DNA of 64,000 bases from Nocardia sp. BSTN01 (GTDB lineage Bacteria; Actinomycetota; Actinomycetes; Mycobacteriales; Mycobacteriaceae). The notes beneath the pieces are model-generated. The model made no database searches. It was not told the origin of the DNA and worked only from the letters and a program-made list of their open reading frames with translations. Positions 1-64,000 of this stretch are shown here, in pieces. Each line of letters begins with the position of its first letter. Position 1 is the first letter of the stretch. The position numbers and the translations under genes were made by a program. Location of the stretch: positions 186,001 to 250,000 of the forward strand of contig NZ_JADKYP010000003.1 in the NCBI RefSeq assembly GCF_015354405.1. Reading direction: 5' to 3'.

Positions 1-965
1 CGCGCACCGCCGCGGCACACGGCGCGACCGTGCTCACCCGCGCCCGCGCCGAGCAGGTGAGCGGCGAGTCCGCGGTGCTGCACGATGTGCTGACCGGTGA
101 AACCCTGTCCGTACGAGCGCGTTCGGTGATCAACGCGTCCGGCGTGTGGGCCGACCGGGTCGATCCGAGTATCGAACTGCGGCCCAGCCGCGGCACCCAC
201 CTGGTCTTCGACGCCGCCGCCTTCGGCGGTCTCACCGCCTCGCTGACCGTGCCGATTCCGGGCAGCACCAGCCGCTTCGTCTTCGCCTTCCCGGCCGCGC
301 ACGGCCGCGTGTACCTGGGCCTGACCGACGAGGACGCACCCGGCCCGGTCCCGGACGAACCGAAGCCCACCGACGCCGAGATCGACTTCCTGCTCGACAC
401 CGTGAACACCGTGCTGCGGGAACCGTTGCGGCGCAGCGATATCCGCGGGTCCTTCGCCGGTCTGCGACCACTGTTGCGCACCGCCGACGACTCCACCGCC
501 GACATCTCCCGCGAACACGCGGTCCTGCACTCCCCCGGCGGCCCGATCACCGTCGTCGGCGGCAAGCTGACCACCTACCGGCAGATGGCCGAGGACGCGG
601 TCGACGCCGCCGTGGCCGCCGCCGGTCTGTCCGCGAGCCCCTGCCGGACCAAGCGAATTCCGTTGGTGGGAGCGGTATCCGGGCACGCGCGCGACCGGAT
701 CGCGGCGCCGCCGGTGCTGGTCGAGCGTTACGGAGATCAGGCCACCCAGGTACTCGCCGCGGCGCAGCGCGATCCTCGCCTCGCCGAACCGGTCGCACCC
801 GGCATCGACGTGCTGCGTGCCGAATTCGCCTATGCCGCAAGCCATGAAGGCGCCCTCGACGAAGACGACCTGCTGGACCGCCGCACCCGGATCGGCCTGG
901 TCGACAGCGACCGCACCGCCGCCCTGCCGGCCGCGCGGGAAGTCCTCGCAGCCAGTCGCGCCTGA
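1..965 (+). CDS. glpD: Aerobic glycerol-3-phosphate dehydrogenase, C-terminal part (cut by window edge)
   Basis: FAD-dependent enzyme that oxidises sn-glycerol 3-phosphate to dihydroxyacetone phosphate and passes electrons to the membrane quinone pool. The frame is already open at base 3 and the true start lies outside the window, so this is the C-terminal part of a protein usually 510-580 residues long. Visible are the FAD-domain segment NASGVWADRV and the signature GGKLTTYRQMAEDAVDAA, which is typical of GlpD/GlpA; the C-terminal cap domain follows. A GTG at base 30 is internal, not the start. No partner gene is visible downstream; the next gene runs convergently 99 bases away. Confidence 0.87.
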   Translation, partial: RTAAAHGATVLTRARAEQVSGESAVLHDVLTGETLSVRARSVINASGVWADRVDPSIELRPSRGTHLVFDAAAFGGLTASLTVPIPGSTSRFVFAFPAAHGRVYLGLTDEDAPGPVPDEPKPTDAEIDFLLDTVNTVLREPLRRSDIRGSFAGLRPLLRTADDSTADISREHAVLHSPGGPITVVGGKLTTYRQMAEDAVDAAVAAAGLSASPCRTKRIPLVGAVSGHARDRIAAPPVLVERYGDQATQVLAAAQRDPRLAEPVAPGIDVLRAEFAYAASHEGALDEDDLLDRRTRIGLVDSDRTAALPAAREVLAASRA

Positions 966-1064
966 ACGCAGATGCGCGGCCACCGCCCCACAGGGCGCCG
1001 CGCCGCTCACCGCAGGTTCGGTTCGCGACGTCGGCGCGGCAGGGTCACGACCCCGGAACGACTC

Positions 1065-1904
1065 CTAGCCCCAGAGCTCGGCGACCCGCGCCGCCGCCGA
1101 CTTGCCCTGCACCCGACCGGCATGCGCCGAGGGCACGCGGGAGGCGGTGTCGAGCGGATTCGCCCCGAAGGCGGCGATCGCGGCCTCGTCGGGGGCGATG
1201 GTTTCCACTCGCGCACCCCCTTCGATCAGGCCCGCGACCTCACCGTCCAGCGCCGGATCGGGCAGCGGCGCGATGATCAGCACCCGCTCGAATCCGGCCG
1301 CCAGATCGGCATTGACACTGGTCCGCACGCCGCCGTCGGTATAGCGCACGCCGTCGACGGTGTGCGGCGGCCAGACCAGCGGCACCGCCGAACTGGCGGT
1401 CACCGCGTCGACCAGCGCCACTCCGGAGTCGCGATCGAAGACGCGCGGTTCACCGGTGCCGGCGTCGACGGCGGTGATCAGCAGCCGCTGCCCCGGCCAT
1501 TCGTGCACCGGCAACCGCGATTCGATGACCGCACGCCGGGCGGATTCCGGCACCGTCTCGGTCGCGAGGGCGAGGTTGCCGAGTCGCCGCCGCGCCACTG
1601 CCATATCGCCGCCGCTCTCGGTGATGATCCGGTTGATCGTCTCCCACACGCCCTCGAGCGGGTTGCCCTCCGGCACGATCTCGGCACTCTGCACCGCGGG
1701 GTCGATCTGACGGCGGAACAGCTCCTCCGTGGTCAGCCCGCTGGTCAGCTGTGCCGCCACATTGGCGCCCGCCGACGTGCCGAGGTACAGATCGGCGGCG
1801 GTGAGATCGATGCCCGCATCGGCCAATCCGGCGATCACGCCGTTCGCCCAGGCGATTCCCGCCACCCCACCGCCGCCGATCACCAGCGCCCGTTCGTCCG
1901 ACAT
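1065..1904 (-). CDS. Patatin-like phospholipase / lipid acyl hydrolase
   Basis: Serine hydrolase of the patatin family, expected to release fatty acids from phospholipids or acylglycerols using a Ser-Asp dyad. All family motifs are present in 279 residues: the glycine-rich oxyanion loop GGGGVAG (10-16), nucleophile elbow GTSAG with Ser44, and the DGG motif with Asp190. No signal peptide is seen, so it is probably cytosolic. Two adjacent ATG codons (1907 and 1904) follow GGGAG; the second was chosen because it gives five bases of spacing. The substrate cannot be read from the sequence. Confidence 0.85.
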   Translation of the reverse strand: MSDERALVIGGGGVAGIAWANGVIAGLADAGIDLTAADLYLGTSAGANVAAQLTSGLTTEELFRRQIDPAVQSAEIVPEGNPLEGVWETINRIITESGGDMAVARRRLGNLALATETVPESARRAVIESRLPVHEWPGQRLLITAVDAGTGEPRVFDRDSGVALVDAVTASSAVPLVWPPHTVDGVRYTDGGVRTSVNADLAAGFERVLIIAPLPDPALDGEVAGLIEGGARVETIAPDEAAIAAFGANPLDTASRVPSAHAGRVQGKSAAARVAELWG

Positions 1905-2006
1905 CATCGCTCCCACATCTCGCTCCGCGTTCCCGACCGCTCGGGACAACCTCGACGGTAGCGATGACCATTCCCGCGGAGCGATTACCGGCCGGGTAAT
2001 GACATG

Positions 2007-2801
2007 TCAGGACGCGTTGCCGCCGACGCTGAACGCGACACCGCTCGGATCGCGCAGCGCGGCCAAGCGCCCGTACGGCGTGTTCTCGGGCGCGGATTCG
2101 ACCGAACCCCCCAGGCTCACCACCTGCTTCACCGTCGCATCGACGTCCTCGGCGCCGATGTAGACGCGCCACCCGCCGGGAGATCCCGCGGGCAGATACG
2201 CCGCCGAGTCCATCACGCCACCGAGCATCGGCGTCGCGGAATGAATTGTCGTATAACGGAACTCGGGTGAATCTCCGACGGTGAAGGGATCGCGCCAGCC
2301 GAACACCTCGCGGTAGAACTTCAGCGCGTCGGCATAGGCCGGCGTGTGCAGTTCGAACCATGACGGGTATCCGACGTGCCCGGTCCAGTTTCCGCCGCCG
2401 GCGACGCCGAAGGAACCGAAACCGTGGTGGACGCCGGGCTGCCAGGCACCGACTCCCGCACCGGACGGATCGGCGAGGACGGCCATACTGCCCAGCTCGC
2501 CGACGGCCATCGGCTCCACCACGACCCGGCCGCCGTGGTCGGCGGCGGAGGCGGCGGTGGCGTGGACGTCGACACTGGTCAGGTACACGGTCCACTGATC
2601 GGGTGCGCCGTCCGAGCCGTCGTTGCGCATCCCGCCGGCGACGGCATTGCCATCCTTGCGGAAGGTGATGTACCCGCCGTACTGCTCATCGCTGTCGGCG
2701 GTCCAGCCGAACAACTCGCCGTAGAAGTCGACGGCTCGAGCGGTGTCGGCGGTGAACAGTTCGATCCAGCACGGATCTCCGGGTTCGAAGGTGTAGGACA
2801 T
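2007..2801 (-). CDS. Two-domain VOC (glyoxalase/bleomycin resistance-like) protein
   Basis: A 264-residue tandem vicinal-oxygen-chelate protein. Each half has the VOC layout: W-x-E-L-F-T near residue 15 followed by AVDFYGELFGW, and W-x-E-L-H-T near 140 followed by ALKFYREVFGW; both end in DPSGA-type strands. The architecture resembles mycobacterial Rv0577/CFP32 (about 260 residues), a family linked to glyoxalase-like or ring-hydroxylase-like chemistry. The reaction here is unknown. The start was moved in from the longest frame because GAGGAG stands seven bases before the ATG at 2801. It is transcribed divergently from the molybdoenzyme gene at 2955. Confidence 0.82.
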   Translation of the reverse strand: MSYTFEPGDPCWIELFTADTARAVDFYGELFGWTADSDEQYGGYITFRKDGNAVAGGMRNDGSDGAPDQWTVYLTSVDVHATAASAADHGGRVVVEPMAVGELGSMAVLADPSGAGVGAWQPGVHHGFGSFGVAGGGNWTGHVGYPSWFELHTPAYADALKFYREVFGWRDPFTVGDSPEFRYTTIHSATPMLGGVMDSAAYLPAGSPGGWRVYIGAEDVDATVKQVVSLGGSVESAPENTPYGRLAALRDPSGVAFSVGGNAS

Positions 2802-2942
2802 GCTCGCTCCTCTCAATGGGATTGCGTTCTCTCACCGGTACGACGGCGCCGAACGGACAAACTCATCGGCCCCTGTCCAACCCTGGCACGACGCGGCGAC
2901 CATCGGCCCGATCTGCGGGTAGCGTTTGTGAACTAACTCTTC

Positions 2943-2948
2943 TACGCT
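2943..2948 (+). promoter_or_regulatory. -10 element TACGCT, probable leaderless promoter
   Basis: TACGCT fits TANNNT and ends six bases before the ATG at 2955. No Shine-Dalgarno precedes that ATG, so the transcript probably begins at or next to the start codon. No convincing -35 is seen. Confidence 0.45.
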
Positions 2949-2954
2949 GCCTCT

Positions 2955-5198
2955 ATGACCGACTGGCATCCGACGGCATGCATCCTGTGCGAGTGCAACT
3001 GCGGCATCCAGGTACTGCTGGGCGCCGACGGCCGCAGCTTCGACAAGATTCGCGGCGACAAGCTGCACCCCTCCTCGGCGGGCTACACCTGCAACAAGGC
3101 CCTGCAGCTGGATCGATACCAGAACGGACGCACCGGTCGCCTGACCGCGCCGCTGCGCCGCAACCCCGACGGCTCGTTCGCCGAAATCGATTGGGATACC
3201 GCCATTTCGGAGATCTCCGCGCGCATGCGCGAGATCGGCGCCGAATACGGCGGCGAATCGATCTTCTACTACGGTGGCGGCGGCCAGGGCAATCATCTCG
3301 GCGGTGCCTACGCTCCGGCCACCATGGCCGCCTACGGCATGCGTTATCGATCCAGCGCGCTGGCCCAGGAGAAGACCGGCGATTTCTGGGTCGGCGCGCG
3401 GATGACCGGCCATCCGGTCCGCTCGGACGTCGAACATGCCGAGGTGGCATTGTTCATCGGCAAGAACCCGTATCAATCCCACGGCTTCCCGCGCGCCCGC
3501 TCGGTATTGAAGGAGATCGCGCGCGATCCGCGGCGGTCGATCATCGTGCTCGACCCGGTCCGCACCGAAACCGCCGAACTGGCGGACTTCCATCTGCAAC
3601 TGCGGCCCGGGACCGATGTCTATCTGCTGGCCGCGATGGCGGCGATCCTGATCCGCGACGACCTGGTCGACCACGACTGGCTGGCCGCGCACACCGAAGG
3701 TTTCGACGAGGTGGCGGCGGTGCTGCGCACGGTGCCGATCGAGGAGTACTGCGCCCTGGCCGATGTCGGGATCGACCTGGTCACCGCGGCGACCCACCGC
3801 CTGGCCGCGGCGGATTCGGTGGCCGCGCTCGAGGACCTCGGCGTGCAGATGAACCGCCACTCGACCCTGGTCAGCTACGTCGAGAAACTGCTCTGGCTGC
3901 TCACCGGAAATCTCGGCAAGTCCGGGACGCAGTACGCCTTCTCCGGAATGGCGGCGATCGGCCACGATCGTGGCCATCCCGCCGACTCCGGTCCGCGCAG
4001 TCCGGTCGTGGGCGCGCGCGTCATCAGCGGGCTGGTGCCGTGCAATGTGATCACCGAGGAGATCCTGACCGACCACCCCGCCCGCTATCGCGCGATGATC
4101 ATCGAGAGCGCCAATCCTGTTCATTCACTGGCGGATTCGGCCCGGATGCGCGCCGCGCTGGCGGCGCTGGAGCTGGTGGTCGTCATCGACGTGGCGATGA
4201 CCGAAACCGCCCGCGCGGCCGATTACGTGCTGCCCGCACCGACCCAGTTCGAGAAGTACGAGGCGACCTTCTTCAACTTCGAATTCCCCCGCAACGTCTT
4301 CCATCTGCGGCATCCGGTGCTCCCGGCGCCGGCGGGCGTACTCGCCGAACCCGAGATCCATGCCCGGCTGGTCGAGGCGGCCGGCGCACTGACCGAGGAC
4401 GATTACCGGCCGCTGCGCGCGGCGCTCGAGCAGGGCCGCGAGGCCTTCGCCATGGCATTTCTCGCCGTCCTCGCCGATCCGGCGAAGGCGAAGCTTGCCC
4501 CGATCCTGCTCTACCGCACCCTCGGCCCGACGCTGCCCGACGGCGCCGCTGCCGCCGCCGTGCTGTGGGCCGCCGCGTACACCTGCGCCCGGAAGAACCC
4601 GTCCGGCGTCGAGCGAGCCGGCTACGGCACCGGTCTCACCGCCGGGGAGCGGCTGTTCGAGGCGATCCTGACCGGCGAGCACGGCGTCGTCATCACCGAC
4701 GACGAGGTCGGCGAGACCTGGAACCGGGTGCGCGGCGGCATCGTCCGCCTCGCCGTCCCGGAACTGCTGTCGGCGCTGGCCACACTCCCCGCACCGGACG
4801 AAGACCGCGACTGGCCGTTCGTCCTCGCCGCCGGGGAACGGCGCGCCTTCACCGCCAACACGATCATGCGCGATCCGGCCTGGCGCAAACGCGATCCCGG
4901 CGGCGCGCTGCGCATCAGCACCACCGATGCTCTTCGGCTGGGCCTGTCTTCCGGCGATCGGGTGCGGCTCACCACCCGCAACGGCAGTGCGCAGGTGACC
5001 GTCGAGCCGACCGATCGCATGCGCAGCGGGCATCTGTCGCTACCCAACGGCCTGGGCCTGTCCGTCGTCGAGGCGGACGAGGTCCTCACCAGCGGGGCGG
5101 CGCCCAACGAGCTGACCGCCTTCGACGAACGCGACGAGTGGGTCGGCACCCCGTGGCACAAATACGTCCCCGCCCGGATCGACACGGTGGGTACATGA
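2955..5198 (+). CDS. Molybdopterin oxidoreductase (bis-MGD, [4Fe-4S]), DMSO-reductase superfamily
   Basis: A 747-residue catalytic subunit of the bis-molybdopterin-guanine-dinucleotide family. Near the N-terminus C9-x2-C12-x3-C16 and C46 form the expected [4Fe-4S] ligand set (ACILCECNCG ... GYTCNK). The molybdopterin core follows, and the C-terminal dinucleotide-binding domain (about 615-740) contains DALRLGLSSGDRVRLTT. There is no Tat motif, so it should be cytosolic. No electron-transfer subunit is encoded beside it. Substrate is unknown; nitrate, formate and N/S-oxide reduction are all possible for this clade. Its stop overlaps the next start (ATGA), so it is translationally coupled to the HxlR regulator. 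Confidence 0.88.
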   Translation: MTDWHPTACILCECNCGIQVLLGADGRSFDKIRGDKLHPSSAGYTCNKALQLDRYQNGRTGRLTAPLRRNPDGSFAEIDWDTAISEISARMREIGAEYGGESIFYYGGGGQGNHLGGAYAPATMAAYGMRYRSSALAQEKTGDFWVGARMTGHPVRSDVEHAEVALFIGKNPYQSHGFPRARSVLKEIARDPRRSIIVLDPVRTETAELADFHLQLRPGTDVYLLAAMAAILIRDDLVDHDWLAAHTEGFDEVAAVLRTVPIEEYCALADVGIDLVTAATHRLAAADSVAALEDLGVQMNRHSTLVSYVEKLLWLLTGNLGKSGTQYAFSGMAAIGHDRGHPADSGPRSPVVGARVISGLVPCNVITEEILTDHPARYRAMIIESANPVHSLADSARMRAALAALELVVVIDVAMTETARAADYVLPAPTQFEKYEATFFNFEFPRNVFHLRHPVLPAPAGVLAEPEIHARLVEAAGALTEDDYRPLRAALEQGREAFAMAFLAVLADPAKAKLAPILLYRTLGPTLPDGAAAAAVLWAAAYTCARKNPSGVERAGYGTGLTAGERLFEAILTGEHGVVITDDEVGETWNRVRGGIVRLAVPELLSALATLPAPDEDRDWPFVLAAGERRAFTANTIMRDPAWRKRDPGGALRISTTDALRLGLSSGDRVRLTTRNGSAQVTVEPTDRMRSGHLSLPNGLGLSVVEADEVLTSGAAPNELTAFDERDEWVGTPWHKYVPARIDTVGT

Positions 5199-5692
5199 AG
5201 CGCACCACCTTCGCCACCTGGCCCTGTTCGGTCGCCCGCACGGTCGATCTGATCGGCGACTGGTGGACGCCGCTGGTGCTGCGCGAAGCGTTCTACGGCA
5301 CCACGCGTTTCGACGATTTCGAACGCACTCTGGGTCTGAGCCGCAACGTCCTCACCCAGCGCCTCACCCGGCTGGTGGAGGAGCAGATGCTGGAGAAGGT
5401 CCCCTACCAGGATCGCCCGGTGCGCTACGAGTACCGGCTGACCGACAAGGGACGCGATTTCTTCCCGGTGCTCACGGCCATGATGCGCTGGGGTGACCGC
5501 TGGCTCGCCCCGGATGCCGGACCGCCGGTGGTCGTCCACCACGACACCTGCGGTCACGACACCCACGCCGAGGTGGTCTGCGCACACTGCGGAGAACCTC
5601 TGCGGCACGCCGACGTCTCGGCGCGGCTGGGCCCGGGCTTCCCACCGCAGCACCGCGACAGCGCTGTGCGCAGTGGACGATTCGCCTCCTGA
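5195..5692 (+). CDS. HxlR-family winged-helix transcriptional regulator
   Basis: A 165-residue protein with the HxlR core: CSVARTVDLIGDWWTPLVLREA, then the recognition helix region LSRNVLTQRLTRLVEEQMLEK and the wing DRPVRYEYRLTDKGRDF. The start overlaps the upstream stop by one base (ATGA), which places it in one operon with the molybdoenzyme, its likely target. The tail after residue 115 carries a Cys/His cluster (C-G-H ... C-x2-C-G-E) that could bind zinc or sense redox state. HxlR proteins usually respond to electrophiles or oxidants; the signal here is unknown. Confidence 0.88.
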   Translation: MKRTTFATWPCSVARTVDLIGDWWTPLVLREAFYGTTRFDDFERTLGLSRNVLTQRLTRLVEEQMLEKVPYQDRPVRYEYRLTDKGRDFFPVLTAMMRWGDRWLAPDAGPPVVVHHDTCGHDTHAEVVCAHCGEPLRHADVSARLGPGFPPQHRDSAVRSGRFAS

Positions 5693-5712
5693 GACGCAGC
5701 GCCGCCGCGGCG

Positions 5713-6150
5713 CTAGTCCGCGTTCTCCAGTTTCGGGACCAGGCGTTCCAACAGCTCCCGCAATACCTCTTCGTCCTCCGGCGCCAATTCGGCCAGCGCC
5801 TTGTACGCGCGCACCTGTGAACCGCGGATCTGTGCGGCCAGCTCACGGCCGGAGTCTGTGGACACGAGATATTTGACGCGCCGGTCGGCGGGATTCACCG
5901 TGCGCCGGACCAGACCTCGCGACTCCATGCGGTCGGCGACACCGGTCAGATTCGACGGATCGCACGCCATCCGGTCGGCCAGCACTCGCATGGGCAGTTC
6001 GGCGGGCGGTTCGTTGAGCGCCAGCAGCAGTTTGGCCTGGGTCAGCGTGAGCCCGTGCCCCTCGGCCGCGGTCAGGAAATCCTGCAGGTAGGCCGAGACG
6101 AATCGCGCGATCAGCAATGCCAGCGGGCTCTGCGCTGTGTCCGGTGACAT
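5713..6150 (-). CDS. MarR-family transcriptional regulator
   Basis: A 145-residue MarR protein with the winged-helix core: LTLTQAKLLLALN, then the recognition helix DPSNLTGVADRMESRGLVRR and the beta wing PADRRVKYLVSTDSGREL. It is divergent from the MFS exporter at 6250, with a shared promoter region of about 100 bases containing an inverted repeat and a direct repeat. By family precedent it represses itself and the exporter until a ligand binds. The longest frame starts at TTG 6168, but ATG 6150 is preferred because TAGCAT ends seven bases upstream and no Shine-Dalgarno is present. Confidence 0.88.
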   Translation of the reverse strand: MSPDTAQSPLALLIARFVSAYLQDFLTAAEGHGLTLTQAKLLLALNEPPAELPMRVLADRMACDPSNLTGVADRMESRGLVRRTVNPADRRVKYLVSTDSGRELAAQIRGSQVRAYKALAELAPEDEEVLRELLERLVPKLENAD

Positions 6151-6157
6151 AGCTCTG

Positions 6158-6163
6158 ATGCTA
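6158..6163 (-). promoter_or_regulatory. -10 element TAGCAT, probable leaderless promoter of the MarR gene
   Basis: On the minus strand TAGCAT is followed by seven bases and then the ATG at 6150, with no ribosome-binding sequence between. Confidence 0.5.
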
Positions 6164-6194
6164 CCCAAACGATTGACAACGGCTATCGTCGACT

Positions 6195-6233
6195 CCTTAA
6201 ATACTTGAGGTCTTCAAACATATAGGTCTTCAA
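6195..6233. promoter_or_regulatory. Candidate MarR operator region (inverted plus direct repeats)
   Basis: CCTTAA-N4-TTGAGG (6195-6210, five of six bases inverted) lies between the divergent MarR and MFS genes. It overlaps the first of two identical decamers AGGTCTTCAA (6208-6217 and 6224-6233), spaced 16 bases start to start. The tract is A+T-rich compared with its surroundings. The position suits a repressor controlling both promoters. Confidence 0.5.
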
Positions 6234-6249
6234 TTTTCTGGAGGTGGCT

Positions 6250-7728
6250 GTGGAGCGCAGAGGTTCGCTGCTGACCGGCGTATTGGCCCTCGCGGCGATG
6301 ATCGTCACGGTCATGCAGACCCAGGCCGTGCCGATTCTGGGCCTGATCGCGACGAAGCTGCAGGTCTCGACCACATCCGTGGCCTGGGTGACCACTGCGA
6401 CGCTGCTGTCGGCCGCGGTCTTCACACCGCTGCTGGGCCGCATCGGCGACCTCTACGGCAAGAAGCCGACCCTGCTGGGCGTTCTCGCGGTGGCCACGGC
6501 CGGTTCCGTCGTCTCGGCGCTGGCGAATTCGCTGGGCGTGCTGCTGGTCGGCCGGGTGCTGCAAGGTGTCGCGACCGCGATCTTCCCGCTCGCGCTGGCC
6601 GTGCTGCGGGAAGAGATTCCGGCGCGCCGGCTGCATCACGCGATGGCGATCGTTAGCGGCACGCTCGGCTTCGGCGGCGGCCTCGGCCTGGTGTCGACCG
6701 GTCTGCTGACCAAGGGGGCCGACCCGGACTATCACATCGTGTTCTGGTTCACCGCCCTGCTGTCGGTGGTGGCGCTGGCCGCGGCCGCGGTGGCGGTGCC
6801 GGCCACGGGTAAGCGGCATCCGGGCAGCGTCGATCTGCCCGGCGCGCTCACGCTCGGCGGCTTCCTCGTCCTGCTGCTACTGCCGATTTCCCAAGGGCAC
6901 GAATGGGGTTGGACCTCCGCGACCACGATCGTCTGCTTCGCCGGCGCGGTCGCGATGGCGGTGGCCTGGGTGGTGACCGAGCGGCGGGTGCGCACTCCGC
7001 TGGTCGATCTGCGGATGTTCACCCACCGGCCGGTGCTGTTCACCAATCTGTCCGGCATGTTCATCGGATTCGCGATGTTCATGCAGTTCATGGGCGTGTC
7101 GTATCTGGCGCAGATGCCCTCCCGGGTAGCCGGTTACGGATTCGGCGCCTCGATTCTGCGCGCCTCGGTCGAGTACCTGCTGCCCGCGACGCTGTCGTCG
7201 ATGCTGGCCGCGCCCGCGGGCGGAATTCTGGTCGGCCGGCTGGGCGGGCGTCGCGTACTGGCCCTGTCGGGAGCGATCGGCGCGGCCGGATTCGGCTGGC
7301 TGGCACTGGCACACGATGCGACCGGCTCGGTGATCGCGGCGAGCGTGGTGATCGGCGTCGCGATCAGCTTCGCCTACGCGGCGATGCCGGCGCTGATCGC
7401 CGCGAGCGTCCCTCCTCACCAGAGCGGAATCGCCAACGGCATCAATTCGATCTCCCGCACCGTCGGCAGCTCACTGGCCAGCGCCATCATCACCACTTTG
7501 CTGACCGCGAAACTGCTGCCTCATCTGCCGCTGCCGCAGGAGAGTCAGTTCACCGTCGCGTTCTGGGTCGGCGCCACAGCGTGTGCGGCGACCGTGCTGG
7601 CGGCGCTGCTCGGCTTGCGACCGGAGAGCCACGACGCCGGAACCGTCGGCGTCGAACTCGACGCGTCCGAAACGGGCGGTGGCACAGCGTCATTCGATCG
7701 GGCCGAGCTTCCGAGCAGGGTCGGCTGA
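6250..7728 (+). CDS. MFS drug/metabolite exporter (DHA2-like)
   Basis: A 492-residue inner-membrane protein with about 14 hydrophobic segments, fitting the DHA2 (14-TM) branch of the major facilitator superfamily of proton-coupled exporters. Motif A is visible between TM2 and TM3 as GRIGDLYGKKP (about 63-73). The first GTG (6244) overlaps the Shine-Dalgarno CTGGAGG (6238-6244), so GTG 6250, five bases after it, is the better start. Its divergent MarR neighbour is the probable regulator. The substrate cannot be inferred. Confidence 0.87.
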   Translation: MERRGSLLTGVLALAAMIVTVMQTQAVPILGLIATKLQVSTTSVAWVTTATLLSAAVFTPLLGRIGDLYGKKPTLLGVLAVATAGSVVSALANSLGVLLVGRVLQGVATAIFPLALAVLREEIPARRLHHAMAIVSGTLGFGGGLGLVSTGLLTKGADPDYHIVFWFTALLSVVALAAAAVAVPATGKRHPGSVDLPGALTLGGFLVLLLLPISQGHEWGWTSATTIVCFAGAVAMAVAWVVTERRVRTPLVDLRMFTHRPVLFTNLSGMFIGFAMFMQFMGVSYLAQMPSRVAGYGFGASILRASVEYLLPATLSSMLAAPAGGILVGRLGGRRVLALSGAIGAAGFGWLALAHDATGSVIAASVVIGVAISFAYAAMPALIAASVPPHQSGIANGINSISRTVGSSLASAIITTLLTAKLLPHLPLPQESQFTVAFWVGATACAATVLAALLGLRPESHDAGTVGVELDASETGGGTASFDRAELPSRVG

Positions 7729-7750
7729 GGTCGCCGGGCGGCATGGCCGT

Positions 7751-8107
7751 TCACCGCGCGAACAGCCATGCCGCCGTGCCCAGGTGCACCGCCGCCAACC
7801 CGGCGCAGGTGATCGCCATCGGCGTATTCCGTCGGCGCCCACCGACCATCGCATCGCCGATCTGAGCCAGTCCCGCGACCACCAGCACCGGTAGCGCGGC
7901 CGCCTCGTTCCCCGCGACCAGGACGGCCACGGTCACCACACTCAGCGGCAGTGCCCGCGCGGCATAGACGCCGAGAAAGAACATCGCCGCGGAGGTGAGG
8001 TCTTCGCCGTCCGCCAGGGCCAGACGCGGCCGCACCAGGCCGATCAGGCAGGACACACCGGAAATCACGGCCACCACCGAATTGGCGACCACTGACAGTA
8101 TCAACAT
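7751..8107 (-). CDS. Small four-helix membrane protein of unknown function
   Basis: I do not recognise the family with confidence. The 118-residue product has four hydrophobic helices at about 1-25, 37-57, 61-82 and 95-115, with a short basic loop GGRRRN before the last one. It is divergent from the MarR gene at 8170, and a 15-bp palindrome lies between them, so it is probably that regulator's target. ATG 8107 was chosen over the TTG 15 bases upstream because GGGA lies nearby. Small membrane proteins controlled by MarR regulators are often linked to stress or efflux, but nothing specific is visible here. Confidence 0.6.
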   Translation of the reverse strand: MLILSVVANSVVAVISGVSCLIGLVRPRLALADGEDLTSAAMFFLGVYAARALPLSVVTVAVLVAGNEAAALPVLVVAGLAQIGDAMVGGRRRNTPMAITCAGLAAVHLGTAAWLFAR

Positions 8108-8135
8108 AATAATTCCCGTCAAAAATCATTCATGT

Positions 8136-8150
8136 TCTGAATCGTTCAGA
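8136..8150. promoter_or_regulatory. Perfect 15-bp palindrome, probable MarR operator
   Basis: TCTGAA-TCG-TTCAGA has six-base arms with no mismatch. It lies between the divergent membrane protein gene and MarR gene, seven bases upstream of the TATACT -10 element, so a bound repressor would block the promoter. Confidence 0.62.
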
Positions 8151-8156
8151 CAAAGA

Positions 8157-8162
8157 TATACT
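8157..8162 (+). promoter_or_regulatory. -10 element TATACT, probable leaderless promoter
   Basis: TATACT ends seven bases before the GTG at 8170. The only G-rich tract (GGGGG) abuts the start codon and is too close to act as a Shine-Dalgarno. This supports a transcript starting at the GTG. Confidence 0.55.
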
Positions 8163-8169
8163 CGGGGGC

Positions 8170-8619
8170 GTGAAGCACGTCAAGACCGCGGTTCCCGCGA
8201 CGATCGCCTTCCGCCTCGGCACCCTGGGCGCGATCGTGACCGATCATTTCGCCGCGGCGATCGAGGAATTGGACCTGAAGCCCAAGCACGTCGGTGTGCT
8301 GGTCGCCCTCGATCACGACGTGGCCGCCTCACAGCAGGACCTGGCGACTCGACTGGGCGTCGCCCCCAGCCTGGTCGTGGCGTTGGCCGACCATCTCGAA
8401 CGGCTCGGGGCGGTCCGTCGCGATCGCGATCCGGACGACCGCCGCCGTCAGATTCTCACCCTCACCGACCGCGGGCGTGCATTGCTGGCCGCGACCGAGG
8501 AACGGGCGCAGCGGCTGGATCGCGACTTCACCGGCTCCTTGACCGCCGCACAGCGCACCGCCCTGCAGTCGGCACTGGCCGTCCTCGCCGCCGACGCGGG
8601 ACTACCGGGCGCGCCCTAG
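8170..8619 (+). CDS. MarR-family transcriptional regulator
   Basis: A 149-residue winged-helix regulator: DLKPKHVGVLVALD, helix-turn-helix QQDLATRLGVAPSLVVALAD, and the wing DPDDRRRQILTLTDRGRAL. GTG 8170 is the start because the TATACT -10 element positions a leaderless transcript there. It is divergent from the four-helix membrane protein and probably represses both genes through the palindrome at 8136-8150. Its stop overlaps the stop of the convergent secreted-protein gene: the four bases CTAG at 8616-8619 supply TAG on both strands. Confidence 0.88.
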   Translation: MKHVKTAVPATIAFRLGTLGAIVTDHFAAAIEELDLKPKHVGVLVALDHDVAASQQDLATRLGVAPSLVVALADHLERLGAVRRDRDPDDRRRQILTLTDRGRALLAATEERAQRLDRDFTGSLTAAQRTALQSALAVLAADAGLPGAP

Positions 8620-9065
8620 CCGCCCACGACCAGGCAGGCATACCCGATGGGGATGCCGGTGCCGACCGGAAGATCGAGGGTCGCCGCGGGCATCTGCGCG
8701 GGCTGCCCGGCCTGCACCGCACTCAGCGTGTGATGTCCCCGAACCGCCGGAACCCACGTGATGAGCGCATACGCCCCACCCGGCGCCGCCACGCCGATCG
8801 GAGCGCCGTTGTCGTAGAAGGTGACCGGCGCTACCGGATCGGTGACATTCGCCTGCAGGGTGTAACTACATCCGTCGCCGTAATTGGTGGCGATACCGAA
8901 GTTCATGTCGGGGGTGGCGCCGAGTCTGGTCACCGCGGCATTCGCCGGCTGCGGGATCGCGAGCGCGAACACCGCCGCGGCGCCGAGGATGCCGCCCGCC
9001 ACTACCGCGCCGGCCCGACGGCGCGCCCGCTGCCGGGGCGGCCCGCTGATCGTCGTCTCGTGCAT
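8616..9065 (-). CDS. Small secreted protein with Ig-like fold
   Basis: A 149-residue exported protein. Residues 11-17 are basic (RQRARRR), a hydrophobic segment runs to about 36, and a signal-peptidase site probably follows AIPQPANA (about 43). The mature part of about 105 residues contains VTFYDNGAPIG and W-V-P-A-V-R-G-H-H-T-L, typical of bacterial Ig-like type 3 repeats. Cys66 and Cys144 could form a disulfide. GAGGA stands about eight bases before the ATG. The function is unknown; such proteins are common in the Nocardia cell envelope or secretome. It is divergent from the molybdoenzyme at 9261. Confidence 0.72.
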   Translation of the reverse strand: MHETTISGPPRQRARRRAGAVVAGGILGAAAVFALAIPQPANAAVTRLGATPDMNFGIATNYGDGCSYTLQANVTDPVAPVTFYDNGAPIGVAAPGGAYALITWVPAVRGHHTLSAVQAGQPAQMPAATLDLPVGTGIPIGYACLVVGG

Positions 9066-9260
9066 GATGCCGTCCTCGTCGTAGGCGCCGCAGCGCGAAC
9101 CGAGACCGTCTGTCGTGCGCGATGATCCCCCGACAGCGCCGCACGGTCTGTCGGCACGATACCCCCTAGGCTCGGCCGCGCGGCCCGGTTCGCGGTCTCG
9201 ATGTCGCGCGATCGGCCGGGCCGGAGACGGCGCCGGCACGCACAGGAGGACGATGGGCCT

Positions 9261-11564
9261 ATGCACCGCACACCGCCGACTCGCGATATCGATGAAGCCC
9301 AGCTGGCGGTGACCCCGCCGAAGGAGCAGGCCGCCGGCGTCACGGCGGTCGCGGTCGCCCTCGACCGGGCCGTCGAGGAGATGGGCATCGTTCGCACGGC
9401 CCGCACCCTCGCCCGGGTCAATCAGCGCCACGGGTTCGACTGCCCCGGTTGCGCGTGGCCCGAACCCACCGGTCCCCGCCGCCCGGCCGAATTCTGCGAG
9501 AACGGGGCCAAGGCCGTCGCCGAGGAGGCGACGCTGCGCACGGTCACGCCGGAATTCTTCGCCACCCATTCGGTGGACGACCTCGCCGGCAAGACCGGGT
9601 ACTGGCTCGGACAGCAGGGACGCCTGACCCACCCGATGGTGTTGCGACCGGGCGACACCCACTACTCCCCCATCGCCTGGGAGCAGGCCTACCGGCTGAT
9701 CGCGGACACCCTGCGCGCGCTGTCCTCTCCGGACGAGGCCGTGTTCTACACCTCCGGGCGCACCGCCAACGAGACGGCTTTTCTCTATCAGCTGCTGGTG
9801 CGCAGCTTCGGCACGAACAATCTGCCCGACTGTTCGAATATGTGCCACGAATCCTCCGGTGCGGCGCTCACCCGGTCGATCGGGATCGGCAAGGGGTCGG
9901 TGTCGATCGACGATTTCGCCGCGGCCGATCTGATCATCGTGGCCGGGCAGAACCCCGGCACCAACCATCCGCGCATGCTCTCGGCGCTGAGCACCGCGAA
10001 AGCGCACGGCGCCACGGTGATCGCGGTGAATCCGCTGCCGGAGACCGGACTGATCGGCTTCCGGGATCCGCAGACGGTGAAGGGTTTCACCACCGGCGTC
10101 ACCATCGCCGACGACTTCCTGCAGATTCGCCTCGGCGGCGATATGGCCCTGTTCCAGGGCCTGGCGAAACTGCTGTTCGACGCCGAGGATCGTGCCCCCG
10201 GCACCGTGGTGGACCGAATCTTCGTCGAGGCGCACACCGCCGGATTCGCCGAATACGAAAAGCATATGCGCGCAGTGGATCTCGACGAGGTCGTCGAGGC
10301 GACGGGCCTGACCCGCGCACAGCTCGACCGCACCGCCGAGCTGCTGGCCCGCTCGAAGTCCACCATCATCTGCTGGGCCATGGGACTGACGCAGCAGCGC
10401 CACGGCGTCGCCACCATCGAGGAGGCGACGAACCTGCTGTTGTTGCGCGGCATGATCGGCAAACCGGGCGCGGGCGTATGCCCGGTGCGCGGACATTCCA
10501 ATGTGCAGGGTGACCGGACCATGGGCATCTGGGAGAAGATGCCCGACGGTTTCCTCGACGCACTCGATTCCGAATTCGGCATCACCGCGCCCCGCGAACA
10601 CGGCTGGGACACGGTCGATTCCATTCGCGCCATGCGCGACGGGCGCGCCGAGGTGTTCGTCGGTATGGGTGGAAACTTCGTCTCGGCGACCCCGGATACC
10701 GAGGTCACCGAGGCCGCTCTGCGCGCGTGCGAGCTGACCGTGCAGATTTCCACCAAACTCAACCGCAGCCACGTCGTGCACGGCCGTACCGCACTGATTC
10801 TGCCCACCCTCGGCCGCACCGACCTCGATCTGCAGGACGGGACGAAACAGCAGGTGTCGGTGGAGGATTCGATGTCGATGGTGCATCTGTCCACCGGACG
10901 GCTGCGGCCGGTGAGCGACGAACTGCGCAGTGAGGTCGCGATCGTCTGCGAGCTGGCACTCGCGTTGTTCGGCCCGGAACATCCCGTGCCCTGGGAGCGG
11001 TTCCGCCGCGACTACGACCACATCCGCGACGCCATCGCCCGGGTGGTGCCCGGCTGCGCCGACTACAACCGGAAGGTGCGCGGTCGCAACGGTTTCCAGC
11101 TGCCGCATCCGCCCCGCGACAACCGTGAATTCCGCACCGCCTCCGGAAAGGCCAACTTCGCGGTCAACGACCTGCACTGGCCGCGGATCCCGCAGGGGCG
11201 GCTGTTGTTGCAGACGCTGCGCAGCCACGACCAGTACAACACGACGATCTACGGCCTCGACGACCGCTATCGGGGCATCCACAACGCCCGGCGCGTGGTC
11301 CTGGTGCACCCGGACGATATCGCCGAATTCGGTTACGCCGACGGGGATCTCGTAGATCTGATCTCCGAATTCAGCGATGGCGTCGAGCGCCGGGTCACCG
11401 GTTTCCGGATCGTCGGCTACGCGACGCCGCGCGGCAACGCCGCGGCCTACTATCCCGAAACCAACCCGCTGGTCCCGCTCGACCACGTCGCCGAGCGCTC
11501 CAACACCCCGGTCTCAAAGGCGGTCGTGATCCGGCTGGAACCGCACCGCCACACCACCGCCTGA
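9261..11564 (+). CDS. FdhF/YdeP-family molybdopterin oxidoreductase (formate dehydrogenase-like)
   Basis: A 767-residue member of the YdeP / Fdh-alpha-like branch of molybdopterin oxidoreductases. The N-terminal motif CPGCAWPEP ... EFCENGAK carries three cysteines (61, 64, 79). NMCHESSGAALTRSIGIGKG marks the molybdenum site region, and KLNRSHVVHG with a C-terminal dinucleotide-binding domain completes the fold. E. coli YdeP is linked to acid resistance, and other members act as formate dehydrogenases; the substrate here is unproven. AGGAGG (9243-9248) lies 12 bases before ATG 9261. FdhD follows 44 bases downstream, consistent with cofactor sulfuration of this enzyme. No beta subunit is adjacent. 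Confidence 0.88.
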   Translation: MHRTPPTRDIDEAQLAVTPPKEQAAGVTAVAVALDRAVEEMGIVRTARTLARVNQRHGFDCPGCAWPEPTGPRRPAEFCENGAKAVAEEATLRTVTPEFFATHSVDDLAGKTGYWLGQQGRLTHPMVLRPGDTHYSPIAWEQAYRLIADTLRALSSPDEAVFYTSGRTANETAFLYQLLVRSFGTNNLPDCSNMCHESSGAALTRSIGIGKGSVSIDDFAAADLIIVAGQNPGTNHPRMLSALSTAKAHGATVIAVNPLPETGLIGFRDPQTVKGFTTGVTIADDFLQIRLGGDMALFQGLAKLLFDAEDRAPGTVVDRIFVEAHTAGFAEYEKHMRAVDLDEVVEATGLTRAQLDRTAELLARSKSTIICWAMGLTQQRHGVATIEEATNLLLLRGMIGKPGAGVCPVRGHSNVQGDRTMGIWEKMPDGFLDALDSEFGITAPREHGWDTVDSIRAMRDGRAEVFVGMGGNFVSATPDTEVTEAALRACELTVQISTKLNRSHVVHGRTALILPTLGRTDLDLQDGTKQQVSVEDSMSMVHLSTGRLRPVSDELRSEVAIVCELALALFGPEHPVPWERFRRDYDHIRDAIARVVPGCADYNRKVRGRNGFQLPHPPRDNREFRTASGKANFAVNDLHWPRIPQGRLLLQTLRSHDQYNTTIYGLDDRYRGIHNARRVVLVHPDDIAEFGYADGDLVDLISEFSDGVERRVTGFRIVGYATPRGNAAAYYPETNPLVPLDHVAERSNTPVSKAVVIRLEPHRHTTA

Positions 11565-11608
11565 CCGCCCGGCCGCGCGGCGGCACCGACCAGAACTGCG
11601 AGGAGCTT

Positions 11609-12445
11609 GTGAGCAGAGTAACCGCGCGCAGACCCACCCGGCGCATCACGCCCGCCGGCATCGTCTCCCGGCCCGATACCCTCGCCGTGGAGGAGCCGCT
11701 GGAACTGCGCGTCGACGGGACGGCGCTGACCGTCACCATGCGCACCCCCGGCAACGACATCGACCTGCTGCACGGATTCCTGTTCAGCGAGAACATCATC
11801 GAGTCGGCGGACGACATCGTGTCGGCGAGGTACTGCGCGGGCACCGACGACCAGGGTCGCAACACCTACAACGTGCTCGATATCCAGCTTCGCCGTGCCG
11901 TTCCCGTCCAGCCCCGGGGGTTCGTGACCAACAGCTCGTGCGGGTTGTGCGGCACCACCGCGCTCGATCAGGTGCGTACACGCAGCCGCTTCCGGCTGCC
12001 CACCGGCTCGCCGCGCGTCGATCCGGCACTGCTGGCCGCGCTGCCCGACGAGTTGCGTTCGCGCCAAACGGTGTTCGAGGCCACCGGCGGACTGCACGCG
12101 GCCGGGCTGTTCACCCCCGACGGCACCGTCCTGGCCGTACGCGAGGACATCGGCCGGCACAACGCGGTGGACAAGGTGATCGGCTGGGCACTGCGCGAGG
12201 GGCGCGTACCGGCGCACGACACCCTGCTGATCGTCAGCGGCCGGGCTTCGTTCGAACTCGTCCAGAAGGCGGTCATGGCGGGTATTCCGGTGCTCGGCGC
12301 GGTCTCGGCGCCCAGTTCGCTGGCCGTCGACCTGGCCGCCGACAACGGCCTCACCCTGGCCGGCTTCCTGCGTGGCGACACGATGAACATCTACAGCGGG
12401 CTCGACCGGCTCGAGACCGCACCCGCGGAAGCCACCGGCACCTGA
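11609..12445 (+). CDS. fdhD: Formate dehydrogenase accessory sulfurtransferase FdhD
   Basis: FdhD carries sulfur from a cysteine desulfurase to the molybdenum cofactor, which is required for formate dehydrogenase activity. The sulfur-relay motif is present as SSCGLCGTT with Cys111 and Cys114. The length of 278 residues is normal. GTG 11609 is preceded by GAGGAG with three bases of spacing. Directly after the FdhF/YdeP gene it almost certainly matures that enzyme, and it could also serve the molybdoenzyme at 2955. Confidence 0.94.
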   Translation: MSRVTARRPTRRITPAGIVSRPDTLAVEEPLELRVDGTALTVTMRTPGNDIDLLHGFLFSENIIESADDIVSARYCAGTDDQGRNTYNVLDIQLRRAVPVQPRGFVTNSSCGLCGTTALDQVRTRSRFRLPTGSPRVDPALLAALPDELRSRQTVFEATGGLHAAGLFTPDGTVLAVREDIGRHNAVDKVIGWALREGRVPAHDTLLIVSGRASFELVQKAVMAGIPVLGAVSAPSSLAVDLAADNGLTLAGFLRGDTMNIYSGLDRLETAPAEATGT

Positions 12446-12479
12446 CCCGCGAACCGGCGCCCGATCCGCGCAACCCTGC

Positions 12480-12505
12480 TACCCTGCCAACTAGAACACG
12501 TTTCA
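12480..12505 (+). promoter_or_regulatory. Promoter -10 (TACCCT) and KstR-type operator
   Basis: TAGAACACGTTTCA at 12492-12505 matches every fixed position of the KstR consensus TNNAACNNGTTNNA. KstR is the TetR repressor of the cholesterol regulon in mycobacteria and rhodococci. A candidate -10, TACCCT (12480-12485), puts transcription start at about 12492, so the operator would sit on the start site. It lies 17 bases before the isomerase start. Confidence 0.7.
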
Positions 12506-12521
12506 ATTCATGGGAGTTCAC

Positions 12522-12896
12522 ATGGCAGCGCAGCAGATCCGCGAAACGGCCGAACGCTACGTGCAGTTGGTGGCCACCGGCCCGACCTCGGAAATTCTGT
12601 CGCTCTACGCACCCGACGCCGTCGTCGAGGATCCGATCGGCAGCGACCCGCGCCACGGACACGAGGCCATCGGCCAGCTCTACCAGGCGCTGGAGTCCAT
12701 GGAGCGCAAGACCGAGCTGCACGCCGCCCGCATCGTCGGCAACCACGCCGCCGTCTCGTTCACCCTCGTCGGCGAGGCCGGCGGCCACCGGATGACGCTT
12801 TCGGCCATCGACGCCATGGAATTCGACGAGCAGGGCCGGATCACGAGCATGCGGGCCTACTGGGGACCCGACGACCTGATCAGCGAACAGATCTGA
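12522..12896 (+). CDS. ksdI: Steroid delta-isomerase (ketosteroid isomerase) of the SnoaL/NTF2 fold
   Basis: A 124-residue NTF2-fold protein. Tyr13, Asp37 (VVEDPIGSDP) and Asp97 (SAIDAMEF) stand at the spacing of catalytic Tyr14, Asp38 and Asp99 in classical delta5-3-ketosteroid isomerase. It also resembles mycobacterial Rv0760c (EDPIG ... MRxYW). The reaction would move the steroid double bond from delta5 to delta4 during sterol degradation. GGGAG lies five bases before ATG 12522. The KstR-type operator just upstream supports a sterol role. Other sterol genes are not in the window, so this is an isolated regulon member. The gene symbol is an inference. Confidence 0.8.
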   Translation: MAAQQIRETAERYVQLVATGPTSEILSLYAPDAVVEDPIGSDPRHGHEAIGQLYQALESMERKTELHAARIVGNHAAVSFTLVGEAGGHRMTLSAIDAMEFDEQGRITSMRAYWGPDDLISEQI

Positions 12897-12993
12897 GTCC
12901 CGCGACGGCGCCCCCGTAGGCGTTCCACCTCTTGTCCCTGGCGTTTTGCCCGGCTTACCGTAAGGCGACAACCGGCGGACGGGAGGGCGCGCG

Positions 12994-13527
12994 ATGCGGA
13001 TTTCGGTACACGGCACGGGTGAGGGGGTCCAGGTGCGCATGCGCCTGGACGGCAACCGGTACCGTTGGCTGACTACCAGAATCTCGTTGTGGCTGTTGGC
13101 GATCAACGGGATCGTCGTCGGGGCCTGGGCGGTGCTGCTGCCCGAACCGTGGTTTCGCAGCTTCCCCGGTTTCGGGCTGGACTGGGTCGCGATGGACGGC
13201 CCGTACAACCACCACCTGGCGATCGACGTCGGGGCGTTCTTCCTCGGCCTCGGCGCGCTCAGCCTGGCGGCGCTGTACTACCGCGACAGTGTGGTGGCGC
13301 GAGTCGCCGGGATCGGCTGGCTGGTCTTCGGGATTCCGCACCTGATCTACCACGCCGCGCACAAACCGGAACAGATGAGCGGCGGGAATTTCGCGCTCAG
13401 CCTGATCGCCGCCGCGCTGCTGCCCGCACTGGCCGCCGCCGTCGTCGTGGCCGCCCCTCGGGAGCGCGTGCAAGTGCGCGATCCGGCGCCGATGAATATC
13501 CGGTTCCCGCGCCGTCGTAGTAGGTGA
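12994..13527 (+). CDS. Four-helix integral membrane protein of unknown function
   Basis: I do not recognise the family. The 177-residue protein has a basic N-terminus, four hydrophobic helices at about 27-50, 75-95, 103-120 and 130-155, and a basic tail (RFPRRRSR). A conserved-looking stretch GPYNHHLAIDVGAFFLGLG and the H-x3-H-x2-H arrangement in HLIYHAAHKPE are notable, because histidines at membrane edges can bind metal or haem. GGGAGG precedes ATG 12994 by about six bases. It follows the isomerase by 97 bases in the same direction. Confidence 0.65.
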   Translation: MRISVHGTGEGVQVRMRLDGNRYRWLTTRISLWLLAINGIVVGAWAVLLPEPWFRSFPGFGLDWVAMDGPYNHHLAIDVGAFFLGLGALSLAALYYRDSVVARVAGIGWLVFGIPHLIYHAAHKPEQMSGGNFALSLIAAALLPALAAAVVVAAPRERVQVRDPAPMNIRFPRRRSR

Positions 13528-13728
13528 AGCTACCGCCCAGCCGCCGGGAAAGGCCCTTCGAACAGCAGTAACGGGGCCGCTCCCGCCGGCGATGAGCAAG
13601 CATCGGAGAAAAGGTTCAACGGCGAACCACGGAAGATCAACGGCGATCTTCGGCAACGGGCGCGACGGGGCAACCGGTCGTCACCGGCTCCGACCAGCTC
13701 CACTCGCTATTGCCACAACTCGATACTT

Positions 13729-14187
13729 CTACTGTGAATCGGCTCCGGCATCGACGATGTCGGAGCGGGGAACCACCGCAAGCGCCATCAGGGCGTTGAG
13801 GAATCCAGTCCGGTCCGCCGCATCCAGGCGGTCGAGCAGCGCTTCTTCCTTGGCCTGGATATCGGCCTGTGCCGCCTGCGCCAGGGCCCGCCCCGTCTCG
13901 GTCACGGCCAGCAGGCGGGCCCGCCGGTCGGCCGGATCCGGATAGCGCTCGATCAGGCCGCGCTCCTGTAGATCATCGAGAACGGCGATGATGCGGGTCT
14001 TGTCGGCCCCGATCTCCTCCGCGAGCACGCCCTGCCCACGCGCGGGCCCCCGCCCCAGCGCGAGCAGCACCGAATACGCCCACATGGTCAGCCCGTGCGC
14101 TTCGAGTACCGGCCGCTCGGCCGCCATCAGAGCACGTCCGAGCGGCACGATCATCGCCGCCAGATCGGGTCGCTGCGCATCCGCCAT
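13729..14187 (-). CDS. MarR-family transcriptional regulator
   Basis: A 152-residue winged-helix regulator: LTMWAYSVLLALGRGP, recognition helix ADKTRIIAVLDDLQERGLIER, and wing DPADRRARLLAVTETGRAL. The open frame extends to 14229, but ATG 14187 is chosen because TATCTT stands seven bases before it, the leaderless geometry seen elsewhere here. A dyad at 14190-14208 overlaps that -10 element and suggests autorepression. The gene downstream of the mycothiol-type protein lies in the same direction; the target is unknown. Confidence 0.85.
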   Translation of the reverse strand: MADAQRPDLAAMIVPLGRALMAAERPVLEAHGLTMWAYSVLLALGRGPARGQGVLAEEIGADKTRIIAVLDDLQERGLIERYPDPADRRARLLAVTETGRALAQAAQADIQAKEEALLDRLDAADRTGFLNALMALAVVPRSDIVDAGADSQ

Positions 14188-14189
14188 GC

Positions 14190-14208
14190 CGAACAAGATA
14201 CGTGCTCG
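14190..14208 (-). promoter_or_regulatory. Leaderless promoter (-10 TATCTT, 14195-14200) overlapped by a dyad
   Basis: On the minus strand TATCTT is followed by seven bases and then ATG 14187. CGAACA (14190-14195) and TGCTCG (14203-14208) form an inverted repeat with one mismatch that brackets the -10 element, as expected for an autoregulatory MarR operator. Confidence 0.45.
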
Positions 14209-14296
14209 CCGGTCCGCTTCCGCCGCCATCCGGCCGACTTCGCCGACGCCGCCGCGAGCCCGAGCGCCGAAATGCGCAATTCCATTGTGCGGGCGC

Positions 14297-14896
14297 TTAT
14301 TTCACCACAACCGGCCAGGACGGCGACCGCCCCAGCAGGCTGAGGATTCGAGCGAGCGGATCGGAGGGGGCGGCATTCGGCACCGCGGGCGCGAACGCCG
14401 AACCCGGTTGCGAGCGGAAGTCTCCGTCGGGCACCGCCTCCGCGATCCGCAGGGCGGGCTCCGCCAGTTCCGGATCCAGGGCGTAGGGCAGATCGATCGC
14501 CCGGGCCACATCCCACCCGTGCACGACATAGTCGATGAGATGGAAGCCGATCGCCTGACCGCCCGGAGCGGTGAACCCGGGACCGAATTCGGGAAGGGCG
14601 AAAACCCGTTGCGGCACACCGGCTTCGGAGAAAGCCGCCGTCACGTCGGCCGCCGCCTCGCGGTATGCCGCCACCGGATCCGCCGGCGGATCCATCCGCC
14701 AGACGGCCGGATCGGCGCCGTGGCCGCGCGCGGCGGCCGCGAAGCCGCGGTGCTGCGCGGCCATATGGGTGAGCAGTTGGGTCAGATCCCATTCGCCACA
14801 GGGTGTGGGCCGGTGCAGATCGGCGCCGGCCACCTTCGACACGATCGTCACGCTGTAGTCGACCGCCTTGCGGTCCAGTTCGGAAATATCACGCAT
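14297..14896 (-). CDS. TIGR03086-type, mycothiol-dependent maleylpyruvate isomerase-like (DinB fold) protein
   Basis: A 199-residue protein with the family hallmarks RPTPCGEWDLTQLLTHMAAQHRGF near the N-terminus and HLIDYVVHGWDVARAID in the middle. The superfamily is a four-helix DinB-like bundle that usually binds a metal through histidines; some members use mycothiol as cofactor. The substrate is unknown. ATG 14896 is preferred to ATG 14902 because TACGAT lies six bases upstream of it. It is divergent from the AhpD-like gene at 15061, so both may answer the same electrophile or oxidant signal. Confidence 0.8.
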   Translation of the reverse strand: MRDISELDRKAVDYSVTIVSKVAGADLHRPTPCGEWDLTQLLTHMAAQHRGFAAAARGHGADPAVWRMDPPADPVAAYREAAADVTAAFSEAGVPQRVFALPEFGPGFTAPGGQAIGFHLIDYVVHGWDVARAIDLPYALDPELAEPALRIAEAVPDGDFRSQPGSAFAPAVPNAAPSDPLARILSLLGRSPSWPVVVK

Positions 14897-14902
14897 ATGC
14901 AT

Positions 14903-14920
14903 ATCGTATGCTGTCGCATA
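14903..14920 (-). promoter_or_regulatory. Leaderless promoter (-10 TACGAT) overlapped by inverted repeat
   Basis: TACGAT (14903-14908 on the minus strand) ends six bases before ATG 14896. TATGC-TGTC-GCATA at 14907-14920 is a perfect five-base-arm dyad overlapping its upstream edge. The surrounding 50 bases are unusually rich in CATATG-like words. Confidence 0.42.
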
Positions 14921-15060
14921 TCATATGTCTATGCTTATCGGCTCCCGCTCACCGGCGTGACTAGGCTGGGAATGGGTGAGACCGGCATCACATTTCCGGC
15001 CCGTCACATCGCGGGCCGGTGTCTCGTCCAAGGGGTGAACCGTCCTCCGAAGGGAGAATC

Positions 15061-15636
15061 ATGAGTGCCACCCGCATCCCCCCGGTGCCGCCGCAACAGG
15101 CGGGCCCGTTGACCCGGGTCATGTACCGCTACAGCAAGCGCAGGTTCGGCGAGGTGCCCGAGCCGATGGCGGTGCTCGCCCATCACCCGAAGATGCTCAC
15201 GGCCTACGCGGCACACGAATCCCTGGTCGGCCGCGCCACCTCCGTCGTCCCCGACGACGTGCTCGAGATCGCGGTCTACCGGGTGGCCTGGACGATCGGC
15301 TGTTCCTGGTGCGTCGATTTCGGCACGATGCTCATGCGGCTGAGCCACCTCGATATCGACAAACTGAAGCACATCGAGGACTACCGGACCTCAGCCGCCT
15401 ACAGCGACGACGAGCGCGCCGCGATCGCCTACGCCGACGCGATGACCGCCACCCCCACCACGGTCACCGATGAGCAGATCGCGGATTTGCGGGCCCGCTT
15501 CGGCGACGCGGGAGTGGTGGAGTTGAGTTATCAGATCGCGCTGGAGAATTCCCGCGCCCGGACGTATTCGGCGCTGGGCATCACCGCGCAGGGCTTCAGC
15601 ACCGATTCCTGTCGAGTGCCCTGGGCACAGGACTGA
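15061..15636 (+). CDS. Carboxymuconolactone decarboxylase-family (AhpD-like) protein
   Basis: A 191-residue alkylhydroperoxidase-type helical protein. The redox pair C81-S-W-C84 sits in the expected helix (AWTIGCSWCVDFGTML), matching the CxxC of AhpD, which reduces peroxides through cysteine chemistry. A preceding helix (DDVLEIAVYRVAW) supplies the conserved Glu. The open frame begins at 15019, but ATG 15061 with the Shine-Dalgarno GAAGGGAG is the start. The divergent mycothiol-type gene suggests a thiol/peroxide defence pair; the electron donor is unknown. Confidence 0.85.
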   Translation: MSATRIPPVPPQQAGPLTRVMYRYSKRRFGEVPEPMAVLAHHPKMLTAYAAHESLVGRATSVVPDDVLEIAVYRVAWTIGCSWCVDFGTMLMRLSHLDIDKLKHIEDYRTSAAYSDDERAAIAYADAMTATPTTVTDEQIADLRARFGDAGVVELSYQIALENSRARTYSALGITAQGFSTDSCRVPWAQD

Positions 15637-15667
15637 GCGAGACGCGATCCCGCATCGCGGGCACGAA

Positions 15668-15701
15668 AAAGGGGCGGGAGGTTTCGACCTCCCGCCCCTT
15701 T
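15668..15701. terminator. Strong bidirectional hairpin terminator
   Basis: Perfect 15-bp stem (15668-15682 with 15687-15701) closed by a TTCG tetraloop, flanked by A's on the left and T's on the right. It lies 32 bases after the AhpD-like stop and 27 bases after the convergent clpX stop, so it can end both transcripts. Confidence 0.9.
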
Positions 15702-15727
15702 CGCAGCTGTCGGAAATGCTCTGGCGA

Positions 15728-17008
15728 TCAGGCCGACTTCTCGCGGCGCTCGGCCGCCTGGCGCTTGCGCGGCACGATGGTCGGCAGCACGTTGTCGTTC
15801 ACCGTCTCGGCGTTGATGACCACCTTGGCCACATCGTCGCGGCTGGGGATGTCGTACATCACCGGCAGCAGCACTTCTTCCATGATGGCGCGCAGCCCGC
15901 GAGCACCGGTGCCGCGCAGGATGGCTTGATCCGCCACCGCCTCCAGGGCATCCTTGGTGAACTCGAGGTCCACACCGTCCATCTCGAACAGGCGCACGTA
16001 CTGCTTCACCAGTGCGTTCTTCGGCTCGGACAGGATGCGGACCAGCGACTCCTTGTCGAGGTTGGTCACCGAGGCGACCATCGGCAGGCGGCCGATGAAT
16101 TCGGGGATCAGGCCGAACTTGATCAGATCCTCGGGCATGACCTCGGCGAAGTGATCGGCGGTGTCGATCTCGGCCTTGGACCGGACCTCGGCGCCGAAAC
16201 CGATGCCGCGCTTGCCGACCCGGTCCTGCACGATCTTCTCCAGCCCGGCGAAGGCGCCGGCCACGATGAACAACACGTTCGTCGTGTCGATCTGGATGAA
16301 TTCCTGATGCGGATGCTTGCGCCCGCCCTGCGGCGGCACGCTCGCCTGGGTGCCCTCGAGGATCTTCAGCAGCGCCTGCTGCACGCCCTCGCCGGAGACG
16401 TCGCGGGTGATCGACGGGTTCTCGCTCTTGCGGGCGATCTTGTCGACCTCGTCGATGTAGATGATGCCGGTCTCGGCGCGCTTGACGTCGTAATCGGCGG
16501 CCTGGATCAGCTTGAGCAGGATGTTCTCGACATCCTCACCGACATAGCCGGCCTCGGTCAGCGCGGTGGCGTCCGCGATGGCGAAGGGGACGTTGAGCAT
16601 CTTGGCCAGCGTCTGCGCGAGGTAGGTCTTACCGCAGCCGGTGGGGCCGAGCATGAGAATGTTCGACTTCATCAGCTCGACCGGCTCGCCGCGGCTGTCG
16701 CGGCCCTTGTCACCGGCCTGGATGCGCTTGTAATGGTTGTAGACGGCCACGGCCAGCGTGCGCTTGGCCGAATCCTGGCCGATCACGTACTGCTCGAGGA
16801 ATTCCCGGATCTCGGCCGGCTTGGGCAGCTCGTCGAGTTTGACCTCACTCGACTCGGCCAGCTCCTCTTCGATGATCTCGTTGCAGAGGTCGATGCACTC
16901 GTCGCAGATGTACACCCCTGGTCCCGCAATGAGCTTCTTGACCTGCTTCTGACTCTTTCCGCAGAACGAGCATTTCAGCAGATCGCCGCCATCACCGATG
17001 CGCGCCAT
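15728..17008 (-). CDS. clpX: ATP-dependent Clp protease ATPase subunit ClpX
   Basis: AAA+ unfoldase that feeds tagged proteins into the ClpP1P2 chamber. The zinc-binding domain is complete (CSFCGKS and CDECIDLC). The Walker A is GPTGCGKT, the Walker B is [13 protein letters not shown], and the pore, sensor and IGF-type ClpP-binding regions (RGIGFGAE) follow. The 426-residue length matches the mycobacterial protein. The open frame runs 56 codons further upstream, but ATG 17008 begins the conserved [18 protein letters not shown] 374-base gap separates it from clpP2, so it probably has its own promoter. Confidence 0.97.
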
Positions 17009-17382
17009 CTCGTGGGTCCCTACTTCCTTGTCCGCGTGCAACCGTCTGTCCCGGATGCCGACAAGCCGCCTTCGAACAACGCTACCCGCCGTGCATCCGA
17101 TCAGTGTCGCGCGTCGATCGGATTCTCGCACTTCGGCGTATGTCGTCCGGGTCGGTCGTTTGTGCCGACACCCCATGAGCCAAGGTCCCTAGACCGACCG
17201 TACCCGGTCGACGCGACGGAGGTCGACAACTCGAGGATGTTTCTCGCGGAGAGAGTGTCGGAAAGCTCACCCGACGCGCTCTCACCACGGCCGTCCCGGC
17301 TGCCGATCCGGGCGGTGCCGACCTCGCTCCGCCGCCCGGATCAGCGTCCGCGGGGCCCGCTCGGCGAGCCCCGCGGCCGGAT
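17009..17382. other. Intergenic region between clpP2 and clpX
   Basis: No credible gene. Apart from the hairpin at 17348-17376 after clpP2, it should hold the clpX promoter, but I see no clear -35/-10 pair and no match to the GCTNACAGC motif found at the other clp promoters. Confidence 0.6.
17348..17376 (-). terminator. Hairpin terminator after clpP2
   Basis: CCGCGGGGC (17348-17356) pairs perfectly with GCCCCGCGG (17368-17376), with a further CGC/GCG pairing inside the loop. It lies seven bases past the clpP2 stop. No T-tract follows on the minus strand, which is common in actinobacteria. Confidence 0.6.
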
Positions 17383-18051
17383 TCACTTCTTCTGGGCGCT
17401 CAGCTTGCGGTAGTCGAACACCGTGTCGATGATTCCGTAATCCTTGGCCTCGTCGGCGGTCAGGATCTTGTCACGATCGGTGTCCTTGCGGATGGTGTCG
17501 GCATCCTTACCGGTGTGGCGGGCCAGCGTGGTCTCCATCAACCGGCGCATGCGCTCGATCTCGGCGGCCTGGATCTCCAGATCGGAGACCTGGCCCTGGA
17601 TGCCACCCTCCAGCGACGGCTGGTGGATCAGCACGCGGGCGTTGGGCAGGCAGGCCCGCTTACCCGGGGTACCGGCTGCCAGCAGGACCGCCGCCGCGGA
17701 GGCCGCCTGGCCCAGGCAGACCGTCGCGACATCGGCACGCACGTACTGCATGGTGTCGTAGATGGCCATCAGCGAGGTGAAGGAACCACCGGGCGAGTTG
17801 ATGTACATGGTGATGTCGCGGTCGGGATCGAGCGACTCCAGCACCAGCAGCTGCGCCATGATGTCGTTGGCCGAGGCGTCGTCCACCTGCACGCCGAGGA
17901 AGATGATGCGCTCCTCGAACAGCTTGTTGTAGGGGTTGGACTCCTTGACGCCGAAGCTCGAGTGCTCGATGAACGACGGCAGGATGTACCGGGCCTGCGG
18001 GCTCGCCGGTGCGCTACCGGACAGGCCGGCACGCGGGTCGATCAGGGTCAT
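17383..18051 (-). CDS. clpP2: ATP-dependent Clp protease proteolytic subunit ClpP2
   Basis: Serine peptidase subunit of the essential mixed ClpP1P2 tetradecamer. The triad is intact: Ser118 in [13 protein letters not shown], His143 in LIHQPS, and Asp190 in KDTDRDK. The oxyanion motif NSPGG is present. The product has 222 residues, with an N-terminal extension that is normally processed. ATG 18051 is chosen (GGAG seven bases upstream) over the longer frame to 18123. It is cotranscribed with clpP1, 40 bases upstream. Confidence 0.96.
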
Positions 18052-18091
18052 CTTCGTCTCCAAAGTCGATGGGGGATGAGCGGTTTCGCGC

Positions 18092-18679
18092 TCAGTTACC
18101 GGCGCCGTTCGCCTGGCGGGCATTGGTGATCACGCGGTCGATGAAGCCGTACTCCAACGCCTGGTCAGCGGTGAACCAGCGGTCGCGGTCGGCGTCGGCG
18201 GTCACCTGTTCGATGGACTGTCCGGTGTGCTGCGCCTGCAGTTCGTTCAACTCCCGCTTGGTGTGGGCGAGCTGCTCGGCGTAGATCGAGATGTCGGCCG
18301 CGCTACCGCCGATACCGGCGGAGGGCTGGTGCATCATGATCCGGGTGTGCGGCAGCGCGAAGCGCTTGCCCTTGCTACCGGCGGTGAGCAGGAACTGACC
18401 CATCGAGGCCGCGAGGCCGAACGCGATGGTCGCGATATCACATTCGGCGTACTGCATGGTGTCGTAGATGGCCATGCCCGCGGTGACCGACCCACCGGGG
18501 GAGTTGATGTAGAGCGAGATGTCGCGGTTCGGGTCCTCGGCCGTGAGCAGCAGGATCTGCGCGCACAGCTTGTTGGCGATGTCGTCGTCGACCTGGGTGC
18601 CCAGGAAGATGATGCGGTCGCGGAGCAAACGCTCGTACACCGAATCACTGAGGTTGAGCCCAGCAGTCGCGGATGTCAT
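18092..18679 (-). CDS. clpP1: ATP-dependent Clp protease proteolytic subunit ClpP1
   Basis: Partner subunit of ClpP2 in the housekeeping protease. The triad is intact: Ser92 in [12 protein letters not shown], His117 in MMHQPS, and Asp162 in [13 protein letters not shown] forms the oxyanion hole. The product has 195 residues from ATG 18679. An alternative GTG at 18724, preceded by a GAGAGAGGGCAGG tract, would add 15 residues of propeptide. The order tig-clpP1-clpP2-clpX is canonical for actinobacteria. A ClgR-type motif lies upstream at 18914-18922. Confidence 0.95.
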
Positions 18680-18865
18680 GACCGGCCCCGACTTCAAAGG
18701 TGCCACAGCCTGATTGATTGTCACGGATACCTGCCCTCTCTCGCCGGCACGATGCCTGCCGGCACAGCCTCTGTCCAATATGCGGTCTTCCGGGGCCCTT
18801 CGTGGTTACGCAAGCTACCGCCTCCGTCCCCGACGTCCGACCGCGGCCTGATTCGGTTGACACAA

Positions 18866-18871
18866 ACCCTA
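18866..18871 (-). promoter_or_regulatory. Candidate -10 (TAGGGT) of the clpP1P2 promoter
   Basis: TAGGGT on the minus strand lies about 50 bases downstream of the GCTNACAGC-type motif centred at 18918, a spacing compatible with an upstream-bound activator. It would give a 5' leader of about 180 bases before clpP1. Confidence 0.3.
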
Positions 18872-18877
18872 ACGAAA

Positions 18878-18909
18878 CAAGGCGGCACCGAACTCCCGGT
18901 ACCGCCTTG
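18878..18909 (-). terminator. Hairpin terminator after tig
   Basis: CAAGGCGGCACCG (18878-18890) pairs with CGGTACCGCCTTG (18897-18909) over 13 positions. On the minus-strand RNA the one imperfect position is a G-U wobble. A T-rich stretch (TTTCGTT) follows on the minus strand. It is located 36 bases after the tig stop. Confidence 0.75.
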
Positions 18910-18913
18910 CTTC

Positions 18914-18922
18914 GCTTACAGC
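18914..18922. promoter_or_regulatory. ClgR-type motif GCTTACAGC upstream of clpP1
   Basis: GCTTACAGC in the context TTCGCTTACAGCTGA matches the GCTNACAGC core found at the second clpP locus and at its regulator's promoter. It resembles the published ClgR core CGCYNANRGCG, with the last base of the right arm changed. ClgR-type proteins activate clpP1P2 in actinobacteria. Confidence 0.5.
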
Positions 18923-18944
18923 TGACTCATACGTCGCCGATGGG

Positions 18945-20330
18945 CTACTCGGCGGCGTTCTCGGCCGACTCCGCGGCGCCCTCGGAATCCGACCCCGTCT
19001 CGGCCGGCTCACCGAACATCTCGGCGGTGTCGACCGTGTTGCCGTCGGTAGCGGTGACCTTGGCCTTGAGCACCACGCCGGCCAGCGCCTTACCGCGGCG
19101 CACGTCGGCGAAGATCGCGCCGAGCTGTCCAGCCTGCTGGATCTGCTGGATGAACTGTTCCGGCGCCATGCCGTAGCGCTGCGACTGGAACAGGATCCGC
19201 TCGGTCAGCTCCTGCTGGCCGACCTGGGTGTTCTCCGATTCGGCGACCGCGTCCAGCAGCAGCTGGGTCTTCACCGACTTCTCGGCGGCCTCCTTGGAGT
19301 CCTTGTCGAACTCCTCGCGGGTGCTGCCCTGGGCCTCGAGCGCCTCGGCGAACTTCGCCTCGTCGTGGTCGAATCCGTGCACCGCGTCGTGCAGCACGGC
19401 GTCGACCTCGGCCTGCACCGCGGCCTCGGGCAGCGGCACCTCGGTCTTGTCCAGCAGCGCCTCGAGCACCTTGTCGCGGATCTCGCCGGCCTGCTGCACC
19501 TTCTTGCTCTGCTCGACCCGCTTGCGCAGATCTTCCTTCAGCTCGTCGATGGTGTCGAATTCGCTTGCCATCTGGGCGAATTCGTCGTCGGCCTCGGGCA
19601 GCTCGCGCTCCTTGACCGAGTTCACCTTCACGGTGATGACGGCTTCCTTACCGGCGTGCTCGCCGGCCACCAGGGTGGAGGTGAAGTCCTTGGACTCCTC
19701 CGCCTTCAGGCCGACGAGGGTGTCGTCCAGGCCCTCGATCAGCTGGCCGGAGCCGACCTCGTGCGACAGACCGGACGTGGTCGCCTCGGAGACCTCTTCG
19801 CCGTCCACGGTGGCCGACAGGTCGATGGAGACGAAGTCGCCCTCCTGCACGGCGCGCTCGACGCTCTTCAGGGTGCCGAAGCGCTGGCGCAGCGACTGCA
19901 GCTGCTGGTCGATGTCCTCGTCGCCGATGCTCAGCGGATCGACGGTGACCTCGATGCTCTCGTAGTCGGGCAGCGCGATCTCGGGACGGACGTCGACCTC
20001 GGCGGTGAACGCCAGCTCGTCGCCGTCCTCGATCTTGGTGATCTCGATCTCGGGCTGGCCGAGCACCTTCACCTCGGAGGCGGTGACGGCCTCGCTGTAG
20101 CGCGCCGGCAGCGCGTCGTTGACGACCTGCTCCAGGATGGCGCCGCGACCGAGGCGGGCCTCGAGCAGCTTGGCCGGGGCCTTGCCCGGACGGAAGCCGG
20201 GAATGCGAACCTGCTGGGCCAGCGCCCGGTACGCCTTGTCGAAGTCCGGCTTCAGCTCCTCGAAGGGCACCTCGACATTGATGCGGACCCGGGTCGGGCT
20301 CAGCTGCTCGACGGTGCTCTTCACGGACAT
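18945..20330 (-). CDS. tig: Trigger factor, ribosome-associated chaperone and peptidyl-prolyl isomerase
   Basis: Binds the ribosome exit site and assists folding of nascent chains. The ribosome-binding signature is visible as [21 protein letters not shown] (about 42-62). An FKBP-like PPIase domain follows at about 150-245, then the long helical C-terminal domain. The 461-residue length is normal. The C-terminus is an acidic, alanine-rich tail ([18 protein letters not shown]). AAGGAG precedes the ATG by four bases. A hairpin sits in the leader at 20362-20393. It lies upstream of clpP1P2 but is separated from it by a terminator. Confidence 0.97.
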
Positions 20331-20361
20331 GCTCCTTGTTCGTTGTTCACTGGTCTGGGTG

Positions 20362-20393
20362 GTCGCCGGACGGAGGTGTGATCCGCCGGCGAC
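20362..20393 (-). promoter_or_regulatory. Hairpin in the tig 5' leader
   Basis: GTCGCCGG (20362-20369) and CCGGCGAC (20386-20393) form an eight-bp stem, and CGGA/TCCG extend it by four pairs with one bulged base. It lies 32 bases before the tig start, close enough to affect translation or mRNA stability. No known leader family is recognised. Confidence 0.4.
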
Positions 20394-20530
20394 GATGTTC
20401 GGGTGCCGCCATGCAACGGCGCTGTTTCCCCCCGAAATCGCATCCGATCAAGGGTAGTCGACAGCGGTATTCGGGCCGCAATCGGCTGGCCCGCCTCGTT
20501 CGGCGGCGGCTTTGTCGCCGACGCCGTCGA

Positions 20531-21112
20531 TCAACCGACCTTCACGGCATCGGTGACGAAGACGAGGGTTTCGTTGGGCTTCACACCCTGGCCGCCCTGG
20601 CCGTAGCCGAGGTCCGGCGGAATGATCAGCAGGCGGCGGCCGCCCTGTTTGATGCCGATCAGGCCCTGGTCCCAGCCCTGGATGACCTCACCGGTACCCA
20701 GGGTGAGCGGGAAGGTCTGGCCGCGGTCGAAGGAGCTGTCCAGCTTCTTCTTGTCCGACCAGGTGACCAGCGTGTAGTTCATCTCCACCGGCTGGCCGGT
20801 CGCCGCCGCCGGGCCGGTGCCCTCGACGAGATCCTTGGTGACCAGCTGCTTCGGCGGATCGCAGTTGTCCGGAATGGTGATGGTCGGCGCCTGGCCGAAG
20901 CCGCCGGTGACACCGATGTCGTCGGCGGTGCATTCGCGGCCGTGGCTCGCCGTGGGAGCCGCGGCGGCCGAGGTGCCCGCGGTCGGCTGGGCGCCCGCGA
21001 CGGTGCTCGAGGTCGTCGCCGAGCCGTTGTCGTCGTTGCCGCCGCAGGCGGTGAGGGCGACCGCCGCGACCGCGACGGCGGCCGTGCCGATGATCCTGGC
21101 CAAAGTCTGCAT
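20531..21112 (-). CDS. FKBP-type peptidyl-prolyl isomerase lipoprotein
   Basis: Exported folding catalyst anchored to the outer face of the membrane. Signal peptide residues 1-22 end in the lipobox L-T-A-C with Cys23 as the lipidation site. A Ser/Ala/Thr-rich linker runs to about 58, then the FKBP domain (about 92-193) shows [21 protein letters not shown] and [15 protein letters not shown]. The product has 193 residues. ATG 21112 has no Shine-Dalgarno, but TAGGGT lies seven bases upstream. The neighbouring trigger factor is the cytosolic counterpart. Confidence 0.92.
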
Positions 21113-21119
21113 GCGCCGC

Positions 21120-21125
21120 ACCCTA
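21120..21125 (-). promoter_or_regulatory. -10 element TAGGGT, probable leaderless promoter
   Basis: On the minus strand TAGGGT is followed by GCGGCGC (seven bases) and the ATG at 21112. Confidence 0.5.
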
Positions 21126-21322
21126 ATCGGTGCGGCGGACCGACCGGCTGTGGGCCCCGTCACCGCTGCCCGATCCGGCGGACACGGGAGGTTTTCCGGC
21201 AGCGGGTGCGGATACCCGGGCTGCGGGTGCGGATCGACCCGGGATCGTCGCGGCCCGGTAGCCTGGCGTCGAGTCTCCATCCGAAGCGGTTACCCGAACA
21301 CCCCACTGCGAGGAGCACGATC

Positions 21323-23818
21323 GTGACCGACTTGGCGAGTTCGGAAGGACGGGTCCCGGCCACCGACCCGACCGGCGCGGATACGGCGGCCGACAATATC
21401 GGCGGCAGCGGCGGGGCCACGATCGCACCCGAACCGTATCGGCTGGCCGAGGTCCCCGGCCCGCTCTCACCGGACGAACTCGCCGATCTGGACGCGTGGT
21501 GGCGCGCGGCGAACTATCTGGCGGTGGGCCAGATCTATCTGACGGCCAATCCCCTGCTGCGCACCCCGCTGGCGGCCGAGCACATCAAACCGCGTCTGCT
21601 CGGGCATTTCGGAACCGTGCCGGGACTGAATCTGGTGTGGGCCCATGCCAATCGGGCGATCCGGGCCCGCGATCTGGACGCGGTCTTCGTCGCCGGGCCG
21701 GGACACGGGGGTCCGGGGCCGAATGCGTGTGCCTGGCTGGAAGGCACGTATTCCGAGCTGTACAGCAATATTTCGCGCGACGGGACGGGAATGGGCGCGC
21801 TGTTCGCCCAGTTCTCCTATCCCGGCGGCGTGCCCAGCCATTGCGCGCCCGAGACACCCGGTTCCTTCCACGAGGGCGGCGAACTCGGCTATTCCCTGCT
21901 GCACGCCTACGGCGCCGCGCTCGACCATCCCGACCTGACGGTGTTCTGCGTGATCGGCGACGGCGAGGCCGAGACCGGGCCGCTGGCGACCAGCTGGCAC
22001 GCGAACAAATTCCTCAATCCGGCGCGCGACGGCGCGGTGCTGCCGATTCTGGCGCTCAACGAATACAAGATCGCGAATCCGACCCTGCTGGCCCGCATTC
22101 CGGAATCCGAACTGCTGTCGCTGCTGCACGGTTACGGCTACGACCCGATCATCGTCGCCGGGCACGACCCCGCGGCCGTCCACCAGGCGATGGCCGCCGC
22201 GCTGGATCGCGGCCTGGACCGCATCGCCGAGTTCCAGCGCGCCGCGCGCCAGAGTGCCGATGGGACACGTCCCCGCTGGCCGATGATCGTGCTGCGCACG
22301 CCGAAGGGCTGGACGTGCCCGCCGGTGGTCGACGGCGACCAGGTGGAGGGCACCTTCCGCGCCCATCAGGTGCCGCTCCCGGCCGCGCGTTCCGACGACG
22401 GTCACCGCCGGGTGCTCGAGCAGTGGCTGCAGTCGTATCGTCCCGCGGAATTGTTCGACGAGGACGGCCGACCGTATCCGCAGTTGCTGCGCCAGGTCCC
22501 GGCGGGGCCGCGGCGGATGAGCGCGAATCCGGTGGCCAACGGCGGCGCGACGATGCAGGATCTGCGACTGCCCGATTGGCGGCGCTACGGCGTGGAGGTC
22601 CCCGTGCCGGGCGCCACCTCGCACGAGGCCACCCAGGTGCTGGGTACGTGGCTGCGCGACGTCACCGCTGCCAACCGCGACAATTTCCTGATCTTCGCAC
22701 CCGACGAATTGGCCAGTAACCGGCTCCAGGACGTCCTCACCGTCACCGGCCGCAACTGGCAGGCCGACATCGGGGAATTCGACGTGAAATTGGACCGGCG
22801 CGGCCGCGTGATCGAGGTGCTGTCGGAACATATGTGCCAGGGCCTGCTGGAGGGCTATCTGCTCACCGGGCGCCACGGCGTGTTCACCTGCTACGAGGCG
22901 TTCATCCACATCGTCGACGCGATGTTCAACCAGCACGCGAAATGGCTGGACGCCAGCGGCGCGGTGCCGTGGCGCCGGCCCGTTCCGAGCCTGAATTATC
23001 TGCTGACCTCCCATGTGTGGCGGCAGGATCACAACGGATTCACCCATCAGGACCCGGGTTTCCTCGATGTGGTGATGAACAAGCAGCCTTCGATCGTGCG
23101 CGTCTATCTGCCGCCGGACGCCAACACGCTGCTGTCGACCTACGACCACTGCCTGCGTTCCCGTCATTACGTGAACGTGGTGGTGGCCGGCAAACAGCCG
23201 CAGGCGGATTGGCTGTCGGTCGACGAGGCGCGTCTGCACTGTGCCCGCGGGGCCGGTATCTGGGAATGGGCCGGCCACAACGACGAGACGGGCACGACGC
23301 CCGATGTGGTGCTGGCCTGCGCCGGCGATGTACCGACCCTGGAGACGCTGGCGGCCGCCGCCATTCTGCGGGAACGGCTGCCGCGGTTGCGCATTCGCGT
23401 GGTGAACGTGGTCGATCTGATGCGGCTGCTGCCGGCGGACGAACATCCGCACGGCCTGCCCGATCGCGAATTCGACACCTTGTTCACCCGAGATCGGCCG
23501 ATCATCTTCGCCTTCCACGGCTATCCCTGGCTGATTCACCGGCTCACCTATCGGCGCACCAACCATGCCGGGCTGCACGTGCGCGGATACAAGGAGAAAG
23601 GCACCACCACGACCCCGTTCGACATGGTGATGCTCAACGACCTCGACCGCTATCACCTGGTGATGGATGTGATCGACCGCGTTCCCGGACTGGGCACCCA
23701 GGCGGCCGGACTGCGCCAGGACATGGCCGACGCCCGTCTGGCCGCGCGTATCTGGACACGCGAGCACGGCGCCGATATGCCGGAGGTGGCCGACTGGCGC
23801 TGGCCGTACGGCCGATAA
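21323..23818 (+). CDS. xfp: Phosphoketolase (xylulose-5-phosphate/fructose-6-phosphate)
   Basis: Thiamine-diphosphate enzyme that cleaves xylulose 5-phosphate or fructose 6-phosphate with phosphate to give acetyl phosphate plus glyceraldehyde 3-phosphate or erythrose 4-phosphate. The family signature [14 protein letters not shown] and the ThDP site [19 protein letters not shown] are intact. The C-terminal third is the transketolase-like domain. The product has 831 residues; about 45 low-complexity residues precede the conserved start of the family. GTG 21323 has AGGAG seven bases upstream. No acetate kinase gene is adjacent, so acetyl phosphate must be used elsewhere. Confidence 0.95.
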
Positions 23819-23918
23819 CCCTCGCCCGTACCCGTCGAACAGCGCGGACGCGTGTTCGGAGTTAGGCTCCGCGTGTGCCCGCCGGGACTGGGGTACGAAC
23901 GAGGAACGGAAATGCCGC

Positions 23919-24509
23919 ATGGAACTGCGCTCTACCACCGCGGTGGTCCCCGCCGTGCCGCCTGTCGATCCGACGCCCCCGGGGACGGCATCGTTCACCG
24001 TGCATTTCACGGGATATCTCTATGCCGTCGGACTGCGCGACGCCTTCGCCGATCTGATCGCGCGGCACGAACAGCTCCGCACCGTGTACCCGATGCCCGG
24101 TTCGAGCGCCGCGCCGCGCGTTTTGTCCGCGACCGCCGCGGTTCTGCCACGACTGGTGCCGACGCCGGTGGCCGCGGCCGAACTGCCGGAGGCGATCACC
24201 GAATTCTTGGACGCGGAAACCGCTGCGCCGCTGGCGGTTCCGGTGCGGGCGAGGACTTTCCGGCCGCTCGGCGATCCCGAGGACGTTCCGCACCATCTGC
24301 TGGTGGTGATTCTGCGGCGGGCCGCGGTCGACCGCATATCGCCGGCCCGGCTGGCACGCGATCTCATGACCGCCTACGCCGCGCGTCGCCGCAACCTCGT
24401 CCCGACGTGGGACGCGGCGCGCCCCGCCCATCGGCTGACCGTCCACGAACTCCAGGGCGTCCGCCTCGTCGAATCCGGTGGCGAAGGGATCGCCGACGAC
24501 TACCGCTGA
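23919..24509 (+). CDS. Degenerate half condensation-domain protein (NRPS-like)
   Basis: A 196-residue protein resembling the N-terminal half of a nonribosomal peptide synthetase condensation domain: LRDAFADLIARHEQLRTVYP (40-58) and LARDLMTAYAARR (145-157) sit at normal spacing. The catalytic HHxxxDG motif reads RRAAVDR (133-139), so the catalytic histidine is lost. The C-terminal half of the domain is absent and no NRPS modules flank it. It is probably non-catalytic: a remnant, or a protein reused for acyl or peptidyl binding. A GAGG tract lies about 14 bases before ATG 23919. Codon usage looks normal for the region. Confidence 0.6.
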   Translation: MELRSTTAVVPAVPPVDPTPPGTASFTVHFTGYLYAVGLRDAFADLIARHEQLRTVYPMPGSSAAPRVLSATAAVLPRLVPTPVAAAELPEAITEFLDAETAAPLAVPVRARTFRPLGDPEDVPHHLLVVILRRAAVDRISPARLARDLMTAYAARRRNLVPTWDAARPAHRLTVHELQGVRLVESGGEGIADDYR

Positions 24510-24512
24510 ACC

Positions 24513-25004
24513 TCAGCCCTCAGCGAGCACCTCGGTGAGACGGTCCAGAAACGGACGCTGACCAGTGACGATCTTCTCGCGGGCGAGCTCCGGTTCGAGC
24601 CACTGGACCCGATCGATCTCCGGGAACGTCTGCATGCGGCCGGATCTCGGCGGCCACTGCATCTCGAAGGTGCCGGGGACCACCTGCTCCGGATCCAGGT
24701 CACCGGCCACCGCCCACACGGTGACCCGCTTGCGGGAGCGGCCGCTGCCGTACTGTGACTCCCCCAGCGCGATCCAGTCACCGTCGGGTACGGGCAGGCC
24801 CAGTTCCTCGGTGAACTCACGCGCCGCGGCCGTCCGGGCATCCTCGGAATCCGGTGCGTACTCGCCCTTGGGGACCGACCAGGCACCGGCATCCTTGCGC
24901 GCCCAGTACGGACCGCCCATATGTCCGAGCAACACCTGCAGCCGCGGGGCATGCCGGAACAGCAGAACTCCCGCACTGTATGTCGACGCCGTGGCTCCGG
25001 TCAT
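24513..25004 (-). CDS. NUDIX hydrolase
   Basis: Hydrolase of nucleoside diphosphate-linked substrates. A complete NUDIX box spans GEYAPDSEDARTAAAREF plus TEELG, matching G-x5-E-x7-R-E-x2-E-E-x-G. Upstream, WSVPKGE and GPYWARKDAGAW are typical of a subfamily with an N-terminal strand SAGVLLFRH. The product has 163 residues from ATG 25004; a GTG 18 bases upstream is possible. It converges with the condensation-like gene, with three bases between the stops. The substrate is not predictable. Confidence 0.9.
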   Translation of the reverse strand: MTGATASTYSAGVLLFRHAPRLQVLLGHMGGPYWARKDAGAWSVPKGEYAPDSEDARTAAAREFTEELGLPVPDGDWIALGESQYGSGRSRKRVTVWAVAGDLDPEQVVPGTFEMQWPPRSGRMQTFPEIDRVQWLEPELAREKIVTGQRPFLDRLTEVLAEG

Positions 25005-25065
25005 GGTCGCAGTCTGCCGCACCGAACCGAGGCGGTGGCGACGCAGGGCCGCCCCGCGCCGCGGG

Positions 25066-27270
25066 TTATCGGGCGGCCGTCGGCGCCGTCAGGTCGTAGA
25101 CCTTGGTACCGCCGACATCGGTCGCCGCGTACGTACTCTCGACCCACTGGGCGATCCGGCTCGCCGCCGAGGTCTCCGCCGATCCGGGGCCGCGCCGCTC
25201 GGACCCGACGAAGTAGTGGATGCGCCCCTGTGCGACATCGGCGCGGAACTGATCGAGGGTCGGGGACGGATCGCCGCCACCGAATCCGCCGATCGGCATG
25301 ACCGCGTAGCCCGAATCGAGCTGTAGGTCCGCGGCACCCATCGAGCTGATCGCCGCGGCCGCCCACGTGTAGCCGGCGCCGTTGTTCTTCAGCAGATCGA
25401 TCAACTGCTGATTCGTCCGCTCACCCATACCGGGACCGGCAGGACGGTCGGTGACCGCGCGCTGCCCTGCGCCGGGTGCGGTAGCCGCCGGCTCGCCGGA
25501 CCGGGGCGCCCGGCCCGGTTGTCCGGGAGCCTGGGCGGCACCGGCCGAATCCGAACCGTTGTCCGCCGGTCCTGCGCCGGGTCCGGCCGCAGCGCATCCG
25601 TTCTCCGACCCAGCAGACGGGGCGCCGGCTACCTCCTGGCCCGGGGCACCCGGACGAGTTCCGTTCGTGCCCGGTGCGGGTGTGGACGGTCCGCTGCCGG
25701 TACCGCCCGGCATACCCGGCCCGGCGGGTCCACACGCACCACCGGGGCCGCCCGGTCCGAAGCCGAAGCCGAACCCGCCGCTGGTCTTCGGTCCGGCCAG
25801 GACGATCCCGCCGTTGTGGGCGGTAGCGATGGTCTGGATCGAGTAGGCCACCGGTCCGGCGATCGCGACGGCCACTGCGAGGACGGCTGTCCAGGCGGCT
25901 GTCCGGCGCGGTTGCGGTATCACCAGCGCGACGGTCGCGACTGCACCGGCGACGCCGATGATCCACCGCAACCACGGCACGAAATCCGGGGTGCGATCGA
26001 GCAGTATCACCGCGGTGACCGTCGTCAGCGCGGCGGCAGCGGCCAGAACGAGACGGACACCGAGCCGATCGCGCTGCCGCCACAGCACCACCGCCCCGAT
26101 CGCCGCCGCACCGGCGACGCCGGGGGCCAGGGCAACGGTGTAGTACTGGTGGAAGATTCCCTTCATGAAGCTGAACACCAGGGCGGTGACCAGCGCCCAG
26201 CCACCCCACAGCAGCAGTGCGGCCCGCCGGGTGTCGGTGCGGGACGCCTTGCCGCACAGCACGACAGCCGTGACGCACAGGATCAGCGCCGCCGGGATCA
26301 ACCAGGCGATCTGACCGCCGACGGTCTCGCTGAACAGCCGCGTGATTCCGGCCTCCGAACCGAACGACGGTCCGTGGCCACGCCCGCCGGGTCCGGGCGG
26401 ACCGCCGAATCCGCCGCCGGAATCGACGCCGAGCCGCTGCAGTCCGTTGTAGCCGAGCGTCAGCTCGATGATCGAATTATGTTTGGAACCACCGAAATAC
26501 GGCCGCGAATCGGCCGGCCACAGTTGCGCGACCAACACCCACCAGCCGGCGCCGACCACCAGCGCGGCACCGGCGGCGAGCAGTTGCAGCAGGCGCTTAC
26601 CCAGCCGGGGCGGCCCGGCGAACAGATAGGTCAGCGCCAGCGCGGGCACGACCAGCAACACCTGCAACTGCTTGGCCAGGAATCCGAGTCCGACGAAGCC
26701 GCCGCACAGCAGCAGCCAGCGCCACCGGCCGTCCTCGAGCGCGCGCGTCATCGCCCACACCGCGGCGATCATCAGCAGGACCAGTAGCGCGTCCGGGTTG
26801 TTGTAGCGGAACATGAGCGTGGCCACCGGCGTCACCGCGAGTGCCAGCCCGCCGAGCAGCCCGGCCCCCGGGCCGAAGGTCCGGCGCAGCGTCGACCAAA
26901 GCAGGGCCACCGCGGCCACCGCGATCAGCACCTGCGGGATCAGCATGCTCCAGCTGTTCATCCCGAAAAGGCGAGCCGAGATCTCCATCGGCCACAGCGA
27001 CGCCGGTGTCTTGTCGACGGTGATCGAATTGCCCCAGTCCGAGGAACCGAAGAAGAACGCCTTCCACGATTTCGCACCGGACTGCACCGCGGCGGCATAG
27101 AAGGAATTGGCCCAGCCGTTCGCACTCAGATTCCACAGATAGGCGATCGCGGTGCCGCCCAGCAGCGCGGTGAGTCCCAGGTACTCCCACGGCAGGCTTC
27201 GGGTGCGGCCCCGACCGGGCGTCGTCACGCCGTCCGCCGGCCGGTCCGGCGCGATAGCAGTTTCGGTCAT
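25066..27270 (-). CDS. PMT/ArnT-type (GT39-like) membrane glycosyltransferase
   Basis: A large multi-pass protein of 734 residues with about 11-12 helices. SSDWGNSITVDKTPASLWPM in the first extracytoplasmic loop carries the conserved acidic pair of polyprenyl-phosphate-sugar transferases (the D-K-T-P motif). A Gly/Pro/Ala-rich linker (about 490-610) is followed by a soluble C-terminal domain (TNQQLIDLLKNNGAGYTW ... YFVGSE) like that of YkcA/YkcB-type mannosyltransferases. It is expected to transfer a sugar from a polyprenyl carrier to an envelope acceptor. The start is uncertain: ATG 27270 or ATG 27279, neither with a good Shine-Dalgarno. Confidence 0.83.
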   Translation of the reverse strand: MTETAIAPDRPADGVTTPGRGRTRSLPWEYLGLTALLGGTAIAYLWNLSANGWANSFYAAAVQSGAKSWKAFFFGSSDWGNSITVDKTPASLWPMEISARLFGMNSWSMLIPQVLIAVAAVALLWSTLRRTFGPGAGLLGGLALAVTPVATLMFRYNNPDALLVLLMIAAVWAMTRALEDGRWRWLLLCGGFVGLGFLAKQLQVLLVVPALALTYLFAGPPRLGKRLLQLLAAGAALVVGAGWWVLVAQLWPADSRPYFGGSKHNSIIELTLGYNGLQRLGVDSGGGFGGPPGPGGRGHGPSFGSEAGITRLFSETVGGQIAWLIPAALILCVTAVVLCGKASRTDTRRAALLLWGGWALVTALVFSFMKGIFHQYYTVALAPGVAGAAAIGAVVLWRQRDRLGVRLVLAAAAALTTVTAVILLDRTPDFVPWLRWIIGVAGAVATVALVIPQPRRTAAWTAVLAVAVAIAGPVAYSIQTIATAHNGGIVLAGPKTSGGFGFGFGPGGPGGACGPAGPGMPGGTGSGPSTPAPGTNGTRPGAPGQEVAGAPSAGSENGCAAAGPGAGPADNGSDSAGAAQAPGQPGRAPRSGEPAATAPGAGQRAVTDRPAGPGMGERTNQQLIDLLKNNGAGYTWAAAAISSMGAADLQLDSGYAVMPIGGFGGGDPSPTLDQFRADVAQGRIHYFVGSERRGPGSAETSAASRIAQWVESTYAATDVGGTKVYDLTAPTAAR

Positions 27271-27279
27271 GGCTGCCAT

Positions 27280-27614
27280 GATGGTCGGCCGCGCCGCCGA
27301 CCGGCTGGGACGGCGCTGGGAGAAACCTGTGAACCCGCACAGCGGTCCACGCGGCCCGGTGATCCACGTCGCCCGGTGAGGAGAGAACCGTCACTCTCCC
27401 GCGATACCGGGGAAACCGCCGGGACGGGATAGGCTGATCGAGGAGTATCGGTAACTCGTTCTCCCTCCGTCGTGGATGTCTACTCTTCGCGTCGGCCACC
27501 AGCGGTCGGTCTCCGCGCGGGTCCCCAACCCCAGCGCGGCGGCAGCACAGCACCGCTGCAACCCCAGCGCCGCTGCGGTTCACCTCTGCTGCTCGAAAGG
27601 CACCACGACTACTC
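27280..27614. other. Divergent intergenic region and leader of the RNA helicase gene
   Basis: No credible gene. TAGGCT at 27430-27435 could be a -10 for the helicase, giving a leader of about 175 bases. Within it the 12-mer CAACCCCAGCGC is repeated exactly (27526-27537 and 27559-27570), with a GCAGC/GCTGC hairpin between the copies. A long leader is usual for DEAD-box helicase genes. Confidence 0.5.
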
Positions 27615-29246
27615 ATGACGACTCGTTCATCGAGCCCTGCCACCACGTTCGACGCCCTCGGCGTCGGCGCTCCGCTGGTGCGCGCGCTGACCGCGCAGGG
27701 TTTCACGGCACCGCTGCCGATCCAGGCCGCGACGCTTCCGGACACGCTGGCCGGCCGCGATGTGCTCGCTCGCGGGCGCACCGGCAGCGGTAAGACGCTC
27801 GCCTTCTCGATTCCGATGGTCGACCGGCTGCATCGGCTCGGTCGCCGGCGCGTCCCGGGCCGGCCCGCGGGTCTGGTGCTGGCGCCCACCCGCGAACTGG
27901 CCACTCAGATCGCGGCGACCCTCCAGCCACTGACCGAGGCCTGCGAGCTGCGGGTGGTGACGGTGTTCGGCGGGGTGCCGCAGGCTCGTCAGGTCCGCGA
28001 GCTGCGCTCGGGGGCGGATATCGTCGTCGCCTGCCCGGGCCGGCTGGAGGATCTGATCAAACAGGGCCTGGTCGCCCTGGACGAGGTGCGGATCACCGTG
28101 CTGGACGAGGCCGACCACATGGCCGATCTCGGCTTCCTGCCCGGCGTCACCCGAATCCTGGCCGCGACCCCCGCCGACGGTCAGCGGATGCTGTTCTCCG
28201 CCACCCTGGACAACGGCGTGAACAAACTGGTGCAGCGCTTCCTGCGAAATCCGTTGTCGCACACGGTCGACGAGGCCCACTCACCGGTGCCCGCGATGAC
28301 CCATCACGTCTTCGAGATCGGTGACAGCGAGGCCAAGCGCGCGCTGGTCCACACCCTCGCCTCCGGAACGGGGCGGCGAATCCTGTTCATGCGCACCAAA
28401 CATCATGCGCGACGGCTGGCCAAGCAGCTCACCACCGCCGGGATTCCGGCCGCCGATCTGCACGGCAATCTGTCGCAGGTCGCGCGCGACCGCAATCTGG
28501 CCGCCTTCGCCGACGGCACCACGCGCGTCCTGGTCGCGACCGATATCGCGGCCCGCGGCGTCCACGTCGACGATGTCGAACTCGTCGTGCATGTCGACCC
28601 GCCCGCCGAACACAAGGCCTATCTGCACCGCTCGGGGCGCACCGCCCGCGCCGGTAGCACCGGCGACGTCGTGACGATCATGCTGCCGGAACAGCGCAAG
28701 GACGTCGCGGTACTGCTGCGCAAGGCCGGACTCGACGTCCGCCCGCAGCAGGTGAGCCCGGATTCGGCCCAGGTCACCGCATTGGTCGGCACGGTCGCGG
28801 CGCCGGTTGCGCCCGCCGCGAAACCCGAACGCGCCGAGCAGAATTCCCGCCGCCCCGCCCGAGCCGACAGCGCGGCCCGCAAACCTCGGCGACGTGGCCC
28901 GGCGACGAGGAGCGAACGCGGCGAATCGGCGCACAGCGGCCGCACCACGGATACCGACGGCCGTGCCACGTCACGGCGCCGGAGCGCCGTGGACAACGAC
29001 CGCGCCGCCGCATCGGACAACCGACGGAGCGGAGGAGGGCGGCCCGCTCGCGAACTCCGCGACGGCCCTGCCCGCACAGGCGGCAAGCAGTCGGCGCGCG
29101 AACGCGGCGCCGCCGGAACGGGCCGGACCGAGCGCGGTTCGTCGGGCCGCTCGCCGGGTTCCGCACGCTCGGCCGGCGGAACGAAACGCGTTCACGCGCA
29201 ACCGCATTCGGCCGGCTCCGCCCGGCCGGCGCGTCACGGTCGATAA
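27615..29246 (+). CDS. DEAD-box ATP-dependent RNA helicase
   Basis: Unwinds RNA duplexes and probably acts in ribosome assembly, RNA decay or cold adaptation. The motifs are in order: Q motif (FTAPLPIQAATLP), Walker A GRTGSGKT (54-61), PTRELATQ, DEAD in VLDEADHMADLG, SAT, and HRSGRTARAG in the second RecA domain. Residues from about 395 to 543 form a basic Arg/Ser/Gly-rich tail, likely for RNA binding. The closest bacterial types are RhlE/CsdA-like. ATG 27615 has only a distant AAAGG, so the start is less sure than the function. Confidence 0.93.
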   Translation: MTTRSSSPATTFDALGVGAPLVRALTAQGFTAPLPIQAATLPDTLAGRDVLARGRTGSGKTLAFSIPMVDRLHRLGRRRVPGRPAGLVLAPTRELATQIAATLQPLTEACELRVVTVFGGVPQARQVRELRSGADIVVACPGRLEDLIKQGLVALDEVRITVLDEADHMADLGFLPGVTRILAATPADGQRMLFSATLDNGVNKLVQRFLRNPLSHTVDEAHSPVPAMTHHVFEIGDSEAKRALVHTLASGTGRRILFMRTKHHARRLAKQLTTAGIPAADLHGNLSQVARDRNLAAFADGTTRVLVATDIAARGVHVDDVELVVHVDPPAEHKAYLHRSGRTARAGSTGDVVTIMLPEQRKDVAVLLRKAGLDVRPQQVSPDSAQVTALVGTVAAPVAPAAKPERAEQNSRRPARADSAARKPRRRGPATRSERGESAHSGRTTDTDGRATSRRRSAVDNDRAAASDNRRSGGGRPARELRDGPARTGGKQSARERGAAGTGRTERGSSGRSPGSARSAGGTKRVHAQPHSAGSARPARHGR

Positions 29247-29383
29247 CACGCAGCCGGGGTACGCGGCCGCGCACCTGGAGTGGACGATCGGGCGGCAGTC
29301 GGCGTACGCGGCTCCGGATGGCATCCGGGCCGCTTGCACTGCCGTCCTCGCGCCCGGAGGGATTGCTCGGATACTCCGCCGGA

Positions 29384-29701
29384 TCAGTGCGCCGTCACCT
29401 TCAGGCCCACCACGCCGGCGACGATCAGCAACAGCAACACGATCTTCACCAGGGAGGCCTGCTCGGTCCCGGTCATCATCCCGTACAGCACGGTGAGCGC
29501 GGCGCCGATGCCCACCCACACCGCGTACGAGGTCCCCACGGGCAGCGTGCGCATCGCATACGCGAGACCCGACATCGAGGCCACCAGCGCGGCCGCGAAG
29601 ACCAGTGACGGCACGATGCGGGTGAGGCCGTGCGATTTCCCCAGCGCGGTGGCCCAGACGGCTTCGAAGACTCCGGACAGCACCAGCACGATCCACGCCA
29701 T
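29384..29701 (-). CDS. sugE: SMR-family guanidinium exporter (SugE/Gdx type)
   Basis: A 105-residue protein with four helices. Glu13 in AWIVLVLSGVFEAVWATALG is the invariant proton/substrate-coupling glutamate, and the helix-1 pattern matches the SugE/Gdx branch rather than EmrE. Gdx proteins export guanidinium in exchange for protons as antiparallel dimers. The riboswitch directly upstream independently supports guanidinium as the ligand. ATG 29701 is chosen; an in-frame ATG at 29710 lies only one base from AAAGGA, whereas 29701 is nine bases from it. Confidence 0.93.
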   Translation of the reverse strand: MAWIVLVLSGVFEAVWATALGKSHGLTRIVPSLVFAAALVASMSGLAYAMRTLPVGTSYAVWVGIGAALTVLYGMMTGTEQASLVKIVLLLLIVAGVVGLKVTAH

Positions 29702-29705
29702 GGTC

Positions 29706-29763
29706 GGCATTCCTTTCGGGAATACCGTCTTGTCGGGGCCCGGGTACGGTTGCGATCGTCCGG
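29706..29763 (-). promoter_or_regulatory. Guanidine-III riboswitch with Shine-Dalgarno-sequestering expression platform
   Basis: The minus-strand RNA begins CCGGACGA, continues CCGUACCCGG and then GACAAGACGG, the three conserved blocks of the guanidine-III (mini-ykkC-III) aptamer. P1 pairs CCGG at 29763-29760 with 29743-29740. P2 pairs ACCGU (29750-29746) with ACGGU (29728-29724). Just downstream GGUAUUCC (29726-29719) can form an eight-bp hairpin with GGAAUGCC (29713-29706), enclosing the AAAGGA ribosome site. P2 and this hairpin compete for the same GGUA bases, so guanidine binding should free the ribosome site: an ON switch for sugE. Confidence 0.88.
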
Positions 29764-29827
29764 TCGGCCGCAGAACGCGACCTTTTCGTTCAGCGCCCAC
29801 GACCGAGCGAAAATTCCCGGTCATCTG

Positions 29828-29904
29828 TGGTCGGGATGACAGGATTTGAACCTGCGACCCTCCGCTCCCAAAGCGGATGCGCTACCAAGCTGCGCTACAT
29901 CCCG
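29828..29904 (-). tRNA. tRNA-Pro (anticodon TGG)
   Basis: Read on the minus strand, the acceptor arms CGGGATG and CATCCCG pair perfectly. The D arm contains GCGCAGCTTGGTAGCGC, the anticodon stem-loop CCGC-TTTGGGA-GCGG gives TGG, and the T arm contains the standard GGTTCGAATCC. The 3' CCA is encoded (29828-29830). It reads UGG-recognised proline codons. Confidence 0.96.
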
Positions 29905-29983
29905 TTTCCGTCCAGCGGCTGTGCTGGCGCCTCCCGATGGACGGGATCCGGCGGCCGGGAATTGCCGACAATCCCCACCTCGG

Positions 29984-30054
<71 letters not shown>

Positions 30055-30819
30055 AGGCATACGACACCAATGGGATCGCCACGATGTCGTCTGCGTGTAG
30101 GACTGTACCGAACTTCGCTTCCGGAATGCCAATCGCACACCCGGTTTTCGCACGGCGCGTCCGCGAGGCTTCTCACCGGCGCCCCGGACCGCACCCGGAC
30201 CACACCCGTAGCGATTGGGCAGCAAACCTCGTCGGCCGATCTTCGAGCGTGTCCGGCACGACGGGTCAGCGCCGACAAGGATTCGGTCCCATCGACCGAC
30301 AACTCGCACACTCACCGCAAACCCGGGCCCCGGATTCCCATCCCTGGACGCAGCCCGGCGCGCCGAAGCATCTCATCGCCCGCGAGATATCGGAGCGCCC
30401 GCCCCGCAACGCCCCGCTGTGATACTCATCACCAGCGACTCGCCGCCTCCACCTGGATCGGATCGAGCGTCAAGGCCCCTGGCCTGCGATAAGAACGATT
30501 CACGAAGTCCCGCACACTCATGGGTGAACATCACCCGCAACACGCCGTGAGCGACACGCTGGGCCAAGGTGTAACGCCGCAGGCCCGGCGTCGATCACAC
30601 TGCCGATCGCCATTCGCGACTTATCGGAACAGGTTGTAAAACAGCAGTTTTCGGTGCCGAGTGGCTTGCTAGGATCCTTTTTGCCGGACGGGGGTATCTG
30701 GAAAGGGGGCGGTGAGCGTGCGCCGAAGGTGTACTCGACCGCGAAGCAGTGAGCGCGTTCCGGAGGGCGTGACCGGCCGGAGCGCCGGCGTCGACGACGT
30801 CTGCGCGAGGTGATCGGCG
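30055..30819. other. Long intergenic region without a recognisable gene
   Basis: 765 bases between tRNA-Gly and the GGDEF gene, with lower G+C than the flanks. The short open frames on both strands have no codon bias or motifs. AAAAC-AGCA-GTTTT at about 30637-30650 is a perfect dyad, and TAGGAT about 20 bases further right is a possible -10 for the GGDEF gene. An unrecognised small RNA cannot be excluded. Confidence 0.5.
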
Positions 30820-31824
30820 ATGGCTGCCGAACTCGACACGCAGACCGCCGCCATCGTGGCGGCGACCACCCGGGACTGGGTTCGTGCCGTCTATCCCGGC
30901 AGCGGGCTGACAGTCGAGCCCGAACACCTCGAGCAGGTGTTCGCGGCCATCGTCGACGAATTGTTGAATCTTGCACAGTCGGAACCGTTTCCGGTGCCGG
31001 CCGCGCGCGCGATCGGGCGACGGCTGGCCGAGGCGCCCTTCGACCGCACCCGCATGCTCGCCCCCGCCACCAGAGCCCTGCTGGGCTTCGCGCCGGGTGA
31101 ACCCGGCTCCCTGGTCGCGACCCGCTGGCCGTTCGTGGCCAGTCATGCCATCGACAGCTACGCCGAGGCCCTGCAGCAGCGCGCCCTGGCGCAGCAGGAG
31201 CGCAATCTGACGGCAGCGGTCTCCGTGCGCGTGCAGGAGATCGCGGCGCTGCAGAACCGGCTGCGGCACGAGGCGACCCACGACGCGCTCACCGACCTCG
31301 CCAACCGCTCGCTGTTGCAGGAACGCGTGCGCGTGATGGCCACCGACCACACCCGCGGCGTCGGCCTGCTGCTGATCGATCTGGACGACTTCAAGCAGAT
31401 CAACGACGGTTACGGCCATTCCGTCGGCGACGAGGTGCTGGTGGAGATCTCGCGGCGGCTGCGCGCGGCCTGCCCGGACGAAACGGTCGTATGCCGCTAC
31501 GGCGGAGACGAATTCGTCCTCGCCCTGCCCGCCCGCCGCAATACCCTTGCCGAGGTGGCGATGCGCGTGCTGACCGCCCTGCACGATCCGGTGCCGACCG
31601 ACGCCGGACCGGTGCCGGTGTCGGCGAGCGTCGGCACCGCCTTCTCCCCGCCCGGGCGGCCGTGCGACTTCTCCGATCTGCTGCGCAGCGCCGACCGGGC
31701 GATGTACTCGGCCAAGACGGCGGGCAAGCGGCAGTTCGCACTCTCCGAGCTCGGCGATTCCGACGGCGAGCCGGGCGGTTACGACGCCGCCCGACTCGAC
31801 TACGGCGCGGCCGTCGCGGGCTGA
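30820..31824 (+). CDS. GGDEF-domain protein, probable diguanylate cyclase
   Basis: A 334-residue protein. The C-terminal GGDEF domain (about 153-310) has the intact active site YGGDEF (228-232) and the metal/substrate residues LLIDLDDFKQINDGYGHSVGD, so it should make cyclic di-GMP from two GTP. The RxxD inhibitory site is absent five residues before GGDEF, so product feedback is unlikely. The N-terminal 150 residues are a soluble helical region of no recognised family, ending in a coiled coil (RNLTAAVSVRVQEIAALQNR). No EAL domain or membrane helix. AGGTGAT lies about six bases before ATG 30820. Confidence 0.87.
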   Translation: MAAELDTQTAAIVAATTRDWVRAVYPGSGLTVEPEHLEQVFAAIVDELLNLAQSEPFPVPAARAIGRRLAEAPFDRTRMLAPATRALLGFAPGEPGSLVATRWPFVASHAIDSYAEALQQRALAQQERNLTAAVSVRVQEIAALQNRLRHEATHDALTDLANRSLLQERVRVMATDHTRGVGLLLIDLDDFKQINDGYGHSVGDEVLVEISRRLRAACPDETVVCRYGGDEFVLALPARRNTLAEVAMRVLTALHDPVPTDAGPVPVSASVGTAFSPPGRPCDFSDLLRSADRAMYSAKTAGKRQFALSELGDSDGEPGGYDAARLDYGAAVAG

Positions 31825-31853
31825 GAGCAAGCTTCAGGCAAACCGTCGACGCG

Positions 31854-31859
31854 TACTCT
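31854..31859 (+). promoter_or_regulatory. -10 element TACTCT, probable leaderless promoter
   Basis: TACTCT ends seven bases before GTG 31867, and there is no Shine-Dalgarno. It lies just after the GGDEF stop, giving the next gene its own promoter. Confidence 0.5.
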
Positions 31860-31866
31860 GGTCGAT

Positions 31867-32754
31867 GTGTGGCTGCTGCTGATTCTTCTGGTCGTGGTGC
31901 TGATCGCGTGCGTCGCGATGATGGTCGCGGGGCGCTCGAACCAACGCACCCGGGACACCAACCAACTCGCCGACGCGAAGGCCGACGCACGCCGGTTGAT
32001 CGAACGGCTCGGCGGCCAGGTCTACAACCTCACGGGGACCGACCAGGCCTCCAAGCAGGCGCTGGCGGATGCGGGTGAACGGCTCAACGCCGCCGGATCG
32101 CAGATCGATCAGGCTACGACCGTCACCCAGGCCCGGCTGGCCAAGGAAACCGCGATCGAGGGCCTGTACTACGTGCGCGCGGCCCGCACCGCGATGAATC
32201 TCGATCCCGGCCCACCGGTCCCCGAACTGGACGGACAGCGGTCCGCCGGAAGCGTCACCGAGGACCGCACCGTCGACTTCGACGGCCGTCGCATCGAGGC
32301 ATCGCCGACGCCTTCTCCGCAAACTCCGAACTACTATCCGGGCGGCCGGGTCGCCGGGCGTCCGGTCCCGGCCGGCTGGTATTCCGAGCCGTGGTGGAAG
32401 ACCGCGCTGGTGGCCGGCGCCTGGGGCGTGGGCTCGGTACTGCTGTTCGACGCGCTGTTCGGTGGCATGCACGGCGTCGGCTACGGCGCGGCCGGTTTCG
32501 AGAACGGTTACGGCGCAGGCTATGACGCCGGATTCGACGCGGGTCAGGATGCCGGACAGGACGCCGGGCAAGGCTTCGACGGCGGCGACCAGGGCGGATA
32601 CGACACCGCGGGTTACGACGGCGGCGGCTACGACCAGGGTGGCGGCTACGACGGCGGTGGGTACGACGGCGGCGGCTTCGATGGGGGCGGCTTCTTCGAC
32701 GGTGGTGGCGGTTTCGACGGGGGCGACTTCGGCGGATTCGACGGAGGTTTTTAG
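31867..32754 (+). CDS. Membrane protein with Gly/Asp-rich repeat tail
   Basis: A 295-residue protein of no recognised family. An N-terminal membrane anchor (1-22) is followed by a helical, possibly coiled-coil region (about 27-115; ADAKADARRLIERLGG ... AKETAIEGLYYVRAARTAM), a Pro-rich stretch, and a second hydrophobic segment (WWKTALVAGAWGVGSVLLFD, about 180-200). The last 80 residues are almost only Gly, Asp, Tyr and Phe in repeats of the form YDGGG or FDGGG. Such tails are seen in several actinobacterial membrane proteins and may be surface exposed or phase separating. GTG 31867 is set by the leaderless promoter. Confidence 0.68.
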   Translation: MWLLLILLVVVLIACVAMMVAGRSNQRTRDTNQLADAKADARRLIERLGGQVYNLTGTDQASKQALADAGERLNAAGSQIDQATTVTQARLAKETAIEGLYYVRAARTAMNLDPGPPVPELDGQRSAGSVTEDRTVDFDGRRIEASPTPSPQTPNYYPGGRVAGRPVPAGWYSEPWWKTALVAGAWGVGSVLLFDALFGGMHGVGYGAAGFENGYGAGYDAGFDAGQDAGQDAGQGFDGGDQGGYDTAGYDGGGYDQGGGYDGGGYDGGGFDGGGFFDGGGGFDGGDFGGFDGGF

Positions 32755-32807
32755 CTTTCCGGTAACCGGAAGTTGCGCCTCCGTTTACGTTGTGTTATCG
32801 ATCTTCA

Positions 32808-34136
32808 GTGTTGATCGACCACGAGGCGAGGGTAATTCCCTCGTCGTCGTTATCCGGGGGTGGGAAAAAGCCCCGAGCAGGAGCCGCGGCCGCAGTCGTC
32901 GGCGCTGTGGTCCTGCTCACCATCGCCCAGGTGTGGGCATCCGCGCACGGCGCCCTCGGGCCCTTTCGTAGTCTCCTCGCCGACTACGCGGCCGACCCGC
33001 AGTCGGCGTTCGTCTCCTGGGCGGGCTTGGGCCTCGCGTGCGTCGGCGTGCCCGCGCGTGCGCGCGTCGTCAGTCTCGCGTCGGCCGCGGTACTGGACCT
33101 ACTGGTGCTCGGCGTGCAGGCACTGTGCGGCTGGCACCTCTCGATCGGAACCGGCCCCACACTGGTCTTGACCGCGCTCGTGCTGACCGTCGCTCGGTGG
33201 CGTGGCCGGCGACGGCGGATCGCCCTGCGCGCCCTCGCATTCGGTGTGCTGCTGATCATGGCGTCGAAGCTCGCCGACACCTGGCTGCTGGTCAGCATCT
33301 CCGCCGGTCCGCGCGTACTGGATCAGTACCTGCGATATGCCGATCGCGCACTGGGAGATCCGGCGTGGGTCGTCGGCAGCCTCCTGGACGCGGCGGGCCC
33401 GATCCCGTCGACCGTGTTGCACGCGGTGTACATCCAATTGCCGGCGGCCGCCGTGGTGGTCGCGGTGTGGCAGCTGCGCAAGGTGACGACGAGGCCGTGG
33501 CCCCGGCACAACCTGTTGCGCACCTTCCTGGCACTGGGCATCGTCGGGCCGCTCGTCTACGTGCTGTTTCCCGTGGTCGGCCCGGTCTTCGCCTACGGCC
33601 CGCTGGGCCACGGCCTGCAGATCGGCGACTGGCCGCACACGGTGCCCGCGATCACCGGCACGCCGGCGCCGATGCTCTTCGATGCCGGGACCGCCCGCAA
33701 CTGCATGCCGTCGATGCATACCGCCTGGGCCACAGCATTGTTCGTGCATTCGCGCACCGGGCCGCGGTGGCTGCGTTGGGGCGGTGCGGTGTGGCTGGTG
33801 TGCACGCTGCTGGCGACACTCGGCTTCGGCTACCACTACGGCTGCGATCTGGTGGCGGGTGCGGTCCTGTGCCTCACGGTGGAATCGGCGCTGCGCGAAC
33901 CCGATCGCGGCTGGGACAGCAAGCGGATTCACATGGTGACCCTCGGCGCCGGGGTTTTCGCGGGGCTCCTGCTGTCCTATCGTTTCCTCGCAGAGACCAT
34001 GGCCGCCCATCCGCTGCCGTCCGGACTCGCGGTCCTGGCCGCACTGGCGGCCGTGATCTCCCTGTTCTACACGACGTGGTTCGCCGCGCCCGAGCGCCGA
34101 ACGGCGAACATCGAAAGGTCGGTCTCAGCTTCATGA
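32808..34136 (+). CDS. PAP2-superfamily membrane phosphotransferase, inositol-phosphoceramide-synthase-like
   Basis: A multi-pass protein of 442 residues. The C-terminal half carries PAP2 motifs: CMPSMHTAWA (C2, with catalytic His) and GYHYGCDLVAG (C3, with the second His and Asp), as in the AUR1/inositolphosphotransferase branch. It probably transfers or removes a phospho-head-group on a membrane lipid. It overlaps the following mannosyltransferase start by ATGA, so they are coupled and may act on the same glycolipid. The start is uncertain: GTG 32808 lacks a clear Shine-Dalgarno, and GTG 32790 is an alternative. Confidence 0.78.
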   Translation: MLIDHEARVIPSSSLSGGGKKPRAGAAAAVVGAVVLLTIAQVWASAHGALGPFRSLLADYAADPQSAFVSWAGLGLACVGVPARARVVSLASAAVLDLLVLGVQALCGWHLSIGTGPTLVLTALVLTVARWRGRRRRIALRALAFGVLLIMASKLADTWLLVSISAGPRVLDQYLRYADRALGDPAWVVGSLLDAAGPIPSTVLHAVYIQLPAAAVVVAVWQLRKVTTRPWPRHNLLRTFLALGIVGPLVYVLFPVVGPVFAYGPLGHGLQIGDWPHTVPAITGTPAPMLFDAGTARNCMPSMHTAWATALFVHSRTGPRWLRWGGAVWLVCTLLATLGFGYHYGCDLVAGAVLCLTVESALREPDRGWDSKRIHMVTLGAGVFAGLLLSYRFLAETMAAHPLPSGLAVLAALAAVISLFYTTWFAAPERRTANIERSVSAS

Positions 34137-35431
34137 TCACGGTGCGGGCGGAGCGGCGTCAGCTGCTGCGTCAACAGCATTCGGACGACACGAGATATAT
34201 CCCCCGCATCCCGATCGTGATCGGACTCGTGCTCTCGGTGTCGGCTGCCCTGCTCATCTCGGCGTTGCACGGTTTTCTCGATCTGCAGGTGTATCGGGTC
34301 GACACCCTGGCCTGGTTGCACCACGGCGCGCTGTACGGGCCGCCGCTACCGGTAGCCGGTCACACCGACCTGCCGTTCACCTATCCCCCGTCGGCAGCGC
34401 TGCTGATGACTCCGCTGGCCGTGATGCCGCTCTGGCTGGCCGAGATCGCGGTGACGGCCAGTTCGCTGGCCTGTCTGTGGGTGACGATCTGGCTGGTGCT
34501 CTCCCGGATCCGGCCCGAGTGGAACCCGCGGTCGAAAGCGACCCTGATCACCCCCGTCGTCATCGCGATGGCGGCGCTCGAGCCGGTGCACACGACACTG
34601 TGGTTCGGGCAGATCAACATCATTCTGATGGCCGCGGTCGCGCTGGACTGCCTGACGGAGAAGCCGCGGTGGCCCCGAGGCGTGCTGATCGGCATCGCCG
34701 CCGTCACCAAACTGACCCCGGCGGCCTTCGTGCTGTATCTGCTGATCCGCCGGGACTGGAAAGCGGCGGGAACGGCGGCGGCGACCGCCGCGGGGGTGGT
34801 GCTCGCCGGATTCGTGCTGTTCCCGCGGACGTCGACGCAGTACTGGCTGCACGCGATCGTCGACACCGGTCGCATCGGGGCGCCCTACTACGCCGGCAAC
34901 CAGTCCCTCAAAGGGATGGTCTATCGGCTCGGCCTGCCCGAATCCGCCGCCGCGGCGGTATGGCTGGGTCTCGGGCTCGCCGTCGCCGCCGCCGGCGCGG
35001 TCGCGATGTACCTGCTCCTGCGCGCCGAGCGCACCGCGGGCCCCGGCCCGCTCGCACCCGGGAACACCCCCGCGATCACGAAACTCTCGGTCGCCGCGCT
35101 GCTCGTGAATGCCGCTGTGCTGCTGCTGGTTTCGCCGGTGTCGTGGACCCATCACTGGGTGTGGGTGGCGCCCGCGCTGGTGACCGCCGCGTTCTGGTCC
35201 ACCAGCGGATCCGCCGCGGCGGTGGCCGGCGCGATCGCCGCCGTCACCGCACCGTTCCTGATCGGACAGGTGCTGGTGCCGGGCGGTGGCGACCGGGAGC
35301 TCACTTGGAACTGGTGGCAGCACCTACTGGGCAACACCTATGTCCTCGTCGCCGTCGCGCTGCTCGGATTCGCGCTCTCGCGACTGCTCCGGCGGCGCGC
35401 CTCGGCGATACCGGCGGCTCAGGCCGGCTGA
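34133..35431 (+). CDS. GT87-family polyprenyl-phosphate-mannose-dependent mannosyltransferase (DUF2029)
   Basis: A 432-residue membrane glycosyltransferase of the GT-C fold with about 11 helices. The first loop HGFLDLQVYRVDTLAWLHHGALYG holds the essential acidic residue (D-L-x-V-Y). LPFTYPPSAALLMTP and WFGQINIILM follow the pattern of PimE and Rv2181-type alpha-1,2-mannosyltransferases that build phosphatidylinositol mannosides and lipomannan. ATG 34133 overlaps the upstream stop. Its own stop overlaps the convergent nei gene by 13 bases. The acceptor cannot be specified. Confidence 0.88.
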   Translation: MITVRAERRQLLRQQHSDDTRYIPRIPIVIGLVLSVSAALLISALHGFLDLQVYRVDTLAWLHHGALYGPPLPVAGHTDLPFTYPPSAALLMTPLAVMPLWLAEIAVTASSLACLWVTIWLVLSRIRPEWNPRSKATLITPVVIAMAALEPVHTTLWFGQINIILMAAVALDCLTEKPRWPRGVLIGIAAVTKLTPAAFVLYLLIRRDWKAAGTAAATAAGVVLAGFVLFPRTSTQYWLHAIVDTGRIGAPYYAGNQSLKGMVYRLGLPESAAAAVWLGLGLAVAAAGAVAMYLLLRAERTAGPGPLAPGNTPAITKLSVAALLVNAAVLLLVSPVSWTHHWVWVAPALVTAAFWSTSGSAAAVAGAIAAVTAPFLIGQVLVPGGGDRELTWNWWQHLLGNTYVLVAVALLGFALSRLLRRRASAIPAAQAG

Positions 35432-36234
35432 CAGGTGGGGCACCAGAACAGGTTTCGCCCCTCGAGCACGCCGTGCGCGACGGTGGTTGCACAGATCCGG
35501 CAGGGCTCACCGGCACGGCGATAGACGTAGGTGCGCGGTTTGCCGACCGCATACGACGGCGCGCCGCGGTCGTGTTCGGGGCGCACCACCACGATCGCGC
35601 CCTTACGCACGCCGACCTTCATCAACCCGACCAGATCCGTCCACAGCGCGTCCCACTCCACCGCCGTGACGGCACGGCCGGGGCGTTGCGGTGAAATGCC
35701 GTGCCGGAAGAGCACTTCCGCGCGATAGACGTTGCCCACACCCGCCACCACCGACTGGTCCATCAGCAGCGCCGCGATGGACCGGTTCGAACGGCGGATC
35801 CGCTGCGCCGCCCGATCGGAATCGGCGTCGCGCCGCAGCGGATCAGGGCCGAGCCGGGCGGTGAGGGCGTCGACCTCCGGTGCGTGCAGGACCTCGCACG
35901 CGGTCGGACCGCGCAGATCGGTCCCGTACAGCGTGGCCGCGGACCTCCCGGCGCCGATCATCCGCATCCGCACCTGGCCGACCGGATCGCTCAGCGGTGC
36001 GGGTGATTCGGTGAAGGTGCCGTAGAGACCGAGATGCACATGGACGATCAGACCCGAATCGTAGTGGTGCAGAAGATGTTTACCCCACGCCTGGGCCTTG
36101 GTCAGGGTGGCTCCGTCGACCAGGGCGGCGCCGTCGGCGAAGCGCCCCTGCGGGCTGGATACCCGCACGGCACCGCCGGCGAAGCGCTGCTGATGCAGCT
36201 TGGCCAGGCGATGCAGCGTATGTCCCTCAGGCAT
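35419..36234 (-). CDS. nei: Fpg/Nei-family DNA glycosylase (endonuclease VIII, Nei1-like)
   Basis: Base-excision repair enzyme that removes oxidised bases and nicks the abasic site. After removal of the initiator Met the N-terminal Pro is the Schiff-base nucleophile: P-E-G-H-T-L-H-R-L identifies the Nei rather than Fpg branch. The H2TH region contains LLMDQSVVAGVGNVYRAE, and a C-terminal zinc finger is formed by CRIC ... CPTC. The 271-residue product closely resembles mycobacterial Nei1 (Rv2464c), which is also next to rpiB. The open frame is longer, but ATG 36234 gives the required MPEG start. Confidence 0.95.
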   Translation of the reverse strand: MPEGHTLHRLAKLHQQRFAGGAVRVSSPQGRFADGAALVDGATLTKAQAWGKHLLHHYDSGLIVHVHLGLYGTFTESPAPLSDPVGQVRMRMIGAGRSAATLYGTDLRGPTACEVLHAPEVDALTARLGPDPLRRDADSDRAAQRIRRSNRSIAALLMDQSVVAGVGNVYRAEVLFRHGISPQRPGRAVTAVEWDALWTDLVGLMKVGVRKGAIVVVRPEHDRGAPSYAVGKPRTYVYRRAGEPCRICATTVAHGVLEGRNLFWCPTCQPA

Positions 36235-36278
36235 CGACCGAATTCCGTTCCGCTCACACCGGCCCACACGCGGCCGGA

Positions 36279-36303
36279 CGGGCCGGGCGCGTGGCCCGGC
36301 CCG
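36279..36303 (-). terminator. Hairpin between rpiB and nei
   Basis: CGGGCCGGGC (36279-36288) pairs perfectly with GCCCGGCCCG (36294-36303) around a five-base loop. It sits just after the rpiB stop and separates it from nei on the same strand. No T-tract. Confidence 0.65.
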
Positions 36304-36314
36304 CTCGATGCCTG

Positions 36315-36785
36315 CTAGCTCTGCACCGCCGGCGGCTGACCGCTCTTCTCGTATTCGGCGATGATGTCGATGCGCCGCTGATGCCGCGCCTCGTCCGACC
36401 ACGGCGTCGCCAGGAACGCATCGATGATGGCGAAGGCCTCCTCGGTGCTGTGCATCCGGCCGCCGATACCCATGAGCTGCGCATTGTTGTGCTCACGAGC
36501 CAGTTTCGCGGTCTCCACGCTCCAGGCCAGCGCACAGCGCGCGCCGGGAACCTTGTTCGCGGCGATCTGCTCACCGTTACCGCTGCCACCGAACACGATG
36601 CCGAGGCTGTCCGGATCGGCGACCACGCGGCGGGCGGCGTCGATGCAGAAGGCCGGGTAGTCGTCGACGGCGTCGTACTCGTGGGCTCCACAGTCGACCA
36701 CGTCGTGACCGGCCTGCGTCAGATGATCCTTCACTTGGTTCTTCAATTCGAAGCCGGCATGGTCGGCACCCAGGTATACGCGCAT
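36315..36785 (-). CDS. rpiB: Ribose-5-phosphate isomerase B
   Basis: Interconverts ribose 5-phosphate and ribulose 5-phosphate in the pentose phosphate pathway. The 156-residue product begins MRVYLGADHAGFELK, and the phosphate/anomeric loop is GGSGNGEQIAANK. As in the M. tuberculosis enzyme, the catalytic cysteine of E. coli RpiB is absent and Glu72 stands where the mycobacterial catalytic glutamate does. The gene order nei-rpiB-DsbA-like matches M. tuberculosis, with the M48 gene inserted here. ATG 36785 begins the conserved strand. Confidence 0.95.
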   Translation of the reverse strand: MRVYLGADHAGFELKNQVKDHLTQAGHDVVDCGAHEYDAVDDYPAFCIDAARRVVADPDSLGIVFGGSGNGEQIAANKVPGARCALAWSVETAKLAREHNNAQLMGIGGRMHSTEEAFAIIDAFLATPWSDEARHQRRIDIIAEYEKSGQPPAVQS

Positions 36786-36845
36786 GGCTGAGATTCTGTC
36801 AGGCGGGCGGTTTCGCTCCACATGGGGTCGTTCCCCGATCCTCTA

Positions 36846-36851
36846 TAGAGT
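36846..36851 (+). promoter_or_regulatory. -10 element TAGAGT, probable leaderless promoter
   Basis: TAGAGT ends seven bases before ATG 36859. No Shine-Dalgarno is present, and the divergent rpiB start lies about 60 bases to the left. Confidence 0.5.
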
Positions 36852-36858
36852 TCAGCCC

Positions 36859-37968
36859 ATGCAGTCCGAAGATCAGTGGGCCGATCAGTCACCACAGCAG
36901 GGGCGCGGACCGGGGTGGAATCCGGTGACCGGTATGGCGGGGTGGGATCCTCGGCTGGGACCGCCAGGATGGGGTCCGCAGCAACCGTTTTCGCCGCCGC
37001 ACGTCCCGCCGTTCCAACCGACGCGCGGACTGTCCCCCTGGGGTATGCCGGCCCGGCACAGCTGGGAGATTCCCCTGCTGATCGTGGTGATCCTGGCCAC
37101 CGTCACCGGATATCTGATCGCGCTGCTGTTCCTGCTCGTCGGTGCCGTGAACTACTACGTCCTGCTGCTGATCCTCGCGCCGCTGCTGCTGTGGTTCGGG
37201 CGCGGCACCAACTATTCGATGCAACGGCTCAATGCCGTGAAGATGTCGCCCACCCAGTTCCCGGAGGGATACCGGATGGTGGTCGAGGCGGCCGCGCGCT
37301 TCGGCATGGCGACCGTCCCGGATGCCTACGTGGTCCTGGGCAACGGGCAGATCAACGCCTTCGCCTCGGGCCACGGGTTCCGCCGCTACGTGGTCGTCTA
37401 CAGCGATCTGTTCGAGATCGGCGGCCAGGCCCGTGACCCCGACGCGCTGGCCTTCATCATCGGCCACGAGGTCGGCCATATCGCGGCCGGTCATGTGTCG
37501 TACTGGCGCCAGTTGGGCATGTTCCTCGTGCCGTTCCTGCCGATCATCGGTAATTCGCTGATTCGCGCACAGGAGTACACCGCGGACAATCACGGCTTCT
37601 GCAACCGGCATCTCGGCGCCCCCGGAGCGATGAAAACCCTTGCGGGCGGCAAATATCTGAACTCCCTGGTCGATTTCGACGAGATGGCCGACCGCGCGCC
37701 GCAGGACAAGGGTTTCTTCGTCTGGGTGGTCAACGCCATGTCCTCGCATCCGGTGCTGACGTGGCGGATGTGGGCGCTGCGCGACCGTAGCCGGCACGGC
37801 CGGATGTTCCTGCGCCCGAGCGGTCCGCCGCCGCCGCGGATGACGCCGACGCCTCCGCCGTATCCGCCACCGGCCGGCCCGCCGCAGCCGATGCCGCCGG
37901 CCGGGCCGCCCGCCCAGACGGGCAGCTACTCCGGATACGGCGAAATTCCGGGGCTGCCGCCGCGGTAG
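36859..37968 (+). CDS. M48-family membrane zinc metalloprotease
   Basis: A 369-residue peptidase. The zinc site HEVGH is at 203-207 and the third ligand is Glu239 in QEYTAD, the typical M48 arrangement. A Pro/Gly/Trp-rich cytosolic N-terminus (1-65) precedes two helices (about 71-113), the catalytic domain follows, and the C-terminus is a Pro-rich tail (PPPPRMTPTPPPYPPPAG). HtpX-like members degrade damaged membrane proteins, but the long Pro-rich ends are unusual for HtpX and suggest protein-protein contacts. The start is set by the leaderless promoter. Confidence 0.88.
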   Translation: MQSEDQWADQSPQQGRGPGWNPVTGMAGWDPRLGPPGWGPQQPFSPPHVPPFQPTRGLSPWGMPARHSWEIPLLIVVILATVTGYLIALLFLLVGAVNYYVLLLILAPLLLWFGRGTNYSMQRLNAVKMSPTQFPEGYRMVVEAAARFGMATVPDAYVVLGNGQINAFASGHGFRRYVVVYSDLFEIGGQARDPDALAFIIGHEVGHIAAGHVSYWRQLGMFLVPFLPIIGNSLIRAQEYTADNHGFCNRHLGAPGAMKTLAGGKYLNSLVDFDEMADRAPQDKGFFVWVVNAMSSHPVLTWRMWALRDRSRHGRMFLRPSGPPPPRMTPTPPPYPPPAGPPQPMPPAGPPAQTGSYSGYGEIPGLPPR

Positions 37969-37978
37969 CCGCATGCCG

Positions 37979-38005
37979 GGCACGGGGCGCGCCACGCCCC
38001 GTGCC
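37979..38005. terminator. Bidirectional hairpin terminator
   Basis: GGCACGGGGCG (37979-37989) pairs perfectly with CGCCCCGTGCC (37995-38005), loop of five. It lies between the convergent M48 and DsbA-like stops. Confidence 0.8.
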
Positions 38006-38014
38006 GTCGATCCA

Positions 38015-38671
38015 CTAGTCGAACTGCGGGTCCTCGGTGCGGGTCCGCTTGAGTTCGAAGAAGTGCGGATAGGACGCCAGCGCGACCGCCCCGTCCCACA
38101 CCTTCCCCGCATCCTCGCCGCGCGGAATCCGCGAGAGCACCGGGCCGAAGAAGGCGGTGTCGTTGATGTGGATGGTCGGCGTGCCGACGTCCGGCCCGAC
38201 CTTGTCCATTCCGGCGTGGTGGCTCGCGCGCAGCGCCTCGTCGTACTCGGTGCTCGCGGCGGCCTCGGCCAGTTCGGCGGGCAACCCCACCTCGGCGAGA
38301 GCGTCGGCGACGACCGCGGCCAGGCTGTCGGCCTGATTCTCGCGCTCGTACTCCTCCCGGCGATTGTGGATGCGGGTTCCCATCGCGGTGTACAGCGGCG
38401 AGAGCACCTTCTCACCGTGCTGCTCGGCCGCGGCGACGGCCACCCGGACCGGGCCCCACGCCGATTTCATCATTTCGACGTAGCGCTCGGGGAGGTCCTC
38501 ACGGCCCTCGTTGAGTACGGCCAGGCTCATCACGTGGAAGTGGGTGTCGATATCGCGGACCTTCTCGACCTCCAGAATCCAGCGCGAGGTGATCCAGCAC
38601 CACGGGCACAGCGGATCGAACCAGAAATCGACGCGGTCCCTGGAACCGGCGGTGGTCGTTTGATCGCTCAC
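38015..38671 (-). CDS. DsbA-family mycothiol-linked oxidoreductase (Rv2466c-like)
   Basis: A cytosolic thioredoxin-fold protein with an inserted helical domain. The active site C22-P-W-C25 sits in [15 protein letters not shown], the same context as M. tuberculosis Rv2466c (CPWC), a mycothiol-dependent nitroreductase/reductase. The cis-Pro segment GTPTIHIND and the C-terminal [15 protein letters not shown] are also like that family. There is no signal peptide, which separates it from periplasmic DsbA. The product has 218 residues from GTG 38671, with AAGGGA seven bases upstream. Position next to rpiB and before pepN agrees with the mycobacterial order. Confidence 0.9.
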
Positions 38672-38825
38672 ATTTCGTCCCTTCGAAGAAGCAGTGGGAG
38701 GCCGCACGCCACCCGCCCTCAGCATTGGTCAACGCCGCGAAGTTGGCGATATTTCCCGATCGCCGCGGGATCGCACAGTAGGGTCGGATGCGACCCTGGT
38801 TGCCCGCTGCCCGGAGGTTTTCCCC

Positions 38826-40046
38826 ATGCCCACAGATTCCAGGTTCGTCATCGTCGGCGGCGGTCTGGCCGCTGCGAAGCTGGCGGAGTCGTTGCGCGAC
38901 AACGAGTTCGACGGCGCGATCACGGTGATCACCGAGGAGCCGCAACTACCCTACGAGCGGCCGCCGCTGTCGAAGGAGCATCTGCTCGGCAAGAAGTCGC
39001 TCGCCGATTTCACCGTGCATCCCGAGCAGTGGTATCGCGATCACGAGGTCGACCTGCTGCTCGGCACCGCCGTCACGGCCGTCGATCGCTCGTCGAAAAC
39101 CGTTGCGCTGCCGGATGGTTCGACCCGCCCGTACGACAAACTCGCCCTGGCGACCGGATCGCGCTCGCGCCGGCTGCCGATTCCCGGCGCCGATGCCGAG
39201 GGTGTGTACATGTTGCGCACCATCGGCCAGTCCGATGCGCTGATCTCGCTGTTCGGCTCGGCGCGGCGGCTGGTGGTCATCGGCGCGGGCTGGATCGGCC
39301 TGGAGGTCACGGCGGCCGCGCGCACCGCCGGTGTCGAGGTGACCGTCCTGGAGGTCGGCGCGGTGCCGCTGCAGGCCGCTCTCGGCGACGAGATGGGCGC
39401 GGTCTTCGGCGAGTTGCACCGCGCGCACGGCGTCGATCTGCGCTGCGGTGTGAAGGCCGCCGAGATCGTCACCGCCGACGGAAAGGCCACCGGAGTCCGG
39501 CTCTCCGACGACACGGTCGTGGACGCCGATGCGGTGCTGATCGCGGTCGGCGCCCGGCCGAATATCGAACTGGCCGCCGATGCGGGGCTCGCGGTCGAGG
39601 GCGGCGTGCTCGTGGACGAAAGCCTGGCCAGCAGTGATCCGGATATCGTCGCGGTGGGAGATATCGCCGATCAGCAGCATCCGGTGCTCGGGCAGCGTGT
39701 GCGGGTCGAACACTGGGCCACCGCGCTCAACCAACCGGCCGTGGCGGCGCTGACGATGCTCGACCGGCCCGCCACCTACGACCGGCTGCCCTACTTCTTC
39801 ACCGACCAGTACGACCTCGGCATGGAGTACACCGGTTTCGTCGCTCCGGGCGCGACGACCTCCGTGGTGGTTCGCGGCGACACCGCCAGCCGCGAATTCG
39901 TCGCGTTCTGGCTGGATCAGGGCAATCGGGTGCTGGCGGGAATGAACGTCAACATCTGGGACGTCACCGATCGGATCAAGGAGCTGATCCTCGGCGGCGA
40001 ACCGGTGAATCCGGATGCGCTCGCCGATACGAGTACCAATTTGTGA
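38826..40046 (+). CDS. FAD-dependent NAD(P)H ferredoxin/rubredoxin reductase
   Basis: A 406-residue pyridine nucleotide-disulfide oxidoreductase without a redox disulfide. The FAD site is VIVGGGLAAAKLAESL (8-23), the NAD(P) site is LVVIGAGWIGLEVTAAA (about 148-164), and DIVAVGDIAD binds FAD again. The C-terminal reductase domain ends with FWLDQGNRVLAGMNVNIWDV. Such enzymes pass electrons to [2Fe-2S] ferredoxins or rubredoxins that feed cytochrome P450s or ring dioxygenases. No ferredoxin gene is adjacent. GGAGG lies eight bases before ATG 38826. Confidence 0.9.
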   Translation: MPTDSRFVIVGGGLAAAKLAESLRDNEFDGAITVITEEPQLPYERPPLSKEHLLGKKSLADFTVHPEQWYRDHEVDLLLGTAVTAVDRSSKTVALPDGSTRPYDKLALATGSRSRRLPIPGADAEGVYMLRTIGQSDALISLFGSARRLVVIGAGWIGLEVTAAARTAGVEVTVLEVGAVPLQAALGDEMGAVFGELHRAHGVDLRCGVKAAEIVTADGKATGVRLSDDTVVDADAVLIAVGARPNIELAADAGLAVEGGVLVDESLASSDPDIVAVGDIADQQHPVLGQRVRVEHWATALNQPAVAALTMLDRPATYDRLPYFFTDQYDLGMEYTGFVAPGATTSVVVRGDTASREFVAFWLDQGNRVLAGMNVNIWDVTDRIKELILGGEPVNPDALADTSTNL

Positions 40047-40143
40047 CCACAGTCACAGACGAGGTAGGTCGAGGAGCTGCGGCCGGCACCGACCCGATGG
40101 TGAGCGCGCCGCCGGGGCGCGCCGCCGAGCTGAGGAGATCATC

Positions 40144-40545
40144 GTGAAGTACATGCTGCTCAAGACCTACCGCCCTGCCGCACACTGCGAAACTCCGATC
40201 AGCGAGTGGCCGCCGGAGGACATCGCGGCCCATATCGAATTCCAGCGCGCGCTCGGTGCGGCATTGCGCGAATCGGGTGAGCTGGTCGACGCCCAGGGTC
40301 TGGCCTTCCCGGATCAGGCCCGCATCGTCAGGGCCGACGGGCGGTCCGCGCCGGTGGTCACCGACGGCCCGTTCCCGGAGACGAAGGAATTCCTGGCCGG
40401 CTACTGGATCGTCGATGTGGACAGCGCCGAGCGAGCGCTGGAGATCGCCGCGCAGGCATCGGCCGCGCCGGGTCCGGGCGGCGACCCGATCGGGGAATAC
40501 ATCGAGGTGCGCGCGGTGATGGACGCCCCGGCGGCCGAGGCCTGA
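40144..40545 (+). CDS. YCII/DGPF-domain protein, partner of ECF42 sigma factor
   Basis: A 133-residue alpha-beta barrel protein. VVTDGPFPETKEFLAGYWIVD contains the D-G-P-F motif (74-77) that names the family almost invariably found beside ECF42 sigma factors. Proteins of the YCII superfamily may act as enzymes or small-molecule sensors; no reaction is established. GTG 40144 has GAGGAG six bases upstream. The sigma factor begins 11 bases after its stop, so the pair is an operon. Confidence 0.88.
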   Translation: MKYMLLKTYRPAAHCETPISEWPPEDIAAHIEFQRALGAALRESGELVDAQGLAFPDQARIVRADGRSAPVVTDGPFPETKEFLAGYWIVDVDSAERALEIAAQASAAPGPGGDPIGEYIEVRAVMDAPAAEA

Positions 40546-40556
40546 TCCGCCGCACC

Positions 40557-41843
<1,287 letters not shown>

Positions 41844-41849
41844 CCGATC

Positions 41850-42674
41850 TCACGACCAGGTGTTGCCCGTGATGCGCTGATAGGCATCCATGTACTTCTC
41901 GCGGGTCACGGCCACGACCTCGGCGGGAATCTCCGGGCCGGGCGGCTCCTTGTCCCAGCCGGTGGAAGTCGCCCAGTCTCGGACGAACTGCTTGTCGAAC
42001 GAGCGCTGCGCCCGGCCCGGCTCCCATTCGTCGGCCGGCCAGAACCGCGACGAGTCGGAGGTCAGAACCTCGTCACCGAGGGTGAGAACGTCACCGTCCC
42101 AGCCGAATTCGACCTTGGTGTCGGCGATGATCACCCCGCGCCCCGCAGCATGCTCGGCGCCGCGGGTGTAGATCTGCAGGGTCAGGTCGCGCAACTTCTC
42201 GGCGACCTCGCGTCCCTCCTGATTCACCACATCGTCGAAGGTGATCGGCTCGTCGTGCCCCGCGGACGCCTTGGTGGTCGGGGTGAAGATCGGCTCGGGA
42301 AGTTCGTCTCCCTCCCGCAGCCCGGCGGGCAGCGCCACTCCCGAGACCGCGCCGGTCCGCCGGTACTCCTGCAGTCCCGAACCGACCAGATAGCCGCGGG
42401 CGATGCACTCCACCTGCACCATCTTCAGCGGTCGCACGCGCACCGCGCGCCCGGCGAATTCGTCCGGGACGTCGGTGGTCGAGAGCACATGATTGGGCAC
42501 CTCGGAGAAGTAGTCGAACCACCAGTTCGACAACTGCGTGAGCAGCGCGCCCTTGTCCGGAATCGGCGTCGGCAACACCACGTCGTAGACCGAGACCCGA
42601 TCGGAGGCGACCAGAATCAGCGATTCCCCGTCCTCGTAGAGATCGCGCACCTTACCGGCGTGGATGTGCTTCAC
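41850..42674 (-). CDS. purC: Phosphoribosylaminoimidazole-succinocarboxamide synthase (SAICAR synthase)
   Basis: Step of purine synthesis: ATP-dependent joining of CAIR and aspartate. HAGKVRDLYEDGE with the ATP-binding K-V-R-D-L-Y, ECIARGYLVGSGLQEY, and IIADTKVEFGWDGD with SSRFWPADEW are all diagnostic. The product has 274 residues. The start is GTG 42674 with GAGGAGGG four bases upstream; the very long open frame beyond it is an artefact of high G+C. It converges with the sigma factor, with six bases between, and is divergent from pepN. Confidence 0.96.
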   Translation of the reverse strand: MKHIHAGKVRDLYEDGESLILVASDRVSVYDVVLPTPIPDKGALLTQLSNWWFDYFSEVPNHVLSTTDVPDEFAGRAVRVRPLKMVQVECIARGYLVGSGLQEYRRTGAVSGVALPAGLREGDELPEPIFTPTTKASAGHDEPITFDDVVNQEGREVAEKLRDLTLQIYTRGAEHAAGRGVIIADTKVEFGWDGDVLTLGDEVLTSDSSRFWPADEWEPGRAQRSFDKQFVRDWATSTGWDKEPPGPEIPAEVVAVTREKYMDAYQRITGNTWS

Positions 42675-42719
42675 CGGCCCTCCTCGCTTCGCTGTCCGCC
42701 GCACACGAACGCCCAGCCT

Positions 42720-42751
42720 ACCGAGCGCCCCGGCGGCACCGGACGCTCGGT
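42720..42751. promoter_or_regulatory. Inverted repeat in the purC-pepN divergent promoter region
   Basis: ACCGAGCG (42720-42727) and CGCTCGGT (42744-42751) are perfect eight-base arms, with a nested CCGG/CCGG pairing. The 222-base region has no gene. The dyad could be an operator or a leader hairpin. Confidence 0.35.
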
Positions 42752-42896
42752 GGCGCGGCGCGCGGCGTTTTGTCTCGCACGGGGTGCGGATGCACGGTCG
42801 CCCCAGCCGTGCGGGCGCGAACGTGGCATTCTGGGCACCGTCAGCGACTGCATCCGCAGCGTGGTCCACACGACCGGTCCGAGCGAAGGAGTCTCC

Positions 42897-45491
42897 TTGT
42901 CTGCACCGAACCTCACCCGCGAACAAGCCATCGCGCGGGCCGCGACGATCAGTGTGGAGAACTATCGCGTCGAACTCGACCTCGCCGGGCAGCCAACCGG
43001 CCCCGCGGCCACCGCCGGCGAGACGTTCTTCTCGCGCTCCACGGTCACGTTCACCGCCACTCCGGGCGCGCAGACCTTCATCGATATCGTCGCCGCCGGT
43101 GTGCGTTCGGCCGTTCTCAACGGCGCCGAACTCGACATTTCGGGCTACGACGAGTCCCAGGGTCTCACCCTGACCGAGCTGGCCGAGAACAACGTCCTGG
43201 TGGTCGAGGCCGACTGCGTGTACTCCCACACGGGCGAGGGCCTGCACCGCTTCGTCGATCCGACCGACGACAAGGTCTATCTGTACTCGCAGTTCGAAAC
43301 CGCCGACGCCAAGCGGATGTTCGCCTGCTTCGACCAGCCCGACCTCAAGGCGACCTACGACGTGACGGTCACCGCGCCCGCCGACTGGGAGGTGATCTCC
43401 AACGGCGCCGCGACCGCCACCCGCACGGTCGGCGAGGTGGTCGAGCACACCTTCGCGACGACGCCGCGGATGAGCACCTACCTGGTCGCGCTGATCGCCG
43501 GGCCGTACGCCAAGTGGATCGATGTGTACACCGACGATCAGTCCACGATCCCGCTCGGCATCTACTGCCGCGCCTCGCTCGCCGAATTCATGGACGCGGA
43601 ACGGCTTTTCACCGAAACCAAACAGGGTTTCGCGTTCTACCACCGCAACTTCGGCGTCCCGTACGTCTTCGGGAAGTACGACCAGCTGTTCGTTCCCGAG
43701 TTCAACGCCGGCGCCATGGAGAACGCCGGCGCGGTGACGTTCCTCGAGGACTACGTCTTCCGGTCCAAGGTCACCCGGGCCTCCTACGAGCGGCGCGCCG
43801 AGACCGTCCTGCACGAGATGGCGCATATGTGGTTCGGCGATCTCGTCACCATGAAGTGGTGGGACGATCTGTGGCTGAACGAATCCTTCGCCACCTTCGC
43901 CTCGGTCCTGTGCCAGGCCGAGGCCACCGAATACACCGGCGCCTGGACGACTTTCGCCAATGTGGAGAAGTCGTGGGCGTACCGGCAGGATCAGCTGCCC
44001 TCCACCCATCCCATCGCCGCCGACATCCCCGATCTCGCGGCCGTGGAGGTCAACTTCGACGGCATCACCTATGCCAAGGGCGCCTCGGTGCTCAAGCAGC
44101 TAGTGGCCTACGTCGGGCTGGAACCGTTCCTGGCCGGGCTGCGGGACTACTTCGCCGCCCACGCCTTCGGCAACGCCACCTTCGACGATCTGGTCGGAGC
44201 ACTCGAAAAGTCCTCCGGGCGTGACCTTTCCGGCTGGGGCGCGCAGTGGCTCAAGACCACCGGCCTGAATACGCTGCGTGCCGACTTCGAGGTCGACGCC
44301 GACGGGAAATTCACCCGATTCGCGGTCGTGCAGGGCGGCGCCGAACCCGGTGCCGGCGAGTATCGCGTCCATCGCCTGGCCATCGGCGTCTACGACGACC
44401 GGGACGGAAAACTGGTGCGCACCAAGCGCGTCGAGCTCGATCTCGACGCCGCCGAGCGCACCGAGGTCGCCGAGCTGGTGGGTGTCGAGCGCGGTCAGCT
44501 GGTGCTGGTGAACGACGACGACCTGACCTACTGCTCGCTGCGCCTGGATCCGCAGTCGCTGGACACCGTGATCGCCCGGATCGCCGATATCGCCGAATCC
44601 CTGCCTCGCACGCTGTGCTGGTCGGCGGCATGGGAGATGACGCGACAGGCGGAGATGCGGGCCCGGGATTTCGTGGCGCTGGTACAGCGCGGAATCGGCG
44701 CCGAAACCGAAATCGGTGTCGTGCAACGGCTTCTGATGCAGGCACAGACCGCCCTGGCGAGCTACGCCGACCCCGAATGGGCCGATCAGACCGGATGGCC
44801 GGCCTTCGCCGATCGTCTCCTCGAACTGGCTCGGGCGGCCGAGCCGGGTTCGGACCATCAGCTGGCCTTCGTCAACGCCCTCACCGGCGCGCGCCTGTCG
44901 CCGTGGCACAGTGAGGTGCTGGGCACTCTGCTGCTGGATTCCGATCCGGCCACGGCCGCGCTGCCCGGCCTCGCGGTGGACACCGATCTGCGCTGGCGGA
45001 TCGTGGGCGCGCTGGCGGCGGCCGGTCAGCTCGACGCCGAGAGCACCGACACGCCGGTCATCGACGCCGAACTCGAGCGCGACCCCACCGCCGCCGGACG
45101 GCGCCAGGCGGCCGCGGCCGCGACCGCCCGCCCGCAGGCCGAGGTCAAGGAAAAGGCCTGGCACACAGTGATGGACGACGACTCCGTCCCGAACATCACC
45201 GCCCGCGCGATCGTCGGCGGCTTCGCGCCGATCGGGCAGGGCGAGCTGCTCGCACCGTACGTGCAGCGCTACTTCGACGAGATCGCCTCGGTATGGGAGC
45301 GCCGTTCCAGCGAGGTCGCGCAGACCGTCGTCGTCGGCCTCTATCCGCACTGGGCCATCAGCGAGGAGGCCGTGGCCGTGGCCGACAAGTTCCTCGCCGA
45401 TGACCATCCGCCGGCCCTGCGCCGCTTGGTGATCGAGGGTAAGGCGGGAATCGAACGCTCGCTGCGCGCCCGCGCCGCCGACATCGCCTGA
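42897..45491 (+). CDS. pepN: Aminopeptidase N (M1 family zinc metallopeptidase)
   Basis: Cytosolic enzyme that removes N-terminal residues from peptides and probably finishes degradation of Clp-generated peptides. The exopeptidase motif GAMEN is at 272-276 and the zinc site HEMAH at 306-310, with Glu329 as third ligand (LNESFA). The C-terminal ERAP1-like helical domain is complete. The product has 864 residues, close to the actinobacterial norm of about 860. The start is TTG 42897 with AAGGAG five bases upstream (LSAPNLTREQA); no in-frame ATG or GTG gives a better match. A terminator follows. Confidence 0.96.
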   Translation: MSAPNLTREQAIARAATISVENYRVELDLAGQPTGPAATAGETFFSRSTVTFTATPGAQTFIDIVAAGVRSAVLNGAELDISGYDESQGLTLTELAENNVLVVEADCVYSHTGEGLHRFVDPTDDKVYLYSQFETADAKRMFACFDQPDLKATYDVTVTAPADWEVISNGAATATRTVGEVVEHTFATTPRMSTYLVALIAGPYAKWIDVYTDDQSTIPLGIYCRASLAEFMDAERLFTETKQGFAFYHRNFGVPYVFGKYDQLFVPEFNAGAMENAGAVTFLEDYVFRSKVTRASYERRAETVLHEMAHMWFGDLVTMKWWDDLWLNESFATFASVLCQAEATEYTGAWTTFANVEKSWAYRQDQLPSTHPIAADIPDLAAVEVNFDGITYAKGASVLKQLVAYVGLEPFLAGLRDYFAAHAFGNATFDDLVGALEKSSGRDLSGWGAQWLKTTGLNTLRADFEVDADGKFTRFAVVQGGAEPGAGEYRVHRLAIGVYDDRDGKLVRTKRVELDLDAAERTEVAELVGVERGQLVLVNDDDLTYCSLRLDPQSLDTVIARIADIAESLPRTLCWSAAWEMTRQAEMRARDFVALVQRGIGAETEIGVVQRLLMQAQTALASYADPEWADQTGWPAFADRLLELARAAEPGSDHQLAFVNALTGARLSPWHSEVLGTLLLDSDPATAALPGLAVDTDLRWRIVGALAAAGQLDAESTDTPVIDAELERDPTAAGRRQAAAAATARPQAEVKEKAWHTVMDDDSVPNITARAIVGGFAPIGQGELLAPYVQRYFDEIASVWERRSSEVAQTVVVGLYPHWAISEEAVAVADKFLADDHPPALRRLVIEGKAGIERSLRARAADIA

Positions 45492-45499
45492 GTCGGGTC

Positions 45500-45529
45500 G
45501 GCCGTGGTGGCGCAGCTGCCACCACGGCC
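45500..45529 (+). terminator. Hairpin terminator after pepN
   Basis: Perfect 12-bp stem: GGCCGTGGTGGC (45500-45511) with GCCACCACGGCC (45518-45529), loop of six bases, eight bases past the pepN stop. Confidence 0.85.
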
Positions 45530-45803
45530 CCGGGGCGTCCTCGGTAGACCGTGGCCGAGCCCCCTCACAGCGTCGGTTGCCTCGAATCGGTCACGTTGTG
45601 TACTGAACCGGACCGCGGCCGGCCTCGCACCGGGTATGGCCACCCGCAGCAACGGCGTGCCACCGGCGGCGGACGCCGTGCGGCGCACCGCCACGGTGGG
45701 ATACAGCGGTCTCGAGGAGTAGTCGTCGTGCCTGGGCCGTGCCGACAGTGCGCGGATCCCCCTCGCCCATCACAACCGGTGGAGCACCGTCGCGCACCCG
45801 TGA

Positions 45804-45841
45804 TCATGCTGCTGTGAGCAGATCTGCTGACAGCAGCATGA
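45804..45841. promoter_or_regulatory. 38-bp near-perfect palindrome with two ClgR/PopR-type sites
   Basis: Outer arms TCATGCTGCTGT (45804-45815) and ACAGCAGCATGA (45830-45841) are perfect inverted repeats, and the centre AGCAGATCTGCT (45817-45828) is itself a palindrome. Only the two G's between the blocks do not match. Two copies of GCTNACAGC lie inside: GCTCACAGC on the minus strand (45811-45819) and GCTGACAGC on the plus strand (45826-45834). Read differently, it is TCTGCT-N3-AGCAG repeated in mirror image, like the published PopR site TCTGCC-N3-GGCAGA. It lies 37 bases before the ClpP start. Confidence 0.75.
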
Positions 45842-45878
45842 CGGGCCCGTGCCGGGCCTGCTGGGGCACGGTGGGCGT

Positions 45879-46496
45879 ATGGCTCACGACGACAACAAGA
45901 TTCCGTTGTTCAGTTGGCGGTCGCGGGAGCAACTGCTCAGCCGCCGCATCCTCGTCCTCGACGGCGGGCTCGACGACGACAACGGCACCCTGCTCGCCAC
46001 CCAGATGCTCACCCTCGCGGCCGAGGATCCCGAGGCCGACATCTCGCTGTGGATTCACTCGCCGGGCGGGTCGGTCCCGTCGATGCTCGCGATTCGCGAC
46101 GTGATGCGGCTGGTGCCGTGCCGGGTGTCGACACTGGCGCTCGGATTGGCCTGCAGCGCAGGGCAATTCCTGCTCTCGGCCGGTACTCGCGGTCGGCGCT
46201 ACGCCCTGCCGCACGCCCGCATCCTCATGCATCAGGGGTCGGCGGGCATCGGCGGTAGCGCGGGCGAGGTGGAGGTGCAGGCCGACGATCTGCGCCACAC
46301 CGTGAACACCGTGCTCGGACTCATCGCCGAGGACACCGGGCAGCCGTTCGACCGCATCTACGAGGACTCGCTGCACGACCGCTGGTTCACCGCGACCGAG
46401 GCTCGGGAGTACGGCTTCATCGACCACATCGTCGACTCCTTCGACCAGGTCATCCCGCAACGCCAGCGCATCGGAATGTCGGCCGGGAAAGCATAG
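45879..46496 (+). CDS. Accessory ClpP-family peptidase, catalytically intact (ClpP3-like)
   Basis: A 205-residue ClpP paralogue, distinct from clpP1/clpP2 at 17-19 kb. The triad is present: Ser93 in GLACSAGQFLL, His118 in LMHQGS, Asp163 in YEDSLHDRW. The oxyanion loop HSPGG is also intact. It resembles ClpP1 more than ClpP2 (FGLAASMGQ versus LGLACSAGQ). ATG 45879 follows a weak GGTGGG. The second ClpP gene starts nine bases after its stop, so the two are an operon and probably form mixed rings, as the ClpP3/ClpP4 pair of Streptomyces does. Confidence 0.9.
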   Translation: MAHDDNKIPLFSWRSREQLLSRRILVLDGGLDDDNGTLLATQMLTLAAEDPEADISLWIHSPGGSVPSMLAIRDVMRLVPCRVSTLALGLACSAGQFLLSAGTRGRRYALPHARILMHQGSAGIGGSAGEVEVQADDLRHTVNTVLGLIAEDTGQPFDRIYEDSLHDRWFTATEAREYGFIDHIVDSFDQVIPQRQRIGMSAGKA

Positions 46497-46505
46497 GGGC
46501 ACATC

Positions 46506-47096
46506 ATGACCAGCTACACCATTCCCAATGTCATCGCGCAGCACCCGCGCGGCGAGCGGATCATGGACGTCTACTCGCATCTGCTCACCGAGCGGATCGT
46601 CTACCTCGGCACCCCGATCGATTCCGGGGTGGCGAATGCGCTGATCGCGCAGATGCTGCATCTGGACGCCGAGAGCGCGGGCCAGGAGATCAACCTCTAC
46701 ATCAACTGCGAGGGCGGCGATCTGTCGGCGATGCTGGCGATCTACGACACCATGCAGCACATCTCGTCGCCGGTGGCGACCACCTGCGTCGGCCAGGCCA
46801 TCGCGGTCGGGGCGGTGCTGCTGGCCGGCGGCGCCGCGGGCCGGCGGGCGATGCTGCCGCATGCGCGCGCCGTCCTGCATCAGCCGGCGACGCGCGGACA
46901 GGGCGCGATTCCTGATCTCATCATCCAGGCCGACGAACTGGTCCGCATGCGCGCCGAAATCGAGACGATCCTGTCCCGCCACACCGGTCAGGAAGTCGCG
47001 ACCCTACGGCACGACACCGATCGCGATCGGGTGTTCACCGCGCAGGCAGCGGTGGAATACGGGCTGGCCGACACCATCCTCGGCGCCCGCAGCTGA
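46506..47096 (+). CDS. Accessory ClpP-family protein without the catalytic serine (ClpP4/ClpR-like)
   Basis: A 196-residue ClpP-fold protein related to ClpP2 (CVGQAIAVGAVLLAGG versus [16 protein letters not shown]). At the nucleophile position the residue is Ala100, not Ser. The oxyanion loop NSPGG has become NCEGG (67-71). His125 and Asp170 remain. It is therefore unlikely to cut peptides and probably serves as a structural or regulatory subunit for the active paralogue just upstream, comparable to ClpR of cyanobacteria and plastids. The frame is intact, with normal length and codon use, so it is not a decaying gene. ATG 46506 follows GGGG. Confidence 0.88.
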   Translation: MTSYTIPNVIAQHPRGERIMDVYSHLLTERIVYLGTPIDSGVANALIAQMLHLDAESAGQEINLYINCEGGDLSAMLAIYDTMQHISSPVATTCVGQAIAVGAVLLAGGAAGRRAMLPHARAVLHQPATRGQGAIPDLIIQADELVRMRAEIETILSRHTGQEVATLRHDTDRDRVFTAQAAVEYGLADTILGARS

Positions 47097-47146
47097 AAGA
47101 AACCATCGGCTTGCCGGTGAAACCCTCGGCTGCCGCCGGCGCGCGC

Positions 47147-47632
47147 TCAGGCGGCGCGGGCGAACATGGTCGGCCCGGCGGGTGGGCGCGCGGCCAGCGG
47201 GCGTACCGGCGCGAGACGCGTGGCACGGAGCAGGTCGGTCGCGATCTCGGCGGTCAGTTCGCCCAAGCTGGTGCCGAGCGCCCCGGCCAGGGCGGCGATC
47301 ATCTCGCTCGAGGGCTCCTTGCGCCCCCGTTCGATCTCCGACAGATACTGCGGCGAAATCCCGGCTCGGCCCGCCGTTTCGGTCAGCGTCTCCCCGTGGT
47401 CGCGGCGCAGTTCGCGCAACCGCTCTCCGAGCACCTCACGCCACAGCGGTTCCCGGGCGGCGCGGGTTTCGCGAGGCCGATCGGGGCGCGAGGGCACCGA
47501 CCGCAGTACGTCTCGCTGCGGTCGAGGAGCGGATTCGGCCGCGGGGGCTGCCGCGCTGTCCGCACCGGTCGAGGACGCGGACTCGAGGTCGCGTCCGCCG
47601 GGGATCGAATGCAGTTGCGGGTACTCGGCCAT
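47147..47632 (-). CDS. XRE-family regulator of ClgR/PopR type
   Basis: A 161-residue protein. A low-complexity N-terminal 60 residues is followed by a helix-turn-helix domain (about 66-127). LTETAGRAGISPQYLSEIER with GRKEPSSEMIAAL is very close to ClgR/PopR, whose members read YLSEVERGRKEASSE. The last two residues are Ala-Ala, the feature that makes Streptomyces PopR and ClgR substrates of ClpP. It lies convergently just after the second clpP pair, the position of popR in Streptomyces. Its own promoter carries a perfect TACGCT-N3-AGCGTA box. It is probably an activator removed by ClpP. Confidence 0.88.
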   Translation of the reverse strand: MAEYPQLHSIPGGRDLESASSTGADSAAAPAAESAPRPQRDVLRSVPSRPDRPRETRAAREPLWREVLGERLRELRRDHGETLTETAGRAGISPQYLSEIERGRKEPSSEMIAALAGALGTSLGELTAEIATDLLRATRLAPVRPLAARPPAGPTMFARAA

Positions 47633-47638
47633 GCGGTG

Positions 47639-47644
47639 AGCCTA
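47639..47644 (-). promoter_or_regulatory. -10 element TAGGCT, probable leaderless promoter of the ClgR/PopR-type gene
   Basis: On the minus strand TAGGCT is followed by CACCGC and the ATG at 47632. The upstream box at 47674-47688 is centred about 49 bases before the start, a normal position for an activator. Confidence 0.55.
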
Positions 47645-47673
47645 CGGCCACCACCGCGGCGGGCGAGCGCGCT

Positions 47674-47688
47674 TACGCTCACAGCGTA
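47674..47688. promoter_or_regulatory. ClgR box in the regulator's own promoter
   Basis: TACGCT-CAC-AGCGTA is a perfect palindrome with six-base arms. Its core CGCTCACAGCG matches the C. glutamicum ClgR core CGCYNANRGCG at every position. The central nine bases GCTCACAGC are identical to one half of the palindrome upstream of the second clpP operon. Confidence 0.78.
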
Positions 47689-47710
47689 TTTCGGGTCGCC
47701 CGTATACAGC

Positions 47711-47745
47711 CGCACCCCTTCCCGGCTGTTCCGGGAAGGGGTGCG
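47711..47745 (-). terminator. Hairpin terminator
   Basis: Perfect 15-bp stem (47711-47725 with 47731-47745) around the loop CTGTT, 48 bases downstream of the stop of the conserved gene at 47793 on the minus strand. It insulates the clp regulator promoter from that transcript. Confidence 0.85.
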
Positions 47746-47792
47746 TGGCCCTGATGCGAACCGGCGCGAGCGTGCCGATCAGTGCGGACGAA

Positions 47793-48263
47793 TCAGCTCG
47801 GGCGGCCGATCGCGGATGCCATCACACGGACGGCGGAGACGAGTCCGTCGACGAGCTGTCCCTGCCGCAGCGACGCGAGCGCCGCGGTGACACCGAGCTG
47901 GCAGACTCGGTCGTTCACGCGGTCGGCGACGTCGCGACCGGAACGAACCTCGACCGCCTTGTCGTTCGGCGAGACGGCGATGAGCACCGAACGTGCCGCC
48001 TCGGGAGTCGACGGGAACACCGCGTCGGCGCCGGCGGCGGCATCCGCGCCCAGATCGCCGATGTAGATGTTGAACCGGACCTTGGTGCTGCGAGTCGCCT
48101 CGGTGAGGGTGTTGTCCATCAGCAGCCGCTCACGGTCGTTGAACGGCGCTTCCTTGAACACATCACCGGCTTCGTGCACACCGGATACCCGCCCGCTGGG
48201 GGTGATGGCGTACCCGTGCGGCAGGGTGGACGGGTCCACCACAGGCCAATTAGAAGTTGCCAC
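47793..48263 (-). CDS. Conserved actinobacterial protein (DUF5130-like, position of Rv2468c)
   Basis: A 156-residue soluble protein. The middle has the layout of a TPM-type fold: TKVRFNIYIGDLGADAAAGA, then RSVLIAVSPNDKAVEVRSGR, and a C-terminal helix with DRVNDRVCQLGVTAALASLR. Family assignment to DUF5130 is from memory and tentative. No enzymatic motif is visible. GTG 48263 overlaps the end of the upstream small membrane gene by 14 bases, so they are cotranscribed. Confidence 0.7.
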   Translation of the reverse strand: MATSNWPVVDPSTLPHGYAITPSGRVSGVHEAGDVFKEAPFNDRERLLMDNTLTEATRSTKVRFNIYIGDLGADAAAGADAVFPSTPEAARSVLIAVSPNDKAVEVRSGRDVADRVNDRVCQLGVTAALASLRQGQLVDGLVSAVRVMASAIGRPS

Positions 48264-48525
48264 TTGCCCGGCCTCCGATCAGATCTGCCCCGGATTCGAT
48301 GGCCGCATGGTGTCCATGCGACGACTCAGCGACACTGTGACCGAATGCGGTCACCTCATCGGTCGCGCTCCACAGCACCGGCTCCGCGGTCCACTTCTTC
48401 CCGAGGTCGTAGTGGACCGGCTTCTCACCGGGCAGCGGTTTGCCGAGGAACGACAATCCGGCGATCACCGCGTAGATCACCAGCGGGATGCCGAGAAAGA
48501 TCAGCACTGTTTCGAGAATGCTCAC
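48250..48525 (-). CDS. Small single-helix membrane protein
   Basis: A 91-residue protein with one N-terminal transmembrane helix (about 3-27: LETVLIFLGIPLVIYAVIAG). A soluble tail follows with GEKPVHYDLGKKWTAEPVLW and a His-rich stretch FGHSVAESSHGHH. The pattern is conserved-looking in nocardiae and mycobacteria, but the function is unknown. The start is GTG 48525, with TACCGT six bases upstream, the leaderless pattern. It overlaps the DUF5130-like gene by 14 bases, suggesting a shared role at the membrane. Confidence 0.72.
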   Translation of the reverse strand: MSILETVLIFLGIPLVIYAVIAGLSFLGKPLPGEKPVHYDLGKKWTAEPVLWSATDEVTAFGHSVAESSHGHHAAIESGADLIGGRASGNF

Positions 48526-48531
48526 AGATCA

Positions 48532-48537
48532 ACGGTA
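48532..48537 (-). promoter_or_regulatory. -10 element TACCGT, probable leaderless promoter
   Basis: On the minus strand TACCGT is followed by TGATCT and the GTG at 48525. Confidence 0.45.
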
Positions 48538-48576
48538 GACGATCGTGGTTTACCGGTCCGCGCCGAGCCGCCCGTG

Positions 48577-50268
48577 TCACACCAACCAGGCCGTCGACTC
48601 CGGCGCGAGCAGGGCACCGTGCGGCGGCGCGCTCGCCAGCAGCGCCGTGCCCGGAGGCAGCGCGATCGGGGCCGCGGAGGCGTTGAGCACACAGATCAGT
48701 CCGCCCGGCCGGCGGAAGGCGAGACAGTCCTCCGGCGCGTCGAGCCAGTCGACGGTGTCGCCGTCGAATTCGGCTCGGGTACCGCGCAACTCGAGGGCGG
48801 CCCGATACAGCGACAGTGTCGAGTCGGGTGCCTCACGTTGCGCCGCCACGGTCCGATCGGCCCATTCCGCCGGAATGGGCAGCCAGGAATCGGGACCGCC
48901 GGTGAATCCGAAGGGCGGATTCGTCCCCTCCCACGGGATCGGCACCCGGCAGCCGTCACGCCCGCGTTCGGTGTGGCCGGAGCGTTCCCAGACCGGGTCC
49001 TGCAGCACCTCCTCGGGCAGATCGTCGACATTGGGCAGCCCCAGTTCGGCGCCGTTGTAGACGAAAGCCGCACCCGGAAGCGCCAGTTCGAGCATGATCA
49101 TCGCCCGGGCACGGGCGATGCCGGACGCGCCGCCGCCATAGCGGGTCACCTCCCGCTCGATATCGTGATTGGACAGCGTCCACGTCGGGACGGCGCCGAC
49201 GCGCGCCACCGATTCCAGCGAATTCTCCACTGCCGCACGAATTCTCACCGCGTCGAACGGTGTCTCGGCGAGCCGGAAGTTGAAGGCGAGGTGAAGTTCG
49301 TCCGGACGCACGTACTCGCCGAAGCGGATGTTGTCCTCGACCCACACCTCGCCGATGGACACCGCGTCCGGGTACTCGTCGACCACCTTGCGCAGCCGCC
49401 GGTGGATGTCGTGGACCCCCGGATTGTTGAAGCGCGGATCGCCGTCGTCGTGCACCAGCAGTTTCGCTTCGGCGTCCGTGGGATGGGTCGCCGACGGGTC
49501 GGCGGACAGCCCGACCGCGGCCACCACGACGGGATCCATATCGGGCAGTCCGGGCGGTTTGGCCATGCCGTGTGCCACATCGATGCGGAAGCCGTCGACA
49601 CCGCGATCGAGCCAGAACCGCATGGTCTGCTCGAAATCGGCGACGACCTCCGAGTTGTCCCAGTTCAGATCCGGTTGTTCCGGCGCGAACAGATGCAGAT
49701 ACCACTGCCCCGGCGTCCCGTCGGGCTCGGTAACGCGCGTCCACGCGGGACCGCCGAAGATGCTGGGCCAGTTGTTGGGCGGTTGCGAGCCGTCGGGCCC
49801 GCGGCCGTCGCGGAAGATGTAGCGGGCCCGCTCCGCGCTGCCGGGGACGGCCGCCATCGCGGCCGCGAACCACGGGTGGCGGTCGCTGGTGTGGTTGGGC
49901 ACCAGGTCCATCGTCACCCGGATGCCGCGCTCGTGGGCTGCGCCGATCAACTCGTCCATGGTCGCGAGGTCGCCGAACAGTGGGTCGATATCGCGCGGAT
50001 CGCTGACGTCGTATCCGCCGTCGGCCATCGGCGAGCGCATCACCGGACAGATCCACAGCGCGTCGACGCCCAGCAGTTCCAGATAGCCGAGCCGGTCGCG
50101 CACGCCGGCGAGATCACCGACACCGTCGCCGGAAGCGTCGGCGAACGAGCGCGGATAGATCTGATAGAACACCGCCGAACGCCACCACGGCGGCGCCGAT
50201 TCCTCCGTATGCCCGGGGGCGTCCCCCACTGCGAGCTCGGACTGTCCCCCGGCCGATGACGCTGTCAC
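48577..50268 (-). CDS. aglA: GH13 alpha-glucosidase (AglA-like)
   Basis: Cytosolic alpha-glucan/oligosaccharide hydrolase, 563 residues. The catalytic residues of family GH13 are in place: nucleophile Asp230 in GFRIDVAHG, acid/base Glu307 in SIGEVWVE, and Asp369 in TLSNHD. DLVPNHTSDRHPWF is the first conserved region. Overall it resembles the oligo-1,6/alpha-glucosidase branch, as does Rv2471 AglA. The start is GTG 50268, with GGGGAT six bases upstream, only 21 bases after the glbO stop; glbO and aglA form an operon as in M. tuberculosis. Confidence 0.92.
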   Translation of the reverse strand: MTASSAGGQSELAVGDAPGHTEESAPPWWRSAVFYQIYPRSFADASGDGVGDLAGVRDRLGYLELLGVDALWICPVMRSPMADGGYDVSDPRDIDPLFGDLATMDELIGAAHERGIRVTMDLVPNHTSDRHPWFAAAMAAVPGSAERARYIFRDGRGPDGSQPPNNWPSIFGGPAWTRVTEPDGTPGQWYLHLFAPEQPDLNWDNSEVVADFEQTMRFWLDRGVDGFRIDVAHGMAKPPGLPDMDPVVVAAVGLSADPSATHPTDAEAKLLVHDDGDPRFNNPGVHDIHRRLRKVVDEYPDAVSIGEVWVEDNIRFGEYVRPDELHLAFNFRLAETPFDAVRIRAAVENSLESVARVGAVPTWTLSNHDIEREVTRYGGGASGIARARAMIMLELALPGAAFVYNGAELGLPNVDDLPEEVLQDPVWERSGHTERGRDGCRVPIPWEGTNPPFGFTGGPDSWLPIPAEWADRTVAAQREAPDSTLSLYRAALELRGTRAEFDGDTVDWLDAPEDCLAFRRPGGLICVLNASAAPIALPPGTALLASAPPHGALLAPESTAWLV

Positions 50269-50288
50269 AGTCGAATCCCCAGCCCGGT

Positions 50289-50693
50289 TCACATGGGGGA
50301 ATTCATCAGGGAATTCGCGGCCATCTCCAAGTAGTCGAGCAGCGCACGCCGATGTTCGTCGTCGAGAACGTCCGGCTCGATCTCGGCAATCGCGATATGC
50401 ATGCAGCGCAACCACGCATCGCGCTGGAGCGGTCCGATACTGAACGGCATATGCCGCATGCGCAGCCGGGGATGCCCCCGTTCGTCGGAATAAGTGCGCG
50501 GACCGCCCCAGTACTGTTCGAGGAACATGCGCAGCCGGCGCTCGGCCGGGCCGAGGTCCTGCTCCGGATACAGCGGCCGCAGGATCTCGTCGGCGGCCAC
50601 CTCCCGATAGAACGCCGCGACGATCCGCCGGAACGTTTCCGCCCCGCCGACCGCCTCGTAGAACGATGTCGCCGTCTGTTCGCCGGAAGTCAT
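50289..50693 (-). CDS. glbO: Truncated haemoglobin, group II (trHbO)
   Basis: A 134-residue haem protein of the 2-on-2 globin fold. Proximal His is in [12 protein letters not shown], Trp-G8 is probably in RDAWLRCM, and the B/C region reads [40 protein letters not shown] is the CD-E signature of group II. Mycobacterial GlbO binds oxygen tightly and is linked to membrane respiration and NO or peroxide handling. ATG 50693 has GAGGG three bases upstream. Confidence 0.95.
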
Positions 50694-51037
50694 CGACCCT
50701 CTCGATCTGCTCGCCTGCCCGTATCCGCCCACCATTGTGCCCGCACCGCCCGCGGACGGCCCACCCGTACGGGAGCCGCCCGACGGTCACCGGCGGATCA
50801 CGCGACGTTCAGACGACGGTCGCCGCGGGGACGGCAACACGGCAGATAATCGCCTCCGACACCGGTATCCGGGCACCGGATACCGAGCCGCACCGCGTCG
50901 ACCACCGGCGATCCGCGCACCCGGCCCGAATTTCGGCACCGAAATCACTGTGCACACGGGCACGTTCCGTGGTCAACTTGGTGACAGTGTCTGCCGATCA
51001 GCACACGAACCGACCTAGCAGAATTCGGGGTCCATCC
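50694..51037. other. Divergent intergenic region, glbO and HNH gene
   Basis: 344 bases without a supported gene. The main feature is the long dyad at 50863-50885. Promoters for both flanking genes must lie here, but no clear hexamers stand out. Confidence 0.5.
50863..50885. promoter_or_regulatory. 23-bp dyad in the glbO/HNH promoter region
   Basis: CGGTATCCGG (50863-50872) and CCGGATACCG (50876-50885) are perfect ten-base inverted arms around GCA. As DNA it could be an operator shared by the divergent genes. As RNA a three-base loop would also be stable. Confidence 0.5.
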
Positions 51038-51757
51038 ATGAAGCAGCGGCACGGCGCCCGGTCACACGAGGCGAGAGCGCACCGACAACTCCAGCCCGCC
51101 GATGTCCACAATCGTGGGTCGGGGGCTACTCCGCTGCATATCCTCTCCGCATATTCCTCTCCGGGACATCCGTCCGCGTCACCGGGACATTCGTCCCCGG
51201 GTGCGATCACGCACCGAAATACCGAATCCACAGCTACCGCCTGGTCCAAGAGCCGGGTACTGCTTCTGAATGCCACCTACGAGCCACTGACCGCACTGCC
51301 CGCCCGGCGTGCCATCGTGCTGCTGGTCTGCGACAAGGCCGATACCGTTCATCACAATCCCGAGGGCCCGGTCGTTCACTCCGCCGGCGCCTCGGTCGCG
51401 CTCCCGTCGGTGATCCGGCTGCGCAACTACGTGCGAGTGCCCTACCGCGCCCGGGTCCCCATGACCCGTGCGGCACTCATGCACCGGGATCGTTATCGCT
51501 GCGCGTACTGCGGCGGAAAGGCCGAAACCATCGACCATGTCATTCCACGCAGTCGCGGGGGCGCGCATTCCTGGGAGAACTGCGTAGCCTCCTGCGCTCC
51601 CTGTAATCACCGCAAGGCCGACAAACTCCTGAGCGAGTTGGGCTGGACGCTCATGCACCCCCTGGTCTCGCCGACCGGGCCGCATTGGCGATTGCTGTCG
51701 ACCACTTCGGATCTGGATCCGGTGTGGTTGCAGTACCTGGGCGAGGGCGCTGCCTGA
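51038..51757 (+). CDS. HNH endonuclease-domain protein (Rv2469c-like)
   Basis: A 239-residue protein with a C-terminal HNH domain. The zinc pairs are C155-x2-C158 (RYRCAYCGGK) and C186-x2-C189 (ASCAPCNHRKADKL), the metal-binding D-H is at 166-167 (TIDHVIPRSRGG), and Asn181 and His191 complete the fold. The preceding region (71-145) has VLLLNATYEPLTALPARRAI, the usual N-terminal part of this family. The first 70 residues are low complexity, so the true start may lie further in; ATG 51038 with GGGG was kept. The cellular target is unknown. Confidence 0.87.
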   Translation: MKQRHGARSHEARAHRQLQPADVHNRGSGATPLHILSAYSSPGHPSASPGHSSPGAITHRNTESTATAWSKSRVLLLNATYEPLTALPARRAIVLLVCDKADTVHHNPEGPVVHSAGASVALPSVIRLRNYVRVPYRARVPMTRAALMHRDRYRCAYCGGKAETIDHVIPRSRGGAHSWENCVASCAPCNHRKADKLLSELGWTLMHPLVSPTGPHWRLLSTTSDLDPVWLQYLGEGAA

Positions 51758-51787
51758 CCCTTTACAGCGCGCGCCGATCACAATCGT

Positions 51788-51853
51788 GAGCGCTGCTCTT
51801 GAAATGTCCACGGATATGGGGCACACTCGTCCGTGAGCACAAGAGCAGTGCTC
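51788..51853 (+). promoter_or_regulatory. Promoter flanked by two inverted copies of one operator
   Basis: GAGCGCTGCTCTTG (51788-51801) and CAAGAGCAGTGCTC (51840-51853) are inverse copies with one difference in 14. Each is itself near-palindromic around AGAGC-N3-GCTCT. Between them TTGAAA (51799-51804), a 17-base spacer and CACACT (51822-51827) look like -35 and -10. The layout suggests a TetR-like repressor, but no such gene is adjacent. Confidence 0.5.
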
Positions 51854-51875
51854 TCGAAAGAGATTGGAGCACACC

Positions 51876-52817
51876 ATGTCGGATTTGCATGTCGTCACCG
51901 GAGCCGGACCCGTCGGCACCACGATCGCCGAACAACTCGCCGCCACCGGAGCGACGGTCCGCATCCTGACCCGCTCGGGCAGCGGTCCGGACCATCCGCT
52001 CATCGAGCGCCGCTCGGTGGACGTCAACGATCGTCACCAGCTGGCCGCAGCGGTCGACGGTGCCGCCGCGATCTACCACTGCGTCCACGCGTCGCAATAC
52101 TCCGCGCGGACCTGGCGGGCGGAACTGCCCGGCGCCGAACAGACGATCCTGGACGTCGCGGGGCGCACCGGTGCGGTCGTCGTGTTTCCGGAGAGCCTGT
52201 ACTCCTACGGCCCGGTAGACCGGCCGATGACCGAAAACATGCCGCGCACCGCAGATTTCGGCAAACCGGCGATCCGGGTACACCTCCTGCGCGCTCGCGA
52301 GGCGTCGCCGACGCCGACGGTCAGCGTGGCCGCCTCCGATTTCATCGGGCCGCATGTGCGCACCTCGCACGCCGGTGACCGGATGGTGCCGAATATCCTG
52401 GCGGGCAAGACGGTTCAGATCTTCGGCAAGGCCGATCTGCCGCATTCGTTCACCTACATGCCCGATCTCGCCGCGGCCATGATCCGGGCCGCCGCGGACA
52501 GCACCCTGTGGAACACCTTCCTGCACGCCCCGACCGCCCCGGCGGTCACGATGCGCGAACTGGTGGCCGCGCTGGCCGAGGCCGCTGGGATGCCGATGCC
52601 GAAAGTCGTTGCGCTGCCGGGCTGGACACTGCGCACGGTCGGCGTCGTGAGCTCGATGATGCGGGAGCTGGCAGAGATGAACTACCAGTTCGAGCGGCCC
52701 TTCCGACTCGATTCCACGCACAGTGAGAGACTGCTCGGCCTGGCGCCGACACCGCTGCCGGAGGTTGCGGCAGGCACCGTCGCGTGGTGGAAAACCGCCG
52801 TGGCGGAAGGGAAATGA
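51876..52817 (+). CDS. NAD(P)-dependent epimerase/dehydratase-like SDR protein
   Basis: A 313-residue extended short-chain dehydrogenase. The nucleotide-binding loop reads VVTGAGPVGTTIAEQLAATG, IYHCVHASQYSARTW follows strand 4, and VVVFPESLYSYGP holds the Ser/Tyr region. The usual YxxxK is not obvious, so catalysis may be altered and NAD(P)H-binding or quinone-reductase-like roles are possible. GGAG lies six bases before ATG 51876. The two inverted operators upstream suggest ligand-induced expression. Confidence 0.78.
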   Translation: MSDLHVVTGAGPVGTTIAEQLAATGATVRILTRSGSGPDHPLIERRSVDVNDRHQLAAAVDGAAAIYHCVHASQYSARTWRAELPGAEQTILDVAGRTGAVVVFPESLYSYGPVDRPMTENMPRTADFGKPAIRVHLLRAREASPTPTVSVAASDFIGPHVRTSHAGDRMVPNILAGKTVQIFGKADLPHSFTYMPDLAAAMIRAAADSTLWNTFLHAPTAPAVTMRELVAALAEAAGMPMPKVVALPGWTLRTVGVVSSMMRELAEMNYQFERPFRLDSTHSERLLGLAPTPLPEVAAGTVAWWKTAVAEGK

Positions 52818-52832
52818 ACTACCGGGCGCCGG

Positions 52833-53486
52833 TCAACCGGCCAGCAGCGGCCCACTGCGGCGACGGGCGACCGAGCCGTACCGGGCGTCCAGCCGCAGCC
52901 AGCTGCGGGTGGCCCGCACCCGCACGGTCTCACCGGGCGCGATGCGGCGAGAGTCCGCTTCGCCCCCGGCGTGCGGAATGAAACCCATTGCGGTGAGCGC
53001 GAAGACGACGCGCATCGGGACCTCGACCCGCTCGTCGCCGCCGGTGACGGTCAACACCGTCTGCTCCAGCAGCGAGGCCGGCGGACCGTGGCCGGCACTG
53101 TGTTCTGCTGCCACCTGAGCCCCGCGTTCGGCGAGTTCGACCAGGCTCCGGGCCGGAACATCATCGATATGCGCGAAACCCGCAGCGGGCGGCAGGGCGG
53201 TACGCCAGGCCGAATCCATCGAATACCCCACCTCGATGCGCCCGTCGGCGCCGGGCCGTTCGAGTCCGGACAACGCGGTGTCGCCGGCGACGGTGACGTC
53301 CACGACGTCCAGTTCGCCGACCACCGTGCGTGCGGCCAGTACCTCGAACCCGGTGGCCGTCCACGCGGTGACATAGCGGTCGCCGCGGCGATGCAATCGC
53401 ACGACGGCAGCCGGATCCAGGCGGATCGCGTGGGTGAGGAAGGTCGCGAGGTTCTCCCGCTCGGCGGGATCGGATATGCGCAGCAT
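52833..53486 (-). CDS. Conserved actinobacterial protein (Rv2474c-like)
   Basis: A 217-residue protein, the same length as I recall for M. tuberculosis Rv2474c, in the same place beside the thioesterase. No enzymatic motif is recognised. It begins MLRISDPAERENLATFLTHA and consists of alternating short strands (RYVTAWTATGFEVLAARTVV, VEVPMRVVFALTAMGFIPHA). The longer open frame upstream is the out-of-frame shadow of the thioesterase gene; ATG 53486 is the first good start after its stop. The role is probably linked to the thioesterase by operon position only. Confidence 0.72.
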   Translation of the reverse strand: MLRISDPAERENLATFLTHAIRLDPAAVVRLHRRGDRYVTAWTATGFEVLAARTVVGELDVVDVTVAGDTALSGLERPGADGRIEVGYSMDSAWRTALPPAAGFAHIDDVPARSLVELAERGAQVAAEHSAGHGPPASLLEQTVLTVTGGDERVEVPMRVVFALTAMGFIPHAGGEADSRRIAPGETVRVRATRSWLRLDARYGSVARRRSGPLLAG

Positions 53487-53518
53487 CGAATCGAGGTCGT
53501 CAGGAGGTGTCGTCGCCG

Positions 53519-53992
53519 CTATTCGGCCCGCCACAAGCTCAGATATTCGCGCTCCTCGTCGGTGAGCCGGCGCAGCCGCTGGGTGTCGATATCGAATGCC
53601 GCGATCTGGGTGCTGGCGACCACGGCCGGCGGTGAATCCAGTGCCACGCCGTTCGCGCGGACCTCGTAGCCGATGGTGAAATCCACCGCGCGCAACTGTT
53701 CGATCCACATCGCCACATCCAGCGGCGTGTCCTCGTGCCGGAGTTGGCCGCGGTAGCGAACGTGCAGATCGGCCAGAACACAGCCGGTACGCAGCCCCGC
53801 GGTGGGCCGCTCCCCCTCGAACAGCCACGGAATACGCGCCTCCTCGAGCAACGTCACCATGCGAGCGTGGTTGATGTGCTGGAAGACGTCCATATCCGAC
53901 CACCGGACATCGACCTTCGCGTGAAAACGCTTGGGCAGGACGACGGTGCCCCCTGCCTTCGGGGCCCCGTTCACCGAGCCGACACTGGTCAC
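53519..53992 (-). CDS. Hotdog-fold acyl-CoA thioesterase
   Basis: A 157-residue thioesterase of the 4-hydroxybenzoyl-CoA type. VRWSDMDVFQHINHARMVTLLEEAR contains the catalytic Asp/His-Asn pattern (D-M-D-x-F-x-H-I-N). GGAGGTGA lies next to GTG 54001 but five bases from the in-frame GTG 53992, so the latter is the better start. Position between the Rv2474c-like gene and glutamate dehydrogenase matches M. tuberculosis (Rv2475c). The acyl-CoA substrate is unknown. Confidence 0.9.
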   Translation of the reverse strand: MTSVGSVNGAPKAGGTVVLPKRFHAKVDVRWSDMDVFQHINHARMVTLLEEARIPWLFEGERPTAGLRTGCVLADLHVRYRGQLRHEDTPLDVAMWIEQLRAVDFTIGYEVRANGVALDSPPAVVASTQIAAFDIDTQRLRRLTDEEREYLSLWRAE

Positions 53993-54136
53993 GCTGTTCA
54001 CCTCCGATCGGAATTCCGCCCGCGCGCATCGTGCGGCGTGCCTGCGCGGGCGGACGAGTAAGCCGAAGCGGCGTACGACTCCGATGTCGGGACCGCTTCG
54101 GCTAACCAGTATGCAGGTTCGGGGCTCGACCGCCGT

Positions 54137-57100
54137 TCAGCGAGGCACCTCCGACTGCGCTCCCACACCGCTGACCATGCTGCGCACCTGCCGCGCCGCG
54201 ACCGAGAGCGTCGCCAGATCGTGTGCGCCGGAGGCGAACAATTCCGACAGCGCCGCCCGCGCGCGGCCCAGCCGGGACTGGTTCTTCGACTCCCAGTACG
54301 CGATCTTCTCCTCCGCGGTCTCCTCCGGATCACCGGCCGACAGCACATCGAGGGTGAGCGACCGCAGCGACCCGTACATATCGTCGCGCAGGGCGAGCCG
54401 GGCCAGGGCATGCCAGCGATCGCCGCGCTCCAGATGGCTCACGGCCTGCAACAGCCAATCGATCTTGAGGTGCTCGTTGAGCGCGTAGTAGAGCGCACCG
54501 ACCTCTTCGCCACTGCGGTCGGTGATATCCGCGATATCGACGACATCGAGCAGCGGGAACAGGTTGAGCAGGCCGAAGACCTCGGTGGCCAGATCTTCCG
54601 GTACGCCACGCGAGACGATCTTGGCCGAGGCCTCGGACAACGTGTCGAGGTGGTGGCCACGCAACCATCCCGGGACCTTCGGCGCGAGTTCGCGGACCGG
54701 ACCGCTGTAGCGGTGGATTTCGGCGCCGACCGCGACCGGCTGCGGACGGTTGCTCAGCAACCAGCGCGACGCGCGGTCCAGGGTTCGCTTGGTTTCCAAC
54801 TCCATTTCGTCCTTCACCGCCGTCGGGACGTCGGCGGCGCGAATGCGCTGCCACAGCGAACGCAGGTCGAAGATCTGGCTGGTGGCCGCGAAGGCGCGCA
54901 CCACATCGGTCGCGCTGGCGCCGATTTCCTCGTTCAGCCGGTGCGCATAGGTGATGCCACCGAGATCGACCATCTCGTTCACCACCATCGTGGTGACGAT
55001 CTCGCGGCGCAGCCGGTGACGTTTGATGGCACCGCCGAATCGCTGGCGCAACGCCGCCGGGAAGTATTTCGGCAGCCGCGCGGCGAAGTACGCGCTGTCG
55101 GGCAGATCGCTGCCGAGGAGATCGGCCTTCAGCGACAACTTCACGTGTGCGAGGAGATTCGCCAGTTCCGGTGAGGTGAGACCGGTTCCGGCCTCCGCGC
55201 GGCGAGCGAGTTCCTTCGTCGAGGGCAGAGCTTCCAGTTCTCGATCCAGGCCACGCCGCTGTTCCAGATCCTCGATCACCCGCATGTGCACATTGAGCAT
55301 GCGCGGCGCCTCGGTGCGCGACATCCCCATCAGGTAATTCTGGGAGACGTTGTCCCGCAACACCATGTCCGAAACGTCGTCGGTCATCGAGGACAGCAGC
55401 GGGTTGCGGTCGTCGACCGACAGTTCACCGGCGGAGACGACCCCGTCCAGCAGCACCTTGATATTGACCTCGTGGTCCGAGCAGTCGACGCCGGCGGAAT
55501 TGTCGAGGGCGTCGGTATTGCATTTGCCACCGAGTTTGCAGAATTCGATTCGTCCTAATGCGGTGACGCCGAGATTGCCGCCCTCGCCGATGACCCGGAC
55601 ACGCAGATCACTCGCGTTCACGCGCACCGCGTCATTGGACTTGTCACCGACATCGCCGTTCGACTCGGTACTGGCCTTGATATAGGTACCGATCCCGCCG
55701 TTCCACAGCAATTGCACCGGCGCCCGCAGAATGGCCCGGATCATATCCGGCGGAGACAGCGATACGACATCTTCGTCGAGGCCGAGGGCGCGCCTGACCT
55801 GCGGGCTCACCGGCACGGCTTTCACGGTGCGATCCCAGACACCGCCGCCCTCGCTGATCAGTGAGGTGTCGTAATCCGCCCACGACGACCGCGCCAACCC
55901 GAACAACCGCTTCCGCTCCGCGAACGACGACCCCGCCACCGGATCCGGATCGATGAAAATATGCCGATGATCGAACGCCGCCACCAACCGAATATGCTCC
56001 GACAACAACATCCCGTTACCGAACACATCCCCCGACATATCCCCGACACCCACCACCGTGAACTCCTCACGCTGGGTATCGACATTCATCTCCGCGAAAT
56101 GCCGCTTGACACTCTCCCACGCACCCTTCGCCGTAATCCCCATCGCCTTGTGGTCATACCCCGCCGAACCACCCGACGCGAACGCATCACCCAACCAGAA
56201 ACCGTAGTGTTTGGCGACGTCGTTGGCGATATCGGAGAATGTCGCCGTCCCCTTGTCGGCCGCGACCACGAGATAGGTGTCGTCACCGTCGCGCCGCACC
56301 ACCCGCGCCGGCGGGATCACCTCGCCACTGGCGTGATCGACATTGTCGGTCACATCCAGCAGACCGCTGATGAAGGTGCGATAGCACTCCACCCCTTCGC
56401 CCTGCAGCGCCTGGCGGTCGGTCGCCGGATCGCCACTGGGCGCCGGCGGGCGCTTCACTACGAATCCGCCCTTCGCGCCCACGGGCACGATCACCGCGTT
56501 CTTCACCGCCTGCGCCTTCACCAGACCCAGGATCTCGGTCCGGAAATCCTCCAGGCGATCCGACCAGCGCAGACCACCGCGCGCCACCGGGCCGAACCGC
56601 AGATGGACGCCCTCGACCCGCGGCGAGTACACGAAGATCTCGAACTGCGGCCGCGGACGCGGTAGCTCCGAAATCGCGTGCGGCTCAACCTTCATCGACA
56701 GATACTCACGCGGCCGTCCATCGGCGTCGACCACGTAGTAGTTGGTGCGCAGCGTGGCGGTGACGACACCGACAATGGCTCGCAGAATACGGTCGGCGTC
56801 CAGGCTCACGACCTCGTTGATCCGTTTCCGCACCGCGGCACGCAGCTCGTCCGCACGGTCGGACGAGGCCGAATCGGGATCGAACATCGCCTCGAACAGT
56901 CCGACGAACAACCGCGCGATATCCGGTGAGGCGAGCAGAACGCGAGCGATATTGGCCTGACTGTACGGAAAGTCCGCCTGCTGCAAGTACTTCGAATAGG
57001 CGCGCAGGATCGATACCGACCGCCATTGCAGTCCGGCACGCAGTACCAACTCGTTGAGCGGATCGCTTTCCGCCCGGCCGTGCCAGAGGGCGTCGAACGC

Positions 57101-59038
57101 CTCGGTGAAGCGCTCCCGCAACCCGCGTTCCTGTGCATGGAGGACATCGAGCCGGTCGGCGGTCTCCACCAATTCGGCATCCATGTTGCGGTCCAACGAC
57201 ATTCGCAGCAGGTCGGGTCGCGCCTGCAAGCCGAAGTCGTAGATCCACGCCATCCTGCCGTCGCCGAACTCGACCTCGTAGGGCCGTTCGTCGACCACCT
57301 CCACACCCAGGCTCTGCAGCAGCGGCAGCACCTGGCTCAGCGAGATACCGCCACCGACGTACAGGGTGAAACGCCACGACCCGGGCTCGGCACCCGGCCT
57401 GCGATACAGATGCTGATCGATGGCCTCGCCGTCGAGGCGCTCCAGCCGAACGATATCGGCCAGCGCCCGGGAGGGCTCGAAATCCTCCTTGTACCCGTCC
57501 GGCAGCGCGGCCGCATAGCGTTGCACCACAGCGGGATCCAGCACCGTGGACCGGGCCACCTCGTCGCGCAGGTGATCGTCCCAGGTGCGGCTGGCCTCGG
57601 CGAGCAGATTCTGAATCCGCAACCGATTGGTCTCGGACGTATCCACCCGCGTCCCCGGTTCGGGGAGATGGACGGTGAAATACACACTGGCGAGCTCGTT
57701 TTCGGACACCCGCGCCGAATAGTCGATCGAGACACCGCCCAGCTCGCGAACCAGGATGTCCTGAATCTCGAGCCGAACCCGGGTGGTGTAGCGGTCGCGC
57801 GGCAGGTACACCATCGCGGCGACGAAACGGCCGTAGGAGTCCTGGCGAAGGAACAACCGCACCTGCCGGCGCATGCCCACGCTGAGTACGGCGCTGGCGG
57901 TCCGCCGCATCGTATCGATATCCGAGGAGAACAGTTCGGTGCGGGGGAAGGCCTGGATCACCTCGAGCATCGCCTGGCCCGAAAACGATTCCAGATCGAA
58001 TCCGCACTGTTCGATCACGGTACGCACGCGCCGGGCGATCACCGGAATGTCGAGCACGTTCTCGTGCAGGGCGGCGACGGTGAACACGCCGATGAACAGA
58101 TGTTCGCCGACAACCGTCCCGGAGGCGTCCGCCTCGGCGACGCCGATGAAGTACGGATAGACCGAGCGGTGCACCGTTGCCGGGACCAGTCCCTGGGTGA
58201 GCATCAGCAGCGGGCGGCGGCCGTTGTGAACCGGAACCTGGAAGTCGGTGCCGACATCGGGCCGCAGGACACCGAGGCAACTGTCCGGCACGACAATGGA
58301 TTTCGCCTCCGCGCCCACCATGGGGCGGCGTTGGTAACGGGCGTAGCCGAGGAGGGTGAAGTGCCCATCGGCCAACCAGCGCAGCAGGTGAGCGCAGTCC
58401 ACCAGATCGGTGGTCGGGTACGGCGAGGACCCCTCATCCGCCGTCCGGATCAGCTCGTGGGCGAGGCGATCCTGCACCGCGCGCATCGCCTCGGTATCGC
58501 TGATGACCTGCCGCACGTCGGTGAGCACATCGGGCACCTCGGACTCGATGCGTTCGAGAACGTCCCGGCTCGTGGAGGGGTGCAACTGGACGTGGATCCA
58601 GGATTCCCGCAGGCCGGTGACGCCGTTGCCGTCGACCTCGTGCGGGGCCGCGGAGTGCAACCGGCCCTCGTCGTCGCGCATCACCTCGAAGATCGGGTGG
58701 ATCACTTCGCTGACGGTGACGCCGATCCGGGTCAGGGCGGACGCCACCGACTCGACCAGCAGACGCATATCGTCGGTCACCAGTTGCACCGCCGCGCCGA
58801 TGCCGCTGCCGTCGTCCGGGTGGTAGACCCGCACGCGCGCCGTGCCCGCAGGGCGTTGCAAGCCCAGTTCGAGATGCCTTCGGAAGACCAGCGCCGAACT
58901 TCCGGTGATCCCACAGTCCACATCGCCGGCATCCACGTGACGGAAGTACGCCGACTCGAGCGTTGCGAGTTCTCCCCGCAGCGGCTCCGGCAGACTCTCC
59001 GCCCACGCGTTACTGGACAATTCGGACGAGACCGTCAT
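54137..59038 (-). CDS. gdh: NAD-specific glutamate dehydrogenase, large (L_180-type) form
   Basis: A 1633-residue enzyme that deaminates glutamate to 2-oxoglutarate and ammonia, linking nitrogen and carbon flow. The N-terminal 600 residues are ACT-like regulatory segments. The catalytic domain begins at about 800 with RGGLRWSDRLEDFRTEILG and the substrate lysine region KNAVIVPVGAKGGFV; the NAD-binding part contains VIGEGGNLGVTALGR. The M. tuberculosis counterpart (Rv2476c) is of similar length and lies in the same place. The segment from about 55,870 to 56,210 has markedly different synonymous codon choice. ATG 59038 was chosen over 59074. Confidence 0.95.
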   Translation of the reverse strand: MTVSSELSSNAWAESLPEPLRGELATLESAYFRHVDAGDVDCGITGSSALVFRRHLELGLQRPAGTARVRVYHPDDGSGIGAAVQLVTDDMRLLVESVASALTRIGVTVSEVIHPIFEVMRDDEGRLHSAAPHEVDGNGVTGLRESWIHVQLHPSTSRDVLERIESEVPDVLTDVRQVISDTEAMRAVQDRLAHELIRTADEGSSPYPTTDLVDCAHLLRWLADGHFTLLGYARYQRRPMVGAEAKSIVVPDSCLGVLRPDVGTDFQVPVHNGRRPLLMLTQGLVPATVHRSVYPYFIGVAEADASGTVVGEHLFIGVFTVAALHENVLDIPVIARRVRTVIEQCGFDLESFSGQAMLEVIQAFPRTELFSSDIDTMRRTASAVLSVGMRRQVRLFLRQDSYGRFVAAMVYLPRDRYTTRVRLEIQDILVRELGGVSIDYSARVSENELASVYFTVHLPEPGTRVDTSETNRLRIQNLLAEASRTWDDHLRDEVARSTVLDPAVVQRYAAALPDGYKEDFEPSRALADIVRLERLDGEAIDQHLYRRPGAEPGSWRFTLYVGGGISLSQVLPLLQSLGVEVVDERPYEVEFGDGRMAWIYDFGLQARPDLLRMSLDRNMDAELVETADRLDVLHAQERGLRERFTEAFDALWHGRAESDPLNELVLRAGLQWRSVSILRAYSKYLQQADFPYSQANIARVLLASPDIARLFVGLFEAMFDPDSASSDRADELRAAVRKRINEVVSLDADRILRAIVGVVTATLRTNYYVVDADGRPREYLSMKVEPHAISELPRPRPQFEIFVYSPRVEGVHLRFGPVARGGLRWSDRLEDFRTEILGLVKAQAVKNAVIVPVGAKGGFVVKRPPAPSGDPATDRQALQGEGVECYRTFISGLLDVTDNVDHASGEVIPPARVVRRDGDDTYLVVAADKGTATFSDIANDVAKHYGFWLGDAFASGGSAGYDHKAMGITAKGAWESVKRHFAEMNVDTQREEFTVVGVGDMSGDVFGNGMLLSEHIRLVAAFDHRHIFIDPDPVAGSSFAERKRLFGLARSSWADYDTSLISEGGGVWDRTVKAVPVSPQVRRALGLDEDVVSLSPPDMIRAILRAPVQLLWNGGIGTYIKASTESNGDVGDKSNDAVRVNASDLRVRVIGEGGNLGVTALGRIEFCKLGGKCNTDALDNSAGVDCSDHEVNIKVLLDGVVSAGELSVDDRNPLLSSMTDDVSDMVLRDNVSQNYLMGMSRTEAPRMLNVHMRVIEDLEQRRGLDRELEALPSTKELARRAEAGTGLTSPELANLLAHVKLSLKADLLGSDLPDSAYFAARLPKYFPAALRQRFGGAIKRHRLRREIVTTMVVNEMVDLGGITYAHRLNEEIGASATDVVRAFAATSQIFDLRSLWQRIRAADVPTAVKDEMELETKRTLDRASRWLLSNRPQPVAVGAEIHRYSGPVRELAPKVPGWLRGHHLDTLSEASAKIVSRGVPEDLATEVFGLLNLFPLLDVVDIADITDRSGEEVGALYYALNEHLKIDWLLQAVSHLERGDRWHALARLALRDDMYGSLRSLTLDVLSAGDPEETAEEKIAYWESKNQSRLGRARAALSELFASGAHDLATLSVAARQVRSMVSGVGAQSEVPR

Positions 59039-59093
59039 TTTTTCGCCAACTCCCTCGGATCGGTTCCGCAACAAAGTGACGCCGGAGTCGAGA

Positions 59094-59155
59094 GTAGCTG
59101 GGCAGCCGAGGCGCCGGGGTGGATTCCTTCTAAACCCTCGGCGACGCTCAGCTAC
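59094..59155. promoter_or_regulatory. Nested inverted repeats between ettA and gdh
   Basis: GTAGCTG (59094-59100) pairs with CAGCTAC (59149-59155), and inside it GCCGAGG (59105-59111) pairs with CCTCGGC (59136-59142), leaving a 24-base apical loop. It lies 56 bases upstream of the gdh start and 128 bases past the ettA stop on the same strand, so it could be a structured gdh leader or an ettA terminator. Confidence 0.45.
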
Positions 59156-59283
59156 CTCGAACGGGCCGGTTGGTACGCCCGTGCTCGCAGCCTACGCCGA
59201 GACCGGGGTAGGCCGCGATGACGTTGCGCCCCAGCATGATTGACGCACGTCCGGGTGGTCGGCCGACTGCGCGAGCCGGAAAA

Positions 59284-60960
<1,677 letters not shown>

Positions 60961-61545
60961 GTAGGAAAGCCTATCGGTGTCGGAACCAGTGGGTCGAAAC
61001 GGAGGACCGCGCGAGCGGAGCAGAGGTAACGGTAGTCGTCCGGCGTCGGCGGCCGCCGCGGAGACCGGATCGACGGTAGTCGATCCCGTGCCCGCCGCTG
61101 GGCCGGACTCGCCCGGCGGCGCCTCGGGCGCTGCGTCGTCCCCTCCGGGAACAACGTGGAGGTCCGGGCCGGAGTTCCGCGCGCCGCCCCGCCGCATCAC
61201 CGGAGCCGTACAACGGCCCAGGTCGGGACCCAGCGCGGCGGCTCGCATCTCGAGGTCGTGGCGTTGCACACCTTCCCTGGTCCGGTACTCGTTGGTGCGC
61301 AGCTGACCGTAGGCGATGATCGGATCGCCGCGACGGATGGAGGCGTCGACCCCCTCCACCAGCCGCCGCCAGCAGGTCACCGTCAGGAACAAGGTGCCGC
61401 TGTCCACCCAGCCGCCGGTATCGCGATCGAAGCGGCGGGCATTGCTGGCCATCCGGAAACTGACCACCTGCTCCCCACCGGGCAGACTCCGCCGTACCGG
61501 ATGTGTGACGACGGTGCCGATGACGGCGGTATTCGCCTCGTACAT
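60961..61545 (-). CDS. ssb: Single-stranded DNA-binding protein paralogue, frame open into ettA
   Basis: OB-fold protein. YEANTAVIGTVVTHPVRRSL, VVSFRMASNARRFD and LFLTVTCWRRLVEGVDASIR are the first strands of the SSB domain (1-110). The tail is Gly/Pro/Ala-rich and lacks the acidic DDxPF tip of the main SSB, as expected for an SsbB-type paralogue (Rv2478c position). No stop codon occurs before the ettA ATG: the frame continues ...TDRLSY-MAEFIYQ, giving a possible 753-residue SSB-EttA fusion. The end given here is only the start of ettA. GGGGGA lies six bases before ATG 61545. Confidence 0.85.
60968..60973 (-). promoter_or_regulatory. -10 element TAGGCT, probable internal leaderless promoter of ettA
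   Basis: On the minus strand TAGGCT is followed by TTCCTAC (seven bases) and ATG 60960. It would let ettA be made as a separate protein although ssb reads into it. Confidence 0.5.
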
Positions 61546-61699
61546 GGTTGTCCCCCTTCACGTTTCCACTGTCCCCGTCCGTGGCGCCTCGGCCGCCGTG
61601 ACTTGTTCAGCGTCGCCGATTTCGCGGTTCGTCACCAGTGCCGAATGCGGATATGTGGACAACTCACGCAGGTGTGAACAGACGTCGTTTCCGACGTCC

Positions 61700-62650
61700 C
61701 TAGAGGTTGCTCACGTCCGTATTGGCGCCGCACAGCACGATCACCGGCCGCTCGCCGGGTTCCGGGACATAGGCCCCGGTCTGCAGGGCGGCCAGCGCCA
61801 CCGCGCCCGCCGGCTCCACGACCAGACGGAATTCGCGCCACAGATATTCGCGCGCCATCGCGATCGCATCGTCGCTCACCAGGACCGAGCCGACGCCGTA
61901 GCGGATCGCGGTGTCGAGTGCGATGTCACCGATCCTGGTCGCGCCCAGCGCATCGGCCGCGATGCTGTCGACCGGCACATCGACCGGGCGCCCCGCCGAC
62001 AACGCCGCGTACAGCGTCGGCGCGCCCTTGGGTTCGACGCCGATCACCCGCGACCGTGGACCGAGCGCGATGGCGATACCGGCCATCAGTCCCCCGCCGC
62101 CGACCGCCATCAGCACCGGCGGCCGCCCGCGCACCTGGCGTTCGATCTCGAGTCCGACCACACCGGCCCCGGCGACCACCGCGGGCAGATCGTAGGCGTG
62201 CAGTTGCAGCGCGTTGCGCTCCGCGGTCACCGCGTCGGCGTGGCGTTTGGATTCGGCATAGGTCGTTCCGTGCCACAGCACTTCCGCGCCGTATCCCCAC
62301 ATCGCCGCGACCTTGGTGTGCGGTGCGGTTTCCGGGACGACGACGGTACAGGGGCGCCCGCGCAGCGCACAGGCCAGCGCCGCGGCGATACCGGCATTAC
62401 CACCCGAGGCGATCACCACCGGCCGGCCGTCGTCCGCCGACTGCAGCAGCGCGTTCAGGCTGCCCCGCAGCTTGAACGTGCCGCCGTGCTGCAGATGTTC
62501 GAGCTTCAGAGTGACCTTGACCGGCCCCCCGGGACCGGCCACCTCGGTGTGGAACACGGGCGTGACCCGCACGTCGTTACCCAGCCGCTCGCGGGCGGCC
62601 CGGATGTCGGCGCGAAACAAGCGCGGAATCCGCGCGGGCGCCTCGGTCAC
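61700..62650 (-). CDS. PLP-dependent threonine/serine dehydratase-like enzyme
   Basis: A 316-residue fold-type II PLP enzyme. The PLP lysine is Lys60 in GGTFKLRGS, SGGNAG (82-87) binds the substrate carboxylate, and the glycine-rich phosphate cup is VGGGGLMAG (about 178-186). It lacks the C-terminal ACT-like regulatory domain of biosynthetic IlvA, so it fits catabolic threonine dehydratase or serine/threonine ammonia-lyase-like proteins. GTG 62650 overlaps the upstream CtaG/CopD stop (GTGA), so the two are translationally coupled, an unexpected pairing. Confidence 0.87.
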   Translation of the reverse strand: MTEAPARIPRLFRADIRAARERLGNDVRVTPVFHTEVAGPGGPVKVTLKLEHLQHGGTFKLRGSLNALLQSADDGRPVVIASGGNAGIAAALACALRGRPCTVVVPETAPHTKVAAMWGYGAEVLWHGTTYAESKRHADAVTAERNALQLHAYDLPAVVAGAGVVGLEIERQVRGRPPVLMAVGGGGLMAGIAIALGPRSRVIGVEPKGAPTLYAALSAGRPVDVPVDSIAADALGATRIGDIALDTAIRYGVGSVLVSDDAIAMAREYLWREFRLVVEPAGAVALAALQTGAYVPEPGERPVIVLCGANTDVSNL

Positions 62651-64000
62651 GGCTTCACCTCGCGGTCGCGTTTCGCCAGTTCGGCGAACATGGCGTTGTG
62701 CGCGGCGAGGGCGGCGTCGTGGTCGCGCTCGGCGGCCCGGTCGAAGCGTTTGGCCGTGCGGTCGTCGCTGCGCGACCACTGCACCAGCAGGGCCAGCATC
62801 ACGAGGACCAGTGGAATCTCACCGCTGGCCCAGGCCAGACCGCCGCCGGTGCGCTGATCGCCGAGCAGATCGGTATTCCAGCTCAATCCGAGCCCGCGAT
62901 AGAACCACTCGCCCATCACCGTGGTCATGCTCATCAGGGCGACGCCGAAGAACGCGTGGAACGGAAGCGATCCGAACACCATGCCGACCTTCGTGAGCGG
63001 CTGCACCTGGCGTGGTTTGGGGTCGATACCGAGAACGACCCAGTAGAACAGGTAGCCCGAGACCAGGAAGTGCAGATTCATCGCCAGGTGGGCGCCGTGC
63101 TCGCCGACCACCGCATCGAAGATGCCGCCCAGGTACAGCGCGTAGAAGCCGAGGATGAACAACGCCGCAGCGACGGCCGGCTGAGTCAGGAAACGGGACA
63201 CCGGATTGTGCACCGCGGCCAGCACCCATTCACGCGGTCCGGGCGGTGCGTCCCGACCGGCGGCGGGCAGGGCGCGCAGGGCCAGCAGCACCGGTCCACC
63301 CAGTGCGAACAGCACCGGCGCCAGCATCGACAGCAGCATGTGCTGGGCCATGTGCACGCTGAACATGGCCGGGGCGTAGCGGCCCACCCCGGAACTGGTG
63401 GCGATCAGCAGCACCGCGCAGCCGCACAGCCACGCGACGGTCCGGCCGACCGGCCAGGCGTCGCCGCGGGCGCGCAGTCGGCGCACGCCCACCAGATACA
63501 GCACCGCCAGCACAATGGCGAGCGTGCCGAACATGATGTCGAACCGCCAGTCGAACAGGATGCGGGCGGCGGTCGGCGGCCCGGCGAGGTTGTAGCCGAG
63601 TTCCACCTCCGCGGGCGAGGGCACCCGTTTCAGATCCGGCGGCGGGGTGCGGCCCAGTCCGACGGCCAGTCCGATCGTGGCCGCGAAGATCAGCACCTCG
63701 ACTCCGGCATAGCTGATCAGGGCCGAGCGGTCACGAGGATTGTCGGCCAGCGCGGGAAGAGCGCGGCGGCGCTGCAGGAAGCCCGCGATACCGAGCAGGC
63801 AGAGTGCGACCGTCTTCGCGATCACCAGCCGGCCGTAGGTGGTGGTGAACAGTTCGTCCCACGGCACCCGCACCCAGGCATTGAGCACGCCCGAGACCGC
63901 GACGACCGCGAACGCGCACGTCGCGACCAAGGAGAATCGCCGGGCGGCGAGACCGGTGTATTTTCCGCCTCGCATGGCGTAGGCGAGTACCGCGAACAGG
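62647..64000 (-). CDS. CopD/CtaG-type copper-related membrane protein (cut by window edge)
   Basis: Partial gene: the frame is open to the right edge with no start visible (an internal ATG at 63975 is preceded by in-frame codons). The first half visible is CopD-like (LVIAKTVALCLLGIAGFLQR). The second half is a caa3_CtaG domain of about seven helices with MFSVHMAQHMLLSMLAPV and LHFLVSGYLFYWVVLG, whose histidines are candidate copper ligands. This fusion architecture occurs in mycobacteria (Rv0102-like, about 660 residues). The role is copper handling or cytochrome oxidase copper delivery. The tail is cytosolic and basic. Confidence 0.87.
   Translation of the reverse strand, partial: LFAVLAYAMRGGKYTGLAARRFSLVATCAFAVVAVSGVLNAWVRVPWDELFTTTYGRLVIAKTVALCLLGIAGFLQRRRALPALADNPRDRSALISYAGVEVLIFAATIGLAVGLGRTPPPDLKRVPSPAEVELGYNLAGPPTAARILFDWRFDIMFGTLAIVLAVLYLVGVRRLRARGDAWPVGRTVAWLCGCAVLLIATSSGVGRYAPAMFSVHMAQHMLLSMLAPVLFALGGPVLLALRALPAAGRDAPPGPREWVLAAVHNPVSRFLTQPAVAAALFILGFYALYLGGIFDAVVGEHGAHLAMNLHFLVSGYLFYWVVLGIDPKPRQVQPLTKVGMVFGSLPFHAFFGVALMSMTTVMGEWFYRGLGLSWNTDLLGDQRTGGGLAWASGEIPLVLVMLALLVQWSRSDDRTAKRFDRAAERDHDAALAAHNAMFAELAKRDREVKP

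Follow-up and report, generated by a model that had tools for sequence, protein, structure and literature searches.

The 64,000-nt stretch of Nocardia DNA that we analysed (hereafter the window) contains, besides the main clpP1-clpP2 pair (17383–18679, minus strand), a second pair of clpP-like genes that adjoins the gene of an HTH regulator, the arrangement typical of a PopR/clpP3-clpP4 locus. The clpP3-like gene (45879–46496, plus strand) encodes a protein of 205 aa from the start we chose, with a Pfam CLP_protease match of 178.5 bits, and the clpP4-like gene (46506–47096, plus strand) encodes one of 196 aa with a match of 217 bits to the same family; popR (47147–47632, minus strand), a predicted HTH activator gene for a protein of 161 aa, is convergent with clpP3-clpP4. 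As a previous sequence-only reading of this DNA had pointed out, the regulator carries the string YLSEIERGRKE and its C-terminus (RAA) ends in Ala-Ala. It scored 65.5 bits against the ClgR model NF041677, below the cut-off of 170; the best ClgR candidate of the genome, encoded on another contig, likewise scored below the cut-off (143.9 bits) and ends in QAK, not AA. Besides popR and this clgR candidate, there were four more matches to the ClgR model in the genome, all HTH proteins.

A search of 201 genomes of the family allowed us to fetch the regions around 60 PopR-like matches, mostly the best-scoring ones, a sample that was selected by score and gives no measure of how frequent the locus is. 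In 56 of 61 regions (the 60 fetched and the window) clpP3 was convergent with the regulator gene, an order also seen in those Streptomyces-like loci that hold clpP. Ala-Ala was found at the C-terminus of 43 of 56 PopR sequences, window included; 11 ended in VS, AS or VG, and the two others (EA, PS) were cut frames. The Ala-Ala activator, the clpP3-clpP4 pair and the tandem abutting 15-bp boxes described below are shared with the PopR/clpP3-clpP4 system of S. lividans, as is the convergent order to judge from the Streptomyces-like loci, and it is probable from these sequence features that clpP3-clpP4 and popR are, in Nocardia, the PopR backup Clp switch known from Streptomyces.

The two subunits of the second pair appear to have distinct roles. 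ClpP3 has an intact Ser-His-Asp triad in all 56 sequences aligned, window included, as expected of a catalytic subunit; in ClpP4 the nucleophile Ser is replaced in 49 of 57, again with the window included, by Ala (34) or Gly (15). The window ClpP4 has Ala at this position (GQAIAVG) and hence lacks a complete catalytic triad, and it has CEGG in place of the SPGG loop, a region that across 56 entries reads CEGG in 30, SPGG in 13 and otherwise in six, with seven unread. These residues suggest that ClpP3 would be the catalytic partner and ClpP4 a probable non-catalytic subunit, and the missing catalytic Ser of ClpP4 is a difference from the S. lividans system. Mixed proteases in which a catalytic ClpP-like subunit is paired with a non-catalytic one are known from cyanobacteria and chloroplasts (ClpP/ClpR). 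The pair described here would be similar in kind, with the difference that it is read from residues alone, and in Nocardia and its family. In a literature search for an inactive ClpP4 in actinobacteria, the one paper listed was a chloroplast review.

The clpP3 operator (45808–45837) consists of two abutting 15-bp PopR boxes on the plus strand, the distal box GCTGCTGTGAGCAGA (45808–45822) centred 64 nt before the clpP3 ATG and the proximal box TCTGCTGACAGCAGC (45823–45837) centred 49 nt before it. A 38-bp palindrome had been described upstream of the clpP pair, and it is indeed present as an inverted repeat at 45804–45841 with one mismatched pair (read by eye). Both boxes match the PopR box at 11 of 12 positions, in a tandem arrangement of the TCTGCC-3N-GGCAGA type, and match the ClgR consensus at only 8 of its 13 informative positions. 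In addition, CTGCTNNNAGCAG occurs at four places in the 7.79-Mb genome, two of them within the clpP3 operator; its occurrence at C180:1784 was rejected as a target, as it overlaps the start of a gene that we take to be kgd-like and is probably coding. In the family set of top PopR matches, which counts the window in, 52 of 56 loci have a box matching at 10/12 or better 48–50 nt before clpP3 (background 6/5445), and the second box, at −64 in the window, was at −69 or −79 in some relatives. At the place of the clpP3 −10 element, 47 of 54 sequences have YANNNT (background 3.8%) and 0 of 54 have TANNNT; in the window this conserved YANNNT is represented by a putative weak −10, CACGGT (45867–45872, plus strand). 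The clpP3 promoter would accordingly be read, from its anatomy, as leaderless, with a −10 probably too weak to fire without an activator.

According to a review (PMC9775585), the S. lividans PopR region is TCTGCC-3N-GGCGAATCTGCC-3N-GGCAGA, i.e., two abutting 15-mers, and we found a similar tandem layout before clpP3 in five of six Streptomyces-like loci (L270–273, L275 and L278), the upstream region of L273 having a single box at the threshold used. The clpP3 operator thus belongs to a known kind and its tandem layout is not new. The spacing is another matter, as here, unlike in S. lividans, the boxes lie 64 and 49 nt before a start that appears to be leaderless; no ATG or GTG was found 49 nt from the Streptomyces-like clpP3 boxes, so the clpP3 promoter there has another layout.

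The 9-mer GCTNACAGC forms the centre of ClgR and PopR boxes alike, and is in this sense common to two regulons. Its three copies at 45811–45819 (minus strand), 45826–45834 (plus strand) and 47677–47685 (plus strand) had been recorded before, and we found a fourth at 18914–18922; every copy in the window is found upstream of a clp or popR gene: clpP3 has two, and popR and clpP1P2 have one each. Four copies in the window compare with 1.49 expected, a number reached by 5 of 100 shuffles, and genome-wide there were 120 copies versus 455 of the reversed control. As it showed no enrichment (120 vs 455), we rejected the bare 9-mer as a genome-wide predictor. A genome search for the core, which had been proposed as a check, is therefore a misleading test: GCTNACAGC is shared by both kinds of box and is not enriched. 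The bare 9-mer gives a weak signal; read as 15-bp boxes, the signal is far beyond chance.

The fourth copy (18914–18922) is held within a ClgR-type box, AGTCAGCTGTAAGCGAAG (18910–18927, minus strand), whose centre lies some 240 nt upstream of the clpP1 ATG (18679), in keeping with the prediction of the sequence-only reading that the motif would be found at clpP1. This box matches 17 of the 18 positions, five of the 18 being N, of the Corynebacterium ClgR box consensus WNNWMGCYNNNRGCGWWS, as given in PMC2905415. From 26 genomes searched we obtained 23 clpP1 loci of the genus, omitting L236 (58% identical), with two genomes having no match that strong. MGCYNNNRGCGAAG was present within 400 nt upstream of clpP1 in 23 of 23, versus 0 of 20,700 background positions, and 20 of 23 clpP1 boxes match ClgR at 17/18, a level that the background reaches at 14 of 20,700; the distance from the start varies among loci. 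The idea that the 18914 copy is a chance occurrence between tig and clpP1 was rejected, as a like box precedes clpP1 in all 23. A WNNWMGCYNNNRGCGWWS box before clpP1P2 and a homologous HTH are points of likeness to the Corynebacterium/Mycobacterium ClgR regulon; the differences are that PopR is a separate paralogue and that its boxes mostly have T/A at ±5.

The popR promoter box, TACGCTGTGAGCGTA (47674–47688, minus strand), has ClgR-type flanks and is centred at 47681, 49 nt from the popR ATG at 47632; the third core copy lies within it, bearing out the report of a palindrome 49 bases before the regulator start. It matches the Corynebacterium ClgR consensus at 17 of 18 positions (one mismatch; five of the 18 being N), which at informative positions amounts to 12/13 for ClgR versus 8/12 for PopR. 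A box of at least 10/12 was found 48–50 nt before popR in 50 of 55 family relatives (background 5/5500), with popR starts picked among in-frame ATGs, which favours box matches somewhat. A putative −10, TAGGCT (47639–47644, minus strand), follows the box, and the conserved TANNNT that it represents ends 6–9 nt before the popR start in 44 of 48 promoters with a box (background 0.6%); the popR transcript, too, is probably leaderless. One could hold that the boxes are merely chance palindromes in GC-rich DNA, as the bare GCTNACAGC shows only a slight excess in the window and none genome-wide, but conservation at a fixed distance in 52/56 and 50/55 relatives, against backgrounds near 0.1%, contradicts this, and we consider its probability negligible.

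The ClgR and PopR boxes have GCY-N3-RGC in common and are unlike outside it, so that the outer bases would be what separates the two types. Flanks of the CGC..GCG type were found in the genus in 25 of 31 popR boxes, 0 of 32 clpP3 proximal boxes, 2 of 32 clpP3 distal boxes and 20 of 23 clpP1 boxes, although the selection of the clpP1 boxes had demanded GCG on one side. The mean matches to the 13 informative positions of the ClgR consensus were 11.23 for popR, 8.12 and 7.97 for clpP3 proximal and distal, and 11.87 for clpP1. These genus sets exclude, where concerned, L254 and L261 (no popR), L256 (clpP3 upstream region missing) and L262; the L248 popR box, when taken from the right start, is CGC..GCG, and the count of 25 is unchanged. 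The six other popR boxes in this set of 31 comprise PopR-type (three) and mixed ones. Based on the CGC..GCG flanks and the ClgR match of the genus popR boxes we prefer ClgR control of popR, and a cascade from ClgR to popR to clpP3P4 fits better here than simple self-activation; a popR with its own ClgR-type box is a further difference from the S. lividans system.

The feedback loop put forward in the sequence-only reading thus stands in part: there is a PopR-type regulator beside clpP3-clpP4, with PopR boxes at clpP3, while the claim that the regulator activates itself fares poorly in this genome, where the popR box is a better fit to ClgR than to PopR. Self-activation would have PopR act on its own gene through this box, tolerating the C/G flanks. 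The box has the same −49 geometry as at clpP3, and of the 41 popR upstream regions outside the genus 19 have PopR-type boxes with T/A flanks (14 are mixed, three are ClgR-type and five have no box), to which can be added the three PopR-type boxes within the genus. In addition, C/G at ±5 occurs in clpP3 PopR boxes of other genera, e.g., TCCGCCCCAGGCGGA, so that such flanks by themselves are compatible with PopR acting at popR. However, the box here and in most of the genus matches ClgR rather than PopR, and PopR-type flanks are retained at clpP3 in those genomes. From these comparisons PopR self-activation looks likely in other genera, and in this genome it is the main alternative, though we rate it as less likely than not. 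The seven Streptomyces-like popR loci had no box in five cases; L273 has one, with a candidate GTG about 55 nt downstream, and L282, where no clpP adjoins, has tandem boxes at distances of about 54 and 69 nt upstream of a candidate GTG. It has also to be considered that the popR box is a site of autorepression that limits PopR, as a single palindrome near a promoter with a consensus −10 could exclude polymerase; against this, the box precedes the −35 region and occupies the place that the boxes have at clpP3 and at the MBL-fold gene described below, and PMC9765437 describes PopR of Streptomyces as an activator, which makes autorepression very unlikely.

An unlinked gene encoding an MBL-fold hydrolase has a perfect PopR box 49 nt upstream, one of two perfect boxes in the genome. 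A perfect box at C151:15123 was rejected as a target, there being no start codon 46–52 nt away. The genome has 62 sites with at most one mismatch; among the 50 matches listed, two are the clpP3 boxes, and of the other 48 loci only the MBL gene was judged convincing, the remaining listed sites (e.g., L137 and L394) being rejected as weak or chance. The MBL protein matches Pfam Lactamase_B (106 bits), and its metal ligands H67, H69, D71, H72, H153, D172 and H212, which include the HxHxDH motif, are invariant in 35 of 35 aligned sequences. A sequence search against solved structures identified distant MBL-fold enzymes alone (best E-value 2e-13); the nearest named homologs are in N. mikamii, N. 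nova, N. aobensis and N. cerradoensis. The gene is accessory, with close homologs in about 10 of 79 Nocardia genomes.

In a first set, the box was found before 8 of 9 Nocardia MBL homologs, L111 (59% identical) having none. In a second, larger set, which was fetched by protein similarity and hence is independent of the box, a box of at least 10/12 was located at −47 to −51 in 15/15 named Nocardia, 30/35 Streptomyces and 1/1 Actinopolymorpha loci, and one of at least 11/12 in 14/15 Nocardia and 28/35 Streptomyces; the background was 24 of 30,000 positions at the former level and 0 of 36,000 at the latter. Within 110 nt, 34 of 35 Streptomyces MBL genes have a box, 30 of these perfect. None was found at the MBL homologs of Nonomuraea, Kribbella and Streptosporangium (0/10) or at more distant MBL loci (0/19). 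Among the 50 Nocardia and Streptomyces loci, a TANNNT −10 was present in 43 of the 43 promoters examined. It is very likely on this evidence that PopR switches on the unlinked MBL-fold gene through a PopR box, and the presence of the box at hydrolase genes is a further difference from the S. lividans system.

A second hydrolase emerged in the Streptomyces-like genus, where a dienelactone hydrolase (DLH) match of at least 77% identity was found in 33 of 61 genomes. The box was present at 21 of 30 DLH loci (16 perfect; background 2/27,000), two of the 30 being those of the genomes of discovery, and 16 of the box-bearing loci have an in-frame start 46–52 nt downstream; the other nine DLH genes score under 10/12. 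Scans for the perfect box showed no enrichment as such, with 16 sites versus 66 for the reversed control in eight Streptomyces-like genomes and 32 versus 60 in 30 Nocardia genomes. Of the 16 Streptomyces-like sites, 15 were examined: four are at clpP3, two at DLH, three at one epimerase-family gene and one at another, and five have no convincing start; an MBL gene was found at none of the 16. Among the Nocardia sites, those that we judged convincing, 47–51 nt before a start, belong to clpP3 in G022, to popR in G205, to a second clpP pair in G207 and G215, and to MBL genes in G000, G202, G220 and G213, the last read by eye at the end of a contig. Another possible target is a flavin-monooxygenase-like gene in G213 (L181), which has a box 52 nt away and a stretch resembling a ribosome site; a hydrolase-like frame in G220 (L186) has a box 51 nt away and no −10.

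That PopR reads the MBL and DLH boxes is something we infer by analogy with the S. lividans site. They might instead be read by another ClgR/PopR paralogue, for which the four further ClgR-model matches besides popR and the clgR candidate, and the PopR-like gene of L282 with its tandem boxes and no adjoining clpP, could be cited; but the boxes match the S. lividans PopR site given in PMC9775585 perfectly or nearly so, and share their geometry and −10 with the popR promoters, and we consider a different reader unlikely. Among the matches listed in a search of the open-licence literature, by title and abstract, none tied PopR to MBL or DLH genes, and none tied ClgR to popR; in the literature searched, PopR is linked to one operon only.

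Taken as a PopR switch, the locus would work as follows. Working ClpP1P2, encoded by the main pair, would destroy PopR via its Ala-Ala tail, as is known in Streptomyces, where PopR is degraded by ClpP1P2 (PMC9765437 and PMC12607617). Were ClpP1P2 to fail, PopR would accumulate, and two PopR dimers, to judge from the anatomy of the operator, would occupy the two adjoining boxes (−64 and −49) and turn on ClpP3P4. From the ClgR-type box at −49 of popR and its good −10 we conclude that ClgR, with a box also before clpP1P2, probably supplies popR, and proteolysis would then decide whether PopR persists. Very likely PopR would also turn on the unlinked MBL-fold gene, and in Streptomyces the DLH gene, through the same PopR box at a nearly equal distance. 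In PMC12607617, spontaneous Streptomyces clpP1 mutants are described as surviving ADEP antibiotics via ClpP3P4 expression.

The distinction between ClgR and PopR boxes would separate two nested regulons with one common core; if ClpP4 is dead, the backup protease should be half active. We further speculate, although we think it rather doubtful, that PopR, instead of being a switch for clpP3P4 alone, is the head of a ClpP-failure regulon: once an inhibitor had disabled ClpP1P2, PopR would induce a spare ClpP core, of one catalytic and one dead subunit, along with hydrolases (MBL-fold and DLH) and an epimerase/reductase-like enzyme that destroy the inhibitor, possibly a lactone or some other electrophile; if this were true, the cell would sense the inhibitor through the very protease that is blocked. 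A conserved wider regulon with hydrolases would reveal the purpose of the PopR switch and might lead to natural ClpP inhibitors.

Two Nocardia genomes encode a clpP pair distinct from that of the window (loci L176 in genome G215 and L192 in genome G207), with products ~46% and ~59% identical to the window ClpP3 and ClpP4, respectively, and with an intact nucleophile serine in the ClpP4. A perfect PopR box is located at -49 relative to this pair, and no popR gene was found near it within the stretch fetched. The PopR/clpP system also has an alternative gene order at locus L281 (G470), where only one clpP-like gene is present, located downstream of a PopR-like gene in the same orientation and itself preceded by two abutting perfect PopR boxes. 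At locus L282 (G374), tandem boxes lie upstream of a PopR-like gene that has no clpP within 1.5 kb and is possibly a PopR paralogue. In addition, a perfect box 52 nt before a gene at locus L181 (G213), which from its sequence we take to be flavin-monooxygenase-like, makes that gene a possible additional PopR target. In the window, popR is adjoined by genes for a DUF5130 protein and a CtaJ-like cytochrome oxidase subunit (47793-48525).

The ClgR candidate encoded elsewhere in the window's own genome (L207) has the recognition region SLGYLSE, where the aligned PopR proteins (n=20) have an invariant glutamine (Q95); its C-terminus is QAK rather than AA, and it is followed by a gene that resembles pspA. 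In several relatives the PopR protein ends in VS, AS or VG, not Ala-Ala (L066-L069, L076, L081, L082, L089, L090, L052 and L054), and these are natural variants with which the degradation signal can be tested.
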